From Snodgrassella alvi (GTDB lineage: Bacteria > Pseudomonadota > Gammaproteobacteria > Burkholderiales > Neisseriaceae), in NCBI RefSeq assembly GCF_040741455.2, contig NZ_CP160328.2, positions 868,001-932,000 on the forward strand: a stretch of DNA of 64,000 bases. Direction: 5' to 3'. The notes under the pieces are model-generated. The model was not told the DNA's origin. It did not search any database and worked only from the letters and a program-made list of their open reading frames with translations. Both the position numbers and the translations under genes were made by a program. Numbering within the stretch: position 1 is the stretch's first letter; each line of letters starts with the position of its first letter. Below are positions 1-64,000 of this stretch, in pieces.

Positions 1-555
<555 letters not shown>

Positions 556-613
556 CTAATCTTTAATAATCAATTACGCAAATACAAATAAAATAGAATT
601 TCTGGATAAACAA

Positions 614-901
614 TTATTCAACAATACCGAAAATATCTTCTTCGCGCATTACCAGCAATTCTTCACCGTCAACTTTAACAGTTTGACCGCTGTATTTACC
701 GAAAATCACTTTATCGCCAACTTTCACATCCACTTTCAGACGGTCGCCGTTTTTCAGCAGTTTGCCATTACCAACTGCAATCACTTCACCCATATCAGGT
801 TTTTCAGCAGCAGAACCTGGCAATACAATACCAGAAGCTGTTTTTTCTTCAGCTTCCAAACGTTTTACCACAACACGGTCATTCAAAGGACGAATAGTCA
901 T
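614..901 (-). CDS. groES: 10 kDa co-chaperonin GroES
   Basis: Heptameric lid of the GroEL folding chamber, 95 residues, the usual family length. It starts [14 protein letters not shown], carries the mobile-loop region [17 protein letters not shown] and ends DIFGIVE. The in-frame sequence can be extended to 940, but the ATG at 901 has a GGAGAAG ribosome site and matches the family start. It is first in the operon with groEL. Confidence 0.98.
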
Positions 902-1394
902 ATTATCTTCTCCACATCTTTGGTGCGCAAAGCACCTCAAAGTTGGTTAATACAAACCCGCATATATAGCGGGACGTAAAATTCATTTCGATAAATAAAG
1001 TAAGGCTAGGCGGCCACAATTCAAGAGTAAGTGAAGTAATTATTTTCCTAATTCTTACAAATACTTAGTAAAATTGACAGAATATTCCTGCACTTACCAG
1101 AGTCAGGCACCCTACCGCAGACAAAATATTACCGGCCGGAATATCATAAGATATTCAGAAAATATTTCTGGCGCCACAAGCTTAACGTTAATATTGCAGA
1201 CTTGACCCGTACGCGCATGCAGGAATTAAAAAAGCTTTCTCTATCAAACGGCAACCAGATTTTCTGGTAAATAATCTGCGTACTGTTTCTATACATTATT
1301 AACTCAAGTATACCCAGCAGAATTTTCCAGCCTATTGAGATGGGAACTGTAAACAAATTACTTCACACGTTGCCACAAATGTTCTGAGTCCTTA
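902..1394. other. Intergenic region between groES and the sigma factor gene
   Basis: About 490 bases without a credible gene. It holds the possible groES promoter near 963-993 and two adjacent perfect dyads, GAATATC-4-GATATTC at 1139-1156 and CAGAAA-3-TTTCTG at 1156-1170. A 70-codon open frame on the minus strand (1144-1356) has no family resemblance or good ribosome site and was not accepted. Confidence 0.6.
963..993 (-). promoter_or_regulatory. Possible heat-shock (sigma-32-like) promoter of groES
   Basis: Read on the minus strand, TATCGAAA is followed after 12 bases by CCCGCTATAT, a partial match to the sigma-32 pattern CTTGAAA / CCCCATNT. The position, 60 to 90 bases before groES, is right for its promoter. 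No CIRCE inverted repeat (TTAGCACTC-N9-GAGTGCTAA) is visible, so HrcA control is not supported. The match is weak and by eye only. Confidence 0.3.
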
Positions 1395-1991
1395 TCAATC
1401 ATGTTCAAATCTGCTTTCAACTTCAGCAGATAATAGTTCCCGCGCCCTTGCAATTCGTGAGCGTACAGTACCAATCGGACAGCCCATTATCTGAGCAATT
1501 TCTTCATATGACAAATCATTGATTTCGAAAAGAATAATCGGTTGACGCAAATTAGGTGGCAACTGATCAATTGCTTCGCCCAGCACATCAATCAACTCGC
1601 GGTTTAATAATTGTTTTTCAGGTGTCTGATAGTCGGACAAATGTTCGAGAACATCAACTTCTTCCCCATTCTCATCCACTATTTCAGTAATCATTTGCGG
1701 TTCGCGTCCATATACAGCAATCATAGACTTAGCCGTATTCATCCCAATACAGCATAACCAAGTATAAAACTGACTACTAGCCCGAAACTGAGGTAACGCT
1801 TTGTAGGCTTTGAGAAAGGTTTCCTGTACCACATCCAACGTAATCTGATCGTCATGAGTAAAACGACGCAGAAAATGCTTTAATCGACGCTGATATTTGC
1901 TCACCAGCAAACTGAAAATCTGCGCATCACCCTGCTGAGCCTTACGCACCAACACCTGTTCTTCCACCTGTGGGGTACGGTTTTCATGCAT
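1395..1991 (-). CDS. rpoE: RNA polymerase sigma factor, ECF type (RpoE-like)
   Basis: Extracytoplasmic-function sigma factor of 198 residues. Region 2 spans roughly residues 20-85, with DVVQETFLKAYKALPQF and the aromatic FYTWL segment. Region 4 spans about 130-190, with the helix-turn-helix LSYEEIAQIMGCPIGTVRSR. The family redirects RNA polymerase to envelope-stress or oxidative-stress promoters. In many relatives a cognate anti-sigma gene lies directly downstream. Here no such gene follows, only the gap before groES, so its regulator must be encoded elsewhere or be absent. An acidic insert (residues about 95-115, rich in E and D) separates regions 2 and 4. Confidence 0.92.
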   Translation of the reverse strand: MHENRTPQVEEQVLVRKAQQGDAQIFSLLVSKYQRRLKHFLRRFTHDDQITLDVVQETFLKAYKALPQFRASSQFYTWLCCIGMNTAKSMIAVYGREPQMITEIVDENGEEVDVLEHLSDYQTPEKQLLNRELIDVLGEAIDQLPPNLRQPIILFEINDLSYEEIAQIMGCPIGTVRSRIARARELLSAEVESRFEHD

Positions 1992-2068
1992 ATAGTTATC
2001 CTCTAATTTTATTGTTATTGCATCAATCGACAGCTGAGTCTGCGTAGCTGAATTATTATTTTTCCAAC

Positions 2069-3394
2069 TTAAAGCCTAATAGGCAAATCCTTCATCAAAG
2101 GCATCCAGCCATCAGCAACACCTACGTTAGCAGCAACAGCCACATTAATCACAGCAATACAATGATTATCGGCATCACATAATACTGGCCAGACAGCACG
2201 CATAAAAGGAGGAATTTTCCGTTCCTGTAATAATTTTTTAACCTTTTTTCTGCCTCCTTTTAAAACAATTGTATCCTGAACATCGACCTGACGAACTGTC
2301 CATCCATCAGCGATTTCCACCAAACCAAAATTATGACATCTCCATTCCAAATAACCAGCCTTCGTCAGTTGCCTGCTGCTTGCCGGCAGCAAATCAAACC
2401 AAGGCCATTGAGCTGATGCATGCTTTTTATCTATCCACAACCTGAAATCATAATAGATTACACGAGCGTATGGTAAAGACCATTGTGCACCATTTTTGCT
2501 TTCCATCAACTGTCTTGCAAATTCTGTCAGTGAAGCTGAAGTAGACATGCCCAGACCATTTTTCTGAGCAAAAAGACGCAATTGCTGCCGGCGCCGTGCT
2601 GCACTAAGTGTTTGCCACAACGGAATATCAAAACCCTGTTGCTGTGCATGCAACATTGTCCAATCAGCTTCAGCCACTTCATCCAGCAACGCCAGCTCAT
2701 CCTGCAAACGACTAACAGCAGCTTCAACTTGATTATCCATATATGGCAAATGGGCACGCCAGTATGGCAAACCATCCAGACGTAGCCAGTTGCGCAGATA
2801 GATGCAGTTGCGGTTACTGTCGTCTTCTATATGCTCAAGCTGCATCGCTTCAGCATAATTCTTCAGCTGCTCGCGCGAAAAAGGCAACAGTGGCCGCCAT
2901 AGAATAGTGTGCTCTGTTAATGCCCGCACGTCCGGCATCGCAGCCAGAGAGCGCAGACCGCCGCCACGCAGTGCGCCTAGAAAAAAAGTTTCAATCTGGT
3001 CATCACGATGATGTGCCAGCACCACCACTTCCGCTCCACTTTCTGCATAAGCCTGATAACGCGCCTTACGAGCCGCAGCTTCCACACCCTCTCCGCTGGC
3101 ACTGACCGTTACCTTAACCAGCTTTAGTGGAACAGACCAAGTTGCGCAGACCTTCTGACAAAAAGCAGCCCACTCATCAGCATGGCTACTTAAGCCATGA
3201 TGCACATGAATTGCAGACAACTGCAACGGCAGTACATTACGCAACTGAGTCAGCGCATGCAGCAATACCACAGAATCCAGACCGCCACTAAGGCCAACAG
3301 TCAAAATACAACGGTCAGCCACAGAGGCTGACCATTGTTGTGCAATATTGTCACATAAGCGGACACATAAATTATTTAGCGTTGAACTGACCAT
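2069..3394 (-). CDS. tilS: tRNA(Ile)-lysidine synthase TilS
   Basis: Modifies C34 of the CAU-anticodon isoleucine tRNA to lysidine so that it reads AUA and is charged with isoleucine; essential in most bacteria. The PP-loop ATP pyrophosphatase motif SGGLDS is at residues 36-41 and the HVHHGLS segment follows. The C-terminal tRNA-binding domain includes [19 protein letters not shown]. Length 441 matches the long TilS type. The start overlaps the end of accA by 23 bases, which implies cotranscription and translational coupling. Confidence 0.96.
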
Positions 3395-4331
3395 AATGCA
3401 TCAGGCGGTCAAAGCGACGGGTAAGTAAACTCGACAACTGCTTGCCTTTGGCCTCTTCTAACTGGCTAGTCAGTACCGCTTTCACCCGTTGCATAATTTC
3501 CGGATAATTGCGATGCGCTCCACCCAAAGGCTCTTCAATCACCTTATCAATCAATTTCAGCTCTAGCAGGCGTTTGGCAGTAATGCCCAGTGCCTGTGCT
3601 GCTTCCGGTGCTTTTTCCGCAGTTTTCCACAGAATTGAAGCACAGCCCTCCGGTGAGATCACAGAATAGGTAGAAAATTGAAGCATATTTACATAATCGC
3701 CTACAGCTATAGCCAGCGCACCACCAGAGCCACCCTCGCCAATAATCGTACAAATTACCGGCACCTTTAGTCGTGCCAGCTCATATAGATTGCGTCCGAT
3801 TGCTTCAGACTGGCCACGTTCTTCTGCACCAATACCCGGATAAGCACCAGGGGTATCGATAAATGTCAGCAAGGGGATCTTGAATTTTTCCGCCAGCTTC
3901 ATTAACCGCAATGCCTTACGATAACCTTCCGGTTTAGGCATGCCGAAATTGCGGCGAATTTTTTCCTTAGTATCACGGCCTTTCTGATGGCCGATTACCA
4001 TAACACTTTCTCCATTGAAGCGCGCCAGACCGCCCACTATTGCAGCATCATCAGCAAAAGCACGGTCACCGTGCAGCTCTTCAAAGTCAGTACACAGCGC
4101 CTCAATATAATCTAAAGTATAAGGACGCTGCGCATGGCGTGATACCTGCGAAATCTGTACCGGCGACAGCTTGGCAAAAAGATTCTTGGTTAAATCATCG
4201 CTTTTCTTTTTTAGGCGCGCGATTTCTTCGGAAATATCCACAGCCGATTCATCCTGCACAAAGCGAAGCTCATCAATTTTCTGTACCAATTCGGCTATAG
4301 GTTGTTCAAAATCCAAAAAAATCTGTTTCAT
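3372..4331 (-). CDS. accA: Acetyl-CoA carboxylase carboxyltransferase subunit alpha
   Basis: One half of the carboxyltransferase that moves CO2 from biotin-BCCP to acetyl-CoA, giving malonyl-CoA for fatty-acid synthesis. 319 residues, full length. Visible are the N-terminal coiled segment, [12 protein letters not shown], the glycine-rich [15 protein letters not shown] and [11 protein letters not shown]. Partners accB and accC are in this window at 31-33 kb; accD is not seen. It is followed by overlapping tilS. Confidence 0.98.
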
Positions 4332-4736
4332 TGTTAAGATATCCGCAAAAACACGTGGCAGCTATGATACGCGAAGAAATGAAGCAATGCAGCCCTAAAA
4401 TTAAAAAGCTGTAAACACAGCCACAAAAATCACACATAAATATATGATTTTATAGATTATTATCAAAAATACAAAACCATATCTCAAGATTTACCATAGA
4501 CCACAAACATCGCATTTAGAAAAAATTTAACCATAAACAGCAATAGTTTAATCAAATAATACCAATCAGAATGCCAAAAAAATAAATCTCCTGCAATACA
4601 CAAATCCACAACGGTATATCTACAACAAATATACATTAACAGCTTGCCAAGACTGGGTTTTACCTACTAAAATTAGCGATTTTCTGTTGTCTTGGCAGAA
4701 TAAAATTACTTCGATTTTTTCACTAAGGAATACACT
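4332..4736. other. Divergent promoter region between accA and rpsP
   Basis: About 405 AT-rich bases between two divergent transcription units. The right end contains the likely rpsP promoter (4644-4673) and a 9-bp inverted repeat around it. I see no further gene or RNA here. Confidence 0.6.
4644..4673 (+). promoter_or_regulatory. Likely promoter of the rpsP operon
   Basis: TTGCCA (4644-4649) is followed after 18 bases by TAAAAT (4668-4673), a good vegetative promoter about 65 bases before the rpsP start. The -35 box lies inside the left arm of an inverted repeat, TGCCAAGAC (4645-4653) with GTCTTGGCA (4689-4697). A protein bound there could block the promoter; that is inference. Confidence 0.5.
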
Positions 4737-4985
4737 ATGGTAGTTATCCGTTTGGCCCGCGGTGGTTCTAAACACCGTCCTTTCTATAACATCGTCGTAG
4801 CTGACTCTCACAACCGTCGTGATGGTCGCTTCATCGAGCGCGTTGGTTTTTACAACCCTGTTGCCAATGAAAAACAGGAACGTGTACGTCTAAGTACAGA
4901 CCGTTTGAACCACTGGATTGGTCAAGGCGCGCAGCTGAGCGAAGCTGTAGCCAAACTGGTTAAAGAACAGAAGGCTGCGGCCTAA
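4737..4985 (+). CDS. rpsP: 30S ribosomal protein S16
   Basis: Small-subunit assembly protein that binds 16S rRNA, 82 residues, full length. The start [20 protein letters not shown] is diagnostic, with [14 protein letters not shown] following. The start is preceded by a CTAAGGAA ribosome site. It is first of the conserved rpsP-rimM-trmD-rplS operon. Confidence 0.98.
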
Positions 4986-5001
4986 TTCAGCAGTAAAGCA
5001 A

Positions 5002-5514
5002 ATGAACAGTACACAGCCACAATGGGTAGCAATGGGCTATATTAAAGGTGTATTTGGCGTAAAGGGCTGGGTAAAAGTCCATTCCGATACCGAATATACC
5101 GACAGCCTGCTTGACTATCCGCAATGGCAGCTGAGCAAAGATGGACAAACCAAAACCGTAAGCATTGCCGAAAGCAAAATCAGCGGTGATGAATTACAAG
5201 TACGGTTTGACGGTATCAACGATCGTGACAGCGCAGCCTTACTGCGCGGCTTCACCATTGAAATAGACCGTGCCAGCTTTGCAGAAACCGAAGAAGATGA
5301 GTATTACTGGACAGACCTAATAGGCCTAACCGTATTTAACCGTACACAGGAAAACCTTGGTACTGTCAGTTCATTAATGCAAACCGGTGCACATGACGTA
5401 CTGGTAGTAGACGGCGATTTCGGCCGCAAACTGATTCCTTTTGTCGCACAATACATCGATGAAGTAAACCTGCCACAACAGCAGATTAGTGTAGACTGGG
5501 GCAGCGACTACTGA
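5002..5514 (+). CDS. rimM: Ribosome maturation factor RimM
   Basis: Assists 16S rRNA processing and late 30S assembly through contact with S19. 170 residues: an N-terminal RimM barrel ([15 protein letters not shown]) and a C-terminal PRC-barrel ([13 protein letters not shown], then [13 protein letters not shown]). It lies 16 bases after rpsP, and its stop codon overlaps the trmD start. Confidence 0.97.
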
Positions 5515-6260
5515 TGTACATTCAGGCCATTACCCTGTTTCCGGAAATGTTTACTGCTCTTACAGACAGCGGCGTTACCGGACGTGCATTGCAGCAAGGT
5601 ATCTGGCAGTTTGCTACAATCAATCCGCGGCAGTTTGCAGATAATCCACTGGGCTATATTGATGACCGCCCTTACGGCGGTGGCCCGGGCATGATTATGA
5701 TGGCGCCGCCTTTACAGGCCGCCATTGATATGGCTCGAAAGACCAGCCCTGAAGGACGGCTGATTTATATGAGCCCACAGGGCAAACCTCTGAGTCACAC
5801 ACAAGCAGCCAGTCTGGCCGATGAATCGGCACTGATTGTGCTGTGTGGCCGATACGAAGGCATTGATGAACGTATTCTCACCAGCAACGATGTGACCGAA
5901 ATCAGCATTGGCGACTTTGTGGTATCCGGTGGAGAATTACCAGCCATGATGTTAATGGACGCTGTTATCCGGCTGCTGCCAGGTACATTAGGTGATGCAC
6001 GCTCAGCAGCAGAAGATTCATTTGCCACTGGTTTACTTGATTGCCCGCACTACACGCGTCCGGTAGAATTTCGTCAACAGACCGTTCCCGACGTACTACG
6101 CAGTGGCAATCATGCATTAATCGCCAAATGGCGATTAACACAGGCGCTTAGGCGCACTTGGACACGTCGACCAGATTTACTGGCCGGCCGTGTATTAACC
6201 CCAGAGGAATCCAGACTCTTGCAAAATATCAGACAAGAGGAACGGGACATCCCATTATAA
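5514..6260 (+). CDS. trmD: tRNA (guanine-N1)-methyltransferase TrmD
   Basis: Methylates G37 next to the anticodon, which prevents +1 frameshifting. 248 residues. The SPOUT knot region is visible: [22 protein letters not shown] and [20 protein letters not shown]. The start shares a base with the rimM stop, so translation is coupled. rplS follows after a 14-base gap. Confidence 0.98.
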
Positions 6261-6274
6261 TTAGGAAGCTTAAT

Positions 6275-6640
6275 ATGAACTTGATTCAACAATTAGAGCA
6301 GGAAGAAATCGCTCGTTTGAATAAAGAAATCCCGGCCTTCGCGCCAGGTGATACCGTGGTTGTTTCTGTACGCGTTACCGAAGGTAGCCGTACCCGTCTG
6401 CAAGCCTATGAAGGCATTGTGATTGCTCGTCGCAACCGTGGCCTGAACAGCAACTTCATCGTACGTAAAATCTCCAGCGGTGAAGGTGTGGAACGTACAT
6501 TCCAGTTATACTCTCCAGCCGTTGAAAAAATCGAAGTTAAACGCCGTGGTGATGTACGCCGTGCCAAACTGTATTACCTGCGTGGCTTAACCGGTAAAGC
6601 TGCCCGCATTCGTGAAAAACTACCGGCTCGCAAAGCCTAA
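6275..6640 (+). CDS. rplS: 50S ribosomal protein L19
   Basis: Large-subunit protein at the 30S-50S interface, 121 residues. It begins [20 protein letters not shown] and contains [13 protein letters not shown] and [14 protein letters not shown]. The frame is open upstream to 6158, but that would overlap trmD. The ATG at 6275 has a TTAGGAAG ribosome site and is the family start. It is last in the operon, with an intrinsic terminator 44 bases downstream. Confidence 0.98.
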
Positions 6641-7004
6641 GCAGTATACACAACACATTAGCTGCCTGAAGCAGACTAATACTAAGGCCGAATCTATTGA
6701 TTCGGCCTTTTTCTTAGCTCATTCAGTACCTCTTCATATTTATCATACCGACCGTGGCAAATACATAAAAATCATATACATCTGCCATCAAAAAACATAC
6801 TCAGATTTAGCCTATTATTGCCATCCGCCCTACGTCAAAATAACACTCAGTAAAAATAAAAAATACCAAAACTTATTGCAGATTCAGTCCATTATTCAGT
6901 CGGCTAATTTAAACAGCGGCAAAAGTTGAAAAATGTTAAAATTACACGATTTTTGTCTGTTTTCTCTTAATCAGCTTTGTACTTTGCCCTAAGGAAGCGC
7001 ACTA
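6641..7004. other. Gap between rplS and purM
   Basis: Contains GCTGCCTGAA (6661-6670), resembling a Neisseriaceae DNA uptake sequence core, then the rplS terminator and AT-rich sequence leading to purM. No PurR-type operator or gene was recognised. Confidence 0.55.
6684..6712 (+). terminator. Intrinsic terminator of the rpsP-rplS operon
   Basis: Perfect 11-bp stem AAGGCCGAATC / GATTCGGCCTT with a TATT loop, followed by TTT and C. It sits 44 bases after the rplS stop. Confidence 0.92.
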
Positions 7005-8039
7005 ATGAGCCAGTCCCTGAGTTATCGCGATGCCGGTGTTGATATTGATGCTGGCGATTCGCTGGTCGAAAAAATTAAACCTTTTGCCAAACGCACCATG
7101 CGTCCTGAAGTATTGGGTGATTTGGGCGGCTTTGGCGCTTTGGTGGAAATCAGCAAGAAATACCGTCAGCCAGTACTGGTTTCTGGAACTGATGGCGTCG
7201 GTACCAAGCTAAAACTGGCTTTCGAATGGGATCAGCACGACACTATTGGCATCGATCTGGTTGCAATGAGCGTGAACGATATTTTGGTACAGGGTGCAGA
7301 ACCTCTGTTTTTTCTGGATTATTTCGCCTGCGGCAAACTGGATGTAGAACGAGCAGCCGCAGTAATTAAAGGTATTGCTTCTGGTTGTGAACAATCTGGC
7401 TGTGCCTTGATTGGTGGAGAAACTGCCGAAATGCCGGGTATGTATCCCGATGGTGAGTATGATCTAGCAGGATTTGCGGTAGGAGTGGTGGAAAAAGAAC
7501 AGGTTATCAATGGACGCAGTATTGCTGCTGGTGATATTGTGCTGGGGCTGGCCTCCAATGGCATCCATTCCAATGGTTACTCGCTGGTACGCAAAATCAT
7601 TGAACGTGCTCGTCCAGAGCTGGACGCCCCGTTTGCAGACGGCCAAACCCTGAGGCAAGCGATCATTGCACCTACCCGCTTATACGTCAAACCTATTCTT
7701 GCAGCGTTGAAACAGTTTACCATCAAAGGTATGGCACACATCACCGGCGGTGGTATAAGCGAAAACGTGCCTCGCATTCTGCCTGAAAACACCGTAGCAG
7801 CAATAGATGCCCAGTCGTGGCCACTGCCCAAACTATTTCAATGGTTACAACAGGCCGGACAAGTGGACAGCCAGGAAATGTACCGTACATTCAACTGCGG
7901 CATCGGCATGGTATTGGTAGTGAATGCTGCTGATGCTGCTGCGGTGCAACAATTTTTACAGCAGCAAGGCGAAACGGTTTACGAGATAGGTGTGATACGT
8001 AGTCGTCAGAGCGATGAACATCAGACACAGATAAGCTAA
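7005..8039 (+). CDS. purM: Phosphoribosylformylglycinamidine cyclo-ligase (AIR synthetase)
   Basis: Fifth step of purine synthesis: ATP-dependent ring closure of FGAM to AIR. 344 residues, full length. Visible are [30 protein letters not shown], the [11 protein letters not shown] segment and [25 protein letters not shown] ribosome site precedes the ATG. It stands alone here; purC lies separately at 13-14 kb on the other strand. Confidence 0.98.
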
Positions 8040-8157
8040 AAGTTTATATCAGACATATCCTTAAAAAATTAAATTATTTTTAATTGAGCTAAAGCTATTT
8101 ACTGCATAAATGTAGTTGATGGCTTTTATTTTAAGTCTATTAAATAGATTTACTATT

Positions 8158-9177
8158 ATGTTTAGAGTAATAGCATTAATCATATTATTGTTACTATCAT
8201 CTCTGAGCAATGCCAATAATCTAGGATTTAAGACTTCAACTTTATCAGATATCGATAAAAGAAGAGAAATAAGCATCTTTGTAATCTATCCTACCAATTC
8301 TGATTCAAAGCCAATTTTATTTGCTGATAGTTCGGTATTTTCAGGTTTTTATGCAATAGAAAATGCCAAACCTATAAACAATTCATATCCTTTATTAGTG
8401 ATATCCCATGGATATGGTGGTAATTGGCGCAACTTAAGCTGGATAGCTTCAAATCTTGCCAAACTAGGATATATTGTTGCTTTAATTGATCATCCAGACA
8501 TATCTAAATATAGTAAAACCCCGAAACAAGCTGCACAATTATGGCAAAGACCAATCGATTTACAACGTACTATTACCTTTTTGCAAGAAAATCCTGATTT
8601 TGCCGGAAAAGTAGACAACAATAATATCTCATTACTGGGACACTCTTTAGGTGGTTGGACAGTGATGGTCGCTGGCGGTGCTAATTTTAGCGTTGCACAG
8701 TTTCTTGAGGACTGTCGTATAACTAAGGCTCAACACGAATGTGAACTAAGTGAAGCGTTAGGGATAAGATCAAATAAGCAATCAGCGTTCAACCATCTGT
8801 ATGACCCAAGAGTGAAAAAGATTATTGCACTAGATACGGGATTTGCTCGGGGGCTGACTAAATCAAGTCTGAAGAAATTAACCATCCCTACATTAATTAT
8901 CAGCGCTGAAATCAATATTGGTGACCTACCCGTTGAAATGGAATCAGGTTATCTGGCTGAAAATTTACCTGTAACCAAATATATTCTGCTTAAAGATGCC
9001 ATGCATTTCAGTTTCATACAAGAATGTAAAAAAGATGCTTTCAGTATTTTGCCTGAAAAGGATAAAATTATTTGCAAAGATGAATATGGCGTTAGCAGAA
9101 AAAATATTCACACCATTATTCTAAAATATATAAAAGAATTTTTAGATGTAAACAAAAAAAAATTTTTTATTAAATAA
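8158..9177 (+). CDS. Secreted or periplasmic alpha/beta hydrolase, PAF-acetylhydrolase / dienelactone-hydrolase-like
   Basis: Probable serine esterase or lipase. From the chosen start it has a signal peptide, MFRVIALIILLLLSSLSNA, then the oxyanion region LLVISHGYGGNWRN and the nucleophile elbow GHSLGGW with Ser163. A late AMHFSF probably supplies the histidine. The frame is open from 8116, but those extra 14 residues spoil the signal peptide; neither start has a strong ribosome site. The gene is clearly more AT-rich than its neighbours and has no operon partner, which suggests recent acquisition. The substrate is unknown. Confidence 0.8.
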   Translation: MFRVIALIILLLLSSLSNANNLGFKTSTLSDIDKRREISIFVIYPTNSDSKPILFADSSVFSGFYAIENAKPINNSYPLLVISHGYGGNWRNLSWIASNLAKLGYIVALIDHPDISKYSKTPKQAAQLWQRPIDLQRTITFLQENPDFAGKVDNNNISLLGHSLGGWTVMVAGGANFSVAQFLEDCRITKAQHECELSEALGIRSNKQSAFNHLYDPRVKKIIALDTGFARGLTKSSLKKLTIPTLIISAEINIGDLPVEMESGYLAENLPVTKYILLKDAMHFSFIQECKKDAFSILPEKDKIICKDEYGVSRKNIHTIILKYIKEFLDVNKKKFFIK

Positions 9178-9292
9178 CCCATTTCTATAAAATTAGCTTA
9201 AATATTACTGTTAACAAAACATATTTAGCTATTCAAATCCTAATGCTGGTGAAATAATGGTTTAATCCTTTTTACGTAACCCTTTTTTAAGG

Positions 9293-9454
9293 ATGGTTGC
9301 TTTATTACTAGGTACATTTAGTAGTACTAAAGTGACAAGAAGCTATAGCCCTGCTCTGGTAAAAATAACGGTATGTCACAATGCTAGCTTGGCAAATTTG
9401 TCTGCAAAGATGATGGCTTCGGTAAATTTAAACGAATTTGAAGATATGATATAA
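9293..9454 (+). CDS. Possible small protein, 53 residues, unknown
   Basis: Short open frame beginning MVALLLGTFSSTKVTRSYSP and ending NEFEDMI. AAGG lies immediately before the ATG, too close for a normal ribosome site. A hairpin followed by T residues begins two bases after the stop, which mildly favours a real transcript. No family recognised; it could equally be a remnant of whatever brought in the hydrolase. Confidence 0.2.
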   Translation: MVALLLGTFSSTKVTRSYSPALVKITVCHNASLANLSAKMMASVNLNEFEDMI

Positions 9455-9455
9455 A

Positions 9456-9481
9456 AAAGACGTTTTTTAATAACGCCTTTT
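9456..9481 (+). terminator. Weak intrinsic terminator
   Basis: Stem AAAGACGTT / AACGCCTTT with one mismatch and a 7-base loop, in a U-rich context. It probably ends transcription from the hydrolase or the small frame before it. Confidence 0.4.
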
Positions 9482-9652
9482 ATGTCATTAGAATTAAAAC
9501 TAATTAGCTTATTTTTTATAACCATTAATATTTAAAACAATTAGTGGTCATAAACTAATTTTTAAAAATAAAACTAAAGCTCGATTTGCTTCAACACTTA
9601 ATAAATTACAATCTAATAATATAATTACATACTGTATAGCAATCAGAGATAA

Positions 9653-10288
9653 TCATTCCGCTACAACCGCTGGAAGCAACCGTTCAATCCATTGGCGCAG
9701 TACAATCAGCTTACCGTGAAAAAAGTGGCCGGAACCGGGTATGACCACTACCGGTAAATTCTGTGCTTCAGCCCAGTTCATACTATTCTGCAACGGCACC
9801 ACTTCGTCTTTCTCACCATGAATCAGCAAGGTTGTGGCCGAATTATAGGCATCTGGTACATCAACTGTATACATCCCGATTGCAGGACCCATCAGCAGTA
9901 AGGCATCTGGGCGAGCAGTTAAGGCACTGAATAAGGCCACATAGCCGCCAAAAGAGAAACCTGATAATACCAGTTTAGTCACCTCGGGATGCTGTGTACG
10001 TGCAAAATCCACTACGGCTAAACAGTCTGCTACTTCGCCACGGCCATAATCGTGCTCGCCATCGCTATTGCCTACGCCGCGCAGATTGGGCAGATAACAA
10101 TGAAAACCCAGTGTGGTTAGTGCTTTGGCAGCAGTTTGCACAACTTTGTTGGTATTTAATCCGCCCTGCAACGGATTGGGATGATTAATTACCGCTACAC
10201 CCCGTGCTGTACCTTGTGCCGGCAAATAAATGGTTTCCAGTCTGCCAACCGGCCCATTAATCCAGATATTGGGTTGTTGCTTCAGCAT
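9653..10288 (-). CDS. Alpha/beta hydrolase (COG2945-like)
   Basis: Cytoplasmic serine hydrolase of 211 residues without a signal peptide. The likely catalytic triad is Ser112 in GFSFGG, Asp161 in HGEKDEVVP and His188 in PGSGHFF. HPNPLQGG near residue 37 forms the oxyanion side, and the pattern fits the small family of putative dienelactone-type hydrolases. It follows the [2Fe-2S] protein gene by only five bases, so they are cotranscribed. Substrate not predictable. Confidence 0.85.
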   Translation of the reverse strand: MLKQQPNIWINGPVGRLETIYLPAQGTARGVAVINHPNPLQGGLNTNKVVQTAAKALTTLGFHCYLPNLRGVGNSDGEHDYGRGEVADCLAVVDFARTQHPEVTKLVLSGFSFGGYVALFSALTARPDALLLMGPAIGMYTVDVPDAYNSATTLLIHGEKDEVVPLQNSMNWAEAQNLPVVVIPGSGHFFHGKLIVLRQWIERLLPAVVAE

Positions 10289-10293
10289 CTGCT

Positions 10294-10629
10294 TTACTCA
10301 CTACTTTCGGGTTTATCTAATAATAAACGGGTAACAACACAGTCGTTGGCCAGTTCTTCATCCAGAATTTCCTGCAAATCAGTTTCATCCACATAGGTAT
10401 ACCACCGCCCTTGTGGATACAATACCATGACTGGCCCTTCATCACAGCGGCCAAGACATCCAGCACTACTGATGCGCAGTTTGCCCACACCCATCAGTCC
10501 CATGGCTTTGGCGTGGCCTTTCAGGTAATCTACTGCATCGGCACCAACGTTATCATCGCCACAGCTTTGGCGACAAGGATTGTCGCGCCGGTTGGTGCAG
10601 ACAAACAAATGTTTGGCATAAAAACTCAC
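10294..10629 (-). CDS. Thioredoxin-like [2Fe-2S] ferredoxin-domain protein
   Basis: Small electron-transfer or cluster-carrying protein. With the GTG at 10629, which has AAAGGA at the right distance, it is 111 residues long. Likely ligands are Cys11 and Cys23 (in CTNRRDNPCRQSCG, which also holds Cys19) and Cys58 and Cys62 (in SSAGCLGRCDEGP), the layout of the thioredoxin-fold ferredoxins. An upstream GTG at 10656 is in frame but lacks a ribosome site. It sits between the spermidine-synthase-like gene and the hydrolase. No function more specific than redox can be given. Confidence 0.85.
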   Translation of the reverse strand: MSFYAKHLFVCTNRRDNPCRQSCGDDNVGADAVDYLKGHAKAMGLMGVGKLRISSAGCLGRCDEGPVMVLYPQGRWYTYVDETDLQEILDEELANDCVVTRLLLDKPESSE

Positions 10630-10688
10630 ATCTTTTCCTTTAATCTGCCTGTTCACGCTGGCTATTTGTATAAGTGTGCCAGTGTGGG

Positions 10689-11489
10689 TTATTCATCATT
10701 AAATGTTAGTGGCCGGCTGGGGTTTTCCTGTTGTGCTTTAATCGCTGCCAGCATGGCGGGTAACGCAAGATTAAAACGGTCTGCCCGCTGTTGAGCACGT
10801 TTTTTTAATTTGCTCCACTCACGCATGGAAGGTGGCTGCTGAAAAGCAAGTACAGCAATATTGCCGTGGGTTTCTGCCGGTACCATTAGCACTCGGTTTT
10901 CGAACACTTCACGTAAGCGACGCACGAAAGTATGAAAACGCTTGTCCCCCTGCCACCAGTTGGTGACAAATATACCGTTTTCACTTAGTGCCTGCCGACA
11001 ATCTGCGAAAAATGGTTCGGCAACCAAACTATCGATAATCTGCTCACCATCGAAGCCATCTACTAGGATAATATCAGTATTGCCGCGCAATACTTTGACG
11101 TATTCCGCACCATCATCCTCAATAATCTCAAAATGATCGCCTTCATACGGCAGCTCAAACATACTGCGAGCAATGCTGATCACTTGTGGATTAATGTCTA
11201 CTGCTGTCTGTCGGGTTTCAGGCAGATACGCATCTATCCAACGTGCAAACGAACCCCCACCAAGACCAATCTGAGTAATATGCTGTGGCAATTCATCTAC
11301 AAACAATAGCCACGCCATCATGGCACGGCTATAAGACAATACGAGCTCAGCAGGATAATCCACATTCATTGAACTTTGTATGGTGGGTGTACCTAAATGC
11401 AGAGAGCGTATATTACCTGATTCGGATATACCCACTTCCGGTAATTCATGGCGTGCGGGACGTAAACGGCGATAAGGATGTTGTGGCAT
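10689..11489 (-). CDS. Spermidine-synthase-like protein (polyamine aminopropyltransferase fold)
   Basis: Rossmann-fold protein with the spermidine synthase domain: QIGLGGGSFARW (nucleotide-binding glycine loop), TAVDINPQVI, then IIEDDGAEYV and DIILVDGFDGEQI. The N-terminal region of true aminopropyltransferases is shortened, so it may use another substrate. The open frame reaches 11504; the ATG at 11489, giving MPQHPYRRLRP, is preferred because a GGA lies eight bases upstream and the extra residues look unconserved. It heads a three-gene minus-strand run with the [2Fe-2S] protein and the hydrolase. Confidence 0.82.
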   Translation of the reverse strand: MPQHPYRRLRPARHELPEVGISESGNIRSLHLGTPTIQSSMNVDYPAELVLSYSRAMMAWLLFVDELPQHITQIGLGGGSFARWIDAYLPETRQTAVDINPQVISIARSMFELPYEGDHFEIIEDDGAEYVKVLRGNTDIILVDGFDGEQIIDSLVAEPFFADCRQALSENGIFVTNWWQGDKRFHTFVRRLREVFENRVLMVPAETHGNIAVLAFQQPPSMREWSKLKKRAQQRADRFNLALPAMLAAIKAQQENPSRPLTFNDE

Positions 11490-11504
11490 AGCGTTTTCCA
11501 TCAT

Positions 11505-12099
11505 CAGATAAAAAATAGGAGGCTTGTTGATACAAGATCAGTAATGGTTTGCTGAAACATAAACAGATTAAATAGAATAGAACATTATGCTACCCGCTCC
11601 ATTCTGTGGACGCTAAACTAGCATCAAGCTGACAGCAAAGCTGAATAAATCCATAATCACAGCCTCATTAACCAGACTGGAATGCGCAGTGTTATGGTGA
11701 GTCCGTTCTAGCAGGTATTATATAGGGATGGCGGATTTTTTGTTTTATAATATGGTATTTATTTCATGTCGTTGCTTGAGCATTGAATAAGATTTGTTAA
11801 AACCCTAATTTATCAATCCTATGCTAGCATATTTAGCATATCACCTTGAGTTAAAGGTTAAAGTTGCTACTGTAGTGACTCAAGCAAAAAACGCGTGCAT
11901 TAGCTTATCAGGGTTTTATCACTCTATTATTTTAAACAGAAATGCTAATGAATTTTCTGTTGATTTCACCTGCATTTGCTAAATATCAGAGATAATAAAC
12001 TTCTTCAAACGCTTTCAGCTATTCTCAATTCAAATTAAAACCATAGAAAAAACCTGCTACATCTAATTTGCAACAGGTTTTTTAATGGTCTTATCGGAT
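11505..12099. other. Long gap between nitroreductase and spermidine-synthase-like genes
   Basis: 595 AT-rich bases. The right end carries the nitroreductase terminator. A short dyad ACCTTGAGTTAAAGGT (11843-11858) resembles the core of MerR-type operators, but no MerR gene or target is nearby. No gene is supported. Confidence 0.5.
12047..12083. terminator. Bidirectional terminator downstream of the nitroreductase gene
   Basis: Stem AAAAAACCTG / CAGGTTTTTT with a 17-base loop; T-runs result on either strand. It ends the minus-strand nitroreductase transcript. Confidence 0.8.
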
Positions 12100-12849
12100 T
12101 TAGTACTGGCAAAAGCCCTGTTCATGTATCACAGCCAGAATATCATCACGTTTAAAGCGTTTACGTGATATTTTATCGGCTATCTGCTTAGTAAATGAAT
12201 CAATGCGCTGGTTACTATCGCGTTGGCCATAATAGGTTTCGACAATGGCATCATATTCTGCAAAATTCTGAAGATTGAATTCATCCTGATATTGATTTTC
12301 AAAAGAACGCAGTGGCAGTGGCATCCGCGGTTTGACCTGTGTCCGTTTCTCAGGCACACCAACTTGCAACCCAACGAGAGGAAAAGTCAGCTTCGGCAGC
12401 TTCAACATCTGAATAATGGGACGGATATCGTTTTGAATGCTACCCAAATAGACACTGCCCAGCCCCATACTTTCAGCAGCAATAACCACGTTCTGAGCCG
12501 CAATCAGCGTATCTTCCATGCCCTGAATAAATAGATCAGTACTACTTAAGCCATCGTCAGCTAGGCCAAGCTGAGCTCGAATGCGATGATTACGATACAT
12601 ATCCACTACGAAAACCAGTAAGTCCCCGTTTGCGCCCACATAATCCAGATGGCAAATATTGCGAATCTGTTCACGCAAATGGCTATCGGTAACCCGGATA
12701 ATGGAGCATTGCTGTAAAAATTCCGATGTAGGCGCAAAGCGTGCTGCCTCCATCAGACGGGTATATTGTTCATCAGTCAGCGTTTGATCTTTGAAACTGC
12801 GTACAGTATGCCGTTGTAACAATAATTCTTCTGTGGCAGAAATATTCAT
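12100..12849 (-). CDS. NfsA-like NADPH-dependent FMN nitroreductase / flavin reductase
   Basis: Oxygen-insensitive nitroreductase family, FMN-dependent, normally a homodimer in the cytoplasm. 249 residues, the NfsA length. Residues about 13-50 hold the FMN-binding start RHTVRSFKDQ and the APTSEFLQQCSIIRV segment. Later come AAESMGLGSVYLG and LPLVGLQVGVPE, where NfsA proteins contact the flavin. The C-terminal tail KRFKRDDILAVIHEQGF is also family-like. It is a single-gene unit with its own terminator. The physiological substrate is uncertain (nitro compounds, quinones or flavin). Confidence 0.9.
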   Translation of the reverse strand: MNISATEELLLQRHTVRSFKDQTLTDEQYTRLMEAARFAPTSEFLQQCSIIRVTDSHLREQIRNICHLDYVGANGDLLVFVVDMYRNHRIRAQLGLADDGLSSTDLFIQGMEDTLIAAQNVVIAAESMGLGSVYLGSIQNDIRPIIQMLKLPKLTFPLVGLQVGVPEKRTQVKPRMPLPLRSFENQYQDEFNLQNFAEYDAIVETYYGQRDSNQRIDSFTKQIADKISRKRFKRDDILAVIHEQGFCQY

Positions 12850-13182
12850 TAGTTCCCCTTAGCATGATTGGTAGTTAAGTACAGAATGAAGGACAATCTG
12901 TCTGGACTCTGAAAAGAGAAAACCGATACTAATGTATTACTGGCACACTGTTAATATCAATCCTGTTAAAATATTATTTCCTATTAAGAAACTCAGAACA
13001 GTTTTTTACACTCAAAAAGAAAATTTAGTTAACAAAGAGAAGCACTTTCTGCTTTCTACCAACTTTGTAGTCATATAAGCTGCAATGAAAGATAGGTTTC
13101 AGCCAATGTGGCAAAAACTAACTTAGACATCCAAATTGGATATTATTGCAAAAGGGCAGCGTTTGGCTGCCCTTTAATTTGT
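12850..13182. other. Gap between purC and nitroreductase genes
   Basis: 333 bases, AT-rich. It contains the purC terminator at 13151-13175; nothing else recognised. Confidence 0.55.
13151..13175. terminator. Terminator of purC
   Basis: Perfect stem AAAGGGCAGC / GCTGCCCTTT with a GTTTG loop. On the minus strand it is followed by T residues, ending purC eight bases past its stop codon. Confidence 0.9.
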
Positions 13183-14046
13183 TTATTGTCCGGCAAGTAA
13201 ATGCAGTGCTTCCTGATATTTAGCCAATGTTTTAGCGATAATTTCTGGCGGTATGTGCGGAGCAGGAGGCTGCTTGTTCCACCCAGATGCGACCAGCCAA
13301 TCACGAATAAACTGTTTATCAAAAGAGGGCGGATTGGTGCCTACCTGATAATTTTCCACTGACCAGAAACGACTGGAATCTGGTGTGAGCACTTCATCCA
13401 TCAACGTTAAAGTACCATTTTCATCTATACCAAACTCAAATTTGGTATCTGCAATGATAATGCCTTTACTTCTGGCATAGGCTGCAGCTTCAGTATACAG
13501 CTCAATCGCTTTAGTGCTGACCTGCTTAGTGAGCTCTTCGCCCAGTAGTGAAATACATTCTGCCAGAGTGATGTTCTCATCATGGTCTCCAACAGCCGCC
13601 TTGCTGGACGGAGTAAATATCACTTGTGGCAACGCTTCAGCCTCAAGCAGACCAGCAGGTAGTTTAATACCACATACGGCACCTGTTCGCTGGTAATCAC
13701 GCCAACCGCTACCAGAGAGATAGCCTCTGACAATCGCTTCAATTTTCAATGGTGTTAGTTTTTTTACCACCACTGCCCTTTTGGCCAATTTTTCTGCTTC
13801 TTGGTGTGGCAATACATCATAAACCGTCTCACCGGTAAAGTGATTGGGCATGATATGCTTCAGTTTATTAAACCAAAAATTTGAAATCTGAGTAAGAATT
13901 TCACCTTTTCCTGTTATAGGTTCAGGTAAAATTACATCAAAAGCAGATAAGCGATCTGTCGCCACCATCAGCATACGCTGCGCGTCAATCTCATATAAAT
14001 CGCGTACTTTACCCGAATATATTTTTTTCAGTCCCAGCTCAGTCAT
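13183..14046 (-). CDS. purC: Phosphoribosylaminoimidazole-succinocarboxamide synthase
   Basis: Joins aspartate to CAIR with ATP in purine synthesis. 287 residues, the long SAICAR synthetase type. Recognisable are KIYSGKVRDLYEID, RLSAFDVILPEPI, VRGYLSGSGWRDYQ, TPSSKAAVGDHDENI and LMDEVLTPDSSRFW. Single-gene unit with its own terminator. Confidence 0.98.
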   Translation of the reverse strand: MTELGLKKIYSGKVRDLYEIDAQRMLMVATDRLSAFDVILPEPITGKGEILTQISNFWFNKLKHIMPNHFTGETVYDVLPHQEAEKLAKRAVVVKKLTPLKIEAIVRGYLSGSGWRDYQRTGAVCGIKLPAGLLEAEALPQVIFTPSSKAAVGDHDENITLAECISLLGEELTKQVSTKAIELYTEAAAYARSKGIIIADTKFEFGIDENGTLTLMDEVLTPDSSRFWSVENYQVGTNPPSFDKQFIRDWLVASGWNKQPPAPHIPPEIIAKTLAKYQEALHLLAGQ

Positions 14047-14270
14047 CTTTCATTCCCATGCAGCAGTTTATTGCTAATATATTAATATCTGTGCAAATGC
14101 ATATCCTTGTGCTAAGGTAGACATTGTGAAACAGATGTTAGCAGCCAAGTTTATTTTAACCGATATTGCCCCCAAGCAGGCACTCTGTATGCAGTAATCG
14201 GTCTTTAAAAATTGGCTGCAAATTTTAAACTTTCTGATATTTTTTCATGCCCACTGGAAGGAGAATGACC

Positions 14271-14585
14271 ATGGCTGATTTTGATGCACAGAAAAAAGAT
14301 CTAATGAGAGAAGTACGTTCAGTACTGGATGAAGTAGAAGATTTATATGAAAAAGCTGGCGACAACGGTTCAGATCAGGCCAAAGCACTGAAAGACCAGT
14401 TGCGCAAAAAACTGGGTAATACCAAATCCAAACTAAGTGAGCTGGAAAGCACCATTGCCGACAAAGCCCGTGCCACAGCTGAACGCACAGATGAGCTGGT
14501 ACGTGAACAGCCGTATTATGCAATGGGTATCGCTGCTGCTGCAGGCTTTATTGCCGGCATTTTGCTCGGACGCTGTCGCGGCTAA
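14271..14585 (+). CDS. DUF883 membrane-anchored protein (ElaB/YqjD-like)
   Basis: 104 residues: a long, charged, helical N-terminal part (about 1-80) and one C-terminal membrane segment, YYAMGIAAAAGFIAGILLG, followed by RCRG. This is the layout of ElaB/YqjD proteins, which in E. coli tether ribosomes to the inner membrane in stationary phase. Two ATGs lie two codons apart; the second, at 14271, is seven bases from GGAAGGAG and is preferred. It starts a three-gene cluster that matches yqjD-yqjE-yqjK of enterobacteria. Confidence 0.88.
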   Translation: MADFDAQKKDLMREVRSVLDEVEDLYEKAGDNGSDQAKALKDQLRKKLGNTKSKLSELESTIADKARATAERTDELVREQPYYAMGIAAAAGFIAGILLGRCRG

Positions 14586-14605
14586 TCATTACCAGCATAG
14601 TCTCC

Positions 14606-14642
14606 ATTCAGGCAATCCGGTAATTTCACCGCTTGCCTGAAT
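14606..14642 (+). terminator. Inverted repeat between the first two yqj-like genes
   Basis: Perfect 10-bp arms ATTCAGGCAA (14606-14615) and TTGCCTGAAT (14633-14642) with a 17-base loop and no T-run. It may act as an attenuator or mRNA-stabilising hairpin. Each arm contains GCCTGAA, the end of Neisseriaceae uptake sequences, and in that family such inverted pairs commonly serve as terminators. Confidence 0.4.
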
Positions 14643-14671
14643 ATTATTCACTTTTTAACGGATACCATTGC

Positions 14672-15079
14672 ATGAGTATTGGCAATATTGGCCGCGATTT
14701 GCGTCAGCTAAAAATCTGGCTTGCTTATGGCAGTGAACTGCTGTGGATTCGTCTGCGCATGCTGCGTCTGGATGCCATTGCCCAACTACAAAGCATCATT
14801 GTACTGCTGATACTGGCAGTATTGGTTGGGGCAATGTTTTTTCTCGGCTTTATCAGCCTGTTATTTGGTCTGAATGCAGTATTGGAGCCGGAAACTAAGG
14901 TTTGGGTGTTTTTTGGTCTGGCCATATTGTTTTTATTGTTAATCTTATTGCTGACTATCGTTATAGTAAAACTTATACGCAAACAAAGTCAGTTTATGAC
15001 GCAGACCCTGTCAGCTATTACAGAAGATATCAGCTACCTGAAAGGTGGCAGCCATAGCAGAATTGACGGAGAGCAATAA
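14672..15079 (+). CDS. Phage-holin-superfamily inner-membrane protein (YqjE-like)
   Basis: 135 residues with two membrane segments: about residues 38-68 (IIVLLILAVLVGAMFFLGFI) and 79-107 (VFFGLAILFLLLILLLTIVI). An amphipathic N-terminus and a cytoplasmic C-terminal tail flank them. This matches DUF1469/YqjE. The ATG at 14672 is chosen over upstream TTG options because the repeat described at 14606-14642 lies there. Its stop directly abuts the start of the next gene. Confidence 0.85.
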   Translation: MSIGNIGRDLRQLKIWLAYGSELLWIRLRMLRLDAIAQLQSIIVLLILAVLVGAMFFLGFISLLFGLNAVLEPETKVWVFFGLAILFLLLILLLTIVIVKLIRKQSQFMTQTLSAITEDISYLKGGSHSRIDGEQ

Positions 15080-15373
15080 ATGAGTAAATCCGACAAACTG
15101 AATCTTGCCCAGCAGCGTGAACTGCTGAATCTTCAGGCACAGAGTGCACGGTTGAAATTAATGGCAGAACAATTGAAAAACGGCCACTCCACTAGCAAAT
15201 CAAACTTGTGGCAGCGCTCACTGAATATAGTAGACAAAATTCCGGCTGGCAGTCTGGCATTGAAATTGGCCAATAAACCCAGACGCTGGCGAAACAAAAT
15301 TCTGGTCGGTGCCTTATTAACTACTGCTACTCTTATCGCTAGTAAAATCAGTCAGTCTCTTCGTCAGCGGTAA
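15080..15373 (+). CDS. YqjK-like small membrane-associated protein
   Basis: 97 residues: a helical N-terminus rich in Q, L and A, a basic middle (KPRRWRNK) and a C-terminal hydrophobic segment, ILVGALLTTATLIASKI. Its position directly after the yqjE-like gene and its build fit YqjK. Function unknown; the cluster is associated with envelope or stationary-phase stress in enterobacteria. Confidence 0.75.
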   Translation: MSKSDKLNLAQQRELLNLQAQSARLKLMAEQLKNGHSTSKSNLWQRSLNIVDKIPAGSLALKLANKPRRWRNKILVGALLTTATLIASKISQSLRQR

Positions 15374-15428
15374 ATACACAGAGTCTCTACGACTGAATTT
15401 TGATGGTATGCTCGCTGCCACCATCCAG

Positions 15429-15463
15429 AACAAATCCTCTTACAGTGCGTAAGAGGATTTGTT
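15429..15463. terminator. Bidirectional terminator between the yqj-like cluster and dapD
   Basis: Perfect 15-bp stem AACAAATCCTCTTAC / GTAAGAGGATTTGTT with a five-base loop, midway between the two converging genes. Confidence 0.88.
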
Positions 15464-15479
15464 ATTGCAAAAGAAAAAA

Positions 15480-16298
15480 TTAAATTCCGCGTAAAAGTTC
15501 ATTCACACTGGTTTTAGCACGAGTTTTTGCATCTACTTTTTTCACAATCACAGCACAATACAGGCTATGGCTACCATCTTTTGCCGGCAGACTGCCGGAC
15601 ACCACCACCGAACCAGCAGGTACACGGCCATAGGTAATTTCACCGCTTTCACGGTCGTAGATTTTAGTAGATTGTCCAATGAATACACCCATGGAAATGA
15701 CACTGCCTTCTTCGACAATCACACCTTCAACAATCTCGCTACGCGCACCGATAAAGCAATTATCTTCAATAATAGTAGGTGCCGCTTGCAATGGTTCAAG
15801 CACCCCACCGATACCAACACCACCACTTAAATGAACATGCTTACCAATCTGAGCACAAGAGCCTACCGTAGCCCAGGTGTCTACCATTGTACCTTCATCA
15901 ACAAACGCACCGATGTTCACAAATGAAGGCATCAGTACCACATTTTTACCGATATGGCTACCGGCACGCACTACCGAACCCGGTACCGCACGAAAACCTG
16001 CTTGCTGAAAGTCAGCCACACCCCACTGAGCAAATTTGGTTGGCACTTTATCAAAATAGCGTCCCACTCCATCATCGGTAACCACATTGTCACTGATACG
16101 GAAAGACAGTAACACAGCCTTTTTAGCCCATTCATTTACCTGCCACTGATTCCCCTGCTTCTCAGCCACACGCAGGCGGCCACTATCCAATTGCTGTAAG
16201 GTTTCATTTACTGCTTCTTTCACTTCGGCTGATACCGATGCCGGTGTGATTTCAGCACGATTATCAAACGCTGTTTCTATCACTTGTTGTAAAGACAT
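15480..16298 (-). CDS. dapD: 2,3,4,5-tetrahydropyridine-2,6-dicarboxylate N-succinyltransferase
   Basis: Succinylates tetrahydrodipicolinate in the lysine/diaminopimelate pathway. 272 residues with the left-handed beta-helix hexapeptide repeats over about 110-220, including [23 protein letters not shown] and [13 protein letters not shown]. dapB, the preceding enzyme, is at 18 kb. Confidence 0.97.
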
Positions 16299-16327
16299 AA
16301 AACAATTCCTATCATCAATGATTCAGT

Positions 16328-17092
16328 TCAGGTAATGGGCAACGGAACAACACCATTGCCAGCCAGCAAACGCGGTTCAGGCGGCTGTGGCAAAGATTGG
16401 GGATTATATTGACGCAGACAAGCCGAAAAATCGGCAAACGGAATTTCGCGTCCGCCAAAGCTGGCCAGATAGCTGGTATACACCTGACAATCAATCATGG
16501 GTACACCCTGCTGCTGAAAATAGCGCACTGCATGCACAAAGGCAATTTTGGAAGCATCTGCTGCATGGGCAAACATGGATTCGCCATAAAAAACACGCCC
16601 AATCAAAACACCGTACAATCCACCGGCTAGATAAGGCTGTCGGTCAGCATCCTGATACCAGCATTCAAATGAACATGCATGCTGCATCTCATACAACGCA
16701 CGATAAGCATATTGCATTTCGGGTACCAGCCATGTACCGTTCTGTCCGGGACGCGGTGTCTGTGCACAGTTGCTCAGCACCTGCCGGAAAGCATAATTCA
16801 TGGTTACAGCATAAGACTTATTGCGCAGATTTTTAGCCAGTGAGCGGCTAATTTTCAGCTCATCCGGAAACAGTACCATTCGCTGCGCGAAGGACCACCA
16901 CATGATAGGCTCATCCGAGCCATACCACGGAAAAATACCCCGCCGGTATGCAGCCAGTATCCTTGCCGGCTGTAAATCGCCGCCAATCGCTACCAGACCA
17001 TCACGCTCGCGCTGAGCGTTTTCTAAATCGGGAAAATCCAGATTGGTGCTACTCAGTTGCGGAATAATCGGCCGATAAGCAGTCTGACTCAT
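16328..17092 (-). CDS. aat: Leucyl/phenylalanyl-tRNA-protein transferase
   Basis: Adds Leu or Phe to proteins with N-terminal Arg or Lys, marking them for ClpAP (N-end rule). 254 residues. Visible are GGDLQPARILAAYRRGIFPW, PIMWWSFAQRMVLFP, ECWYQDADRQPYLAGGLYG and GESMFAHAADASKIAF. It lies between dapD and fur on the same strand, 29 bases from dapD. Confidence 0.97.
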   Translation of the reverse strand: MSQTAYRPIIPQLSSTNLDFPDLENAQRERDGLVAIGGDLQPARILAAYRRGIFPWYGSDEPIMWWSFAQRMVLFPDELKISRSLAKNLRNKSYAVTMNYAFRQVLSNCAQTPRPGQNGTWLVPEMQYAYRALYEMQHACSFECWYQDADRQPYLAGGLYGVLIGRVFYGESMFAHAADASKIAFVHAVRYFQQQGVPMIDCQVYTSYLASFGGREIPFADFSACLRQYNPQSLPQPPEPRLLAGNGVVPLPIT

Positions 17093-17116
17093 ACTAGACA
17101 GTCCTGCCAGAATTAT

Positions 17117-17551
17117 TTACAGATATTTAGTGTCAAATTGCTGACACTCACTGCATACCCCATACATATATAAGGCATGGTCAACAATACGATAGCCATT
17201 ATCGTCGGCAATTTTCTTTTGTAGCTTTTCAATTTCTTCACTACAAAATTCAGTAACTTTGCCACATTTAATACACACCAGATGATCATGGTGGCCGCCA
17301 CGGTTTAGTTCATAAACTGCCTTGCCGGTTTCAAAATGATGGCGCAGCAGAATATTGGCCTGTTCAAACTGTGTCAGAACACGATAGATAGTAGCCACAC
17401 CAATTTCCACACCTTCATCCAGCAGACGACGATATACATCTTCCGCACTTAGGTGTTGTTCGGGCTGCGATTCAAATAGCTCCAGAATCTTCAGTCTGGG
17501 GCCTGTCACCTTTAAACCGTTATCTTTCAGTTGAGCTACATTGTTATTCAT
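17117..17551 (-). CDS. fur: Ferric uptake regulator Fur
   Basis: Iron-responsive repressor of 144 residues. The N-terminal winged helix (about 1-80) contains [27 protein letters not shown]. The C-terminal metal and dimer domain contains [19 protein letters not shown] and a late CSEC zinc pair. It is divergent from bamE-dapB, a layout also known in Neisseria. A perfect Fur box occurs elsewhere in the window, at 28446-28464. Confidence 0.98.
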
Positions 17552-17585
17552 GATGCTTATTTCACCACTAGCTGATAATACTCGC

Positions 17586-17591
17586 TATAAT
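17586..17591 (+). promoter_or_regulatory. Probable -10 box of the bamE promoter
   Basis: A perfect TATAAT lies 89 bases before the bamE start in the fur-bamE divergent region. The best -35 candidate, TTCACC at 17561, is 19 bases upstream and weak, so the exact promoter is uncertain. Confidence 0.4.
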
Positions 17592-17680
17592 ACGCACTTT
17601 TAAGGCAATTGCCCACTCGGTGTCATACAATGTCGCCACCGCCATTGCTAACTGTTTCGTCCCAGCTCCGAGGTATCAGC

Positions 17681-18878
<1,198 letters not shown>

Positions 18879-18901
18879 TCTAGCTGATGAATATGTAATC
18901 T

Positions 18902-18937
18902 CGGGGTTAGCTTTAATCAGGCTAACTCCGTTTGTTT
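18902..18937 (+). terminator. Terminator of bamE-dapB
   Basis: Stem CGGGGTTAGC / GCTAACTCCG (one G-U pair) with a nine-base loop, then TTTGTTT, 24 bases after the dapB stop. Confidence 0.8.
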
Positions 18938-19014
18938 ATCTTCTGCCATTCTATTAAGTCAAATAAAACGCTTTATTTCACCCTAGCCTCACAAACAGAT
19001 TTTTTATTAATAAT

Positions 19015-19044
19015 CAAAAAAAAACCATTGTCGGCGACAATGGT
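19015..19044 (-). terminator. Terminator of the copper-storage-like gene
   Basis: On the minus strand, stem ACCATTGTC / GACAATGGT with a three-base loop is followed by a run of nine T residues. Confidence 0.92.
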
Positions 19045-19064
19045 AAAATGGATTTTTTATATAT

Positions 19065-19394
19065 TCAGGCAGCCATAGCCATACATTTGTCGGCACAATT
19101 TGTGCAGGCTTCAGCGCAGCGCTGGCAATGATCCATTTTAAAACGGGCACATTCCTGCGCACAGGCGCGGCAAACCTCAGCACATAACTGACATACCTGC
19201 ACTACGAATGGACTGTTCATGCACATAAAATTTACCGCCAGAGAACACATAGCCGCACACTGCATATCTAAATGAATACATTTCGCCATCATTTTGACAT
19301 CATCTTCTTGCAAGCAAGCGGTGGAACAATACTGACACAGAGCAATACAACGGTTACATGCTTCTACGCATTCTTTAAACTGACGGGCATCCAT
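19065..19394 (-). CDS. Four-helix-bundle copper-storage-like protein (cytosolic Csp family)
   Basis: 109 residues with 20 cysteines, arranged mostly as CxxC and CxxxC pairs along helices (for example Cys9, 13, 16, 20, 23, 27 and 90, 93, 97, 100, 104). This is the signature of Csp proteins, whose four-helix bundle is lined inside with Cys thiols that bind many Cu(I) ions. No Tat or Sec signal is present, so it resembles the cytosolic Csp3 type. Methionines (MM, MAMAA) could help copper entry. It is a single-gene unit with its own terminator and no copper ATPase or chaperone next to it. Related DUF326 proteins have fewer cysteines. Confidence 0.88.
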   Translation of the reverse strand: MDARQFKECVEACNRCIALCQYCSTACLQEDDVKMMAKCIHLDMQCAAMCSLAVNFMCMNSPFVVQVCQLCAEVCRACAQECARFKMDHCQRCAEACTNCADKCMAMAA

Positions 19395-20083
19395 AATTAT
19401 TATCCTTTTTTAACAATAGATTGATTTAACAGGGAAAATCAAAATCAGTCTATAAAATCATCGCGCATATTGCAATGCGGTTCGATGTAAATATAATCAT
19501 GAATTAGCTAGAATAAATTAAGTTTTAACAGCAATTAATCAATCTCTGCCAAATTTTTTCCCCGCTTCCGGTTAGCTTAAATAAATAAAAAATAAAATTA
19601 TTATCTATCTATTAGTCAAGCAAACAATGATGATGAGCAATTATTAACAGTTACCATTACACTTGCCATTCATGGCAGACCTGAGCACCATCAGCATTGA
19701 ATCCAAAACGTTCTTACCAGAAAAGACATTATCATGCTGAAAGTTTGGCGCATAGAATGCATATTTTTTACATTTCTCATCTGGTTTCGCTATTACCCTC
19801 CATTTTTAGGTTTAGAGTACATCATATATCTGATTTAAATGAATATGTAATTTAAATACGTTAATTTATAACAGAACCATTTGCCGTTGATATTTACTTT
19901 TGCCTAAAAAATCTGTTTGTAAACAAACATTCATATAATTGAAAATGACTGCCAATCTTTAACTATTCAACCAGAAAATGGTATCTATCATTATCTTTCA
20001 AAATATTCATATTAATCAGTATTATATTGAAAAAAAGATGTATAACTCCAATATTAATATTGTGAAATTTATAGGAGTTTATT
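19395..20083. other. AT-rich gap upstream of the copper-storage-like gene
   Basis: 689 bases. Two tiny overlapping frames occur on the plus strand, at about 19673-19741 (starting MADLSTISIE) and 19734-19838 (34 residues, hydrophobic, starting MLKVWRIECIFFTFLIWFRY). Neither has a good ribosome site. No other signal recognised. Confidence 0.45.
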
Positions 20084-20356
20084 ATGGCAAGTGGCTGGGC
20101 TTCAGATGATGCAGTCAATCAGCAAATTGAAAGTACCATCGCAGACGCTATCAATCATGTTCGGCAGCAAATGGATCAGGCGGCAGAAAGTGCAGAATTT
20201 TGTGAAGAATGCGGTGAAGCTATTCCGCTAGCTCGCCGTCAGGTTTTAAAAGGTGTGCGTTTTTGTGTGGAATGTCAGGCAGAACGAGATAAGGAAATGC
20301 AAAAAACGTTCAGTTTGTATAACCGACGTGGCAGTAAAGACAGTCAGTTGCGCTGA
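20084..20356 (+). CDS. DksA/TraR-type C4 zinc-finger protein
   Basis: 90 residues with a helical N-terminus and a C4 zinc finger: Cys40, Cys43, Cys61 and Cys64, in CEECGEAIPLARR and FCVECQ. This matches the short TraR/YbiI branch of the DksA family, which binds the RNA polymerase secondary channel. It lacks the long coiled-coil of true DksA, so it may act as a TraR-like transcription modulator. The start has an AGGAG ribosome site. Short TraR-like proteins are common on phages and plasmids, and the next gene is a phage-type repressor. Confidence 0.88.
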   Translation: MASGWASDDAVNQQIESTIADAINHVRQQMDQAAESAEFCEECGEAIPLARRQVLKGVRFCVECQAERDKEMQKTFSLYNRRGSKDSQLR

Positions 20357-20924
20357 GTGGCAATGAAGTAGCGTACTGCAAAATAGAACGTCTTTCGATT
20401 TAGATAATTATTCTGAAATTAAGCATTTGTTTTAGTAAGCTGAAGCGGTAATAAAAATTCGGAGTAGCAGTTAATTTTGTCTCATTTTGCAAATACATTT
20501 GAGCGTATTTTCAGTTGTTCAGTAGGTATTAAAATGGAATTGTGCTTAGTATTTTGCCTCACACAATCAGCAATGTGAACGTGCTCAAGGCACTTGTGCT
20601 GACTGTGTGGCTAATTGTCTATGCTTCGAATTATTTGTTTACACGAACAGGCCGAATCAGGATTTATTTTTCATTTTACCTGTCTGAAAAAAACCATAAA
20701 CAAAGATGACCGATATTATTTGCCGTCTCTACTACGCTATATTTTTTATCAGTAGCTTTCTGTTTCTTTGGCAGTACAGTATACAGTAACGACAGCTAGC
20801 TAATTTCTTGGTGAAAAGAAATACAAAACAAACTTAGCACATTTGCAACGGTTTTTATCGTATCACCATATTTACTATTGGTACCTGATTGCAGCCAGAT
20901 ATCAGATTTAGATTACGGTATGGT
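20357..20924. other. Gap between the zinc-finger gene and the repressor gene
   Basis: 568 bases. It includes a 42-codon GTG-started frame at 20581-20709 beginning VLKALVLTVWLIVYASNYLF, a possible small membrane peptide without a ribosome site. No terminator hairpin is obvious for either flanking gene. Confidence 0.45.
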
Positions 20925-21680
20925 TTAGATTTTGCGGCCAAACCATTCTACTTTACCGATAATTTCAAAATCCTGTTCACTATCTGTTAAATCAATATTG
21001 AATGGCTCATAGGCACTGTTTGCTGACGTAACTAATAACTGGTTGTTTGGCTTGAGCTGGGTGCGTTTCACCAAAATATTTTTGCCTATGCGCAAAACAT
21101 ACAAGCCATCACCACCGGCTTTTTTACTATGATTAATTAATACATGATCGCCATCATTAAGCACACCAGCCATGCTGTCATCTTTAACAACCATCGTGCT
21201 GAGTTTCTGTGGATCGATATTCAGGGTGTTTTCCAACCAGTTACGGTTAAAAGCAATAGTACATGCTATTTTGCTCTCTTTGCTTTCAACATCATCTGCA
21301 TTCTGAATGGAGCAAACCGGTATAAAAGCAAAATCACGAGCATGTACTTCATTAACTGGTAGAATATACTCACAGCCAGCTTCACTGATGGTGGCATTCA
21401 TAGCCAGCGGATTGGACAGTTTTGCGCAAAAATCAGCTTGTTCGCTATAACCATCCAGTTCGATTTTGCTGCCTTTGCCGGTTGCCAGCCATTCAAGCTT
21501 TACTTGCGCAACGCGCGCTATTTTAATCAGATTGGTTGTACTAGGCTCGGCACCTTCTTTCACCCATTTTGAGGCAGTTGGATAGGCCACCTCTACTCGT
21601 CTGGATAACTCTGAAACGCTCCCAAGAATATCCACTACTTCTTGCATTCTTGAGGCAAAGCCGACGTTAAAATTTTCCAT
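20925..21680 (-). CDS. Phage-type transcriptional repressor, XRE helix-turn-helix plus S24 (LexA/CI-like) domain
   Basis: 251 residues. Residues about 20-65 form a helix-turn-helix (SELSRRVEVAYPTASKWVKEG). Residues about 115-251 form an S24 peptidase domain with Ser169 (KDDSMAGVL) and Lys205 (ILVKRTQ) as the predicted dyad. The Ala-Gly at 101-102 is farther from Ser169 than in lambda CI or LexA, so self-cleavage is uncertain. It reads away from a long empty region that contains a divergent promoter and dyad repeats, the usual repressor/early-promoter layout, but no phage genes follow. It may be a prophage remnant or a domesticated regulator. Confidence 0.9.
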   Translation of the reverse strand: MENFNVGFASRMQEVVDILGSVSELSRRVEVAYPTASKWVKEGAEPSTTNLIKIARVAQVKLEWLATGKGSKIELDGYSEQADFCAKLSNPLAMNATISEAGCEYILPVNEVHARDFAFIPVCSIQNADDVESKESKIACTIAFNRNWLENTLNIDPQKLSTMVVKDDSMAGVLNDGDHVLINHSKKAGGDGLYVLRIGKNILVKRTQLKPNNQLLVTSANSAYEPFNIDLTDSEQDFEIIGKVEWFGRKI

Positions 21681-21730
21681 ATTGGAATTACCTTCAAATA
21701 AAAATCGTGCAAAGTTAAATTTAAAATATA

Positions 21731-21751
21731 TTGCTAAACAATCGTTTACAA
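21731..21751. promoter_or_regulatory. Possible operator of the S24 repressor
   Basis: Imperfect dyad TTGCTAAAC-AATC-GTTTACAA lies 51 bases upstream of the repressor start. TTGCTAAA recurs at 21803-21810 and its inverse, TTTAGC, at 21830-21835, bracketing a promoter. Repeated half-sites between a repressor gene and a divergent promoter suggest autoregulation; binding is not shown. Confidence 0.4.
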
Positions 21752-21802
21752 TTCAAAGCTTAATCAAATACAACAATTATCTATACCAATTTAAATTAAA
21801 CC

Positions 21803-21830
21803 TTGCTAAAAATAACTTTTGCTATATAAT
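21803..21830 (+). promoter_or_regulatory. Divergent promoter facing away from the repressor
   Basis: TTGCTA (21803-21808) is followed after 16 bases by TATAAT (21825-21830). A strong ribosome site, AGGAGG, occurs at 21849-21854, yet no ATG follows at the right distance. This looks like the surviving control region of a lost early (cro-like) gene. Confidence 0.55.
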
Positions 21831-21853
21831 TTAGCATGCCAATATATTAGGAG

Positions 21854-21973
21854 GTGCATCTCAACACATTAAATATATTTCAAGCTAACATTAAAAATAA
21901 GCTAAAGTTGCTATTTAAGCTTACAGATATAGCATTTAATACTATAAATAGCACGAGTGCAGCACAATATTAG
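21854..21973 (+). CDS. Possible truncated frame behind the divergent promoter, 39 residues
   Basis: A GTG overlapping the AGGAGG site opens a 39-codon frame (VHLNTLNIFQ to NSTSAAQY). The spacing is wrong for initiation from that ribosome site. It may be the decayed start of a gene once controlled by the repressor. No family recognised. Confidence 0.15.
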   Translation: MHLNTLNIFQANIKNKLKLLFKLTDIAFNTINSTSAAQY

Positions 21974-22915
21974 TGTCTTTATCGGGTATGGGCTGATGAT
22001 ACCATGTTGTCATGTGTAAGGAAATGCTCTGACATAAGTAAATTTGCGCCTAACCACAGGTTAAAATGGTAAGGTATTTATTGCCTCAGTTGTATTTTCA
22101 CTATCGCAGGGCAATATTCCTGAATTCAATTGCCTCTTGACAAGTCTCTGTATGTGAATCTATGTTAAATTTAATACTAATTTTCTAATCCAGTAATATA
22201 ACTGCTTTTAATACTATTTTGGTAATAAACATTGATTTTTTCCATTTTAATTAAAATTTATAAATCTAAAACTGCTCTTTTGTATATTTTTCTGCCAATC
22301 ATTTCTGACAAAGTTTACGGCTATTTAAATATAACTTCAATTCTATAATAAAAAACTTGAAACTATTTCTTAATTTTAATTTGTAAATAAAACGCTTTTT
22401 ATCATTAATAATATTATCAATTTTTTATGCTAAATTAATTTATATAGCATATTTCAATTTTCATCATTAATTTTAATATTATAAATTTAAACTTCATTAT
22501 TTCATGTAAAAATATAAAATATTAAATTTCATTTAAATCATCAAAAGAATTATGATAGACATATTTTTGCGCTTGAATTCTGAATTGAATCTGCTATCAG
22601 GCGATTAAACTCATAATTGCACTTAAAATACGGACTTAATCCACCTTAGTGTGAAATGATAAAGGTAATTAATTTAAAGTTAAAAACGACTAAAGCTTTA
22701 GAAAATGAAAATTGTTAACTTTTCTTACTGGCGAATTCTGTACCTATTTTTTTAGATTACGAGCTCTATACAGAGTTGTTTTTGCTTTAGCCAACTAGTG
22801 AACGCATGGTTTTCTCTGTGACAAAATGAAACAGATTAAGTCGTATTTTTGAGACTACAACACTGGCGCTGGCATATTTAGCCTAAAAAATCCCGAGAAT
22901 AAATAGAAACACGCT

Positions 22916-23401
22916 TTAAGAGTGGCGCTGCCAGAGTCCAGATTGCCCGCCTTCTTTGTGTTGTAGGCAAACCTGACTAATTTCCATACTGCGGTCGACA
23001 GCCTTAAGCATGTCGTAAATGGTTAACAAACCAACGCTGGCAGCGGTTAAAGCTTCCATTTCCACGCCCGTTTGACCAGTATTTTCGGTTTGCACACAGA
23101 TGGTGATGCTGCGCTCGATGTTGTTAAGGGAGAAATCCACGTTAACTTTAGTCAACGCTATGGGATGGCATAGCGGAATCAAACTACTGGTCTGCTTGGC
23201 ACCCTGTATAGCGGCAATTCGGGCAATACCCAATACATCGCCTTTTTTGCTGTCGCCAGCCAATATTTTATTATATGCAGTTTCATTCACCGTGATTTTA
23301 CCGCTGGCAATGGCCATGCGTTTGCTATGAGGTTTGCTACCAACATCAACCATATGTGCTTCACCACGATTATTGAAATGAGTTAATTCGTCTGAAATCA
23401 T
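22916..23401 (-). CDS. moaC: Cyclic pyranopterin monophosphate synthase MoaC
   Basis: Second step of molybdenum-cofactor synthesis, making cPMP from the MoaA product. 161 residues. Visible are LTHFNNRGEAHMVDVGSK, IAAIQGAKQTSSLIPLCHP, TGVEMEALTAASVGLLTIYDMLKA and KEGGQSGLW. It is divergent from mog, the late adenylylation step of the same pathway. Confidence 0.98.
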   Translation of the reverse strand: MISDELTHFNNRGEAHMVDVGSKPHSKRMAIASGKITVNETAYNKILAGDSKKGDVLGIARIAAIQGAKQTSSLIPLCHPIALTKVNVDFSLNNIERSITICVQTENTGQTGVEMEALTAASVGLLTIYDMLKAVDRSMEISQVCLQHKEGGQSGLWQRHS

Positions 23402-23469
23402 CTTGCTTCACTGACATGCTAAAAGGTCTATATTACAATATTTGCCTTTTGGATGCTGTGGATCAAACT

Positions 23470-24045
23470 ATGGATGCGTTGCCTTTATTGAAAATTGGAT
23501 TGGTCTCGATAAGTGACCGTGCTTCCCGAGGTGTGTATGTGGATCAAGGTTTGCCGGAACTAAAAAAATGGTTGCAACGAGCTGTACTGAATCCATTGGA
23601 GCTAGTAGAGCATCTGATACCAGATGAGCAGCCTTTGATTGAAGCAAAATTAATTCAGCTAGCCGATAAGGAAATCTGCCCACTAATACTCACTACCGGC
23701 GGTACCGGTCCGTATTTACGCGATGTTACGCCGGAAGCTACGCTGGCCGTAGCTGATCGTGTGATCCCGGGTTTTGGAGAGCTGATGCGGCAAATTAGCC
23801 TACACTTCACACCCACTGCTATTTTATCGCGTCAGGTAGGGGTATTACGTGGTAGCAGTCTTATACTGAATCTTCCGGGTAAACCTTCTGCCATTGCGGA
23901 AACACTGGGCGGTGTTAAGGATGAAAGTGGTAAAACGCTGATTCCGGGTATTTTTGCTTCAGTTCCGATTGCAGTGGACGCTGTGGGCGGCCCATTGATT
24001 CACACCGATGCCGATTTTTGTTCGGTAGTGATGCCTAAGCGCTGA
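23470..24045 (+). CDS. mog: Molybdopterin adenylyltransferase Mog
   Basis: Adenylylates molybdopterin before molybdate insertion. 191 residues from the ATG at 23470: KIGLVSISDRASRGVYVDQG, LTTGGTGPYLRDVTPEATLAVADR, PGFGELMRQISLHF and LNLPGKPSAIAETL. The frame extends upstream to 23416, but family proteins begin near the KIGLVS segment, so the later start is used. The 68 bases to moaC then serve as a divergent promoter region. Confidence 0.95.
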   Translation: MDALPLLKIGLVSISDRASRGVYVDQGLPELKKWLQRAVLNPLELVEHLIPDEQPLIEAKLIQLADKEICPLILTTGGTGPYLRDVTPEATLAVADRVIPGFGELMRQISLHFTPTAILSRQVGVLRGSSLILNLPGKPSAIAETLGGVKDESGKTLIPGIFASVPIAVDAVGGPLIHTDADFCSVVMPKR

Positions 24046-24171
24046 TCAGCATACATGATTATGTCTGCTTGCTTTATGTGAGCAGATTGTATTTTTTCAT
24101 GAATAAGCCACTATTTTGGAAAGTAAAGATTCACCCCTCTAACCTGTTAGAAAAGGCGGTGCTTGAATAAG

Positions 24172-24208
24172 AAAAAACAGTCCGGAAAAATCCGGACTGT
24201 TTTTTTTG
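24172..24208. terminator. Bidirectional terminator between mog and pntB
   Basis: Stem ACAGTCCGGA / TCCGGACTGT with an AAAA loop, preceded by six A and followed by eight T residues, so it ends both converging genes. Confidence 0.93.
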
Positions 24209-24209
24209 A

Positions 24210-25589
24210 TTAAATGTTTTTATCCACTTCATCCAGTGTCGCCTTGGCATCACCAAAGCACATGCGAACATTTTCTTCATAAAACAGTGGATTATCTACG
24301 CCCGCATAGCCTGACTGCATCGAACGCTTAAACACAATTACGTTTTTCGCTTCCCATACGTGCAACACCGGCATACCGGCAATCGGGCTGTTTGGGTCGG
24401 TGACCGCGGCCGGATTAACAGTATCATTGGCACCAATAACCAGTACCACATCGGTATCGCTGAAATCATCATTGATTTCATCCATTTCCAGTACGATATC
24501 ATACGGTACTTTGGCTTCAGCCAGCAGCACATTCATGTGTCCAGGCAAACGACCAGCTACGGGATGGATGCCAAAACGAACATTTACCCCCTGCTGGCGC
24601 AGTTTAGCAGTAATACTTGCCACAGCATTTTGAGCATGAGCCACCGCCATGCCATAGCCCGGTGTGATGATAACACTATGAGCGTTTTTAAGAGTTTCAG
24701 CTACTTGTTCCGGTCTGATTTCCTGTACTTCACCGGCAGGGGTTTGGTCGGTACCAGCAGCCACTGGAGCCGAACCAAATCCTCCGCCTATTACTGCCAG
24801 AAACTTACGGTTCATCGCCTGACACATAATATACGACAGGATGGCACCGGAAGAACCTACCAGAGCACCGGTTACAATCAGTAAATCATTGTTAAGCATA
24901 AAACCAGCAGCAGCTGCAGCCCAACCGGAGTACGAATTGAGCATGGAAATCACTACCGGCATATCGGCGCCGCCGATTGAAGCCACCAGATGATAACCAA
25001 AAGCAAGCGCAATCAGTGTCATGACAATCAATGCAAACCCAGAACCTCCGGCACCGACAAACCACAGCAACAACAGAAACGACAACACCAGTGCCCCCAG
25101 ATTGAGCAGATGGCGGTGCGGCAGTTGCAAAGGTTTACTTGCCATTTTTCCATTAAGCTTGGCCCACGCCACTAATGAGCCGCTGAAAGTGACAGCACCG
25201 ATAAATACACCAAGAAACACTTCTATCAAGTGAATGGTGAACATATCTGTATCAACATCGTGCGGGTCGATATAACTGTTAAAACCAACCAGTACAGCAG
25301 CCAAACCCACAAAGCTGTGCAGCAAGGCTATCAGCTCCGGCATTTGGGTCATTTCTACTTTTCTGGCCTGTTGCAGGCCAACTGCTGCGCCAATTACCAT
25401 GGCAATGATAACCCAACCCAGCCCGTGCGCATCCTGACTGAATGCAGTAGCCAGAAGGGCAATAGCCATGCCCGCAATACCCAGATAGCAGCCACGTTTT
25501 GCACTTTCCTGCTGCGATAATCCAGCCAGACTCAGAATAAACAATACGGCGGCAACGATGTAGGCAGCAGTTACAATACCTTGAGACAT
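24210..25589 (-). CDS. pntB: NAD(P) transhydrogenase subunit beta
   Basis: Membrane and NADP-binding subunit of the proton-translocating transhydrogenase, which uses the proton gradient to make NADPH from NADH. 459 residues: about eight or nine membrane segments in the first 260 residues, then the NADP-binding domain III with [44 protein letters not shown] and [17 protein letters not shown]. It lies 12 bases after pntA on the same strand. Confidence 0.98.
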
Positions 25590-25601
25590 CCTGTTTCTCC
25601 C

Positions 25602-27143
25602 TTACTTACGAAACATATTAAGCATACGACGGGTAACAGCAAAGCCGCCGAAAATATTTACGCTGACTATCGCCACTGCAATAAAGGCAAGCAGGGATAC
25701 AAAACCGTGTCCCTGACCGATTTGCAGCAATGCCCCGACCACAATAATGCCAGAGATCGCATTGGTTACCGACATCAACGGCGTGTGCAAGGCATGATTC
25801 ACATTCCACACCACAAAGTAGCCCACTACACAGGAAAGGACAAACACCATAAAGTGGTTAAGAAACGTTACCGGTGCAACAGCACCAATCCATAACATCA
25901 ATATCACGGCAATAGCCGCCCAGATAATTTTTTTATTGCTCTTATCAGGGGCAACACTTGGTGCAGCCGCAGAAACCGGTGCAGCGGCTGTAGCCGCTGC
26001 TTTGGGCGCAGCAGATACCTGTATCGATGGAGGCGGATACATGCTGTTGCCAGCGTGGGTAACCGTCATGTTGCGAATAATGACATCTTCAAAGTTAAGT
26101 GCCAGCTCACCGTCCTTATTAGGGGTGAGCAAACGCGCCAGATTTACTAGATTGGTACCATACAGCTGAGATGACTGGCCGGCCAAGCGGTTGGCCATAT
26201 CGGTATATCCGATTATTTTTACGCCATTGGCAGTGGTAACAATTTTACCGGGCTCAGTATATTCACAGTTGCCACCTGTAGCGGCTGCCAAATCCACGAT
26301 TACCGAGCCTTCACGCATACTGTCCACCATTTCACGGGTAATCAGCTTAGGTGCTGGCTTACCCGGAATGGCTGCTGTAGTAATAATAATATCAACTTGT
26401 TTTGCCTGAGCGGCAAATAATTCCATTTCAGCTGCAATGTAGGCAGCACTCATGGTTTTAGCGTAACCGTCTCCACTGCTGCTTTCTTCTTCCTGATAAT
26501 CTAGACGCAAGAAATTTCCACCCATGGATTCGATTTGGTCGGCCACTTCGGGGCGGGTATCAAATGCATTTACTACGGCTCCAAGCTGGCGAGCAGTACC
26601 AATCGCCGCTAGACCAGCCACTCCAGCACCAATCACCAGCACTTCGGCAGGGGGTACTTTACCGGCTGCGGTAATCTGACCAGTAAAAAAGCGGCCGAAG
26701 TTTTCTGCAGCTTCAATAACTGCACGGTAGCCGCTAATATTGGCCATTGAAGACAAAGCATCCATAGCCTGTGCACGTGAAATACGCGGCACCATATCCA
26801 TCGCCAGCACAGTAATTTTTTTCGCCTGTAGCTTTTCCAGCAGCTCAGGCTGTTGAGCCAGCATAATAAAGCTAACCAAAATCGTGCCTTCATTCATGGC
26901 TGTAATTTCGTCAGTATTAGGCGCATTTACTTTAAATATCAGCGGACACTGCCATACCGTAGTCGTATCAGCAATGGTGGCACCGGCTTCGCTATACAAT
27001 CCGTCTGACAGACTGGCGGCTTTACCGGCATCATGCTCAACTACAACTTCATACCCCAGTTTAATCAGTTGTGTAACGGTTTTCGGCGTGGCCGCTACTT
27101 TGGTTTCACCGGCAAGTGATTCGCGTGGAATACCTATCTTCAT
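25602..27143 (-). CDS. pntA: NAD(P) transhydrogenase subunit alpha
   Basis: NAD-binding subunit, 513 residues. Domain I covers about 1-380 ([58 protein letters not shown]). After a linker of Ala and Pro (about 382-405) comes a C-terminal part with about four membrane segments (412-500). This is the fused single-chain form known from E. coli rather than the split PntAA/PntAB form. The start has an AAGGAATA ribosome site. Confidence 0.98.
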
Positions 27144-27481
27144 TATTATTCCTTTCCGAGGAAGGTGCCGTTAAATAAACTATTTGTTAACACAGCGTAA
27201 CAGGCTCATGAATGTTTCAAAGTGGTCTCCAGCCCCTATTTAAAACCCCCACTGGCTATCAACCAGCTTTGCCTGATTCGCTACAACAATACAGTCGCTA
27301 TATTATCGAAAAATACACTGCCACAACTGTAACCTTGTCGTTATTTCCGCTGATTTAAAAAATTTAACAAAACATTCACTTAGCATATATATTTAACATA
27401 AAACTTCCAGCAGACATGAATACATAAAAAAACCAGCCGTGTGTGTATAAAGGCTGATTTTTATGTAACACATACTGAAAT
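27144..27481. other. Gap between the siderophore-binding protein gene and pntA
   Basis: 338 bases containing the pntA upstream region and the terminator at 27425-27462; nothing else recognised. Confidence 0.55.
27425..27462 (-). terminator. Terminator of the siderophore-binding lipoprotein gene
   Basis: On the minus strand, TCAGCC pairs with GGCTGG across a 13-base loop and is followed by seven T residues, about 20 bases past the stop codon. Confidence 0.7.
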
Positions 27482-28423
27482 CTAGTTAATATCATTCAAA
27501 GGTTTGACAACTTCGTCAATCTGTTGATTCAAACTTTCCAGCCCATTACCTGATAGATACCATAAATCTGCACTCAGATAGACCACTCTGGTACCGGCAC
27601 GTTGCAACACGCTGCTGTCAAAAAAATCATTACGCATAGGGGTATTTCCAATGGCTTTGCTGCGGTCAACAACGTACACAATATCTGGATGATATTGGGT
27701 AATAAAGCTGTTATCTACCATTAAACGTGTTGGTTTGCCATCCTTACTGCTTTGCTGTACCGGCAATTCATCTACCTTCAGTGCACGTTTAATCTTCAGC
27801 TCATCAAAAATTAATGCTGGATAACTACCCTGATTCATCAGCATTACCTTGCCATCATTATGCAGCACTATAATGGCTTTCTGCGTGCTGTGCTCTGCCA
27901 ACTCACGTGCTGCATTCATTTTTAGGGCTAACGCTTGTAATTGCTGCTGCGCCAAAGCTTCCTGACCTGCCAGCTTACCTAGCAGAAGAATTTGTTTTTG
28001 CACATTAGCAAAATAATTGCTATCAGTCTTTATTGAGTAATTCAACGTTGGTGCAATAGACTCTAACTCTTTTGCAAAAGCATTTTGCCGCCCACTCATA
28101 ATAATCAAGTCTGGTTTGGCTGCCCGAATAGCAGCAATGTCTGGTTCTTTCATTTTGCCAGAATCATGTAACTGTCGATTCTGATACTGGTGCAAATAGG
28201 TAGGCATATTACTAATTGGTGCAGCAATTATTCGCCTACCAGCACCCAGTGCATCCAGCGTATCCATTGCACCAAAATCCATCACCGCAATTTTTTGTGG
28301 CGAAGCCGGCAGTTTTGCCTCATCTGTAGCCTGAGTAACAGATACTGAAGCATTAGTCTGACAGGCACTCAGCCCCATAGCCAACGCCGACAATACCACC
28401 ACTGCTAAGAATCTTTTTATCAT
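27482..28423 (-). CDS. Iron-siderophore ABC transporter substrate-binding lipoprotein (FatB/CeuE/FetB-like)
   Basis: Periplasmic-facing lipoprotein that delivers a ferric siderophore to an inner-membrane ABC transporter. 313 residues: signal peptide MIKRFLAVVVLSALAMG, lipobox LSAC, then the helical-backbone binding fold of class III proteins with KIAVMDFGAMDTLDALG, IAAIRAAKPDLIIMSGRQ and TQYHPDIVYVVDRSKAIG. The ATG at 28423 is five bases from AAGGGG; a GTG one codon upstream is also possible. It has a strong promoter and a perfect Fur box, so it should be iron-repressed. No permease or ATPase gene is adjacent; the upstream sequence looks decayed. Confidence 0.92.
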   Translation of the reverse strand: MIKRFLAVVVLSALAMGLSACQTNASVSVTQATDEAKLPASPQKIAVMDFGAMDTLDALGAGRRIIAAPISNMPTYLHQYQNRQLHDSGKMKEPDIAAIRAAKPDLIIMSGRQNAFAKELESIAPTLNYSIKTDSNYFANVQKQILLLGKLAGQEALAQQQLQALALKMNAARELAEHSTQKAIIVLHNDGKVMLMNQGSYPALIFDELKIKRALKVDELPVQQSSKDGKPTRLMVDNSFITQYHPDIVYVVDRSKAIGNTPMRNDFFDSSVLQRAGTRVVYLSADLWYLSGNGLESLNQQIDEVVKPLNDIN

Positions 28424-28445
28424 CACATCCCCTTACATGTAAAAT

Positions 28446-28464
28446 AATGATAATTATTATCATT
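28446..28464. promoter_or_regulatory. Fur box of the siderophore-binding lipoprotein gene
   Basis: AATGATAATTATTATCATT is a perfect 19-bp palindrome matching the Fur consensus GATAATGATAATCATTATC closely. It overlaps the end of the -10 box and the predicted start site of the gene that begins at 28423. Fur itself is encoded at 17117-17551. Confidence 0.93.
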
Positions 28465-28492
28465 TATATACAAACAAAAGTCCAGTCTGCAA
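28463..28492 (-). promoter_or_regulatory. Promoter of the siderophore-binding lipoprotein gene
   Basis: On the minus strand TTGCAG (28487-28492) and TATAAA (28463-28468) are separated by 18 bases. The adjoining Fur box would block polymerase when iron is plentiful. Confidence 0.6.
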
Positions 28493-28571
28493 TGGTTACA
28501 AACACGAAATCTTAACTATAGGAGTCCGACAAAGATGGCAGAGCTTGTTCAAGTATCCGAATGTACGCAGT

Positions 28572-28817
28572 TTAAAGCCAATGAAGCGGGCAATAATCAG
28601 ACCAAGGCAAAACACTCACAATCTGCCAGCCTGTTCTTTCATTCAAAGATGCAAACAATATTGGCACTACACTCTCCGCAACCGACACAAACAACGTAAT
28701 CTAATCAGCAGAATACACATCAACTCATACCAGCAGCAGAAAACTACCTGCCAAAACCAGCAATATCAAAATACACGAAACTTGTTTATTAAAACTTAGC
28801 AAATATTTCAGACCAAT
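28572..28817 (-). pseudogene. Decayed membrane-protein fragment, perhaps an iron-siderophore permease
   Basis: One minus-strand frame reads about 82 codons with only two internal stops before its final stop. It starts GLKYLLSFNKQ, runs through the hydrophobic ILILLVLAGSFLLLV, then VDVYSAD, ITLFVSV and LFASLNERTGW. AAGGAG lies nine bases before an ATT that may once have been ATG. A hydrophobic first helix beside a siderophore-binding gene fits the N-terminus of a FecCD-type permease, but the similarity is by eye and short. It could be unrelated. Confidence 0.25.
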
Positions 28818-28831
28818 GGCTCACACTCCTT

Positions 28832-28984
28832 CTAGTGGTGCCAGCCAATATCAGAGACAGCCACACCTTCACTATTCCTATAAAAACTTGGCAGGCTGCC
28901 GTGTTTAAGAATGTATTTCAGTGTAGACACCTGAACAGATGAATTAAAAAAGTAAGGTAAACCGGCAAAGATAGCATTCAACAC
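28832..28984 (-). CDS. Possible small or truncated frame, 50 residues, unknown
   Basis: GTG-started frame beginning VLNAIFAGLPYFFNSSVQVS and ending GVAVSDIGWHH. The composition looks like real protein, but the ribosome site is poor. It sits just upstream of the decayed permease-like fragment and may be the 3' end of another lost gene. No family recognised. Confidence 0.25.
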   Translation of the reverse strand: MLNAIFAGLPYFFNSSVQVSTLKYILKHGSLPSFYRNSEGVAVSDIGWHH

Positions 28985-29039
28985 CCGTTTAATCTATAAG
29001 AATGTACGCTAACCATTTGCCGGAGAAAAAGTATTGGTA

Positions 29040-29062
29040 TAAAAAGCTCAAAATCAGCTTTT
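29040..29062 (-). terminator. Terminator of queA-gloA
   Basis: On the minus strand AAAAGCT / AGCTTTT with a seven-base loop followed by another T, 14 bases past the gloA stop. Confidence 0.7.
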
Positions 29063-29075
29063 ACCAGAAGAGAAA

Positions 29076-29462
29076 TTAGTTCTTTTTCTGAATAAATTCT
29101 ATTTTATATCCATCCGGATCCTCTACAAACGCAATCACTGTCGTGCCGTGCTGCATCGGACCGGCCTCGCGAGTCACCTTACAGCCTTTGGCACGTACGG
29201 CATCACAGGCAGCATAGGCATCTTCTACTTCAATAGCAATATGGCCGTAACCACTTCCTAAATCATACGCGTGCGTATCCCAGTTATAGGTCAGTTCCAA
29301 CACCGTGGTGTCAGATTCCTCACCATAACCAACAAATGCCAGCGTAAAACGGCCACCAGGAAAATCTTCACGGCGCAACAGCTTCATACCCAGCACATCC
29401 TGATAAAACGCTAATGATTTATCCAAATCACCCACACGCAGCATAGTATGTAACATTCTCAT
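29076..29462 (-). CDS. gloA: Lactoylglutathione lyase (glyoxalase I)
   Basis: Converts the methylglyoxal-glutathione hemithioacetal to S-lactoylglutathione. 128 residues with metal ligands in the expected places: [18 protein letters not shown] (His), TVLELTYNW (Glu), [10 protein letters not shown] (His) and GYKIEFIQK (Glu). The His-Glu-His-Glu set fits the Ni-dependent bacterial type. Probably cotranscribed with queA, 19 to 20 bases upstream. Confidence 0.97.
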
Positions 29463-29480
29463 AATTGTTCCTTTTCTATT

Positions 29481-30524
29481 TTAATTATTCTGTCCGATTC
29501 GGCTTAGATTACCGAGCAGCATAGCATCGCCATAACTGAAAAAACGATATTGTTCAGCAATCGCATGCTGGTATACAGCACGGATTTCATCATAACCGCT
29601 AAACGCGCTAACTAACATTAACAGCGTGGATTTAGGCAGGTGAAAATTAGTAATCATACGGTCAATCACCTTAAACTGGTATCCGGGTGTAATAAAAATA
29701 TTGGTATCACCCTGACCAGCCTGCAACTTGCCACTGCGTGCGGCAGATTCCAATGCCCGCACCGCTGTGGTGCCCACTGCCCAAACTTTATTGCCCCGTG
29801 CATGGGCTGCCTCAATTTCAGCTACCACAGTTTCACTCACGTCATACCATTCACTGTGCATGTGATGCTCAGTAATATTTTCCACCCGTACCGGCTGAAA
29901 GGTACCGGCACCAACATGCAAGGTGACTTCCGTCAGATGCACCCCTTTATCTCGCAGTTGTTGCAAAATAGTATCGGTGAAATGTAGACCAGCAGTGGGC
30001 GCAGCCACTGCCCCCTCATATTTGGCATACACCGTCTGGTAGCGCTCATCATCGTCATCATCCGCTGAGCGGGTAATATAAGGTGGCAATGGCAAATGGC
30101 CGTGAGCAGCCAGCAATTCCCATACTGTCTGCGTACCGGCAAAATGCAGTACAAACAGTTCACCTTGCCGTGCCTGCATCTGTGCATGCAAACCTCCTTC
30201 GAAAATCAGCTCCGTACCGGGCTTTGGCGATTTAGAGGAGCGCACATGCGCCAGCGCCGTATGTGCGTCCAGCACTCGTTCAATCAGCGCCTCAATCTGG
30301 CCGCCGCTGGCCTTATGGCCAAACAGACGCGCCTTCATTACCCGCGTATTATTAAACACCAGCACATCACCGGCAGCCACATAATCGGCCAAACAGGTAA
30401 ACTTACTGTCAACAGGTGACTGCCCCGGCAAAGCCACCAATAAACGGCTACTGCCACGTACAGCCGGCGGATGCTGTGCAATCAGGTGAGGCGGTAAATC
30501 AAAATCAAAATCATTTATATGCAT
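29481..30524 (-). CDS. queA: S-adenosylmethionine:tRNA ribosyltransferase-isomerase
   Basis: Adds the epoxycyclopentane ring from SAM to 7-aminomethyl-deazaguanine in tRNA during queuosine synthesis. 347 residues from the ATG at 30524, which gives the family start [15 protein letters not shown]; an in-frame TTG at 30542 is less likely. Also visible are [39 protein letters not shown] and [14 protein letters not shown] run of five Asp residues near residue 160 sits in a surface loop. Confidence 0.97.
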
Positions 30525-30775
30525 GTATACGTGCTTGAACAAGGCAAAAGTCGTATTATATGCCTACCGGCTCATACTGAAAAACAGCCAACCGCATCAC
30601 AAGCCCGCTACAGAGTCCGCACCATCTGGTGCCGGCAGGAGCAAGCAAAATAAGGCCGCAAGCACACCACGGCAGACAAAACCATGGTTTAAATAATCAA
30701 AAAAATACAAAAATACTGGACATTTGCGCTCATTTTCGGCAAAAATGGCGCAATTTTGCAAAAACCAAACATTTT

Positions 30776-31234
30776 ATGAGTGCCTCAATTCTGGTTTTAA
30801 ACGGCCCCAATCTCAATCTATTGGGGGTGCGCGAACCGCATATATATGGTAAGACCACACTGGCAGACATTAATCAGAAGCTGCAACAACAGGCACAGGC
30901 AGCCGGTATGACATTGGAAACATTACAAAGCAATGCCGAACACATCTTGATTGAGCGGATTCAGGCGGCTTTATCCGACGATACCCGCTTCATAATCATC
31001 AATCCGGGCGCGTTCACACATACCAGTGTAGCCATCCGCGACGCTTTTGCCGCTGCAGGCAAACCATTTATCGAAGTACATATATCCAATGTACATGCAC
31101 GCGAAGCATTCCGGCGCCATTCCTATCTCTCTGATATTGCTTTAGGGGTAATCTGCGGTCTGGGCGTGTACGGCTATGAAGCAGCATTACATCGGGCAAT
31201 TGAATACATTCAAGAGACCGGCCGCCAACACTAA
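30776..31234 (+). CDS. aroQ: 3-dehydroquinate dehydratase, type II
   Basis: Third step of the shikimate pathway. 152 residues: [21 protein letters not shown] with the active-site Tyr, [30 protein letters not shown] and [20 protein letters not shown] with the catalytic His. The frame is open to 30629, but the ATG at 30776 gives the standard start. accB begins 43 bases downstream, the arrangement also found in other gammaproteobacteria and betaproteobacteria. Confidence 0.97.
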
Positions 31235-31276
31235 TACCTATTGCGGCCAGCTCCAATCACACAAGGGTTCATCATT

Positions 31277-31741
31277 ATGGATTTACGTAAACTTAAAAAG
31301 CTCATTGATTTGGTAGAAGAGTCAGGCATTGCCGAAATCGAAGTAACCGAAGGTGAGGAAAAAGTACGCATTACCCGTACCACTGCCGCCAACCAGCAGC
31401 AGATGTATGCTGCACCAATGCAGCAGCCTGCCATCATGGCCGCACCAGCAGCTGCACCCACAGAGAATGCAGCCGCTGCTGCGCCTGAAACAACCGGCCC
31501 CGACTTAAGCAAGGCCGTTAAATCTCCTATGGTCGGCACTTTTTACCGTGCCGCCAGTCCGACTTCTGCCCCGTTTGTAGAGGTAGGTCAGACCGTTAAT
31601 GCTGGCGATACCCTATGTATCATCGAAGCAATGAAACTAATGAATGAAATCGAAGCTGACCACAGCGGCGTAGTAAAAGAAATTCTCGTATCCAATGCGC
31701 AGCCTGTAGAGTTCGGTGAACCACTGTTTATTATTGAGTAA
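31277..31741 (+). CDS. accB: Biotin carboxyl carrier protein of acetyl-CoA carboxylase
   Basis: Carries biotin between the carboxylase and carboxyltransferase subunits. 154 residues: N-terminal [20 protein letters not shown], an Ala/Pro-rich linker (about 45-80) and the biotinyl domain with [12 protein letters not shown], whose Lys is biotinylated. The ATG at 31277 is chosen over an in-frame start at 31241. accC follows after 45 bases. Confidence 0.98.
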
Positions 31742-31786
31742 TCCTCAATTCAGTAATCTTTCCCGTTTCTTACAAGGTACTGCCTT

Positions 31787-33145
31787 ATGTTAAAAAAAGT
31801 TCTTATTGCCAATCGCGGCGAAATTGCGCTGCGCATTCTGCGCGCCTGCCATGAAATGGGCATTGCAACTGTGGCTGTACATTCAGAAGCCGACCGTGAT
31901 GCCCTGCATGTAAAATTGGCCGATGAATCCGTATGTATCGGCCCTGCCAGCTCTGCCCAAAGTTATCTGAACATTCCTGCCCTGATTTCTGCAGCTGAGG
32001 TAACCGATGCCGATGCCATCCATCCGGGCTATGGATTTCTGGCGGAAAACGACGGTTTTGCCGAGCAGGTAGAACAATCCGGGTTTGTATTTATCGGCCC
32101 GCGGCCGGAAACCATTCGCCAGATGGGTGACAAAGTTTCCGCAAAAAAAGCCATGCAGGCTGCTGGCGTGCCATGCGTACCCGGCTCCGACGGCGCCCTA
32201 CCGGAAGACCCGCACGAAATTGAAAAAATTGGCGCTGAAGTCGGCTATCCGGTAATAATCAAAGCTTCTGGCGGCGGCGGTGGCCGTGGCATGCGCGTAG
32301 TAGAAAAAGCCGAAGACCTTCTTTCTTCGGTAGAAATGACACGTACCGAAGCCGGTGCTGCCTTCGGCAATCCGGCCGTGTATATGGAGCGCTATTTACA
32401 AAAACCGCGCCATATTGAAATTCAGGTATTATGCGACGAACATGGCCACGCCATTTATCTAGGCGAGCGAGACTGCTCCATGCAACGGCGCCACCAAAAA
32501 GTTATTGAAGAAGCGCCGGCACCATTTATTACCCCTGAAGAACGAGAGCGTATCGGCAATGCCTGTGTAGCAGCCTGCCAGCGCATCGGCTATCGTGGTG
32601 CAGGTACATTTGAATTTCTGTATGAAGATGGCGAATTTTTCTTCATTGAAATGAATACACGTGTACAAGTTGAGCATGCTATTACTGAGCTGATTACTGG
32701 CGTGGATATAGTACAGGAGCAAATCCGCGTAGCTTCCGGCCTGCCGTTATCCTATACACAGGATGATATTTGCTTACGGGGACATGCGTTCGAATGCCGC
32801 ATCAATGCCGAAGATCCCTACACCTTTGTACCCAGTCCCGGCCTAATTACCAGTTGTCACCAACCTGGTGGCAATGGTGTACGCATCGATAGCCACATTT
32901 ATCAGGGCTACACCGTCCCACCCTACTACGACAGTATGATCGGGAAGGTATGTACCCATGGTCGTGACCGCGACGAAGCTATTGCCAAAATGAGCGTTGC
33001 ATTACAGGAACTAGCAATTACCGGTATTAAAACCAATACCAACCTGCACCGCGACATTTTTGCCGATCCCGGCTTCATTCAAGGTGGTGAAAGTATTCAC
33101 TATCTTGAACAATGGTTACAAAAACACAAAGAAGCACAAAAATAA
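31787..33145 (+). CDS. accC: Biotin carboxylase subunit of acetyl-CoA carboxylase
   Basis: ATP- and bicarbonate-dependent carboxylation of biotin on BCCP. 452 residues: [17 protein letters not shown], the [10 protein letters not shown] segment, the ATP-grasp glycine loop [36 protein letters not shown] and the C-terminal domain. Operon with accB; a stem-loop lies between it and prmA. Confidence 0.98.
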
Positions 33146-33177
33146 TTTACAATACGCATACATTGCGCTTTTGTTTG

Positions 33178-33207
33178 CAGGCAGCCGCAGTGGCTGCCTG
33201 AAGTTTT
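33178..33207 (+). terminator. Stem-loop with uptake-sequence-like arm after accC
   Basis: Perfect stem CAGGCAGCC / GGCTGCCTG with a GCAGT loop, then AAGTTTT. The right arm plus flank reads GGCTGCCTGAA, close to the uptake sequence described for Simonsiella (AGGCTGCCTGAA). In Neisseriaceae inverted uptake-sequence pairs often form terminators. Confidence 0.65.
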
Positions 33208-33238
33208 ATAAAACATCCAATTACGGTAATAAAAAGCC

Positions 33239-34135
33239 ATGCACTACCAACAAGTTGTCATCACAGTTTCTCAGGAGCAGGTAGACAGACTCTCCGACGC
33301 GCTGATAGAAAACGGTGCCCTAAGTACAGCCATTGAAGACGCCAATGCCGGCAACGAGAATGAGCAGCCAATTTTTGGCGAGCCGAATATGCCTGCCGAA
33401 CAAGTGTGGCAACAAAGCAATATCGTGGCACTGTTTGATGAAAATGCCGATATCGAAGCGATTGTTTCTGCTGCTGCACGCGATTGTGCCTTTCCAATGC
33501 CCCAGTATTATCTAGAGACTATTCCGGAGCAGGACTGGGTAAGACTGACACAGTCTCAGTTTGACCCGATTCAGATTTCATCTCGCCTGTGGATTACGCC
33601 ATCTTGGCACCAGCAGCCAGCCGATACAGACATAATCAATCTGCAACTCGACCCCGGTTTGGCCTTTGGTACCGGTAGTCACCCAACAACTCATTTGTGT
33701 CTGCAATGGCTGGATAAAAATATACGTGGTGGCGAAACCCTGCTTGATTATGGCTGCGGCTCCGGCATTCTCACCATAGCAGCTATGAAACTGGGCTGTG
33801 GCCGTGCTTGTGGCGTTGACATTGACTCGCAGGCGCTTCGTGCCAGCGAAGACAATGCACTTCAGAACCATGTCCATGCCGAGTTTTATCTGCCGGACGA
33901 CCTTCCGCCCGAACAGCAGTTTGATATTGTCGTTGCCAATATTCTGGCCAATCCGTTGCGGTTATTGGCGCAGATGCTGGCCGAACGCACCCGTACGGGC
34001 GGCCAGATCGTGCTTTCGGGTATTCTGGCTGAACAGACAGAAGAGCTCAGTGAAATCTATCAGCAATGGTTTGATCTGAATTCGCCCAGAACACTGGAAG
34101 GCTGGGTATGCATTACTGGCCGCAAAAGAGCATAA
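33239..34135 (+). CDS. prmA: Ribosomal protein L11 methyltransferase
   Basis: SAM-dependent trimethylation of ribosomal protein L11. 298 residues: an N-terminal substrate-recognition domain, then LDPGLAFGTGSHPTTHLCLQWL, the SAM loop LLDYGCGSGILTIAAMKLG, GVDIDSQAL and VVANILANPLRLLAQ. Usually found near accC in betaproteobacteria, as here. Confidence 0.97.
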   Translation: MHYQQVVITVSQEQVDRLSDALIENGALSTAIEDANAGNENEQPIFGEPNMPAEQVWQQSNIVALFDENADIEAIVSAAARDCAFPMPQYYLETIPEQDWVRLTQSQFDPIQISSRLWITPSWHQQPADTDIINLQLDPGLAFGTGSHPTTHLCLQWLDKNIRGGETLLDYGCGSGILTIAAMKLGCGRACGVDIDSQALRASEDNALQNHVHAEFYLPDDLPPEQQFDIVVANILANPLRLLAQMLAERTRTGGQIVLSGILAEQTEELSEIYQQWFDLNSPRTLEGWVCITGRKRA

Positions 34136-34256
34136 TAAAACTGCTTAGTCATTTGCATTATGGCACTGGTATGGCATACTGACACAGAATAATGGCTCCT
34201 TACGTTTGACAGAACAGAATTACTCCTTTTAATTATATTGGTTTGCTGAAATAATC

Positions 34257-35054
34257 ATGTCTAAAACAATTACTGTTATTTGTCCCAAATGCCATACAGA
34301 AAATACCGTTGCAACACCACCGCGCGACGGGGGACGTGTTGTGTGTCAGCAGTGTCAGCATCAATTTACGGTGGTCTCAAAAATCCGCACCAATAAAAAC
34401 GTCACCCCGCCAGCGTCAGCCGGTAAAAAACAGAACTCAGCTGCCGAGAAACAAGTACCGAATGCTGATGAGGTCATGGATATGCTATCCAGCGCACTGA
34501 ATCTCAATCAGCCCAGTAGCAGACGGGCACAGATATTTACCAGTGCACCTACCCCTAAAAACACGGCTGTCATCGACAAACGGCCGAATCTGAATACCCT
34601 GCTGAATCAGGTATCCAACAAAATAGAAATCCGTTTGCCTACTGTAACCGAACCGGAACCAGAGCAGCTGCATAAGCCTCAGCCACAGCTAGCCAGCAGC
34701 GAACTGCTGCTCAATCCGGCACCGATACCACAACCGGAAAAAGAAATACCGGCCACAAGCAACACTCCGATACCGGTTGCCGAAGAAAACACTACTAACA
34801 TTTCCATGAACAGCAATGTGAATAACCTGAATAATCTTGTTTTTACCTTATTGCCTAATGACAATCCAAATCAGGCGGATGTACCATTATTGCTCAATGA
34901 TGCTATCGAAAAAACCGATGCCATCCACGCCAAAACCGAATTCTTGCATCACCAGCAGGACAAATTATCCAAAGAATTTAACTGGACACTGGCCACCATT
35001 GTTGCACTTACTGTGCTAATGATGCAGTTATTTTATTTAATGGCAGTAAAATGA
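34257..35054 (+). CDS. Zinc-ribbon (MJ0042-type) protein with C-terminal membrane anchor
   Basis: 265 residues. The N-terminus is a zinc ribbon with CPKCHTENTVATPP and VCQQCQHQFTVV (Cys pairs near 10/13 and 30/33). A long low-complexity Pro-, Asn- and Glu-rich region (about 45-215) follows, and the C-terminus has one membrane helix, TLATIVALTVLMMQLFYLM. Such proteins are widespread in betaproteobacteria next to prmA, often as DUF3426 proteins, but this one lacks a recognisable DUF3426 domain. Its last bases overlap the argA start by four bases, so the two are translationally coupled. Function unknown. Confidence 0.8.
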   Translation: MSKTITVICPKCHTENTVATPPRDGGRVVCQQCQHQFTVVSKIRTNKNVTPPASAGKKQNSAAEKQVPNADEVMDMLSSALNLNQPSSRRAQIFTSAPTPKNTAVIDKRPNLNTLLNQVSNKIEIRLPTVTEPEPEQLHKPQPQLASSELLLNPAPIPQPEKEIPATSNTPIPVAEENTTNISMNSNVNNLNNLVFTLLPNDNPNQADVPLLLNDAIEKTDAIHAKTEFLHHQQDKLSKEFNWTLATIVALTVLMMQLFYLMAVK

Positions 35055-36388
35055 GCACCTCAACAGGTAATCAGGACAATTTTCACAATCACCGTTTTGT
35101 TCACGACTTTCGCCAAGCCTCACCGTATATTCATCATCTAAACGGTAAAACAGTGGTACTGGCCATCAGCAGCCACGTACTGGTCAGCAACAAACTACCT
35201 GCACTAGCCGCCGATATTCTGCTACTGACCAGTTTGGGTATGCGCTTGGTTATCATTCACGGTTGCAGCCAGTTTATACAGGCTATAGCCGGTCAGAACA
35301 CAGCCAACAGCATCGACGAAAATCCCATTACCGATGAACGCGCTCTGGAATTAGTCAAACAAGCCAGCGGCATTGCCCGTTTTAATCTGGAAGCTGCCTT
35401 GTCGATGATACCGACACAAGTTATGGAGCACAGTGCACCTAATGTACGTCTTGCTGGCGGAAATTTTCTGCGCGCCAAACCATTAGGCGTGATTAACGGT
35501 GTCGATATGAGTTACAGCGGCTGTGTTCGTAAAGTTGATGCAGCCGCCATTGAAGAACGGCTGGCTCATAATCAGCTAGTATTAATCAGCCCGATAGGCC
35601 ACTCGCTTAGTGGCCAATGCTACCGTTTGCAGGTCAATGAAGTTGCTCAGGCAGTGGCAGAAGCCATTCATGCAGAAAAACTGATTTTTTTGGGTACACA
35701 ACCGGGTTTGCTCGATGAACAGCAGCAAACCATCAGTGAACTCAATTGCATTGAAATCAGCCAATTGCTGGCCAAGAGCATAATGAATAAACGCCAGACC
35801 GAACTGTTGCAGACAGCAGCACACGTACTGGAGCATGGCGTACAACGCGTCCATGTCGTATCCGGTCTACAGGACGGCAGCTTGCTACAGGAGCTTTTCA
35901 CGCGTGAAGGTAGCGGTACGGCAATGGCTAAAGCGCCGTTTATGCGTGTGCGGCCGGCTGAAAACAAAGACATCGGTGATATCCTGCAACTAATTGCCCC
36001 GCTGGAGTCAAGCGGTATACTGTTGCCGCGCGACAGTGAATATATGGAAAACCACATTCAAGAGTTTTTCGTGCTCGAGCAAGATTGCTACGTATACGGC
36101 TGTGTGGCACTGCATGTTTACCCTGAGGCACAAGCCGGCGAGCTGGCATGCCTGATTGTTTCTCCGTCTGCTCGCGCACGCGGATACGGTGAACTATTAC
36201 TGGCACATGTTATTAAACAGGCACGGCAATTGCAGCTTCAAACACTGTTTGCGTTAAGTACCCACACCGGTGACTGGTTCGTCGAGCGCGGCTTTACCTC
36301 AGCCACACTGACGCAATTACCTCTAGAGCGGCAGCAGCAATACACCAGCAATAAACGCCAGTCTAAAATATTTAGCCGTCAGCTTTAA
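35051..36388 (+). CDS. argA: Amino-acid N-acetyltransferase (N-acetylglutamate synthase)
   Basis: First step of arginine synthesis: acetyl-CoA plus glutamate gives N-acetylglutamate. 445 residues with the two-domain ArgA plan: an amino-acid-kinase-like regulatory domain (about 15-290; FRQASPYIHHLNGKTVVLAI, LVIIHGCSQFI) and a GNAT domain (about 300-430; AGELACLIVSPSARARGYGELLLAHV). The kinase-like domain normally carries feedback inhibition by arginine. Coupled to the zinc-ribbon gene upstream by a four-base overlap. Confidence 0.95.
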   Translation: MSTSTGNQDNFHNHRFVHDFRQASPYIHHLNGKTVVLAISSHVLVSNKLPALAADILLLTSLGMRLVIIHGCSQFIQAIAGQNTANSIDENPITDERALELVKQASGIARFNLEAALSMIPTQVMEHSAPNVRLAGGNFLRAKPLGVINGVDMSYSGCVRKVDAAAIEERLAHNQLVLISPIGHSLSGQCYRLQVNEVAQAVAEAIHAEKLIFLGTQPGLLDEQQQTISELNCIEISQLLAKSIMNKRQTELLQTAAHVLEHGVQRVHVVSGLQDGSLLQELFTREGSGTAMAKAPFMRVRPAENKDIGDILQLIAPLESSGILLPRDSEYMENHIQEFFVLEQDCYVYGCVALHVYPEAQAGELACLIVSPSARARGYGELLLAHVIKQARQLQLQTLFALSTHTGDWFVERGFTSATLTQLPLERQQQYTSNKRQSKIFSRQL

Positions 36389-36451
36389 ACGCAACCAGCC
36401 CAAAATCTTTTACAATCTACCTTTTTCCCCGATTGCCATAAAGGAAGACAC

Positions 36452-36724
36452 ATGAGTCATATGGTGCATTGCGTCAAACTGGGCAAAGAAGCACCCGGAT
36501 TGAAATTTCCGCCTTTCCCCAATGAACTAGGTAAACGCATTTACGATAACGTATCGCAGGAAGCCTGGGACGGCTGGTTACGTTATCAAACCATGATTAT
36601 TAACGAAAACCGGCTTAGTCTGGCGGATCCACGTGCGCGTCAATACATCACCCAGCAAATGGAAAATTACTTCTTCGGAGACGGCGCCGACCACATCAGC
36701 GGTTACATTCCACCAGAAGAATAA
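36452..36724 (+). CDS. yggX: Probable Fe(2+)-trafficking protein YggX
   Basis: 90-residue oxidative-damage protection protein of the YggX family. It has [14 protein letters not shown] near the start, with the single conserved Cys, then [33 protein letters not shown] and MENYFFG. It protects or supplies iron for iron-sulfur clusters. An AAGGAAG ribosome site precedes the start, and a terminator follows directly. Confidence 0.95.
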
Positions 36725-36728
36725 TCGG

Positions 36729-36767
36729 AAAAGGCTGTAACCCTGCTTAGCAGGTACACAGCCTTTT
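36729..36767 (+). terminator. Terminator after yggX
   Basis: Stem AAAAGGCTGT / ACAGCCTTTT enclosing an inner CCTGC-TTA-GCAGG hairpin, four bases past the yggX stop. Confidence 0.85.
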
Positions 36768-36797
36768 CCTTTGCAAGAATAAGGTAAGACAGTTTTT

Positions 36798-37349
36798 ATG
36801 GTGATACAGCTTATTAAAAGTGATTTATATCGTTACAGTGGCCGAACAGATTGGCGTGCTTTCCTACGTCATTATCTATGTAATCGTGGCTTTCGATTTA
36901 CCTGCTGGCTGCGGCTGGCTTCAGCCACAAGCACATGGCGCAAATTGGCTTACCCGATGTATGTCTGGCAGAAGCACCGCAGCGGTATCATCATTAGCCC
37001 GCGTACGCCCATCGGCTATGGACTCTATATCGGTCATGGTGGTCCCTTAATCATTAATAGCAGCGCACGGCTGGGTGAGAATGTCAACCTATCCCCCTAT
37101 ACTGTTATCGGTGCCAACAACGGACCGGCAGCCAGAATAGGCAACAATGTCTACATTGGTCCTAACTGTAACCTAATTGAAAATGTTCACATCGGCGACA
37201 ACGCCACCATTGGTGCGGGCAGTGTCGTTACCAAAAATATACCAGCCAACGCCACCGCTGCCGGAAATTATGCCAAAGTTCTGAATTATCATCAGCCCGC
37301 ACAGTTTATCCACAACCGCTGGCCACCAATGGCAGCAGACAAAACTTGA
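36798..37349 (+). CDS. Serine-acetyltransferase-like hexapeptide-repeat acyltransferase
   Basis: 183 residues. An N-terminal helical part (SDLYRYSG, FLRHYLCNRGFRF) precedes left-handed beta-helix repeats over about 70-160: GIIISPRTPIGYGLYIGHGG, RLGENVNLSPYTVIG, RIGNNVYIGPNCNL and HIGDNATIGAGSVVTKNIPANATAAG. The fold is that of CysE and of capsule or polysaccharide O-acetyltransferases (WcaB-like). It is shorter than true CysE (about 270 residues), so a sugar O-acetyltransferase role is at least as likely. It stands alone between a terminator and ppk. Confidence 0.85.
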   Translation: MVIQLIKSDLYRYSGRTDWRAFLRHYLCNRGFRFTCWLRLASATSTWRKLAYPMYVWQKHRSGIIISPRTPIGYGLYIGHGGPLIINSSARLGENVNLSPYTVIGANNGPAARIGNNVYIGPNCNLIENVHIGDNATIGAGSVVTKNIPANATAAGNYAKVLNYHQPAQFIHNRWPPMAADKT

Positions 37350-37434
37350 CCTACAGCCAAAACAGTGCGAATGTTAACTAATTAACACCAAACTGACACT
37401 CTCTTACTCTAAATGACAGTAACAGGTATGCTCC

Positions 37435-39498
37435 ATGTCCGAAACTAAGCCGCATCTACTCTGTCGTGAACTCAGCCTGCTCGCATTCAACCGTCGCGTT
37501 CTGGCACAGGCACAGGATACACAGGTTCCACTGCTCGAACGTTTACGCTTTTTGTGCATCGTTTCCTCCAATCTGGATGAATTTTTCGAAGTACGCATGG
37601 CTTGGCTGCGCCGTACCCGTGCTTTGTCACCACATACCCCTCTGGCCAACGGCGAACTGCCGGACACCGTTATTGCCCATGTCACCAAAGAAGCACATGC
37701 CATCATTGCTGAGCAATATCGCCTATTCAACGACGAATTGATTCCAGCTTTACGTAATGAAGGCATATCTTTTTATCCACGCAGTGCATGGAGCGAAGCT
37801 CAGCGGCAATGGGTAGCCGATTATTTCCGCCATGAGCTGTTGCCCATTCTGACACCTATTGGACTGGATCCGTCGCATCCATTTCCGCGCTTACTCAATA
37901 AATCACTGAATTTCGCCGTCGAGCTGGAAGGAAAAGATGCTTTCGGACGCACAGGGGGAATGGCCATCGTACAGGCACCGCGCATTCTGCCGCGGGTACT
38001 GAAAATGCCTAGAGAATTATGCAACGGCCACGATGGTTTCGTATTCCTGTCTTCCATTTTGCATGCTCATGTACATACCCTCTTTACCGGCATGACCGTA
38101 AAAGGCTGCTACCAATTTCGCATCACCCGCGATAGCGACTTAAGCGTGGACGAAGAAGATCTGGAAAATTTGCGTACTGCGATAGCTGGTGAACTACAGG
38201 GACGCCAGTACGGTGAGGGCGTGCGGCTTGAAGTAGCCGACAACTGTCCGGCACATGTATACGATTTTCTACTCAGCCACTTTCATCTCGGACGAGATGA
38301 ACTGTATCGAGTGAATGGGCCGGTGAATCTGGTACGTCTGATGGCGGTACCCGATATGGTAGAACGTAACGATTTAAAATTTACTCCCTTTAACCCTGGC
38401 ACACCAGCCTTACTGAGTAAAAACCGCGATCTATTCAGCATCATTAGCCAGCGGGATGTTCTGCTGTATCACCCTTATCAGTCTTTTGAGCCAACGGTGC
38501 GTCTGATTCAAGAAGCAGCAGATGACCCACAGGTTGTCGCCATTAAAATGACCATCTACCGTACCGGCAGTAACTCCGATTTAGTCAAAGCACTGATGAA
38601 AGCAGCAGTAAGTGGCAAACAAGTTACTGTCGTTGTTGAACTGATGGCACGATTTGATGAAGAAACCAACCTAAACTGGGCTGGCCAGCTAGAAGCAGCC
38701 GGCGCCCACGTTGTCTATGGCGTCTTCGGCTACAAAGTGCATGCCAAAATGGCACTGATTGTACGCCGTGAAGAAGGTATCCTGAAACGTTATGCTCATG
38801 TCAGCACTGGCAATTACCATCAAGGTACCAGCCGCATCTATACAGATCTCGGCCTGATGACCTGCAACCGCGATATCAGTGTCGATGTCAACACCGTATT
38901 CATGGAAATCACCGGACTGGGGCAACCGAATCATCTGAATAAAATCGCCCAGAGCCCGTTTACGCTGCACAAAATGCTGCTTGACAGCATCAACGGCGAA
39001 ATCGAACAAGCAAAAGCCGGCAAAACCGCACGCATCATAGCTAAAATGAATGCACTGGTCGAACCAACCATAGTCGAAGCATTATATGCAGCCAGTCAGG
39101 CTGGGGTGCAGATCGAATTGATTGTGCGTGGGATGTGTGTGCTGCGCCCTGGCGTAAAAGGCCTGTCGGAAAATATTCGCGTGCGTTCCATTGTCGGCCG
39201 TCTGCTCGAACATGCACGGGTATTCTATTTTGAAAATGGTGGTGATACCAAAGTCTGGATATCCAGCGCCGACTGGATGGGAAGAAATCTCTTTCGCCGC
39301 GTGGAAATCTGCACACCAATCGAAACACCAGAGCTGAAACAACGTATAATTAAGGAAACACTGATGCTCGCTTTGGCCGATAATCAGTGTGCGTGGCAAA
39401 TGCAGCCGGATGGTCAGTATCAGCGTATTAAACCAGCCACCAATGAACAGCCAACCAATATGCAGAATTTGCTGATTGAACGCTATCGGCAGCAATAA
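37435..39498 (+). CDS. ppk: Polyphosphate kinase 1
   Basis: Makes polyphosphate from ATP. 687 residues with the four-domain layout: N-terminal helices (LLCRELSLLAFNRRVLAQA), FFEVRMAW and LTPIGLDPSHPFP. The two phospholipase-D-like C-terminal domains hold the phosphohistidine segment YGVFGYKVHAKMALIVRRE, then HVSTGNYHQGTSRIYTDLGL and IVRGMCVLRPGVKGLSENI. Single-gene unit. Confidence 0.97.
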   Translation: MSETKPHLLCRELSLLAFNRRVLAQAQDTQVPLLERLRFLCIVSSNLDEFFEVRMAWLRRTRALSPHTPLANGELPDTVIAHVTKEAHAIIAEQYRLFNDELIPALRNEGISFYPRSAWSEAQRQWVADYFRHELLPILTPIGLDPSHPFPRLLNKSLNFAVELEGKDAFGRTGGMAIVQAPRILPRVLKMPRELCNGHDGFVFLSSILHAHVHTLFTGMTVKGCYQFRITRDSDLSVDEEDLENLRTAIAGELQGRQYGEGVRLEVADNCPAHVYDFLLSHFHLGRDELYRVNGPVNLVRLMAVPDMVERNDLKFTPFNPGTPALLSKNRDLFSIISQRDVLLYHPYQSFEPTVRLIQEAADDPQVVAIKMTIYRTGSNSDLVKALMKAAVSGKQVTVVVELMARFDEETNLNWAGQLEAAGAHVVYGVFGYKVHAKMALIVRREEGILKRYAHVSTGNYHQGTSRIYTDLGLMTCNRDISVDVNTVFMEITGLGQPNHLNKIAQSPFTLHKMLLDSINGEIEQAKAGKTARIIAKMNALVEPTIVEALYAASQAGVQIELIVRGMCVLRPGVKGLSENIRVRSIVGRLLEHARVFYFENGGDTKVWISSADWMGRNLFRRVEICTPIETPELKQRIIKETLMLALADNQCAWQMQPDGQYQRIKPATNEQPTNMQNLLIERYRQQ

Positions 39499-39570
39499 AG
39501 CGGTTAAACACTCTAAGAGCCATAGAGCTGAAATAATATTGCAGCAAGCAGTTTAGCCAGTGCCATGGCA

Positions 39571-39607
39571 AAAAAAGCAAGGTTATCCGTTTGGATACCT
39601 TGCTTTT
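39571..39607. terminator. Bidirectional terminator between ppk and dut
   Basis: Stem AAGCAAGG-TTATCC / GGATAC-CTTGCTT (one bulge) with a GTTT loop, flanked by A-rich and T-rich runs; serves both converging genes. Confidence 0.85.
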
Positions 39608-39625
39608 CTTTTACTTAATCCCTAA

Positions 39626-40087
39626 TTATTGATGACCGGTACTGCCAAAACCGCCTTCGCCTCGATTGCTGCGAGCAAATTCATCAACCACAGTGAACGC
39701 GGCCTGCATCACCGGCACAATCATCATCTGTGCAATTCGTGCCAAAGGCTCAATTACATAAGCCTCCTGACTGCGATTCCACAACGATACTTTCAGTTCA
39801 CCCTGATAATCTGAATCTATCAGCCCCACCAAATTACCAAGCACAATACCATGCTTATGTCCCAAACCAGAGCGCGGTAGTATTAGGGCTGCGTAGCCCG
39901 GATCAGCCAGATATATTGCCAGACCAGTAGGCAGAAGACAACTTTCTCCCGGTTGTAAAGTAAGCGGAGCATCAATACAGGCACGTAAATCCAGACCTGC
40001 TGAACCAATAGTAGCATATTGGGGTAACTGCTCCGCCATCAGCGGATTCAATATCTTAACTTGTACAGATAACTCAGAAGCACTCAT
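39626..40087 (-). CDS. dut: Deoxyuridine 5'-triphosphate nucleotidohydrolase
   Basis: Hydrolyses dUTP to dUMP, keeping uracil out of DNA. 153 residues with the five trimeric dUTPase motifs, including [43 protein letters not shown] and the C-terminal [10 protein letters not shown]. Followed upstream on the same strand by coaBC, 54 bases away, a frequent pairing. Confidence 0.98.
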
Positions 40088-40141
40088 AATTCGTCTTTAA
40101 TTTAATCAAAATAAGCTTATGTAACTACTACCAAAATTCAA

Positions 40142-41329
40142 TTAGCGCTGAACCAAAAGCTGAGCAAGCCGCTCAATAATAGCAATTGCCGTATCGTCTT
40201 TACTCATTTGCGGCAAAACGGTTTCCTGTTCATCATCCAATAGTATCACCTGATTTGTGGCTTTACCCATGGCCTGACTAACCTCATTCGCAACCAACAG
40301 AGGCACACCTTTCTTCACTCGCTTAGCACGTGCATGTTCCAGCACATGCTCACTTTCAGCAGCAAATCCAACACAGAAAGGTGCATCCGGCCGGCCGGCC
40401 ACCGTAGCGAGAATGTCAGGATTCTCCGTAAGCTCAATTACCGGCGCCTTTTGTCCAGCCTGTTTTTTTAGTTTATGTTCACTACGGTTGCTGACCTTGT
40501 AATCGGCTACCGCTGCCACCGCAATAAAAACATCCTGCTGTGGCAGTAATCGCTGTACTGCCGCCAGCATCTCGTCAGCACTGCTTACCTGTTCAGCAAA
40601 AGCCATCCCAGCTGCCAGCGGCGTCTGAATCTGTCCGTACACCAGAGAAACACTCGCACCAGCAGCGCGGCAAGCCCGCGCTAGAGCCATACCCATCTGT
40701 CCGCTTGATATATTGGTAATCCCGCGCACTGGATCAATAGCCTCAAATGTTGCTCCGGCTGTAATCAAGACACGCTTTCCAGCCAGCAGCGGCACTGTCC
40801 ATACATCAGCCAGCAATTCAGCCAATTCGGCCGCTTCCAGCATACGCCCGCTTCCCACCTCACCACAGGCCTGCTCTCCATCAGCCGGTCCTAGTATCTG
40901 TATCCTATCCTGTCGCAACAAAGCTAAATTGCGTTGATTGGCCGGATTATTCCACATTTGTACATTCATAGCTGGCGCCACTGCCAGCGGGCAACTGCGT
41001 GCCGAAGCCAACGTGGTAAGCAAATTATCCGCCATCCCATGGGCAATTTTAGCCAGAGTATTTGCAGAAGCCGGCGCAATCAGCATCACATCAGCCTGAC
41101 GGCTCAGATTAATATGTGCCATACCATTACCGGATAAACCATCATGCGTATCCAGCAACACCGGTTCTCCGCTCAGAGCCTGAAAAGTAGTCGGGCTGAC
41201 AAAATCAGTGGCTGCCTTTGTCATCACCACATTCACCTGATGTCCTGCCTTTTTCAGCAGCCGAACCAGCTCACAGCATTTGTATGCAGCAATCCCACCA
41301 CAAATACCTAACAATACCTTCTTCTTCAT
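40142..41329 (-). CDS. coaBC: Bifunctional phosphopantothenoylcysteine decarboxylase/phosphopantothenate-cysteine ligase
   Basis: Two consecutive steps of coenzyme A synthesis. 395 residues. The N-terminal flavin-dependent CoaC half (about 1-185) shows LLGICGGIAAYKCCELVRLL, the HINLSRQADVMLIAPASANTLAK segment and PAMNVQMWNNPANQRN. The CoaB half shows LITAGATFEAIDPVRGITNISSGQMG and VGFAAESE. The ATG at 41329 has AGGG seven bases upstream; an ATG two codons earlier lacks spacing. Confidence 0.97.
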   Translation of the reverse strand: MKKKVLLGICGGIAAYKCCELVRLLKKAGHQVNVVMTKAATDFVSPTTFQALSGEPVLLDTHDGLSGNGMAHINLSRQADVMLIAPASANTLAKIAHGMADNLLTTLASARSCPLAVAPAMNVQMWNNPANQRNLALLRQDRIQILGPADGEQACGEVGSGRMLEAAELAELLADVWTVPLLAGKRVLITAGATFEAIDPVRGITNISSGQMGMALARACRAAGASVSLVYGQIQTPLAAGMAFAEQVSSADEMLAAVQRLLPQQDVFIAVAAVADYKVSNRSEHKLKKQAGQKAPVIELTENPDILATVAGRPDAPFCVGFAAESEHVLEHARAKRVKKGVPLLVANEVSQAMGKATNQVILLDDEQETVLPQMSKDDTAIAIIERLAQLLVQR

Positions 41330-41335
41330 TACCAT

Positions 41336-41855
41336 ACCCTGAACTAGCCTGCAGCAAAAGCAACAGACAACTTAGCTGACCAGACAGAAAAATAAAACAA
41401 ACTAATTGATTAATAGAAAAAATTTTTGCATAATCAATCAACACCGCCCACAAGCTTTACAGCAAACAACGACGCACGTTGACTATAGCCCTGCAACAAA
41501 CTGACTACCCCAGCCTAAACGAAAATATAACAGACAATTATTACATGGTACACTAAGCAGCACAGCGGCTGCCAGCCACATCACAGCCAATCATCACAGC
41601 CATACCAAATCCTAACAAAAATTAATTCAGGTTAGTAAATTACCACTAAATACCTGATTTCATGCTAAGTTATACCCTGAGTGGAGAATTTAATTGTATT
41701 AACACTTAAATTTCATTGCCCCACACAAAATGCTTGCATACAATGCCTCCCCTAAAGCAGGAGCAGAATCGTTTTTGCACCGTTCTTTACACATTACTGT
41801 AAACATCCCTATGCCGAGCATTGGCTGGAACGATTTTTCTGGAGTAACACATATC
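41336..41855. other. Divergent region between coaBC and potG
   Basis: 520 bases. The left part holds the likely coaBC promoter. The right 126 bases are in frame with potG without a stop, but the potG family start is at 41856. No gene for a polyamine-binding protein is hidden here. Confidence 0.55.
41410..41437 (-). promoter_or_regulatory. Likely promoter of coaBC-dut
   Basis: On the minus strand TTGATT (41432-41437) and TATTAA (41410-41415) are 16 bases apart, about 80 bases before coaBC. Inverted TTGATTA and TAATCAA copies frame it. Confidence 0.45.
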
Positions 41856-42986
41856 ATGAGCGAAAACGCAACCACCAAGCCAGGTGCCGATCCCGCACAT
41901 TACTTACAGATTAAAGACATTGTCAAAACCTATGGCGACAACTACGCTGTAGACCATGTCAACCTTACCATCAAAAAAAATGAAATCTTCGCCTTGCTTG
42001 GCAGCTCCGGCAGTGGGAAATCAACGTTGTTACGCATGCTGGCTGGCATGGAAACGCCCACACAGGGACAGATTATCCTAGATGGTGAAGACATCACCAA
42101 ATTGCAGCCCTACGACCGCCCCATCAACATGATGTTCCAGAGCTATGCTCTGTTTCCTCACATGAGCGTTGAACAAAACATCGCCTTCGGTTTGAAACAA
42201 GACAAGCTACCTAAAGATGAAATCAGTGCACGGGTAGAAGAAATGCTGCGTCTAGTGCAAATGACAAAATACGCCAAACGCAAACCGCATCAGCTTTCCG
42301 GCGGCCAGCAGCAGCGTGTTGCACTAGCACGCAGTCTGGCCAAACGCCCTAAACTACTGCTTCTGGACGAACCGCTGGGTGCTCTCGATAAAAAACTGCG
42401 TCAGCAAACTCAGCTCGAACTAGTAAACACTTTGGAAAAAGTGGGCGCCACCTGCATTATGGTTACCCATGATCAGGAAGAAGCCATGACTATGGCCTCA
42501 CGCATTGCCATCATGTCCGACGGACAATTGCAGCAAGTCGGCACGCCTTCCGATATTTACGACTACCCCAACAGCCGTTTTACTGCTGAATTCATGGGTG
42601 AAACCAACATCCTTGCCGGCAAAGTGACTGAAGACGGTGCCGACCACACCATTATTCATTGCCCCGACCTGCAACAGCTGGTTTACCTCGGACACGGCAT
42701 TAGTGGTCCAGAAGATCAAAACATCTGGTTATCCATTCGCCCTGAAGACATTAACATTTATCGCGAACAACCGCAGCAGGAATACAACTGGACAGCCGGC
42801 ATTGTGAAAGAAATTGCCTATCTCGGTAGCTTCGGTATTTTCCATATCCAACTACCATCCGGCAAAATCATCAAAAGCCAAGTTTTATCCTCCTACTGGG
42901 AACAATACAGCATCCCCATGCCAACATGGGAAGAAAAAGTTTACATTAGCTGGCCAGACAATCAGGCAAGCCCGCTGACCCACTAA
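41856..42986 (+). CDS. potG: Putrescine ABC transporter ATP-binding protein PotG
   Basis: ATPase of a putrescine importer. 376 residues, the PotG length: Walker [12 protein letters not shown]-loop [12 protein letters not shown], signature [16 protein letters not shown], Walker [13 protein letters not shown], the switch His in [11 protein letters not shown], then a C-terminal TOBE-type regulatory domain. The sequence is closer to PotG than to PotA. GGAG lies 11 bases before the ATG. potH follows after 19 bases. Confidence 0.95.
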
Positions 42987-43005
42987 CAGCTGCAGGAGCT
43001 TAAAC

Positions 43006-43974
43006 ATGAACTGGTTTAACCGTCTCAAAGGCCTGCGTCCTTCACAGGGTCTTGTTATAGGCATTCCTTACATCTGGCTGCTGGTACTATTTCTGGTACC
43101 CTTTTTCATCGTACTCAAAATCAGCTTTGCCGAACAGGATATTGCCATTCCGCCGTATACCCCGCTGTATCACATCGACGGCGAACTGGGTCGGGTAAAC
43201 ATATTGGTCAGCTATCAGAATTACGCCGATATCTTCAACGATTTTTGGCATTCACTCGGACAAATGCTGCTCGGTAATCGCGGCGACAACATCTATCTGC
43301 TGACATACTGGTTATCCATTAAAACCGCCCTTACTACCACTGTAATCTGCCTGCTTGCCGGCTATCCGATTGCTTACGCCATCGCGCGCGCACCTGAAAA
43401 AATCCGCAACGGTCTGTTACTGACTATCATGCTGCCATTCTGGACCTCATTTCTGCTGCGAGTTTATGCGTGGATGAGTCTGCTCGGCCATAACGGCATC
43501 ATCAATACCTATTTAATAAAATGGGGACTGATCAGCCATCCGATAGACATGTTTTACAACTCATTTTCCCTGAATCTCGTCATGGTATACGCTTACCTGC
43601 CATTTATGATTCTGCCTTTGTACACCCAGTTGGTAAAACTGGATAATCGCCTGCTCGAAGCAGCCGCAGACTTAGGTGCCGGCCCGATTAAAGCCTTCGT
43701 ATCCATCACCCTGCCCTTATCCAAAGCCGGCATCATTTCCGGCTCCATGCTGGTATTTATACCCGCCGTAGGCGAATTTGTGATTCCTGAGTTGGTAGGC
43801 GGTCCTGAAAATCTGATGATTGGTAAAGTTTTATGGCAGGCATTCTTCGACCAAAACAACTGGCCGCTAGCTTCTGCCGTAGCCGTCATCATGGTAATGC
43901 TGCTGGTTATCCCAATTGCTTTATTCCACCGTTACGAAAATCGTGAAATTGAAGAAGGAGCCAACCATGCATAA
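43006..43974 (+). CDS. potH: Putrescine ABC transporter permease PotH
   Basis: Inner-membrane permease of 322 residues with about six helices. The start region GLVIGIPYIWLLVLFLVPFFIVLKISFAE and the IPPYTPL segment resemble E. coli PotH. The EAA loop that docks the ATPase reads LLEAAADLGAGPIKAFVSITLPLSKAGI. It overlaps the next gene by eight bases. Confidence 0.95.
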   Translation: MNWFNRLKGLRPSQGLVIGIPYIWLLVLFLVPFFIVLKISFAEQDIAIPPYTPLYHIDGELGRVNILVSYQNYADIFNDFWHSLGQMLLGNRGDNIYLLTYWLSIKTALTTTVICLLAGYPIAYAIARAPEKIRNGLLLTIMLPFWTSFLLRVYAWMSLLGHNGIINTYLIKWGLISHPIDMFYNSFSLNLVMVYAYLPFMILPLYTQLVKLDNRLLEAAADLGAGPIKAFVSITLPLSKAGIISGSMLVFIPAVGEFVIPELVGGPENLMIGKVLWQAFFDQNNWPLASAVAVIMVMLLVIPIALFHRYENREIEEGANHA

Positions 43975-44851
43975 GCACACATCGTCTTGGTTTCTAAGAG
44001 GCATGCTGTTTTTGGGATTGGCTTTTTTGTACATGCCACTGGTTATTCTGATTATCTACTCCTTCAACAACTCAAGGCTAGTCACCGTATGGGGCGGCTT
44101 TTCTACGCAGTGGTACGGCAAGTTATTACAAAATGAGCAGATACTGGATGCCGCATGGTTGTCAGTACGTATAGCCCTGTGTTCGGCCGCAGCAGCCGTT
44201 ATTCTGGGCACACTCGCTGGCTACGCCCTCTCACGCATCAAGCGTTTCCGAGGCAATACCCTGTTTGCAGGTATGGTATCCGCACCAATGGTGATGCCTG
44301 ACATCATCACTGGCCTGTCTATGCTGTTGCTGATTATTCAGGTACAGATGCTGTTACAAAACAGCGCTTTCAGCTTTTTGTATTTCGAACGCGGCTTTTT
44401 TACTATTTGGCTAGGTCACACCACCCTGTGCATGGCTTATGTAACAGTGATTATCCGCTCGCGTTTATCGGAGCTGAATCAGTCACTGGAAGAAGCAGCC
44501 AAAGATCTTGGCGCAAGGCCATTAAAAGTATTTTTCTTGATTACCTTGCCATCCATCGCACCAGCCATCGCTTCAGGTTTTCTGTTATCCATCACCCTGT
44601 CACTGGACGATTTGGTTATAACTTCCTTCCTATCCGGCCCCGGCTCCTCCACCTTGCCCATGATAATTTTCTCCAAAATCAAACTGGGTCTGGATCCACA
44701 AATGAACGTACTGGCCACCATTATCATTGCATTGGTCGGCACACTGGTTATCGGCATCAACTACTTCATGATGAGGCAAAATACCCGTCGCGAACGCGAA
44801 ATGGCCGAGGCCTATCGACAGAGTCAACTACTGGAAGCCAGTAAATCATAA
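43967..44851 (+). CDS. potI: Putrescine ABC transporter permease PotI
   Basis: Second permease, 294 residues with six predicted helices. The EAA loop is LEEAAKDLGARPLKVFFLITLPSIAPAI and is followed by SLDDLVITSFLSGPGSSTLPM, typical of PotI/PotC. The start at 43967 has a GAAGGAG ribosome site within the end of potH; an earlier in-frame start at 43916 is unlikely. The matching binding protein PotF is not in the window. Confidence 0.95.
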   Translation: MHKHTSSWFLRGMLFLGLAFLYMPLVILIIYSFNNSRLVTVWGGFSTQWYGKLLQNEQILDAAWLSVRIALCSAAAAVILGTLAGYALSRIKRFRGNTLFAGMVSAPMVMPDIITGLSMLLLIIQVQMLLQNSAFSFLYFERGFFTIWLGHTTLCMAYVTVIIRSRLSELNQSLEEAAKDLGARPLKVFFLITLPSIAPAIASGFLLSITLSLDDLVITSFLSGPGSSTLPMIIFSKIKLGLDPQMNVLATIIIALVGTLVIGINYFMMRQNTRREREMAEAYRQSQLLEASKS

Positions 44852-44862
44852 TATCCCAGCAC

Positions 44863-44897
44863 AGCAGTTATCCAGACAAACGATAACTGCTTTTTTA
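44863..44897 (+). terminator. Terminator of potGHI
   Basis: Stem AGCAGTTATC / GATAACTGCT with a nine-base loop followed by a T-run. It separates the transporter from the oxidase gene, possibly with partial read-through. Confidence 0.88.
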
Positions 44898-44925
44898 TTT
44901 CTGCACTCAGATTCCCACCATACTC

Positions 44926-46239
44926 ATGTCTGACACATTCCTTTCAGCCGAACCAGTACATAGCTACTATCAGGCCAGCCAGCACCAACACACACAATAT
45001 CCGAGCTTACAAGGTCTTTTAGAAGTAGAAACATGCATCATCGGTGGAGGTCTCAGCGGTATTGGCACTGCCTTACCACTGGCTCAGCAGCATCGCAGCG
45101 TTGCCCTTATAGAAGCAGCACAGATTGGCTACGGAGCTTCCGGTCGCAATGGGGGTCAGGTAATTTATGGCTATGCAGCTGAAATGAGCAAGATAGCCAG
45201 TATGATTGGCCAGCAAAATGCACAGACCTTATGGAAGTGGAGCTGCGAAGCCGTCAATCTAGTAGAACAGCAAATACGGGAATACAACATATATTGCGAC
45301 TGGCAGCGCGGCTATGCTCATGTTGCCATTCGCCCGCACCATATGCATGCTTTAACAGCATGGGTAAAGGAAGCAGCCACAAACTACCAGTTTCATGATT
45401 ATCAAATTTGGAATCAGACTCAGTTGCAACAGCAATTGGCCAGTGAGCGCTACTGTGGGGCTATTTTTGACCAGCTGGCTGGGCATCTGCATCCGCTTAA
45501 TTACACCCATGGGCTGGCAAAAGCTGCCGCCAGCGCAGGGGCATTATTATTCGAACATTCACCCATGCTCAATCTTGAACCATGGCAACACGGCTATCGT
45601 ATTACCACACCGAATGGCTCTATAGTTTCCAAAAACGTGGTACTAGCCGTTAACGCCTTTACCCGTAGCCTGCACCACCCTCTTACTCAAACACTGGAAA
45701 GCAAAATTCTGCCGGTAGGCACCTACATGATTGCCACTGAACCACTAGGTGAACAAGCGCCGCAGCTTATCCGCAACAACATGGCCGTATGTGATACCCG
45801 CTTTGTACTGGATTATTTCCGCCTTAGTGCTGACAACCGACTACTTTTCGGTGGCAAAGTCAATTATTCCGGCCAAGAACCTGCTCAGCAACAACTTATA
45901 CGCAGCATGCGCAGCGATATGCTAAAAGTGTTTCCACAGCTGAATGACGTACGAATAGAATATACTTGGGGCGGACGGGTAGACATTAGCATGAATCGAG
46001 CTCCTCATTTCGGCCGTCTCAATCCACAACTTTATTTTTTACAAGGATTTTCCGGTCACGGCATGGCTGCTACCGGGCTAGGTGGGCAGATAATTGCCGA
46101 AGCCATCAGCGGAGATGACAGCCGCCTGCGTTTATTTGAAACCATCCCGCATCGAAACTTTCCGGGTGGTAAGCTGCTGCGCCTACCGTCACAATGGTTG
46201 GGCGTTGCTTATTACCGTCTAAAAGATTTATTACCTTAA
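44926..46239 (+). CDS. FAD-dependent amine oxidoreductase, PuuB-like (gamma-glutamylputrescine oxidase family)
   Basis: 437-residue DAO-family flavoenzyme. The ADP-binding motif is VETCIIGGGLSGIGTALPLA (about residues 34-53), and the GYGASGRNGGQVIYGYAAE segment follows. FSGHGMAATGLGGQIIAEAI near the C-terminus closes the FAD site. This pattern matches PuuB/OrdL proteins, which oxidise gamma-glutamylputrescine. Its place just after a putrescine importer supports putrescine catabolism, although PuuA, PuuC and PuuD are not present here. Confidence 0.87.
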   Translation: MSDTFLSAEPVHSYYQASQHQHTQYPSLQGLLEVETCIIGGGLSGIGTALPLAQQHRSVALIEAAQIGYGASGRNGGQVIYGYAAEMSKIASMIGQQNAQTLWKWSCEAVNLVEQQIREYNIYCDWQRGYAHVAIRPHHMHALTAWVKEAATNYQFHDYQIWNQTQLQQQLASERYCGAIFDQLAGHLHPLNYTHGLAKAAASAGALLFEHSPMLNLEPWQHGYRITTPNGSIVSKNVVLAVNAFTRSLHHPLTQTLESKILPVGTYMIATEPLGEQAPQLIRNNMAVCDTRFVLDYFRLSADNRLLFGGKVNYSGQEPAQQQLIRSMRSDMLKVFPQLNDVRIEYTWGGRVDISMNRAPHFGRLNPQLYFLQGFSGHGMAATGLGGQIIAEAISGDDSRLRLFETIPHRNFPGGKLLRLPSQWLGVAYYRLKDLLP

Positions 46240-46306
46240 ATTAAAGAGTAACCAACCCAACTATAGTACAATCAATTCCCAGTTTTAAAATTCAGCAGTA
46301 AATTAC

Positions 46307-47089
46307 ATGTCCGTTTCCGATACTCATGCTTTTTATCAACACGCTCTAGAACAATGCCTACGCATACAAACCGGCCTGATGCAAAGCCATACACTGGCAA
46401 ACGGAGAAAAAGTTTGGGTTCGGCAGGCAGGGGCACGCAACAGTATATGGCGCTATCGCTTATTAAAAATTGTTCAGAAAATCAGTGGAATAGACATTCT
46501 ACTACCCGTACCCAATCTGGGTGGTATATCCTCATTGCAAACCGAAGCAACCCGCCTGCAAACACTTAGCACAGCTGGGGTACAGGTACCGACTATTCTG
46601 GCTCAGCAGCCTGATGCTTTAATGATTAGCCACATGGGCGAACACAATCTGGAAAAAGAGTGGAAAAAGCAAAAATCCGAGCCTGAAATCCTGCTGCAAC
46701 GCTGGCAACTTGGCCTTAACGCGATAGAAGATGTTCACAGGCGCAACCAATATCTAAGTGAAACCTTTGCTCGCAACATGATTTATATCAACCATAACAG
46801 CATTGGCTTTATAGATTTTGAAGACGATCCATTGTCTGTAATGACTTTGCCACACTGCCATGCACGCGATTGGTTATGCTATCTACATTCCGGAGCTCGT
46901 TTAATGCAGGATTTTGGCGTTGCCGAACAGGCAAAAGCATTGTGGGACAGTATTCTACAACAACAGCCACAAGAGGTGTTTCAGACAGTAGCCAAAAGCC
47001 TGCGTAAGATTCGTTGGATGCGCCATTTCAACGCCAACATTTATGGTAAGGACACAATCAAACTGGCCGCCATGGCTACTTTTGCCTAA
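46307..47089 (+). CDS. Protein-kinase-fold protein (BUD32/Kdo-kinase-like)
   Basis: 260 residues with a kinase-like fold: a possible ATP-binding strand GEKVWVRQAG, an alpha-C region QTEATRLQTLSTAGVQVPTI with the conserved Glu, a catalytic-loop region HRRNQYLSETFARNMIY and the metal-binding IGFIDFEDD in place of DFG. The usual catalytic Asp of the HxD motif is not evident, so activity is uncertain. The family includes lipopolysaccharide (Kdo/heptose) kinases and BUD32-like proteins. It follows the oxidase gene by 67 bases and ends in its own terminator. Confidence 0.75.
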   Translation: MSVSDTHAFYQHALEQCLRIQTGLMQSHTLANGEKVWVRQAGARNSIWRYRLLKIVQKISGIDILLPVPNLGGISSLQTEATRLQTLSTAGVQVPTILAQQPDALMISHMGEHNLEKEWKKQKSEPEILLQRWQLGLNAIEDVHRRNQYLSETFARNMIYINHNSIGFIDFEDDPLSVMTLPHCHARDWLCYLHSGARLMQDFGVAEQAKALWDSILQQQPQEVFQTVAKSLRKIRWMRHFNANIYGKDTIKLAAMATFA

Positions 47090-47136
47090 GCCCAGATTTT
47101 CACGTTCTTCCTGCACAGATTAAGCATCCAAAGCAA

Positions 47137-47175
47137 AAGGCTGTAGCCATCTTAAGAGCTACAGCCTTGTTTTTT
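47137..47175. terminator. Terminator between the kinase-like gene and fnr
   Basis: Perfect stem AAGGCTGTAGC / GCTACAGCCTT with a ten-base loop, then GTTTTTT on the plus strand; TTTTGCTTT follows on the minus strand, so it may also end fnr. Confidence 0.9.
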
Positions 47176-47190
47176 ACTCAGCTTGAAAAT

Positions 47191-47931
47191 TTATCCAACT
47201 GCCTTCTGACAATGCATAACCATCTCCTGCAACATCCACGGCTGCAACAGCTGAATATGTTTATGCTCCACTTTAATCCAGCCTTCTTGCTGGAATTTCG
47301 ACAAAGTACGACTTACCGTTTCCAGCTTTAGTCCCAGATAGCTGCCAATTTCTTCACGTGACATCCGCAAAATAAAATCATTGGCGGCAAATCCACGGAA
47401 ACTCAAGCGATGCGACAAATTAACCAAAAAGCCGGCCAAACGTTCTTCTGCACGCATATTGCCCAGCATTAGCATCAGTTCCTGTGTGCGGAGAATTTCC
47501 TGACTCATCAACCGATAAAAATGTATCTGCAATGAAGGCAACAAACTACCGGCATCCTCCATATTATTAAACGGCAGCTCACACACCTCACTATCTTCCA
47601 GCGCCACCGCATCACAGCCATGATTGTTGTTACAAATACCATCCAGACCCAGCAGTTCACCAGACATAAAAAAACCAGTTACCTGATCCCGACCATCCTG
47701 ACTATTGACTATCGTTTTAAAAAAGCCAGTACGCACAGCAAAAATTGCTGTGAAAGGTTCACCGGCACGAAACAGATATTCACCTTTTTTCAGGCGACGG
47801 CTCTGGCGAATAATTGCTCCAAGATCAGTGAGTTCACGTTCTTTCAGCATCACCGGCATACAAAGAATATGCAAAGAACATTTCTCACACAGTTTTTGAA
47901 CTATTTCGCCCTGTTTATGCAATCTGATCAT
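47191..47931 (-). CDS. fnr: FNR-type oxygen-sensing transcription regulator
   Basis: CRP/FNR-family activator and repressor of anaerobic genes. 246 residues. Candidate [4Fe-4S] ligands are Cys15, Cys18 and Cys24 (CEKCSLHILC) plus Cys117 (EVCELPF), with the same spacing as Cys20/23/29/122 in E. coli FNR. The DNA-binding helix MSREEIGSYLGLKLETVSRTL has the E-x-x-S-R set that reads TTGAT half-sites. A TTGAC-N4-ATCAA site lies 56 bases upstream, between it and hemN. Confidence 0.95.
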   Translation of the reverse strand: MIRLHKQGEIVQKLCEKCSLHILCMPVMLKERELTDLGAIIRQSRRLKKGEYLFRAGEPFTAIFAVRTGFFKTIVNSQDGRDQVTGFFMSGELLGLDGICNNNHGCDAVALEDSEVCELPFNNMEDAGSLLPSLQIHFYRLMSQEILRTQELMLMLGNMRAEERLAGFLVNLSHRLSFRGFAANDFILRMSREEIGSYLGLKLETVSRTLSKFQQEGWIKVEHKHIQLLQPWMLQEMVMHCQKAVG

Positions 47932-47986
47932 AATTAATTTATTAAATACCGGTTATTTTCTGAGAAAGAACATCTATAACAACACA

Positions 47987-48000
47987 TTGACACAAATCAA
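47987..48000. promoter_or_regulatory. FNR-type binding site between fnr and hemN
   Basis: TTGACACAAATCAA matches the FNR consensus TTGAT-N4-ATCAA with one change. It lies 56 bases from the fnr start and 195 bases from the hemN start, so autoregulation of fnr is the closer fit; control of hemN is possible. Confidence 0.6.
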
Positions 48001-48195
48001 AATTATTTAAAACAATCATTCACTATACTGACATAATCAATTGAAATTTGCATCAGACCCTGTTCTAATGCAGAATAGACCTGATATGTAGCCAATGCTT
48101 TACTTTACTCGCGCATGTGCTTATTCTACCACAAATAATTATCACTCTTATCTATTTCCACCGAGCTTGCAAGACAGAATAATCACTACCAACAT

Positions 48196-49581
48196 ATGAA
48201 CACACGACGCTTCAACATCGAATTTGACCGCAACCTCATCGCATCCCTACCCTCATCCGGCCCACGCTACACATCCTACCCCACAGCAGACCGCTTTAAC
48301 ACCAGCTTTACCGCAGACCAATTGAAGTCTACCTTACAACAAAACATCGGCATACAGCCTGTATCGCTGTACGTACACGTTCCGTTCTGCAATACCATAT
48401 GCTATTACTGTGGCTGCAATAAAATCATCACCAAAGACACCAGCCGTGCTGATCTCTATATTCAGTATCTAGACAAAGAGCTGGCTTTACTGGCTCAGAA
48501 TTGGCGGGGTAAGCCTTTACTGGCACAACTGCATTTCGGCGGAGGTACACCCACTTTCCTCAATAACGAGCAGCTAAGCCACATCTTTGCCAGCATCAGC
48601 CGCTACTTCACGCTCACAACAGACGGCGAATATTCAATCGAAATAGACCCACGTAAAGTTACCGCTGATACCGTTACCCATCTGGGCAAACTTGGTTTTA
48701 ACCGCATGAGCGTCGGTATTCAGGATTTCAATCCAGCCGTACAGCAAGCGGTTAACCGCATTCAGAGCGAAGCCGAAACTCGGGACGTCATCGAAGCCGC
48801 GCGCTGTAATGGCTTTCACTCAGTCAGCGTGGACTTAATCTACGGCCTACCGCATCAGACAGAAGCATCTATGCACTGTACACTCAAACACGTGCTGGAA
48901 CTAATGCCGGATCGTATCGCCATGTATCACTATGCCCACCTGCCACATCTGTTTAAACCACAACGACGCATAGATACCAATGCTGTACCAGACAGCAGAG
49001 TCAAACTGGATATTCTGCAAAACACCGTTCAGTACCTGCTGGAACAAGGCTACATTTTTATCGGTATGGATCATTTTGCCAGACCAACCGACGAACTAGC
49101 CATCGCTCTGTCAGAGGGACGTCTACAACGCAATTTTCAAGGGTATTCTACGCATGCTGATTGTGATTTAATTGCTATAGGGGTGTCCAGCATTAGCAAA
49201 ATTGCCAACATTTATAGCCAGAATGAAAAAGAACTCACAGCCTACTATCAAGCACTAGATGAAGACCGCCTACCGGTAATGCGTGGATACCAGCTCAACG
49301 CTGATGATATTCTGCGCCGGCAAGTCATACAGGATTTAATGTGTCGCTTCCAGCTCAGTTTTCAAGATTACCGCGAAGCCATGCAGCAGCCTTTTCAAAC
49401 CTATTTCGCAACTGAACAGACTGATTTACAGCAACTTTCGCAATTAGGCCTGCTCAACCTCACCGATGAGCAACTTCAAGTTACCCCCAAAGGACGTCTG
49501 CTGATACGCAACATCGCCATGATATTTGACTACTACCTGCGACAAAAACGCACCGAAGCCCAATATTCGCGTACATTATAG
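48196..49581 (+). CDS. hemN: Oxygen-independent coproporphyrinogen III oxidase
   Basis: Radical-SAM enzyme that makes protoporphyrinogen IX without oxygen in heme synthesis. 461 residues, the true HemN length. The cluster motif is in HVPFCNTICYYCGCNKI, followed by LHFGGGTPTFL, EIDPRKVT, NRMSVGIQDFNPAVQQAVNRIQ and SVDLIYGLPHQT. Divergent from fnr, which fits anaerobic use. Confidence 0.98.
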   Translation: MNTRRFNIEFDRNLIASLPSSGPRYTSYPTADRFNTSFTADQLKSTLQQNIGIQPVSLYVHVPFCNTICYYCGCNKIITKDTSRADLYIQYLDKELALLAQNWRGKPLLAQLHFGGGTPTFLNNEQLSHIFASISRYFTLTTDGEYSIEIDPRKVTADTVTHLGKLGFNRMSVGIQDFNPAVQQAVNRIQSEAETRDVIEAARCNGFHSVSVDLIYGLPHQTEASMHCTLKHVLELMPDRIAMYHYAHLPHLFKPQRRIDTNAVPDSRVKLDILQNTVQYLLEQGYIFIGMDHFARPTDELAIALSEGRLQRNFQGYSTHADCDLIAIGVSSISKIANIYSQNEKELTAYYQALDEDRLPVMRGYQLNADDILRRQVIQDLMCRFQLSFQDYREAMQQPFQTYFATEQTDLQQLSQLGLLNLTDEQLQVTPKGRLLIRNIAMIFDYYLRQKRTEAQYSRTL

Positions 49582-50024
49582 CGAGTTGAAGCCATCAGCA
49601 AGCACTCGTTTACCCGTAGCAAAGCTAATGTTGCCAGAATTAATAAAAGCAACTGCAGCTAGGGTTTGCTTTTACTGAATAATAAATAATTTTAACTGTT
49701 AAAATTCATTCAGTTCTCAGGGCAAATCACGACGTTTGTAAACAGGTTTTAACTTTTTTTTCATTGCGTAATTTCTGAGCTGCCTAAAGTACATCATACT
49801 GCCACATATAATGCAAACTTCCTGATGCGTTTAATTCATGCTCATATTTATCTAATATATTAACATGTTATAGTTAAAGCCTTCTGGATCCAACTAAATT
49901 ATTCAAAGCTACAATCAAATTTAATTTGATCATTTCGCTTTATCCATTGCTTATCTGCATCGCTTCTGGCTATTTAAGCACAAAACATATATATATTATA
50001 TAAATACACATACTAGCCAATATT
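49582..50024. other. Gap between hemN and the Nudix gene
   Basis: 443 AT-rich bases with the weak hemN terminator and a perfect 19-bp palindrome, AATTTTAACTGTTAAAATT, at 49688-49706. No gene seen. Confidence 0.5.
49645..49673 (+). terminator. Possible terminator of hemN
   Basis: AAAGCAAC pairs with GTTTGCTTT (one bulge) around a ten-base loop, about 65 bases past the hemN stop. Confidence 0.45.
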
Positions 50025-50660
50025 ATGTTTCCCACAACAGACAGCCTCAACCAATTCTTGCATTACGCCAGTAATCATACATCTGCGCATACTCTACTAA
50101 ACCAACCCCAGCAATCCTTGCGTCAGTTATCTGTTACCTATCGACAAGCTGCAGTGCTCATGCCCTTCGACTGGAACCAAGGCACGCCACAAATCTGGCT
50201 CAGTCAGCGCAGTCAGCAGTTGCGGCAGCATAGCGGACAAATTGCTTTTCCTGGTGGACAACTGGAAGCTAATGAAACCCCAATCTGCGCCGCACTGCGC
50301 GAAAGTAAAGAAGAAATCGGATTGAATTCCAGCCAGTGGCATCTGGCGGGCACACTACCACCTTGTTATCTACCCAGCAGATTCAAAGTCGTGCCAGTAC
50401 TGGCCTGGAGTAAAGCACAATTACATTGGCAAGCCAATCAGGCTGAAGTTAGTGACATATTTGCTGTGCCCCTGTCCATTGTTCTGGATAGTAGTCTGTA
50501 TCAGCAAAGCACTTTTCAATACCAACAACTTTGGTTTCCAGTTTATCATTTACACCATCAACAACGGCATATATGGGGAGCCACCGCAGCTATGTTACTG
50601 CACATGGCGCAATGTTATCAGGCATGGTGCAGCAGCAGGCCAGTGGCATCAGTCAGATAA
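50025..50660 (+). CDS. CoA-type Nudix hydrolase (NudL-like)
   Basis: 211 residues. The Nudix box is GGQLEANETPICAALRESKEEIGL (GX5EX7REUXEEXGU), preceded by SQQLRQHSGQIAFPGG, the extra motif of CoA pyrophosphatases (NudL/YeaB). The predicted reaction cleaves coenzyme A to 4'-phosphopantetheine and 3',5'-ADP. Its end overlaps the end of the converging nnrE gene by 12 bases. Confidence 0.9.
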   Translation: MFPTTDSLNQFLHYASNHTSAHTLLNQPQQSLRQLSVTYRQAAVLMPFDWNQGTPQIWLSQRSQQLRQHSGQIAFPGGQLEANETPICAALRESKEEIGLNSSQWHLAGTLPPCYLPSRFKVVPVLAWSKAQLHWQANQAEVSDIFAVPLSIVLDSSLYQQSTFQYQQLWFPVYHLHHQQRHIWGATAAMLLHMAQCYQAWCSSRPVASVR

Positions 50661-51269
50661 GTCAATGCACTGTATCTCACCACATAAAGGCACTGCCTGT
50701 GCCAAGCAGTGAGCCGGTTTTAATGCCTGAAAAGCATAAGTCAGTTGTGCCTGAAAACTGCCAGCAGCTACTTTATCCCCATCTCCGGCCACACCACTGG
50801 GTATATCCAGTGTCACCCTGAATACACTGGCTTGCGCCACAGTAGCAAAACACTGCCTTACCACCTCAGGCAGCTCACCTCTGAATCCAGTTCCATACAC
50901 CGCGTCCACTATCAGCTGCATTTCTGGCAACACTTTGTTTAACTGCATAGACTCGGCATAAACCACCGCTGCAGGCAATCGAGCCCTATTTACCTCTGCC
51001 AGAGGTGACAATTGCAGCCCTTGCAACCACATAATTGTCACCGGCCAGTGGCGTTCGGACAATATACGAGCCAGCACCAGACCATCACCGGCATTATTAC
51101 CTCTACCACAAAGTACCAGCGTATGCTGAGGATAAGAAAAACGGTTCATCAAATCAGTAGCAGCGCGACTGCCAGCATGTTCCATCATTCGGGAATAGCT
51201 CAGACCAGTTCGGTTTTGCTCATCTTCCCATGCCTTCATCTTTGCTACAGTCCATATCAGAGCAGACAT
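50649..51269 (-). CDS. nnrE: NAD(P)H-hydrate epimerase (YjeF N-terminal domain only)
   Basis: Epimerises the damaged hydrates of NADH and NADPH for repair. 206 residues from the ATG at 51269, which has AGAGGA eight bases upstream. Visible are LVLCGRGNNAGDGLVLARIL, the potassium/active-site IVDAVYGTGFRGEL and LDIPSGVAGDGD. The ADP/ATP-dependent dehydratase domain that is fused in E. coli YjeF is absent here and must be encoded elsewhere if repair is complete. Confidence 0.9.
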   Translation of the reverse strand: MSALIWTVAKMKAWEDEQNRTGLSYSRMMEHAGSRAATDLMNRFSYPQHTLVLCGRGNNAGDGLVLARILSERHWPVTIMWLQGLQLSPLAEVNRARLPAAVVYAESMQLNKVLPEMQLIVDAVYGTGFRGELPEVVRQCFATVAQASVFRVTLDIPSGVAGDGDKVAAGSFQAQLTYAFQALKPAHCLAQAVPLCGEIQCIDLSD

Positions 51270-51309
51270 ATCTTTTCCTCTACAACATCTACCACTGTGT
51301 TCTGCCCAT

Positions 51310-51669
51310 TCAGACCGCCAGACGCGAGCGCTCAATCAACACACCAACCTCTTTAACACCAGCCAAAATACCCGGTTTTATCACTTTAACTCGTACCCAC
51401 AAGGCACCAAAACGCGTCAGTATAAATTGCGCTACATATTCAGCCAGCGCTTCCAGCAATAGAAACTCCTCTTCAGCCAGTGCTTCGCGCAAATTTTCTA
51501 CCACTTTGGCGTAATGAATTGTATCGTCAATATTATCGCTATGTGCAGCCTGACGGAAATCAGTACCGATATCCAGATCCAGCAGCAACGTCTGTCGCTG
51601 CTGGCGCTCCCACTGATAAACCCCAATCAGCGTCTGCGCAGTCATGCCATGTAAAAAGATAGTATCCAT
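51310..51669 (-). CDS. folB: Dihydroneopterin aldolase
   Basis: Folate pathway enzyme converting dihydroneopterin to 6-hydroxymethyl-dihydropterin. 119 residues: DTIFLHGMTAQTLIGVYQWERQ, DTIHYAKVVENL and FLLLEALAEYVA. The ATG at 51669 has GAGGG upstream; a TTG two codons earlier is possible. Divergent from plsY, a common pairing. folP, another folate gene, is at 54.7 kb. Confidence 0.95.
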   Translation of the reverse strand: MDTIFLHGMTAQTLIGVYQWERQQRQTLLLDLDIGTDFRQAAHSDNIDDTIHYAKVVENLREALAEEEFLLLEALAEYVAQFILTRFGALWVRVKVIKPGILAGVKEVGVLIERSRLAV

Positions 51670-51727
51670 GTACAACCCTCTGAGCTAAAATGCAAACCCT
51701 CAGATTGTAGACTAAAGAAACCATTTT

Positions 51728-52330
51728 ATGGCCAATTACTTTGCGATTATCGGAGCTTATTTGCTCGGTTCCCTGTCTTTTGCCGTGATTGTGTCGCGCT
51801 GCATGGGCATGCCTGACCCGCACAGCTACGGTTCCGGCAACCCTGGAGCCACCAATGTCTTGCGCAGTGGCAGAAAAAGTGCCGCTGCCCTGACCTTGCT
51901 TGGAGATGCACTGAAAGGCTGGCTGGCTGTGTGGCTGGCCATCCATTTTCAGACAGCATGGCAATTAAGTAACAATACCATCGCTATCACAGCTATTGCA
52001 GTTCTACTCGGCCATATGTGGCCAGTATTTTTCAAATTCAAAGGTGGCAAAGGCGTGGCCACAGCATTGGGTATACTACTTGCTCTATCTTGGCCTACTG
52101 CTTTAATCTGTGCCGGTGTATGGCTCATTATGGCCTTTGGTTTCAAAGTTTCTTCACTGGCTGCGCTAATCGCTACCCTGATTAGTCCTTTTATCGCTTG
52201 GTGGCTGATACCGCACACCAGCTGGGTATATGCAGTAGTGGTGATTGATTTACTTGTACTCTATCGTCACAAAAGCAACATAAAAAATCTGTTTAGCGGT
52301 CGTGAGAGCAAAATCGGTCAAAACAAATAA
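51728..52330 (+). CDS. plsY: Glycerol-3-phosphate acyltransferase PlsY
   Basis: Membrane acyltransferase that uses acyl-phosphate to start phospholipid synthesis. 200 residues with about five membrane segments and the three PlsY motifs: GSLSFAVIVSR, GSGNPGATNVLRSG and FKFKGGKGVATALG. Ends in a bidirectional terminator. Confidence 0.97.
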   Translation: MANYFAIIGAYLLGSLSFAVIVSRCMGMPDPHSYGSGNPGATNVLRSGRKSAAALTLLGDALKGWLAVWLAIHFQTAWQLSNNTIAITAIAVLLGHMWPVFFKFKGGKGVATALGILLALSWPTALICAGVWLIMAFGFKVSSLAALIATLISPFIAWWLIPHTSWVYAVVVIDLLVLYRHKSNIKNLFSGRESKIGQNK

Positions 52331-52350
52331 ATCATTCAGCTGCAACCAAT

Positions 52351-52380
52351 AAAAAAGACAGTTCGCAAACTGTCTTTTTT
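52351..52380. terminator. Bidirectional terminator between plsY and the DedA gene
   Basis: Perfect 13-bp stem AAAAAAGACAGTT / AACTGTCTTTTTT with a CGCA loop. Confidence 0.93.
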
Positions 52381-52392
52381 ATACTATCAAAC

Positions 52393-53067
52393 TTATTTCA
52401 AGTCTTGACGCTGCTGTTTACGCGTGCGCCTACGTTCACGAATTTCAGCAATTTTACGTTTAAAGAATTGAATACGCTGTCGTTTTTTCCACCAGTAGTA
52501 CATCAAAGCCAGCACACCTACAGCAATAAGCAAATATACCACAGCCTGAAACTGATGCACTTTATGCATTAGCCAATCAATATTCTCCGCACCATATTCA
52601 CCTAAATATACCCATACCGGTACTGAAATCATCGCTGCCAGACCATCCATCAGTAAAAATTTCAGAATCGACACCTTACCACTGACACCTGCAGTGATAT
52701 AAATCGGCGTGCGCAATCCGGGCAGAAAACGGGCAAAAAACAGCACTCGACTACCATATTTATCAAACTTATCCTGTACCTGAGCATAACGCTTTGGTGT
52801 CATCACCCGCTGTACGAAACGGAATTTCAGAATACGATGGCCAAACACCCGTCCGGCTGTAAACATCAAGCCGTCGCCCACCAGCACACCAGCCATACCC
52901 ACCAAAAACATTGTGTGGACGTGTGCATGGCCCAGTCCTGCGATTACCCCTCCGGCAACCAGCGTCAGATCTTCCGGTACCGGCACACCGAAGCCACAGG
53001 CTACCAGCACCAGAAAGACCGCAGCATAGCCATACTCAGTAAAAAAAGCTTCCAGCAAAGCAAACAT
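52393..53067 (-). CDS. DedA-family membrane protein
   Basis: 224 residues with about five membrane segments; the family (VTT/SNARE-associated domain) includes undecaprenyl-phosphate and lipid flippases. Visible are GFGVPVPEDLTLVAGGVIAG, the FARFLPGLRTPIYITAGVS segment with the conserved Arg-Phe-x-Pro-Gly-x-Arg, and a strongly basic C-terminus (KKRQRIQFFKRK). The frame extends to 53184 into glmM, but the ATG at 53067 begins at the expected MFALLEAFF. Follows glmM by about 20 bases. Confidence 0.88.
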   Translation of the reverse strand: MFALLEAFFTEYGYAAVFLVLVACGFGVPVPEDLTLVAGGVIAGLGHAHVHTMFLVGMAGVLVGDGLMFTAGRVFGHRILKFRFVQRVMTPKRYAQVQDKFDKYGSRVLFFARFLPGLRTPIYITAGVSGKVSILKFLLMDGLAAMISVPVWVYLGEYGAENIDWLMHKVHQFQAVVYLLIAVGVLALMYYWWKKRQRIQFFKRKIAEIRERRRTRKQQRQDLK

Positions 53068-53086
53068 AAAATGTCCGTTCTTCCTT

Positions 53087-54448
53087 CTATCCGGCCGGAC
53101 AGATTCTGTCAGCCGCACCTGCTTCAATCGCAGCAGCAATTTTTTCTGCAGCCTGCCGCGCAACTTCATTCTGGCGTGCTTCAACCATTACCCGCACCAC
53201 CGGTTCTGTACCTGAAGGACGCAGAACTACCCGGCCATCTTCACCCAATTCTACTGATACCTCATCTGCCACGGGATTAGCCACACTCTGCCAGTCCTGC
53301 CCAGGCTCAATATGCACATTAATCATCGTTTGCGGAAAAGGCTGCCAATCCGTCAGTATACTGGCCAAATCCAGCTCCAATTCCTGCATGGCTGCAAAGA
53401 CCTGTAAAGCTGCAATAATGCCATCACCAGTGTTATGTTTATCCAGACAAACGATATGGCCTGAGGCTTCTCCACCTAGCCACCATCGATGCTGATGCAG
53501 CTGCTCCAGAACATATCGGTCACCCACTTTAGCACGGACAAAATCTATTCCTTGCTTACTAAATGCCTGCTCCATCGCCAGATTCGTCATTGCGGTACCC
53601 ACCACTCCGCCATGCAAACAACCAGAAGCCGCACGTGCCTTGGCAATAACATAGATTAGCGCATCACCATCGTAGACTTTGCCGGTTCTATCCACCATCA
53701 TCAGACGGTCACCATCTCCATCCAGCGCAACACCATAATCTGCTTCGTTTTGCAATACAGCTGCCTGAAGTGATTTTGTATAAGTAGCGCCGATTTTCTG
53801 ATTAATATTATAACCATCCGGTTTATCACCGATGCACACCACATCGGCACCCAATTCATGGAAAACTTTCGGCGCCACATCATAAGCAGCACCATTGGCA
53901 GTATCAATCACCAACTTAAGGCCGCGCAGATTAAGATGGCTTGGAAAAGTGGACTTACAAAATTCAATATAACGATCAACAGCGCCATTAATACGCCGCG
54001 CACGGCCAAGCTGGCTGGATGGCACTGTCTGCATCGGTTTTTCCAACTCAGCTTCAATCTCCAGCTCCAGATGATCGCTCAGCTTTATTCCGCCCTCTGC
54101 AAAAAATTTAATACCATTATCATGGTAAGGATTGTGCGAAGCTGAAATCATCACACCACAATCCAGACGTAAAGCACGAGTCAGATATGCTACACCTGGG
54201 GTAGGCAAAGGTCCGGTAAGCAGTACATTAACACCAGCTGCAGTAAAACCAGCCTCCATCGCAGCCTCGAGCATATAGCCAGAGATACGGGTATCCTTAC
54301 CAATCAGTACAGTGGGTTGATGATCCGTTCCATGCTGCACCAGCACATGCCCTGCCGCATAAGCCAATTTCAGTACAAATTCAGGCGTAATCGGAAACTT
54401 ACCAACCTCACCTCGCACCCCGTCCGTACCGAAATATTTCTTTGCCAT
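53087..54448 (-). CDS. glmM: Phosphoglucosamine mutase
   Basis: Interconverts glucosamine-6-P and glucosamine-1-P for UDP-GlcNAc, peptidoglycan and LOS. 453 residues: [10 protein letters not shown], the phosphoserine loop [17 protein letters not shown] (Ser104 probable), the metal loop [22 protein letters not shown] and the C-terminal [12 protein letters not shown]. An 18-bp perfect palindrome lies 39 bases before the start. Confidence 0.97.
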
Positions 54449-54747
54449 TACCTGCTCCGACCAAATAAAACAAAATTGTTATTGTAGAACAGGCATGCCT
54501 GTTCAGTCAGTAAATAAAATGGTATTTGAAACCTCAAAAACAAGCCATTTTATCTACAGCATACTATTTACCCAATCAATATTCGCCTTACAAATGTGCA
54601 GAATACTTATTCTGTAGATTGGTTCAGGAAATCTTGCGTACCAAATGCCAGCATAAAAAACCATTTTCTGCCAAACCTACGCTTATTCATTACCCAAATG
54701 TTTTAACAAAACATAAAAGCGGAACCATATTGATTAAAGTGGCTAAA
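54449..54747. other. Gap between glmM and folP
   Basis: 299 bases. Holds the palindrome at 54487-54504. An 85-codon plus-strand frame (54526-54783) with a TTG start overlaps the folP end and was not accepted. Confidence 0.5.
54487..54504. promoter_or_regulatory. Perfect 18-bp palindrome upstream of glmM
   Basis: GAACAGGCATGCCTGTTC lies 39 bases before the glmM ATG, a good place for an operator. It does not match a regulator I can name with confidence, and the two-base loop plus lack of T-run argue against a terminator. Confidence 0.4.
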
Positions 54748-55608
54748 CTAAACACCAAAGCCCAAGGCAGACCATATCTGTAAACCCTGCCTTGTTTCGC
54801 GCACATCATGGACTCTCACAATAGCTGCTCCGCGTGCCACTGCGGCTACCGCAGCCACTACACTGCCTGCTACTCGCTGTTGCGGCTCGCTTTCGGCCGT
54901 CAGCAGACCAATCATTGTTTTACGCGATACCCCTATCAAAGCCGGACAGCCACTCATTTCCTGCCATGTAGCAAAATGCTGCATCAAAGCAATATTATGC
55001 TCCAGCGTTTTACCAAAACCAAAGCCAGGGTCTATTGTCAGGCGCTCACGGCTAATTCCGGCCTGTTCACATACCTGTACTCGTCGGTGTAGATAACTTC
55101 CCACTTCGGCCACTACATCTTCATATACCGGATTATGCTGCATATTTTCCGGTTTTCCCTGCATATGCATCAAACACACACCCACATCTGGCTGCTGAGA
55201 CAGCACCGTCACCGCATCAGCATCTTCAAGTGCCTGAATATCATTGATACCATCAGCCAGTTGTGCTTCGAGCAATCGGCGCATCACCCATGCCCGCCGT
55301 GTATCCACCGTTACCGGCACATTCCATCTTCTTAATTCACGCAATAGTGGTTCAATCCGAGCCCATTCTTCCTCCGGGGAAACATAATCAGAACCCGGAC
55401 GCGAGCTTTCGCCGCCAACATCTAAAATATCTGCCCCGTCTTTCAGTAATTGTTCCGCATGATTCAGAGCCACGGTCAGTGAAGTATTGTAACGACCACC
55501 ATCAGAAAAAGAGTCCGGCGTTAAATTAACAATCCCCATGATTTTTGGCTGCTTCAAATCTATTTGAAATCGGCCACACTGCCAGTAAGCATGCTTCAAA
55601 TTATTCAT
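54748..55608 (-). CDS. folP: Dihydropteroate synthase
   Basis: Condenses p-aminobenzoate with the pterin pyrophosphate; target of sulfonamides. 286 residues: IMGIVNLTPDSFSDGG, DILDVGGESSRPGSDYVSPEEE, GINDIQALED, CLMHMQGKPENMQ, IDPGFGFGKTLEHN, LIGVSRKTMIG and RVHDVRETRQ. glmM lies 300 bases downstream on the same strand, as in many bacteria with an ftsH-folP-glmM order. Confidence 0.97.
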   Translation of the reverse strand: MNNLKHAYWQCGRFQIDLKQPKIMGIVNLTPDSFSDGGRYNTSLTVALNHAEQLLKDGADILDVGGESSRPGSDYVSPEEEWARIEPLLRELRRWNVPVTVDTRRAWVMRRLLEAQLADGINDIQALEDADAVTVLSQQPDVGVCLMHMQGKPENMQHNPVYEDVVAEVGSYLHRRVQVCEQAGISRERLTIDPGFGFGKTLEHNIALMQHFATWQEMSGCPALIGVSRKTMIGLLTAESEPQQRVAGSVVAAVAAVARGAAIVRVHDVRETRQGLQIWSALGFGV

Positions 55609-55987
55609 AACTAATTACTATCTTTCTGCACTAATTAATAACACTACACCTTAATTACTTTCTTACTAATACAGCTAAGCATCATTGCCGGCACATCAAA
55701 CTTTTGTACTTAGTGTCCTTCTCATACTGAAAAAAGGCAATTCATTCTTACCCAAAGACCAGAAGCCTATCAATAGCCTGTGAATATAAATTAAATTACA
55801 TATACTTATCACCTAGACGAATTTTCGCATTTCGCTCAATTAGCTTTTATTACCAGCTCATAACATCATCATTCACAAGGCTAAATATCGGAAAAATAAC
55901 CAAATCTCATACTATGAAAAATGGTAAACAATACTACTTACAGATGTAAAAAACGGCAGCTTTGGCTGCCGTTGAAAAACAAATATA
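55609..55987. other. Gap between ftsH and folP
   Basis: 379 AT-rich bases with the ftsH terminator at 55946-55973; nothing else recognised. Confidence 0.55.
55946..55973 (-). terminator. Terminator of rlmE-ftsH
   Basis: On the minus strand stem AACGGCAGC / GCTGCCGTT with a four-base loop is followed by six T residues. It lies 15 bases past the ftsH stop. Confidence 0.92.
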
Positions 55988-57970
55988 TTATTGCTCTGAC
56001 TTCTGCTCTGGTTCAGGCGCTTTCGAGCCAGCATCAGCTGTGTCCGCCGGTACATGCGTATTTTCACTAGCTGAAGCTTCTGCTACAGGCTGCTCGGTTT
56101 CAGCTTCTTTTACAACATTATCGCTGTAGTCCTTTGGTGGACTGGGCTGCTTACCGGCCATAATCTCCAGTACCTGATCACGATCAATGGTTTCCCACTC
56201 AATCAGTGCTTTAGCCATGGTATGCATCTTGTCACGGTTTTCATCCAGAATCTTATAAGCAACTTCATATTGCTCATCAAGAATACGCCGCACTTCAGCA
56301 TCCACTTCCTGCATGGTTTTTTCAGAAATATTTTTCGACTGCGTTACGGAACGGCCAAGGAATACTTCATTCTCATTTTCACCATAAACCACCGGCCCCA
56401 TCTTCTTCGACATCCCATAACGCGTCACCATTTCTCGCGCAATCTGAGTCGCCCGTTCAAAGTCGTTAGAAGCACCGGTAGACACGCGACCAATAAACAG
56501 CTGCTCCGCGATACGACCACCAAACAGAATGGAAATCTGATTCAACATCTGGTCTTCATACATACTGATACGGTCACGTTCCGGCAACTGCCAAGTCAGA
56601 CCTAATGCACGACCGCGCGGCATAATCGTTACTTTATGCACAGGGTCAGTATAGTCCAGCGTTTCTGCAACCACTGCATGGCCGGATTCATGGTAAGCAG
56701 TAGCTTTTTTCTCGTCCTCATGCATCACCATAGAGCGACGTTCCGGTCCCATATAAATTTTATCTTTAGCATCCTCAAAGTCGCTCATGTCTACTTTAGT
56801 TTTGTTGCGACGACCAGCAAACAGCGCAGCCTCATTCACCAAATTGGCCAGGTCAGCACCGGAAAATCCAGGCGTACCACGCGCCAGCACCGGTAGATCC
56901 ACTGATTGATCCAGCGGTACTTTATTAGCATGCACTTTTAGAATCTGTTCACGGCCACGAATATCAGGCAAAGGAACCACAACCTGACGGTCAAAGCGAC
57001 CAGGACGCATCAGTGCCGGATCCAGCACATCCGGACGGTTAGTAGCAGCAATCACAATAACTGTTGTATTGCTTTCAAAACCATCCATTTCCACTAGCAG
57101 CTGATTTAATGTCTGCTCACGTTCATCATTACCACCACCTAGACCAGCACCACGCTGGCGGCCAACTGCATCAATTTCATCGATGAAAATAATACACGGA
57201 GCATTTTTCTTTGCCTGCTCGAACATATCGCGCACACGTGAAGCACCCACACCAACAAACATTTCTACAAAATCAGAACCGGAAATACTGAAAAAAGGTA
57301 CCTGAGCCTCTCCGGCAATTGCCTTAGCCAGCAAAGTTTTACCAGTACCAGGACTACCACACATCAGAATACCACGGGGCACACGGCCACCCAGCGTCTG
57401 ATAGCGTTGCGGTGCACGCAGATAATCCACAATTTCCTGAACTTCTTCTTTTGCCTCATCACACCCTGCCACATCGGCAAAGGTAATTTTATTGGCTTCT
57501 TTATCCAGTAAACGGGCACGGCTTTTACCGAAAGAAAAGGCACCGCCTTTTCCGCCGCCGCCACCCTGCATAGAGCGCATAAAATAGAACCATACCCCGA
57601 TCAGCAGCAATACTGGCAAAAGACTGAAAAATAGATTAGTCAGAAATCCCGGTTTTTCTTCCGGAATCACATTGACACGGATATTCTTCGCCATCAGATT
57701 ACTAACAAAATTAGTTTCCAGCGGAGTCGGCGCATTAGTCGTAAAGGCTGATTTATCATTGCGCAAGCCTTTAACTAGGAAGCCATTAATCACCGAACCT
57801 TCAATATTTACGCTAGCAATCTCACCCTTGTTAACCTGCTGAATAAATTGAGAGTATTCAATCTGCTGTTTACTCTCTTTTTTCTCAGTGATGGCATTGA
57901 ATGCGGCCATAAGCACAAGCGCCAGCACCAGCCAGACCAAAAGATTCTTTACGGTATTCCGCACTGTCAC
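55988..57970 (-). CDS. ftsH: ATP-dependent zinc metalloprotease FtsH
   Basis: Inner-membrane AAA+ protease that degrades misfolded membrane proteins and regulators. 660 residues: an N-terminal membrane helix, a periplasmic domain, a second helix ([15 protein letters not shown]), Walker A GSPGTGKT, Walker [12 protein letters not shown], arginine finger region [20 protein letters not shown], and the zinc site HESGH. The start is GTG (AGGAG three bases upstream at 57970, or nine bases from a second GTG at 57964). An acidic, low-complexity tail covers the last 45 residues. rlmE precedes it, the conserved rrmJ-ftsH order. Confidence 0.97.
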
Positions 57971-58043
57971 AAACTCCTAAGGAGGTTAAATAATTGTTGT
58001 TTAGAATAGTGAATCTGACCCAAACCTACACAGGCACAGGCCG

Positions 58044-58670
58044 TCACAACTGTTTTTTACCGCGACCAAGCAGATAAATCTCACTAGAGCGGTCTCGTGA
58101 AGCCTTAGGCTTACGAATCATAACCTGAGCAAAGCTGTTTTTCATTAACTGCTGAAACTCTTGCAAACCACTGCCCTGAAACACCTTCACTAGGAAATCT
58201 CCATTTTGTTTCAGATGTGCCTGCGCAAACTCCAGACCCAGCTCAGCAAGATACAAACTGCGTGCCTGATCAGTAATGTTATTGCCTGACATATTGGGTG
58301 CCATATCACAAATTACAAGATCTAACGCACAGCCGGCTAGCAAACTTTCAAACTGCTGCAGAACCTCATTATTCCGGAAATCACCTTGAATAAACTCCAC
58401 CCCAGCCACCGGTTCCATGGGCAGAATATCCAACGCAAAAACCTTGCCCTGCTTCCCAGCCAGCTTCACGGCAACCTGCGACCAGCTACCTGGCGCACTG
58501 CCAAGGTCAGCCACTACCGCACCAGACTTTATCAGATGATCTTTTTCATTGATTTCCAGCAACTTATAGGCTGCACGAGCTCGATAGCCCTCTTTTTGTG
58601 CCAGATGAACATAATGATCATTTACATGCTCATTGAGCCATGCACTGGAAGATTTAGAACGAACACCCAT
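58044..58670 (-). CDS. rlmE: 23S rRNA (uridine-2'-O)-methyltransferase RlmE
   Basis: Methylates U2552 in the ribosomal A site; heat-shock associated. 208 residues: YRARAAYKLLEINEK (catalytic Lys), the SAM loop VADLGSAPGSWSQVA, CDMAPNMSGNNITDQ (Asp) and FLVKVFQGSG (Lys). Cotranscribed with ftsH, 73 bases downstream. Confidence 0.97.
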   Translation of the reverse strand: MGVRSKSSSAWLNEHVNDHYVHLAQKEGYRARAAYKLLEINEKDHLIKSGAVVADLGSAPGSWSQVAVKLAGKQGKVFALDILPMEPVAGVEFIQGDFRNNEVLQQFESLLAGCALDLVICDMAPNMSGNNITDQARSLYLAELGLEFAQAHLKQNGDFLVKVFQGSGLQEFQQLMKNSFAQVMIRKPKASRDRSSEIYLLGRGKKQL

Positions 58671-59011
58671 GATACAAATTCTTGAAAAAACTTCATCATT
58701 GTATCGTGAAATCGCAACAGAATACAGAGCTTAGCCCGTGTAAAACCGCGAAATTAAGCACAATTAAAAACATGTAGGCTACATCAACCAGCCTCAAATT
58801 ATATAAATAACAAATTCTTTAATCTTCCAAAAAACCCATGTTTTACCAATTACCCATTGCAAATCAGGACAGACCTACATTATCCTTTTTTCATAGAAAG
58901 AGATAGATATTAACTATAAAAATTTGTCCGCCTCAATTAGAATAGCTCAATCTGAACTTAACCTGTGTATCTGCTCAACCAATTAGCCGATACAGCGATA
59001 TGGAAACTTAA
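58671..59011. other. Divergent gap between rlmE and yhbY
   Basis: 341 AT-rich bases between two divergent genes. It must hold both promoters, but no clear -35/-10 pair or operator was identified. Confidence 0.5.
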
Positions 59012-59302
59012 ATGGCAACTGACAAATTAAACAGCAAAGATAAAATGGCATTGAAAGCGCGTGCACATCAGCTGCATGCAGTGGTACTGATTGGCCAGAA
59101 CGGATTAACAGAAGAAATCATCACAGAAACCAGCCGCAATCTGGATGCACACGAACTGATTAAAGTACAAGTGGCAGGTGACGACCGCACAGCACGCATC
59201 GCTATTGCCGAAGCTTTGTGCTCTGCAACAGGCGCTGAACTGATACAACATATAGGCAAACAGCTGGTGTTATATCGCCGCAAAACCGAAAAAACTGAAT
59301 AA
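59012..59302 (+). CDS. yhbY: RNA-binding protein YhbY (CRM domain)
   Basis: 96-residue CRM-domain protein associated with the pre-50S ribosome. Visible are KARAHQLHAVVLIGQNGLTEEII with the GxxG-type loop (GQNG), LDAHELIKVQVAGDDR and GAELIQHIGKQLVLYRR. Divergent from rlmE, a conserved neighbourhood. Confidence 0.95.
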   Translation: MATDKLNSKDKMALKARAHQLHAVVLIGQNGLTEEIITETSRNLDAHELIKVQVAGDDRTARIAIAEALCSATGAELIQHIGKQLVLYRRKTEKTE

Positions 59303-59307
59303 ACAAA

Positions 59308-59332
59308 AAGCGATTCATTCTATGAATCGCTT
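59308..59332 (+). terminator. Terminator of yhbY
   Basis: Perfect 11-bp stem AAGCGATTCAT / ATGAATCGCTT with a TCT loop; T-run weak (AGTTATTT). Confidence 0.7.
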
Positions 59333-59363
59333 AGTTATTTGAGCGGCGGCATTTAACCGGAAG

Positions 59364-59390
59364 AAAAAATCAGCGCTCAGCAGGCTGATT
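59364..59390 (-). terminator. Terminator overlapping the greA stop codon
   Basis: On the minus strand AATCAGC / GCTGATT with a nine-base loop, followed by five to six T residues. The left arm includes part of the greA stop codon. Confidence 0.75.
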
Positions 59391-59865
59391 AAATATAGAA
59401 AACCTCCAGAATTTCGTATTCACGCACCCCACCCGGTGCCTGAACTTCAGCCACATCGCCTTCTTCCTTACCAATGAGTGCACGTGCTATCGGCGAACCA
59501 ACAAAAATCTTAGCCTGTTTGATATCGGCTTCATCTTCTCCAACAATCTGATAACTCACCACTTCCTCAGTTTCCAGATCCTGCATTTTCACAGTAGCAC
59601 CGAATACCACCTTACCATCGGCATTGGTTTCTTTCGGGTCTATAATATGTGCTAGAGACAACTTGTGCTCAATTTCTGCAATACGACCTTCAATAAAACC
59701 CTGTTTTTCCTTGGCCGCTTCATATTCTGCATTTTCGGACAAATCCCCATGCGAACGAGCTTCAGCAATCGCTTCAATTACCGCCGGACGAGCCACGCTC
59801 TTCAGTTCTTGTAGTTCCTGTTTCAGCAAATCAGCGCCCAATATGGTCAACGGAATTTTTTGCAT
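59389..59865 (-). CDS. greA: Transcription elongation factor GreA
   Basis: Rescues backtracked RNA polymerase by stimulating transcript cleavage. 158 residues, the same as E. coli: [40 protein letters not shown] with the acidic tip D-x-x-E, and [15 protein letters not shown] in the C-terminal domain. Tandem ATGs (59868 and 59865) both follow GGAG; the second gives the family start. Confidence 0.97.
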
Positions 59866-59921
59866 CATATTTCTCCAAGATACCACAGCTAAATACACTT
59901 GCGGTATTTCGTATTAATAAC

Positions 59922-59953
59922 AAAAAGCAAGCCGCCCGATTCTGGCGGCTTGC
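59922..59953 (-). terminator. Orphan terminator upstream of greA
   Basis: Strong 10-bp stem GCAAGCCGCC / GGCGGCTTGC with a seven-base loop; on the minus strand it is followed by TTTTTG. No intact gene precedes it on that strand, only the 24-residue remnant at 59966-60043, so it appears to be the terminator of a deleted gene. Confidence 0.8.
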
Positions 59954-59965
59954 GCTGTTCCATGT

Positions 59966-60043
59966 ATGTTATTTTAGCAGACCAGTATAAAAAATAGCAA
60001 TGGTTACAACCAAGGCAGCCTGCACATCATAGTCATCGAGCTC
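59966..60043 (-). pseudogene. C-terminal remnant of a lost gene
   Basis: The minus strand encodes CELDDYDVQAALVV then TIAIFYTGLLK and a stop, about 20 bases before the strong orphan terminator. There is no start codon in frame, because a stop lies directly upstream. The composition looks like the end of a membrane protein. I could not assign a family. Confidence 0.35.
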
Positions 60044-60576
60044 ACATTAGTATTTAAACTTAATTTAGTTATTTCTGACACATATTTAAGCAAAAATTAA
60101 ACCCACATAGGCAAACTTCAACTTAATTATCTTAGACTAATACTCCCAAATACTTACTGTTTCTCTTGCTCTTTGAATTTCTTGGCTGAAGTGAATCAGT
60201 ACAATACACTGCTGGTTAAAACAAATTGATACATAGGATTAAATTTACATTAACAGGCATGAATAAAATGATTAAGAAAATAAAAATTTTTATATAGAGA
60301 TTTGCACTACTCAGTACAAAATCCCAAAAATTCGCTACCAATAATACTCGCTATATTTATTGAATAATTTATCGTCAATTTGGTTTGAGAGTAAAAAAAT
60401 ATTCATTTATTATAATGTTTTATAATTGTTAGGATAATTTCTTTACTATTAGCTAATATCGAATAGTGCAAAATTTGTATTTACAATACAAATATCAATA
60501 ATTTATAGCTTAAATATACAATTTATCAACCGTATTTAATTTATAAATATCATTTTCAGCTGTGGTTAAACGAAAT

Positions 60577-60603
60577 GCCTTTTGGACAATTCATCCAAAA
60601 GGC
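60577..60603 (-). terminator. Terminator of ssb
   Basis: Stem GCCTTTTGGA / TCCAAAAGGC with a seven-base loop, 66 bases past the ssb stop; the following T-run is short. Confidence 0.6.
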
Positions 60604-60668
60604 AAAATCTTCATAGATTTGAAATTTCAAATTGCTAATTCAGATAAGAGGCAACAAAAAAATCAAGA

Positions 60669-61199
60669 TTAAAATGGGATATCATCATCAATATCATCTA
60701 TTGGTGCCGGTGCAGGTGCTGGACGTGGAGCCTGACGACGTGGAGCAGCCGGTGGTGGGCTAGAGGCGGCAGATGCAGCATCATAGCCACCCTGACTAAA
60801 ATTACCACCCTGAGCATAATCAGCTCCGCCGCCCATCTGATCATAGCTGCCACTTGCAGCGCCTGTATCATTGCGGCTACCCAGCATTTTCATTTCACTT
60901 CCGATGATGTCATAAGCCGTTCGTTCGATTCCATCCTTACCACTATATTTACGGCTTTGGATTCGGCCTTCGATAAATACCTGACTTCCCTTGCGCAGAT
61001 ACTGGTTGGCAATTTCGCCCAGTTTGCCAAACAGCGTGATATTGTGCCATTCGGTTCGGGTCTGGCGCTCGCCATTACGGTCACGCCACTGTTCATCAGT
61101 AGCAATGGAAAAGTTGGTTACGGCATCGCCACTAGGCATATAACGCGTTTCAGGGTCTCGACCCAAACGGCCAACCAGGATGACTTTATTAACAGACAT
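60669..61199 (-). CDS. ssb: Single-stranded DNA-binding protein
   Basis: Coats single-stranded DNA in replication, repair and transformation. 176 residues: OB fold at about 1-110 ([61 protein letters not shown]), a Gly-, Ala- and Pro-rich linker, and the acidic tip DDIDDDIPF that recruits partner proteins. Confidence 0.98.
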
Positions 61200-61280
61200 G
61201 GTGGTTTCCTAATAATAAGTGCAGGCTGTCTTGCAGGACAACCCATGTTAAAAGTAAATCTGTGCTATTGCAGAATGGGT

Positions 61281-61904
61281 TCACGCCCATTGCCAGTGCC
61301 GCTGCCAAGCGCTGATAACCGCATTTGAATAAGTAGTCCGGCCTAAACTACCATTATACCGCGCAAGCGCGCGAGCCATATTACCATTCTCACGATTGCG
61401 ATAATATCGCAGAATGGTACAACCATAGCGTAAGTTAGTGCGAATATCGAATAAGTTATGTTCCGGCCGACCAATCTGTCTGACCCAGAATGGCATAACC
61501 TGCATTAAACCGCGTGCGCCAACGCCGGAAATTGCATATTGTCGGAAACGGCTTTCTACTTCTATCAGACCGAGTATTACCTGCGTATCCAGACCGGCGC
61601 GCATGGATTCGTATTGAATATTAGTCAGTAAACGTTTGCGCGCATAATCATCTGGAACATATGGCGTCAGTCTTGTTGACATCGCGTTTAACCAACGATT
61701 TGCCTCTGCTGCAGAAGCAAATATAAGCCGTGGGGGATTAGCATTGCTGACCGCATTCCGCATTACAGAAGCCACATCATCAGAAAGAGTTTCCTCGCGT
61801 TGTGCACCAGCCATAGCAAAGCGAGGTAGAGTTGCTCCAAATACCGCTGCACTGCCTGCTAGAAGCAAATGTCGACGCGATATCGACTTACTACTGTACT
61901 GCAT
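61281..61904 (-). CDS. Tat-exported lytic transglycosylase (SLT domain)
   Basis: Cleaves peptidoglycan glycan strands in the periplasm. 207 residues: a twin-arginine signal (SRRHLLLAGSAAVFG, residues 9-23) and an SLT domain with catalytic Glu117 in EVESRFRQYAISGVGARGLMQVMP, then ARYNGSLGRTTYSNAV. Twin-arginine export of a lytic transglycosylase is known in Neisseriaceae relatives but is less usual than Sec export. It lies 80 bases upstream of ssb on the same strand. Confidence 0.92.
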   Translation of the reverse strand: MQYSSKSISRRHLLLAGSAAVFGATLPRFAMAGAQREETLSDDVASVMRNAVSNANPPRLIFASAAEANRWLNAMSTRLTPYVPDDYARKRLLTNIQYESMRAGLDTQVILGLIEVESRFRQYAISGVGARGLMQVMPFWVRQIGRPEHNLFDIRTNLRYGCTILRYYRNRENGNMARALARYNGSLGRTTYSNAVISAWQRHWQWA

Positions 61905-62085
61905 ATGGATAAATTCCGAATCTATACGGTGGACAAACCGTTTTGAAATTTTGGGTATACATTAGGTGTGATATTTTAAATCATGTTATTAGGATTAAAG
62001 TATTGGTAAGAGAATATAGTTTAACAGATAAGCCAAAGAATTTTTCAATACAACAGAATAAGGACTGAGAACAGTCAGGCAATGC

Positions 62086-62116
62086 AAAAAAGCCGATGCA
62101 TAACATTGGCTTTTTT
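62086..62116. terminator. Terminator of the acidic hypothetical gene
   Basis: AAAAAGCCGATG pairs with CATTGGCTTTTT (one G-T pair) around a five-base loop; A-rich and T-rich flanks allow use on either strand. Confidence 0.8.
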
Positions 62117-62135
62117 AATTAATGATTTCTCTATT

Positions 62136-62498
62136 TTAATTCAAGGTAATTGGTACAAAAGCTTCTCGCGCCAGTTCTTCCTGTGCCAAATCAGTGACTA
62201 CTGTGGAAATTTTTATTTCAAACCAGCTTTTGAATATCTCCAGATTTATGGCTGGCCAGAGATTTTCATCCTCACACCAGTCCGCCAGCTCTGCAGCAAA
62301 GATATCCTGATAACGCTCTTCTATTTCCACCCACAAGTCATCTATATCTTCACAGGCAGAAGTCAGATAAGCATTTGCGTCCTGCTGTAACATTTCAAGT
62401 GACAATTCATCCAGATCTATATTCGGCAGATTTTGCAGCCATATCCAAAAAGGATCAAGCGGTACAAGCAAAAATACACTGCGGTTAACTTCATACAT
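62136..62498 (-). CDS. Acidic hypothetical protein, 120 residues
   Basis: Not recognised. The protein is strongly acidic, with many Asp and Glu and few basic residues, and rich in Trp and Leu: FWIWLQNLPNIDLDELSLEM, then DIDDLWVEIEERYQDIF and LADWCEDENLWPAINLEIF. No signal peptide or membrane helix is seen, so it should be cytoplasmic. It has a normal length, its own terminator, and lies 73 bases after mlaA, so it may share the mla transcript. Codon use looks native. Confidence 0.8.
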   Translation of the reverse strand: MYEVNRSVFLLVPLDPFWIWLQNLPNIDLDELSLEMLQQDANAYLTSACEDIDDLWVEIEERYQDIFAAELADWCEDENLWPAINLEIFKSWFEIKISTVVTDLAQEELAREAFVPITLN

Positions 62499-62571
62499 AT
62501 TTGTATTCCTGTTGTGCTATAAGCTGAATTTCAATTAATAACTGGCGTTTTAAAAAGACATTGACACAGAT

Positions 62572-63498
62572 TTAGTGCATATCCCAGTAAGGTGAAACAG
62601 ATGTCGCTGCACTATCTGGTTGAGTTTTATCGGCTGATTCATCTGAAATAATTTCAGCCTTATCAGCAGCAGTGTTGTCAGTAGAAACAGCTGCTTTATC
62701 GGCTTTCACAACCGGAGCTTTGTCGACCTGTTTTGCAGATTGCGGCTGAGTATTAGCTGTATCACTGTCAGGAGCGACCAGAGTATCGATATCATCATCA
62801 TCATCGTCATCATCTGGAAACAGTGTTCCGCCTACCTGCTTATTGCGTAATTTCATATACACATCACGCATATAAGTGTATCGATCTAACGCAGCATCAT
62901 TCAAACTGTCAGTTACATCCAGTAAGCTTTCACGAGTGGCAACACCATTCAATCCAGCCAGACTCCAACGTACTGCATCATCCTTAAAAATGGCATTTTC
63001 AACAGGAAAGGCGTCTGTAATTGTGCTGCCAATACTATCGCGCACAGTAGACGGTCCAAATATCGGATAAACAAAATAATTACTGTTTTTCCAGCCCCAA
63101 GAAGCAAATGTGTCACCAAGAGTATTTTTATTATTTGGAATTTGGCCTGCGTCAGCAATATCCAGTAATCCACCCAAACCAAAAGTAGTATTGATCCCTA
63201 CTCGAACAAAATCTGTACTGGCTTTCTCAATATCCAGTCGCAGCAGATTACTGCCGAAACTAACTACATCTCGCAGATTATTGAAAAAGTTGTTCACTCC
63301 GGTTCGTACCGGAGAAGGTGTAACTTTACGATATCCACGTGCAACAGGTGTCATGATGTATTGATCCAAGTGATCATTGATATTAAACATCACTCGGTTA
63401 TAACCTTCATACGGATCCTTATAGGGCTGATCTTCAGCCCAGCCCGCCTGACACAGAAACAACAACAGTGTGGTAGCCAGTAATTTTTTTTTACTCAT
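62572..63498 (-). CDS. mlaA: Outer-membrane lipid asymmetry protein MlaA (VacJ family)
   Basis: Removes misplaced phospholipids from the outer leaflet of the outer membrane and passes them to MlaC. 308 residues: a signal peptide (about 1-21), the VacJ start KDPYEGYNRVMFNINDHLDQYI, then LLRLDIEKASTDFVRVGINTTFGLGGLLDIA and YPIFGPSTVRDSIG. Unlike E. coli MlaA, no proper lipobox is visible; the only candidate Cys16 is in LFLCQ. An eight-Asp tract near residue 231, encoded by GAT repeats, leads into a long acidic, disordered tail of about 75 residues. It overlaps mlaB by four bases. Confidence 0.92.
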   Translation of the reverse strand: MSKKKLLATTLLLFLCQAGWAEDQPYKDPYEGYNRVMFNINDHLDQYIMTPVARGYRKVTPSPVRTGVNNFFNNLRDVVSFGSNLLRLDIEKASTDFVRVGINTTFGLGGLLDIADAGQIPNNKNTLGDTFASWGWKNSNYFVYPIFGPSTVRDSIGSTITDAFPVENAIFKDDAVRWSLAGLNGVATRESLLDVTDSLNDAALDRYTYMRDVYMKLRNKQVGGTLFPDDDDDDDDIDTLVAPDSDTANTQPQSAKQVDKAPVVKADKAAVSTDNTAADKAEIISDESADKTQPDSAATSVSPYWDMH

Positions 63499-63779
63499 TG
63501 TAACGATTCCTCTACACCGTACAGTGCCATTAGGGTAATCAGCCCTGCCGGTACACCTGCGATGTGCAACATAAATTTCTGTCTGTGTGCCAATCTTTTA
63601 GCAGCCACGAGTAAAGCTACACAGGCTGAATCGGCTTCGGTCACCCCACTGACATCCACTTTTTCAACTTTACCACTGCGGATACAGTCACTGAACTGCT
63701 TATAATCGTTTTCTCCTACTGTACTCATGGTGACTTTGTCATGAATCATCAGGGTTTTTCCCTGCACAGTGGTTTGCAT
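63495..63779 (-). CDS. mlaB: STAS-domain phospholipid transport protein MlaB
   Basis: Cytoplasmic STAS protein that binds the MlaF ATPase and is needed for its activity. 94 residues with the STAS fold; VDVSGVTEADSACVALLVAA holds the conserved Asp/Ser-Ala loop. It starts two bases after mlaC ends and overlaps mlaA by four bases, so all three are one operon. Confidence 0.9.
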   Translation of the reverse strand: MQTTVQGKTLMIHDKVTMSTVGENDYKQFSDCIRSGKVEKVDVSGVTEADSACVALLVAAKRLAHRQKFMLHIAGVPAGLITLMALYGVEESLQ

Positions 63780-63781
63780 AA

Positions 63782-64000
63782 TTATCTACCGTTTTTAGCG
63801 CGTAACTCAGCTACCAGACCGTCAATACCTTTCTGGCTGATGGTCTGATTAAATTGGTTACGGTATACAGTAACCAAGCTGGCTCCTTCTACAGCAACAT
63901 TATAAATCCGGTACATATTGCCAGACTGATACATTGTGTAATCCATACGTACTGGCTTACTGTTAGGAGTAGTGACATCCACACGTACAATAATTTCACG
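63782..64000 (-). CDS. mlaC: Phospholipid-binding protein MlaC, C-terminal part (cut by window edge)
   Basis: Periplasmic carrier that moves phospholipid between MlaA and the MlaFEDB complex. The visible 72 codons include VRMDYTMYQSGNMYRIYNVAVEG and a late YRNQFNQTISQKGIDGLVAELRAKN, the usual MlaC end. The start and the expected mlaF, mlaE and mlaD genes lie beyond position 64000. Confidence 0.93.
   Translation of the reverse strand, partial: REIIVRVDVTTPNSKPVRMDYTMYQSGNMYRIYNVAVEGASLVTVYRNQFNQTISQKGIDGLVAELRAKNGR

What the first reader, a model, noticed from the sequence alone, without database searches (positions are those of the whole stretch)
20925..21973. Orphan phage-type repressor with a divergent promoter that faces no clear gene
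The S24/XRE repressor is followed upstream by a dyad (21731-21751), a TTGCTA-16-TATAAT promoter bracketed by GCTAAA and TTTAGC, and a perfect AGGAGG site. No start codon at a proper distance and no gene follow. Either the early gene was lost and the repressor is a relic or domesticated regulator, or it now controls an untranslated RNA. A TraR-like gene next door fits a mobile-element origin.
Basis: partly seen in the sequence, partly recalled or inferred. Interest (0 to 1): 0.55.

Follow-up and report, generated by a model that had tools for sequence, protein, structure and literature searches.

The report
Orphan Mu-like repressor kept by host
A bee-gut bacterium keeps the repressor gene and control switch of a long-gone Mu-like virus, and the repressor has lost the usual spot where such proteins cut themselves, which suggests that the cell has taken it over for its own use.

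Summary
The window is a Snodgrassella chromosome; 20925-21680 (-) encodes an HTH + S24 repressor; TTGCTA-16-TATAAT at 21803-21830 (+) faces no gene. The repressor is not a decaying relic: it is syntenic in 11 of 14 genus genomes, under purifying selection, and groups with repressors of Mu-like prophages whose divergent slot carries ner and the transposase. The own genome gave no match to Mu transposase or Ner. In the deep comparison the 28-bp promoter, spacer included, is the most conserved stretch of the 1.2-kb intergenic region. An inverted 17-bp operator-like pair (21709-21725 / 21790-21806) occurs nowhere else in the genome at up to 1 mismatch. At the usual autocleavage place 0 of 13 orphan repressors have Ala-Gly, against 16 of 16 ner-linked relatives; Ser and Lys remain, and 10 of 13 orphans have an Ala-Gly or Cys-Gly elsewhere in the hinge, so cleavage is not excluded. 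I infer a domesticated, self-controlling, probably uninducible Mu-type repressor. Superinfection immunity is the likeliest benefit but unproven; no phage with matching operators was found. An untranslated RNA is neither shown nor excluded. The TraR-like neighbour is incidental. Closest precedent: FddR of Francisella.

The parts
20925..21680 (-). Orphan Mu-like c repressor gene, 251 aa (HTH + S24)
   Evidence: ORF; Pfam and PHROG matches; syntenic orthologues; purifying selection
21465..21680 (-). HTH domain (residues 1-72), 55 of 72 identical to the repressor of the Mu-like prophage in G013 (L053)
   Evidence: alignment; lowest dN of the three segments in 13 of 14 pairs
21291..21296 (-). Codons of Asp129-Asp130, aligned with the Ala-Gly autocleavage dipeptide of ner-linked relatives
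   Evidence: alignments: Ala-Gly at this place in 16 of 16 ner-linked, 0 of 13 orphans
21174..21176 (-). Catalytic-type Ser169, invariant in alignment A1
21066..21068 (-). Catalytic-type Lys205, invariant in alignment A1
21709..21725 (-). Operator-like site O3 (repressor-proximal), inverted copy of O2
   Evidence: inverted repeat, 15 of 17; shuffle p 0.013; with O2 the only genome sites at up to 1 mismatch
21731..21751 (.).
21790..21806 (+). Operator-like site O2, overlapping the -35 of the early promoter
21807..21819 (+). Possible third operator-like copy in the promoter spacer, 13 nt, 85% complementary to 21711-21723
   Evidence: pair I2
21803..21830 (+). Retained Mu-type early promoter Pe (TTGCTA-16-TATAAT) with conserved spacer and no gene downstream
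21849..21854 (+). AGGAGG without a usable start codon; AGGAG invariant in 8 of 8 close relatives
21996..22047 (-). Conserved block with an extended -10-like TGGTATCAT on the - strand (21996-22004), exactly 165 bp from the Pe -10 in 8 of 8 close relatives; possible distal repressor promoter

Best explanation
This is the immunity switch of an ancient Mu-like transposable phage that the Snodgrassella lineage has kept after losing the rest of the phage. [quoted passage not shown] it is retained and constrained; the early promoter with its spacer is retained; ner, transposase and what follows them are gone; the Ala-Gly dipeptide at the usual cleavage place is gone. Inferred: the repressor binds the inverted 17-bp sites at the early promoter and near its own start, silences the early promoter and controls its own level, and no longer answers to RecA by self-cleavage. 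Because no second pair of such sites is seen in the genome, its useful target is probably either the early promoter itself or the operators of an incoming Mu-like phage (superinfection immunity). I put most weight on a domesticated, probably uninducible, autogenous repressor, with immunity as the likeliest benefit.
For: Synteny moaC - rep - (traR) - DUF326 - dapB in the loci that reach both flanks. Prophage counterparts with ner and transposase by PHROG match: L053, L054, L059 and L096. ML tree: the 9 syntenic orphans used form a 100/99 clade that groups with 6 ner-linked repressors at 94/89. dN/dS well below 1, for example L034-L037 0.079/0.524; HTH 0.018/0.447; hinge 0.244/0.615. Pe pattern once per genome in 11 of 14, always at this locus. 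Pe the most conserved window in the deep comparison. Ala-Gly at the usual place in 16 of 16 ner-linked and 0 of 13 orphans. No phrog_310 or phrog_769 match at E <= 0.001 in the own genome. Operator-like pair unique to the locus in the own genome.
Against: Ser169 and Lys205 are invariant, which is odd for a repressor that never cleaves itself. 10 of 13 orphans have an Ala-Gly (6) or Cys-Gly (4) somewhere else between HTH and Ser: in the window 67 residues before Ser, in one (L109) 35 residues before it, against 41 in the 7 ner-linked rows measured; cleavage at another place is therefore not excluded. The L053 operator repeat is not clearly matched in the orphan loci: p 0.023 for the best match in the window, 0.18-0.70 in the 7 others, and two control motifs gave p-values as low in single loci. 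The O3/O2 pair is above shuffles (p 0.00-0.053) in 6 of 8 close loci and not in L038, L010 or the 3 distant loci. 80 viral-contig loci with one operator match each hold no ner- or repressor-like frame. The tree's long branches (L002, L014) are unplaced. No expression or binding data.
Confidence: 0.55

Rival explanations
1. The repressor now controls an untranslated RNA made from Pe (about 21837 onward), which acts on host genes or as antisense to a long leader of the repressor mRNA.
For: Pe is conserved. Window against L034, L037, L038 and L010: 0.71-0.81 identity in the sampled 28-nt windows 21852-21935, 0.82 and 0.71 at 21992 and 22020, 0.39-0.51 from 22048 to about 22215. AGGAG is invariant in 8 of 8. 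A - strand extended -10 lies exactly 165 bp away in 8 of 8, so Pe and a leftward promoter could face each other.
Against: In the distant clade (L039, L011, L013) Pe is conserved but not the sequence behind it. Between the two conserved stretches identity drops to 0.51-0.54, and another stretch, 22328-22439, also reaches 0.57-0.71. Structure z-scores are weak and similar on both strands. No Rfam match, no terminator-like site listed there, no shared reading frame.
Confidence: 0.25
2. The protein is a DNA-damage regulator like FddR or a LexA substitute, and cleavage takes place at another dipeptide.
For: Ser and Lys kept; S24 domain matches LexA structures. Ala-Gly or Cys-Gly elsewhere in the hinge in 10 of 13 orphans. 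Co-opted phage repressors of this kind are known in Francisella (abstract and passages of PMC13148647).
Against: Ala-Gly at the usual place is absent in all 13 orphans; the substitutes lie at different places and are missing in 3 of 13. A separate LexA-like S24 protein with Ala-Gly exists in the same genome (L003/L055). No second operator pair elsewhere at up to 1 mismatch.
Confidence: 0.14
3. It is a decaying phage relic without function.
For: No gene downstream of Pe; fast-evolving hinge.
Against: Intact in 11 of 14 genus genomes with low dN/dS and a conserved promoter.
Confidence: 0.04

Closest known systems
c repressors of Mu-like transposable phages (for example MP22 and DMS3)
   Same: HTH + S24 protein divergent from an early promoter; ner and transposase follow in the prophage relatives L053, L054, L059, L096; phage matches include the MP22 and DMS3 c repressors at 28-32% identity, the best being two Klebsiella phages at 34-38%
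   Different: Here ner, transposase and the rest are gone, the gene is vertically retained, and Ala-Gly at the usual place is lost
FddR of Francisella (PMC13148647; abstract, found passages and one results section read)
   Same: Genus-wide co-opted S24 phage repressor outside prophages, autoregulated, divergent arrangement, few targets
   Different: FddR keeps Ser-Lys and Ala-Gly, is induced by ciprofloxacin, derives from lambdoid repressors, binds GTG-N11-CAC and controls a divergent gene; ours lost the usual Ala-Gly and faces no gene
NG1427, LexA-like protein of Neisseria gonorrhoeae (passages of PMC3040777)
   Same: Neisseriaceae S24 regulator; the family-wide group with Ala-Gly, including L003 in this genome, is probably its orthologue group (recalled, not tested)
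   Different: That group lies on a separate side of the tree and keeps Ala-Gly; NG1427 is cleaved with RecA according to that paper
Phage 186 CI (PDB 2fjr)
   Same: Best Foldseek match of the model; recalled to be a repressor that is not cleaved
   Different: 14% identity, low TM-scores over the whole chain (0.32/0.41), another phage type

Membership tests
Mu-like phage c repressor | HTH + S24 protein related by sequence and tree to repressors adjacent to ner and Mu transposase | tested here: met
Mu-like phage c repressor | Divergent early promoter upstream of the repressor | tested here: met
   Pe at 21803-21830, conserved; activity not tested
Mu-like phage c repressor | ner and transposase behind the early promoter | tested here: not met
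   56 mechanical ORFs of four Mu-like prophages and L095 against 18900-22950: best non-repressor E 0.013; no phrog_310 or phrog_769 match in the own genome
Autocleaving S24 repressors (LexA/CI) | Ser-Lys dyad | tested here: met
   Ser169 and Lys205 invariant
Autocleaving S24 repressors (LexA/CI) | Ala-Gly cleavage dipeptide at the usual place | tested here: not met
   0 of 13 orphans against 16 of 16 ner-linked; Ala-Gly or Cys-Gly elsewhere in 10 of 13
Autocleaving S24 repressors (LexA/CI) | RecA-stimulated self-cleavage | not testable with these tools
   needs purified protein
FddR-type co-opted repressor | Genus-wide retention outside a prophage | tested here: met
   11 of 14 genomes; no Mu transposase match in the own genome
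FddR-type co-opted repressor | Divergently transcribed target gene | tested here: not met
Superinfection immunity repressor | Recognises operators of a phage that infects the host | tested here: inconclusive
   L053 operator similarity weak; no matching phage found in the searches
Regulated small RNA locus | Conserved structured transcript with an end | tested here: inconclusive
   weak structure, no Rfam match, no terminator-like site

The most novel reading that the evidence does not exclude
Snodgrassella keeps disarmed Mu repressors as single-gene phage immunity: the repressor lost its usual self-cleavage site so that DNA damage cannot switch it off, its only resolvable chromosomal operators are its own, and its real targets arrive with invading Mu-like phages. 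A second orphan in the same genome (L052, 43% identical, another recognition helix, also without Ala-Gly at the usual place) would be a second immunity specificity.
Probability: 0.28. Interest if true: 0.68.

Novelty: new variant of a known kind. Interest (0 to 1): 0.5.

Why it matters
It is a natural case of a phage immunity switch reduced to its minimum and kept by the host: repressor, operator-like sites and early promoter survive, while the lytic genes and the usual self-cleavage dipeptide do not. If immunity is the benefit, it shows that hosts can keep a repressor as a stand-alone defence, and makes this testable in a genetically tractable bee symbiont. If Pe is still used, it would be a phage promoter turned into an RNA or feedback element.

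Tried and rejected
TraR-like gene as part of the element: rejected, because the orthologues in G001 and G005 lie on other contigs. Remains of other Mu genes around the repressor: none convincing (best non-repressor E 0.013). A small protein from Pe: no frame shared by the close relatives. Structured RNA: weak signals on both strands; Rfam empty. The L053 operator repeat as the orphan's operator: 12 of 14 in the window (p 0.023), p 0.18-0.70 for the best match in the 7 other loci (two-site p 0.030 in L034); motifs of two other Mu-like classes, used as controls, gave p of 0.010-0.05 in single loci, so this is not evidence. Search for the same HTH class in viral contigs with two short peptide patterns: 7 stretches, none a relative. 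Repeated use of the 21996-22047 block: one other place with 3 mismatches in the own genome; the earlier DNA search gave one borderline hit at E 0.008, not pursued. Literature searches: (listings; three papers opened in part). No paper on an orphan Mu repressor in Snodgrassella was seen in the listings (2 and 8 papers listed, not opened except PMC11389375); one search listed one paper, not opened.

Full report
What the window is. The window is part of a single 2,291,622-bp contig (G000:C1:868001-932000). Close relatives are named Snodgrassella records: L040 is S. alvi wkB298, with a repressor 98% identical; L034 is S. gandavensis and L037 S. communis. The neighbourhood is dapB, a DUF326 gene, a TraR/DksA-like zinc-finger gene, the repressor, moaC and a MoCF-domain gene.

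The observation. The repressor and the TTGCTA-16-TATAAT promoter are there. Scored only as a consensus match, the promoter is not above chance. Its conservation is the evidence. In an alignment of the intergenic region of 11 orthologous loci (8 close, 3 distant; a twelfth, L041, was dropped because its repressor lies at another site), the 28-nt windows starting at 21802 and 21803 tie as the best of 1204, with 0.85 identity against a median of 0.31. In the one close-distant pair tested (window-L039) synonymous sites are saturated. A pattern built from this alignment is found once in each of 11 of 14 genus genomes, always beside this gene, with none for the reversed control. Because the pattern came from these loci, the informative part is that nothing else matches. 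The three genomes without it are G007 (60% complete), G011 and G012.

Origin. In G013 a homologue (L053, 50% identical overall; 55 of 72 residues in the HTH) is followed on the other strand by a ner-like gene (phrog_769) and a Mu transposase (phrog_310). G003 and G012 carry Mu-like prophages with repressors of other HTH types (L059, L054), G015 another (L096), and G005 has separate transposase and ner matches. In the tree (44 of 56 rows used; 12 dropped: L024-L031, L067, L100, L101, L112) the 9 syntenic orphans form a clade (100/99) that groups with six ner-linked repressors (94/89, just under the tool's mark for firm support). Two further orphans, G011 at another site and L002/L052 in the own genome, have long branches and are not resolved. 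So the orphan descends from a Mu-like phage repressor. In G011 the dapB-moaC interval holds cas7, csd1 and cas5 genes and no repressor.

Retention. The gene is intact in the 11 genomes with the syntenic copy. Pairs with unsaturated synonymous sites give dN/dS of about 0.04 (window-L040), 0.15 (L034-L037) and 0.04 (L034-L036); the hinge evolves fastest, the HTH and S24 parts slowly.

The cleavage site. I aligned 56 repressor rows taken from the loci held. Sixteen have a ner-like gene within 700 bp; all 16 carry Ala-Gly at the usual place, and one search found the ner gene in all 16 again without using L096's own frame as a query. Thirteen orphans (11 syntenic, the G011 copy, and L002/L052) carry none there. 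One row (L112) is a shortened duplicate and was not counted. Of the other 26 rows, 22 have Ala-Gly and 4 (L024, L025, L026, L031, distant proteins) do not. Against my reading: between HTH and Ser, 10 of 13 orphans have an Ala-Gly (6) or Cys-Gly (4) at another place; in the window it is 67 residues before Ser, in four close relatives a Cys-Gly at 65, in L109 an Ala-Gly at 35; in 7 ner-linked rows measured the usual dipeptide is at 41. These substitutes are not at one shared place, and three orphans have none. Ser169 and Lys205 are invariant in A1. A Lys motif used missed 6 of the 16 ner-linked rows through sequence variation. The AlphaFold model has mean pLDDT 75 and pTM 0.53; its best Foldseek matches are phage 186 repressor and LexA, with good TM-scores only for the C-terminal domain. 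A profile search of solved structures gave UmuD and LexA.

Operators. Between repressor and promoter there is an inverted 17-nt pair, 21709-21725 and 21790-21806, 15 of 17 matching, and a weaker third copy in the promoter spacer. Against 150 shuffles each, the best inverted 17-mer has p of 0.00-0.053 in 6 of 8 close loci, 0.22 in L038, 0.89 in L010, and is not significant in the 3 distant loci or in three Mu-like prophage loci. The motif TTTAAATTWAACYTTGC, up to 1 mismatch, occurs twice in the own genome, both here. In G106, G002, G008 and G010 too the only two sites are at this locus, 81 bp apart as in the window. G006 has one, at the locus; G009 one at the locus and one elsewhere; G004 two, G001 one and G007 one elsewhere; G003, G005, G011 and G012 none. 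The reversed control is 0 in 14. The motif was taken from the window, so its presence here is circular; its absence elsewhere is not. It suggests, at this stringency, that the repressor has no large regulon.

Behind the promoter. No start codon at a proper distance and no shared frame follow. Window against four close relatives, identity is 0.71-0.81 in the sampled 28-nt windows 21852-21935, 0.51-0.54 in 21936-21991, 0.82 and 0.71 at 21992 and 22020, then mostly 0.3-0.5, with another stretch of 0.57-0.71 at 22328-22439. The block at 21996 holds, on the - strand, TGGTATCAT (TGGTATTAT in L010), exactly 165 bp from the Pe -10 in 8 of 8, although the window, L037 and L010 lineages carry indels in between that cancel. 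Such a site is expected by chance in 5-15% of shuffles per close locus, one distant locus (L011) has one at 127 bp, and two have none. It could be a distal repressor promoter facing Pe, as I recall for phage Mu. This is a lead, not a result.

TraR-like gene. It has a match in 12 of 14 genus genomes (55-56% identity in G011 and G012), but in G001 and G005 it lies on another contig than the repressor. It does not support a mobile origin of the repressor.

Comparison with what is known. FddR of Francisella is a co-opted S24 phage repressor with a divergent target and an intact Ala-Gly. The present case differs in phage type, in the lost usual Ala-Gly and in the missing target gene. I file it as a new variant of a known kind.

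Noticed in passing
L052:5776-6717 (own genome C1:1189006-1189713): A second orphan S24 repressor (phrog_4, Pfam S24 and HTH_3), 43% identical, with a recognition helix resembling that of phage loci L092/L093 by eye and also without Ala-Gly at the usual place; seen in G000 and G106 only.
   Followed up: partly
window 21996-22047: Conserved block exactly 165 bp from the Pe -10 in 8 of 8 close relatives despite cancelling indels; near-palindrome ATGATACCATGTTGTCAT.
   Followed up: partly
window 20084-20356: TraR/DksA-like zinc-finger gene with a match in 12 of 14 genus genomes but at different places.
   Followed up: partly
L119:3480-6806: In G011 the dapB-moaC interval holds cas7, csd1 and cas5 genes (Pfam), so this interval seems to accept cargo.
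   Followed up: partly
L035 and L040, between the DUF326 gene and dapB: About 2 kb of extra sequence compared with other relatives.
   Followed up: no
L003/L055 (own genome C1:2149481-2149909): LexA-like S24 protein with Ala-Gly, family-wide, probably the NG1427 group (recalled).
   Followed up: partly
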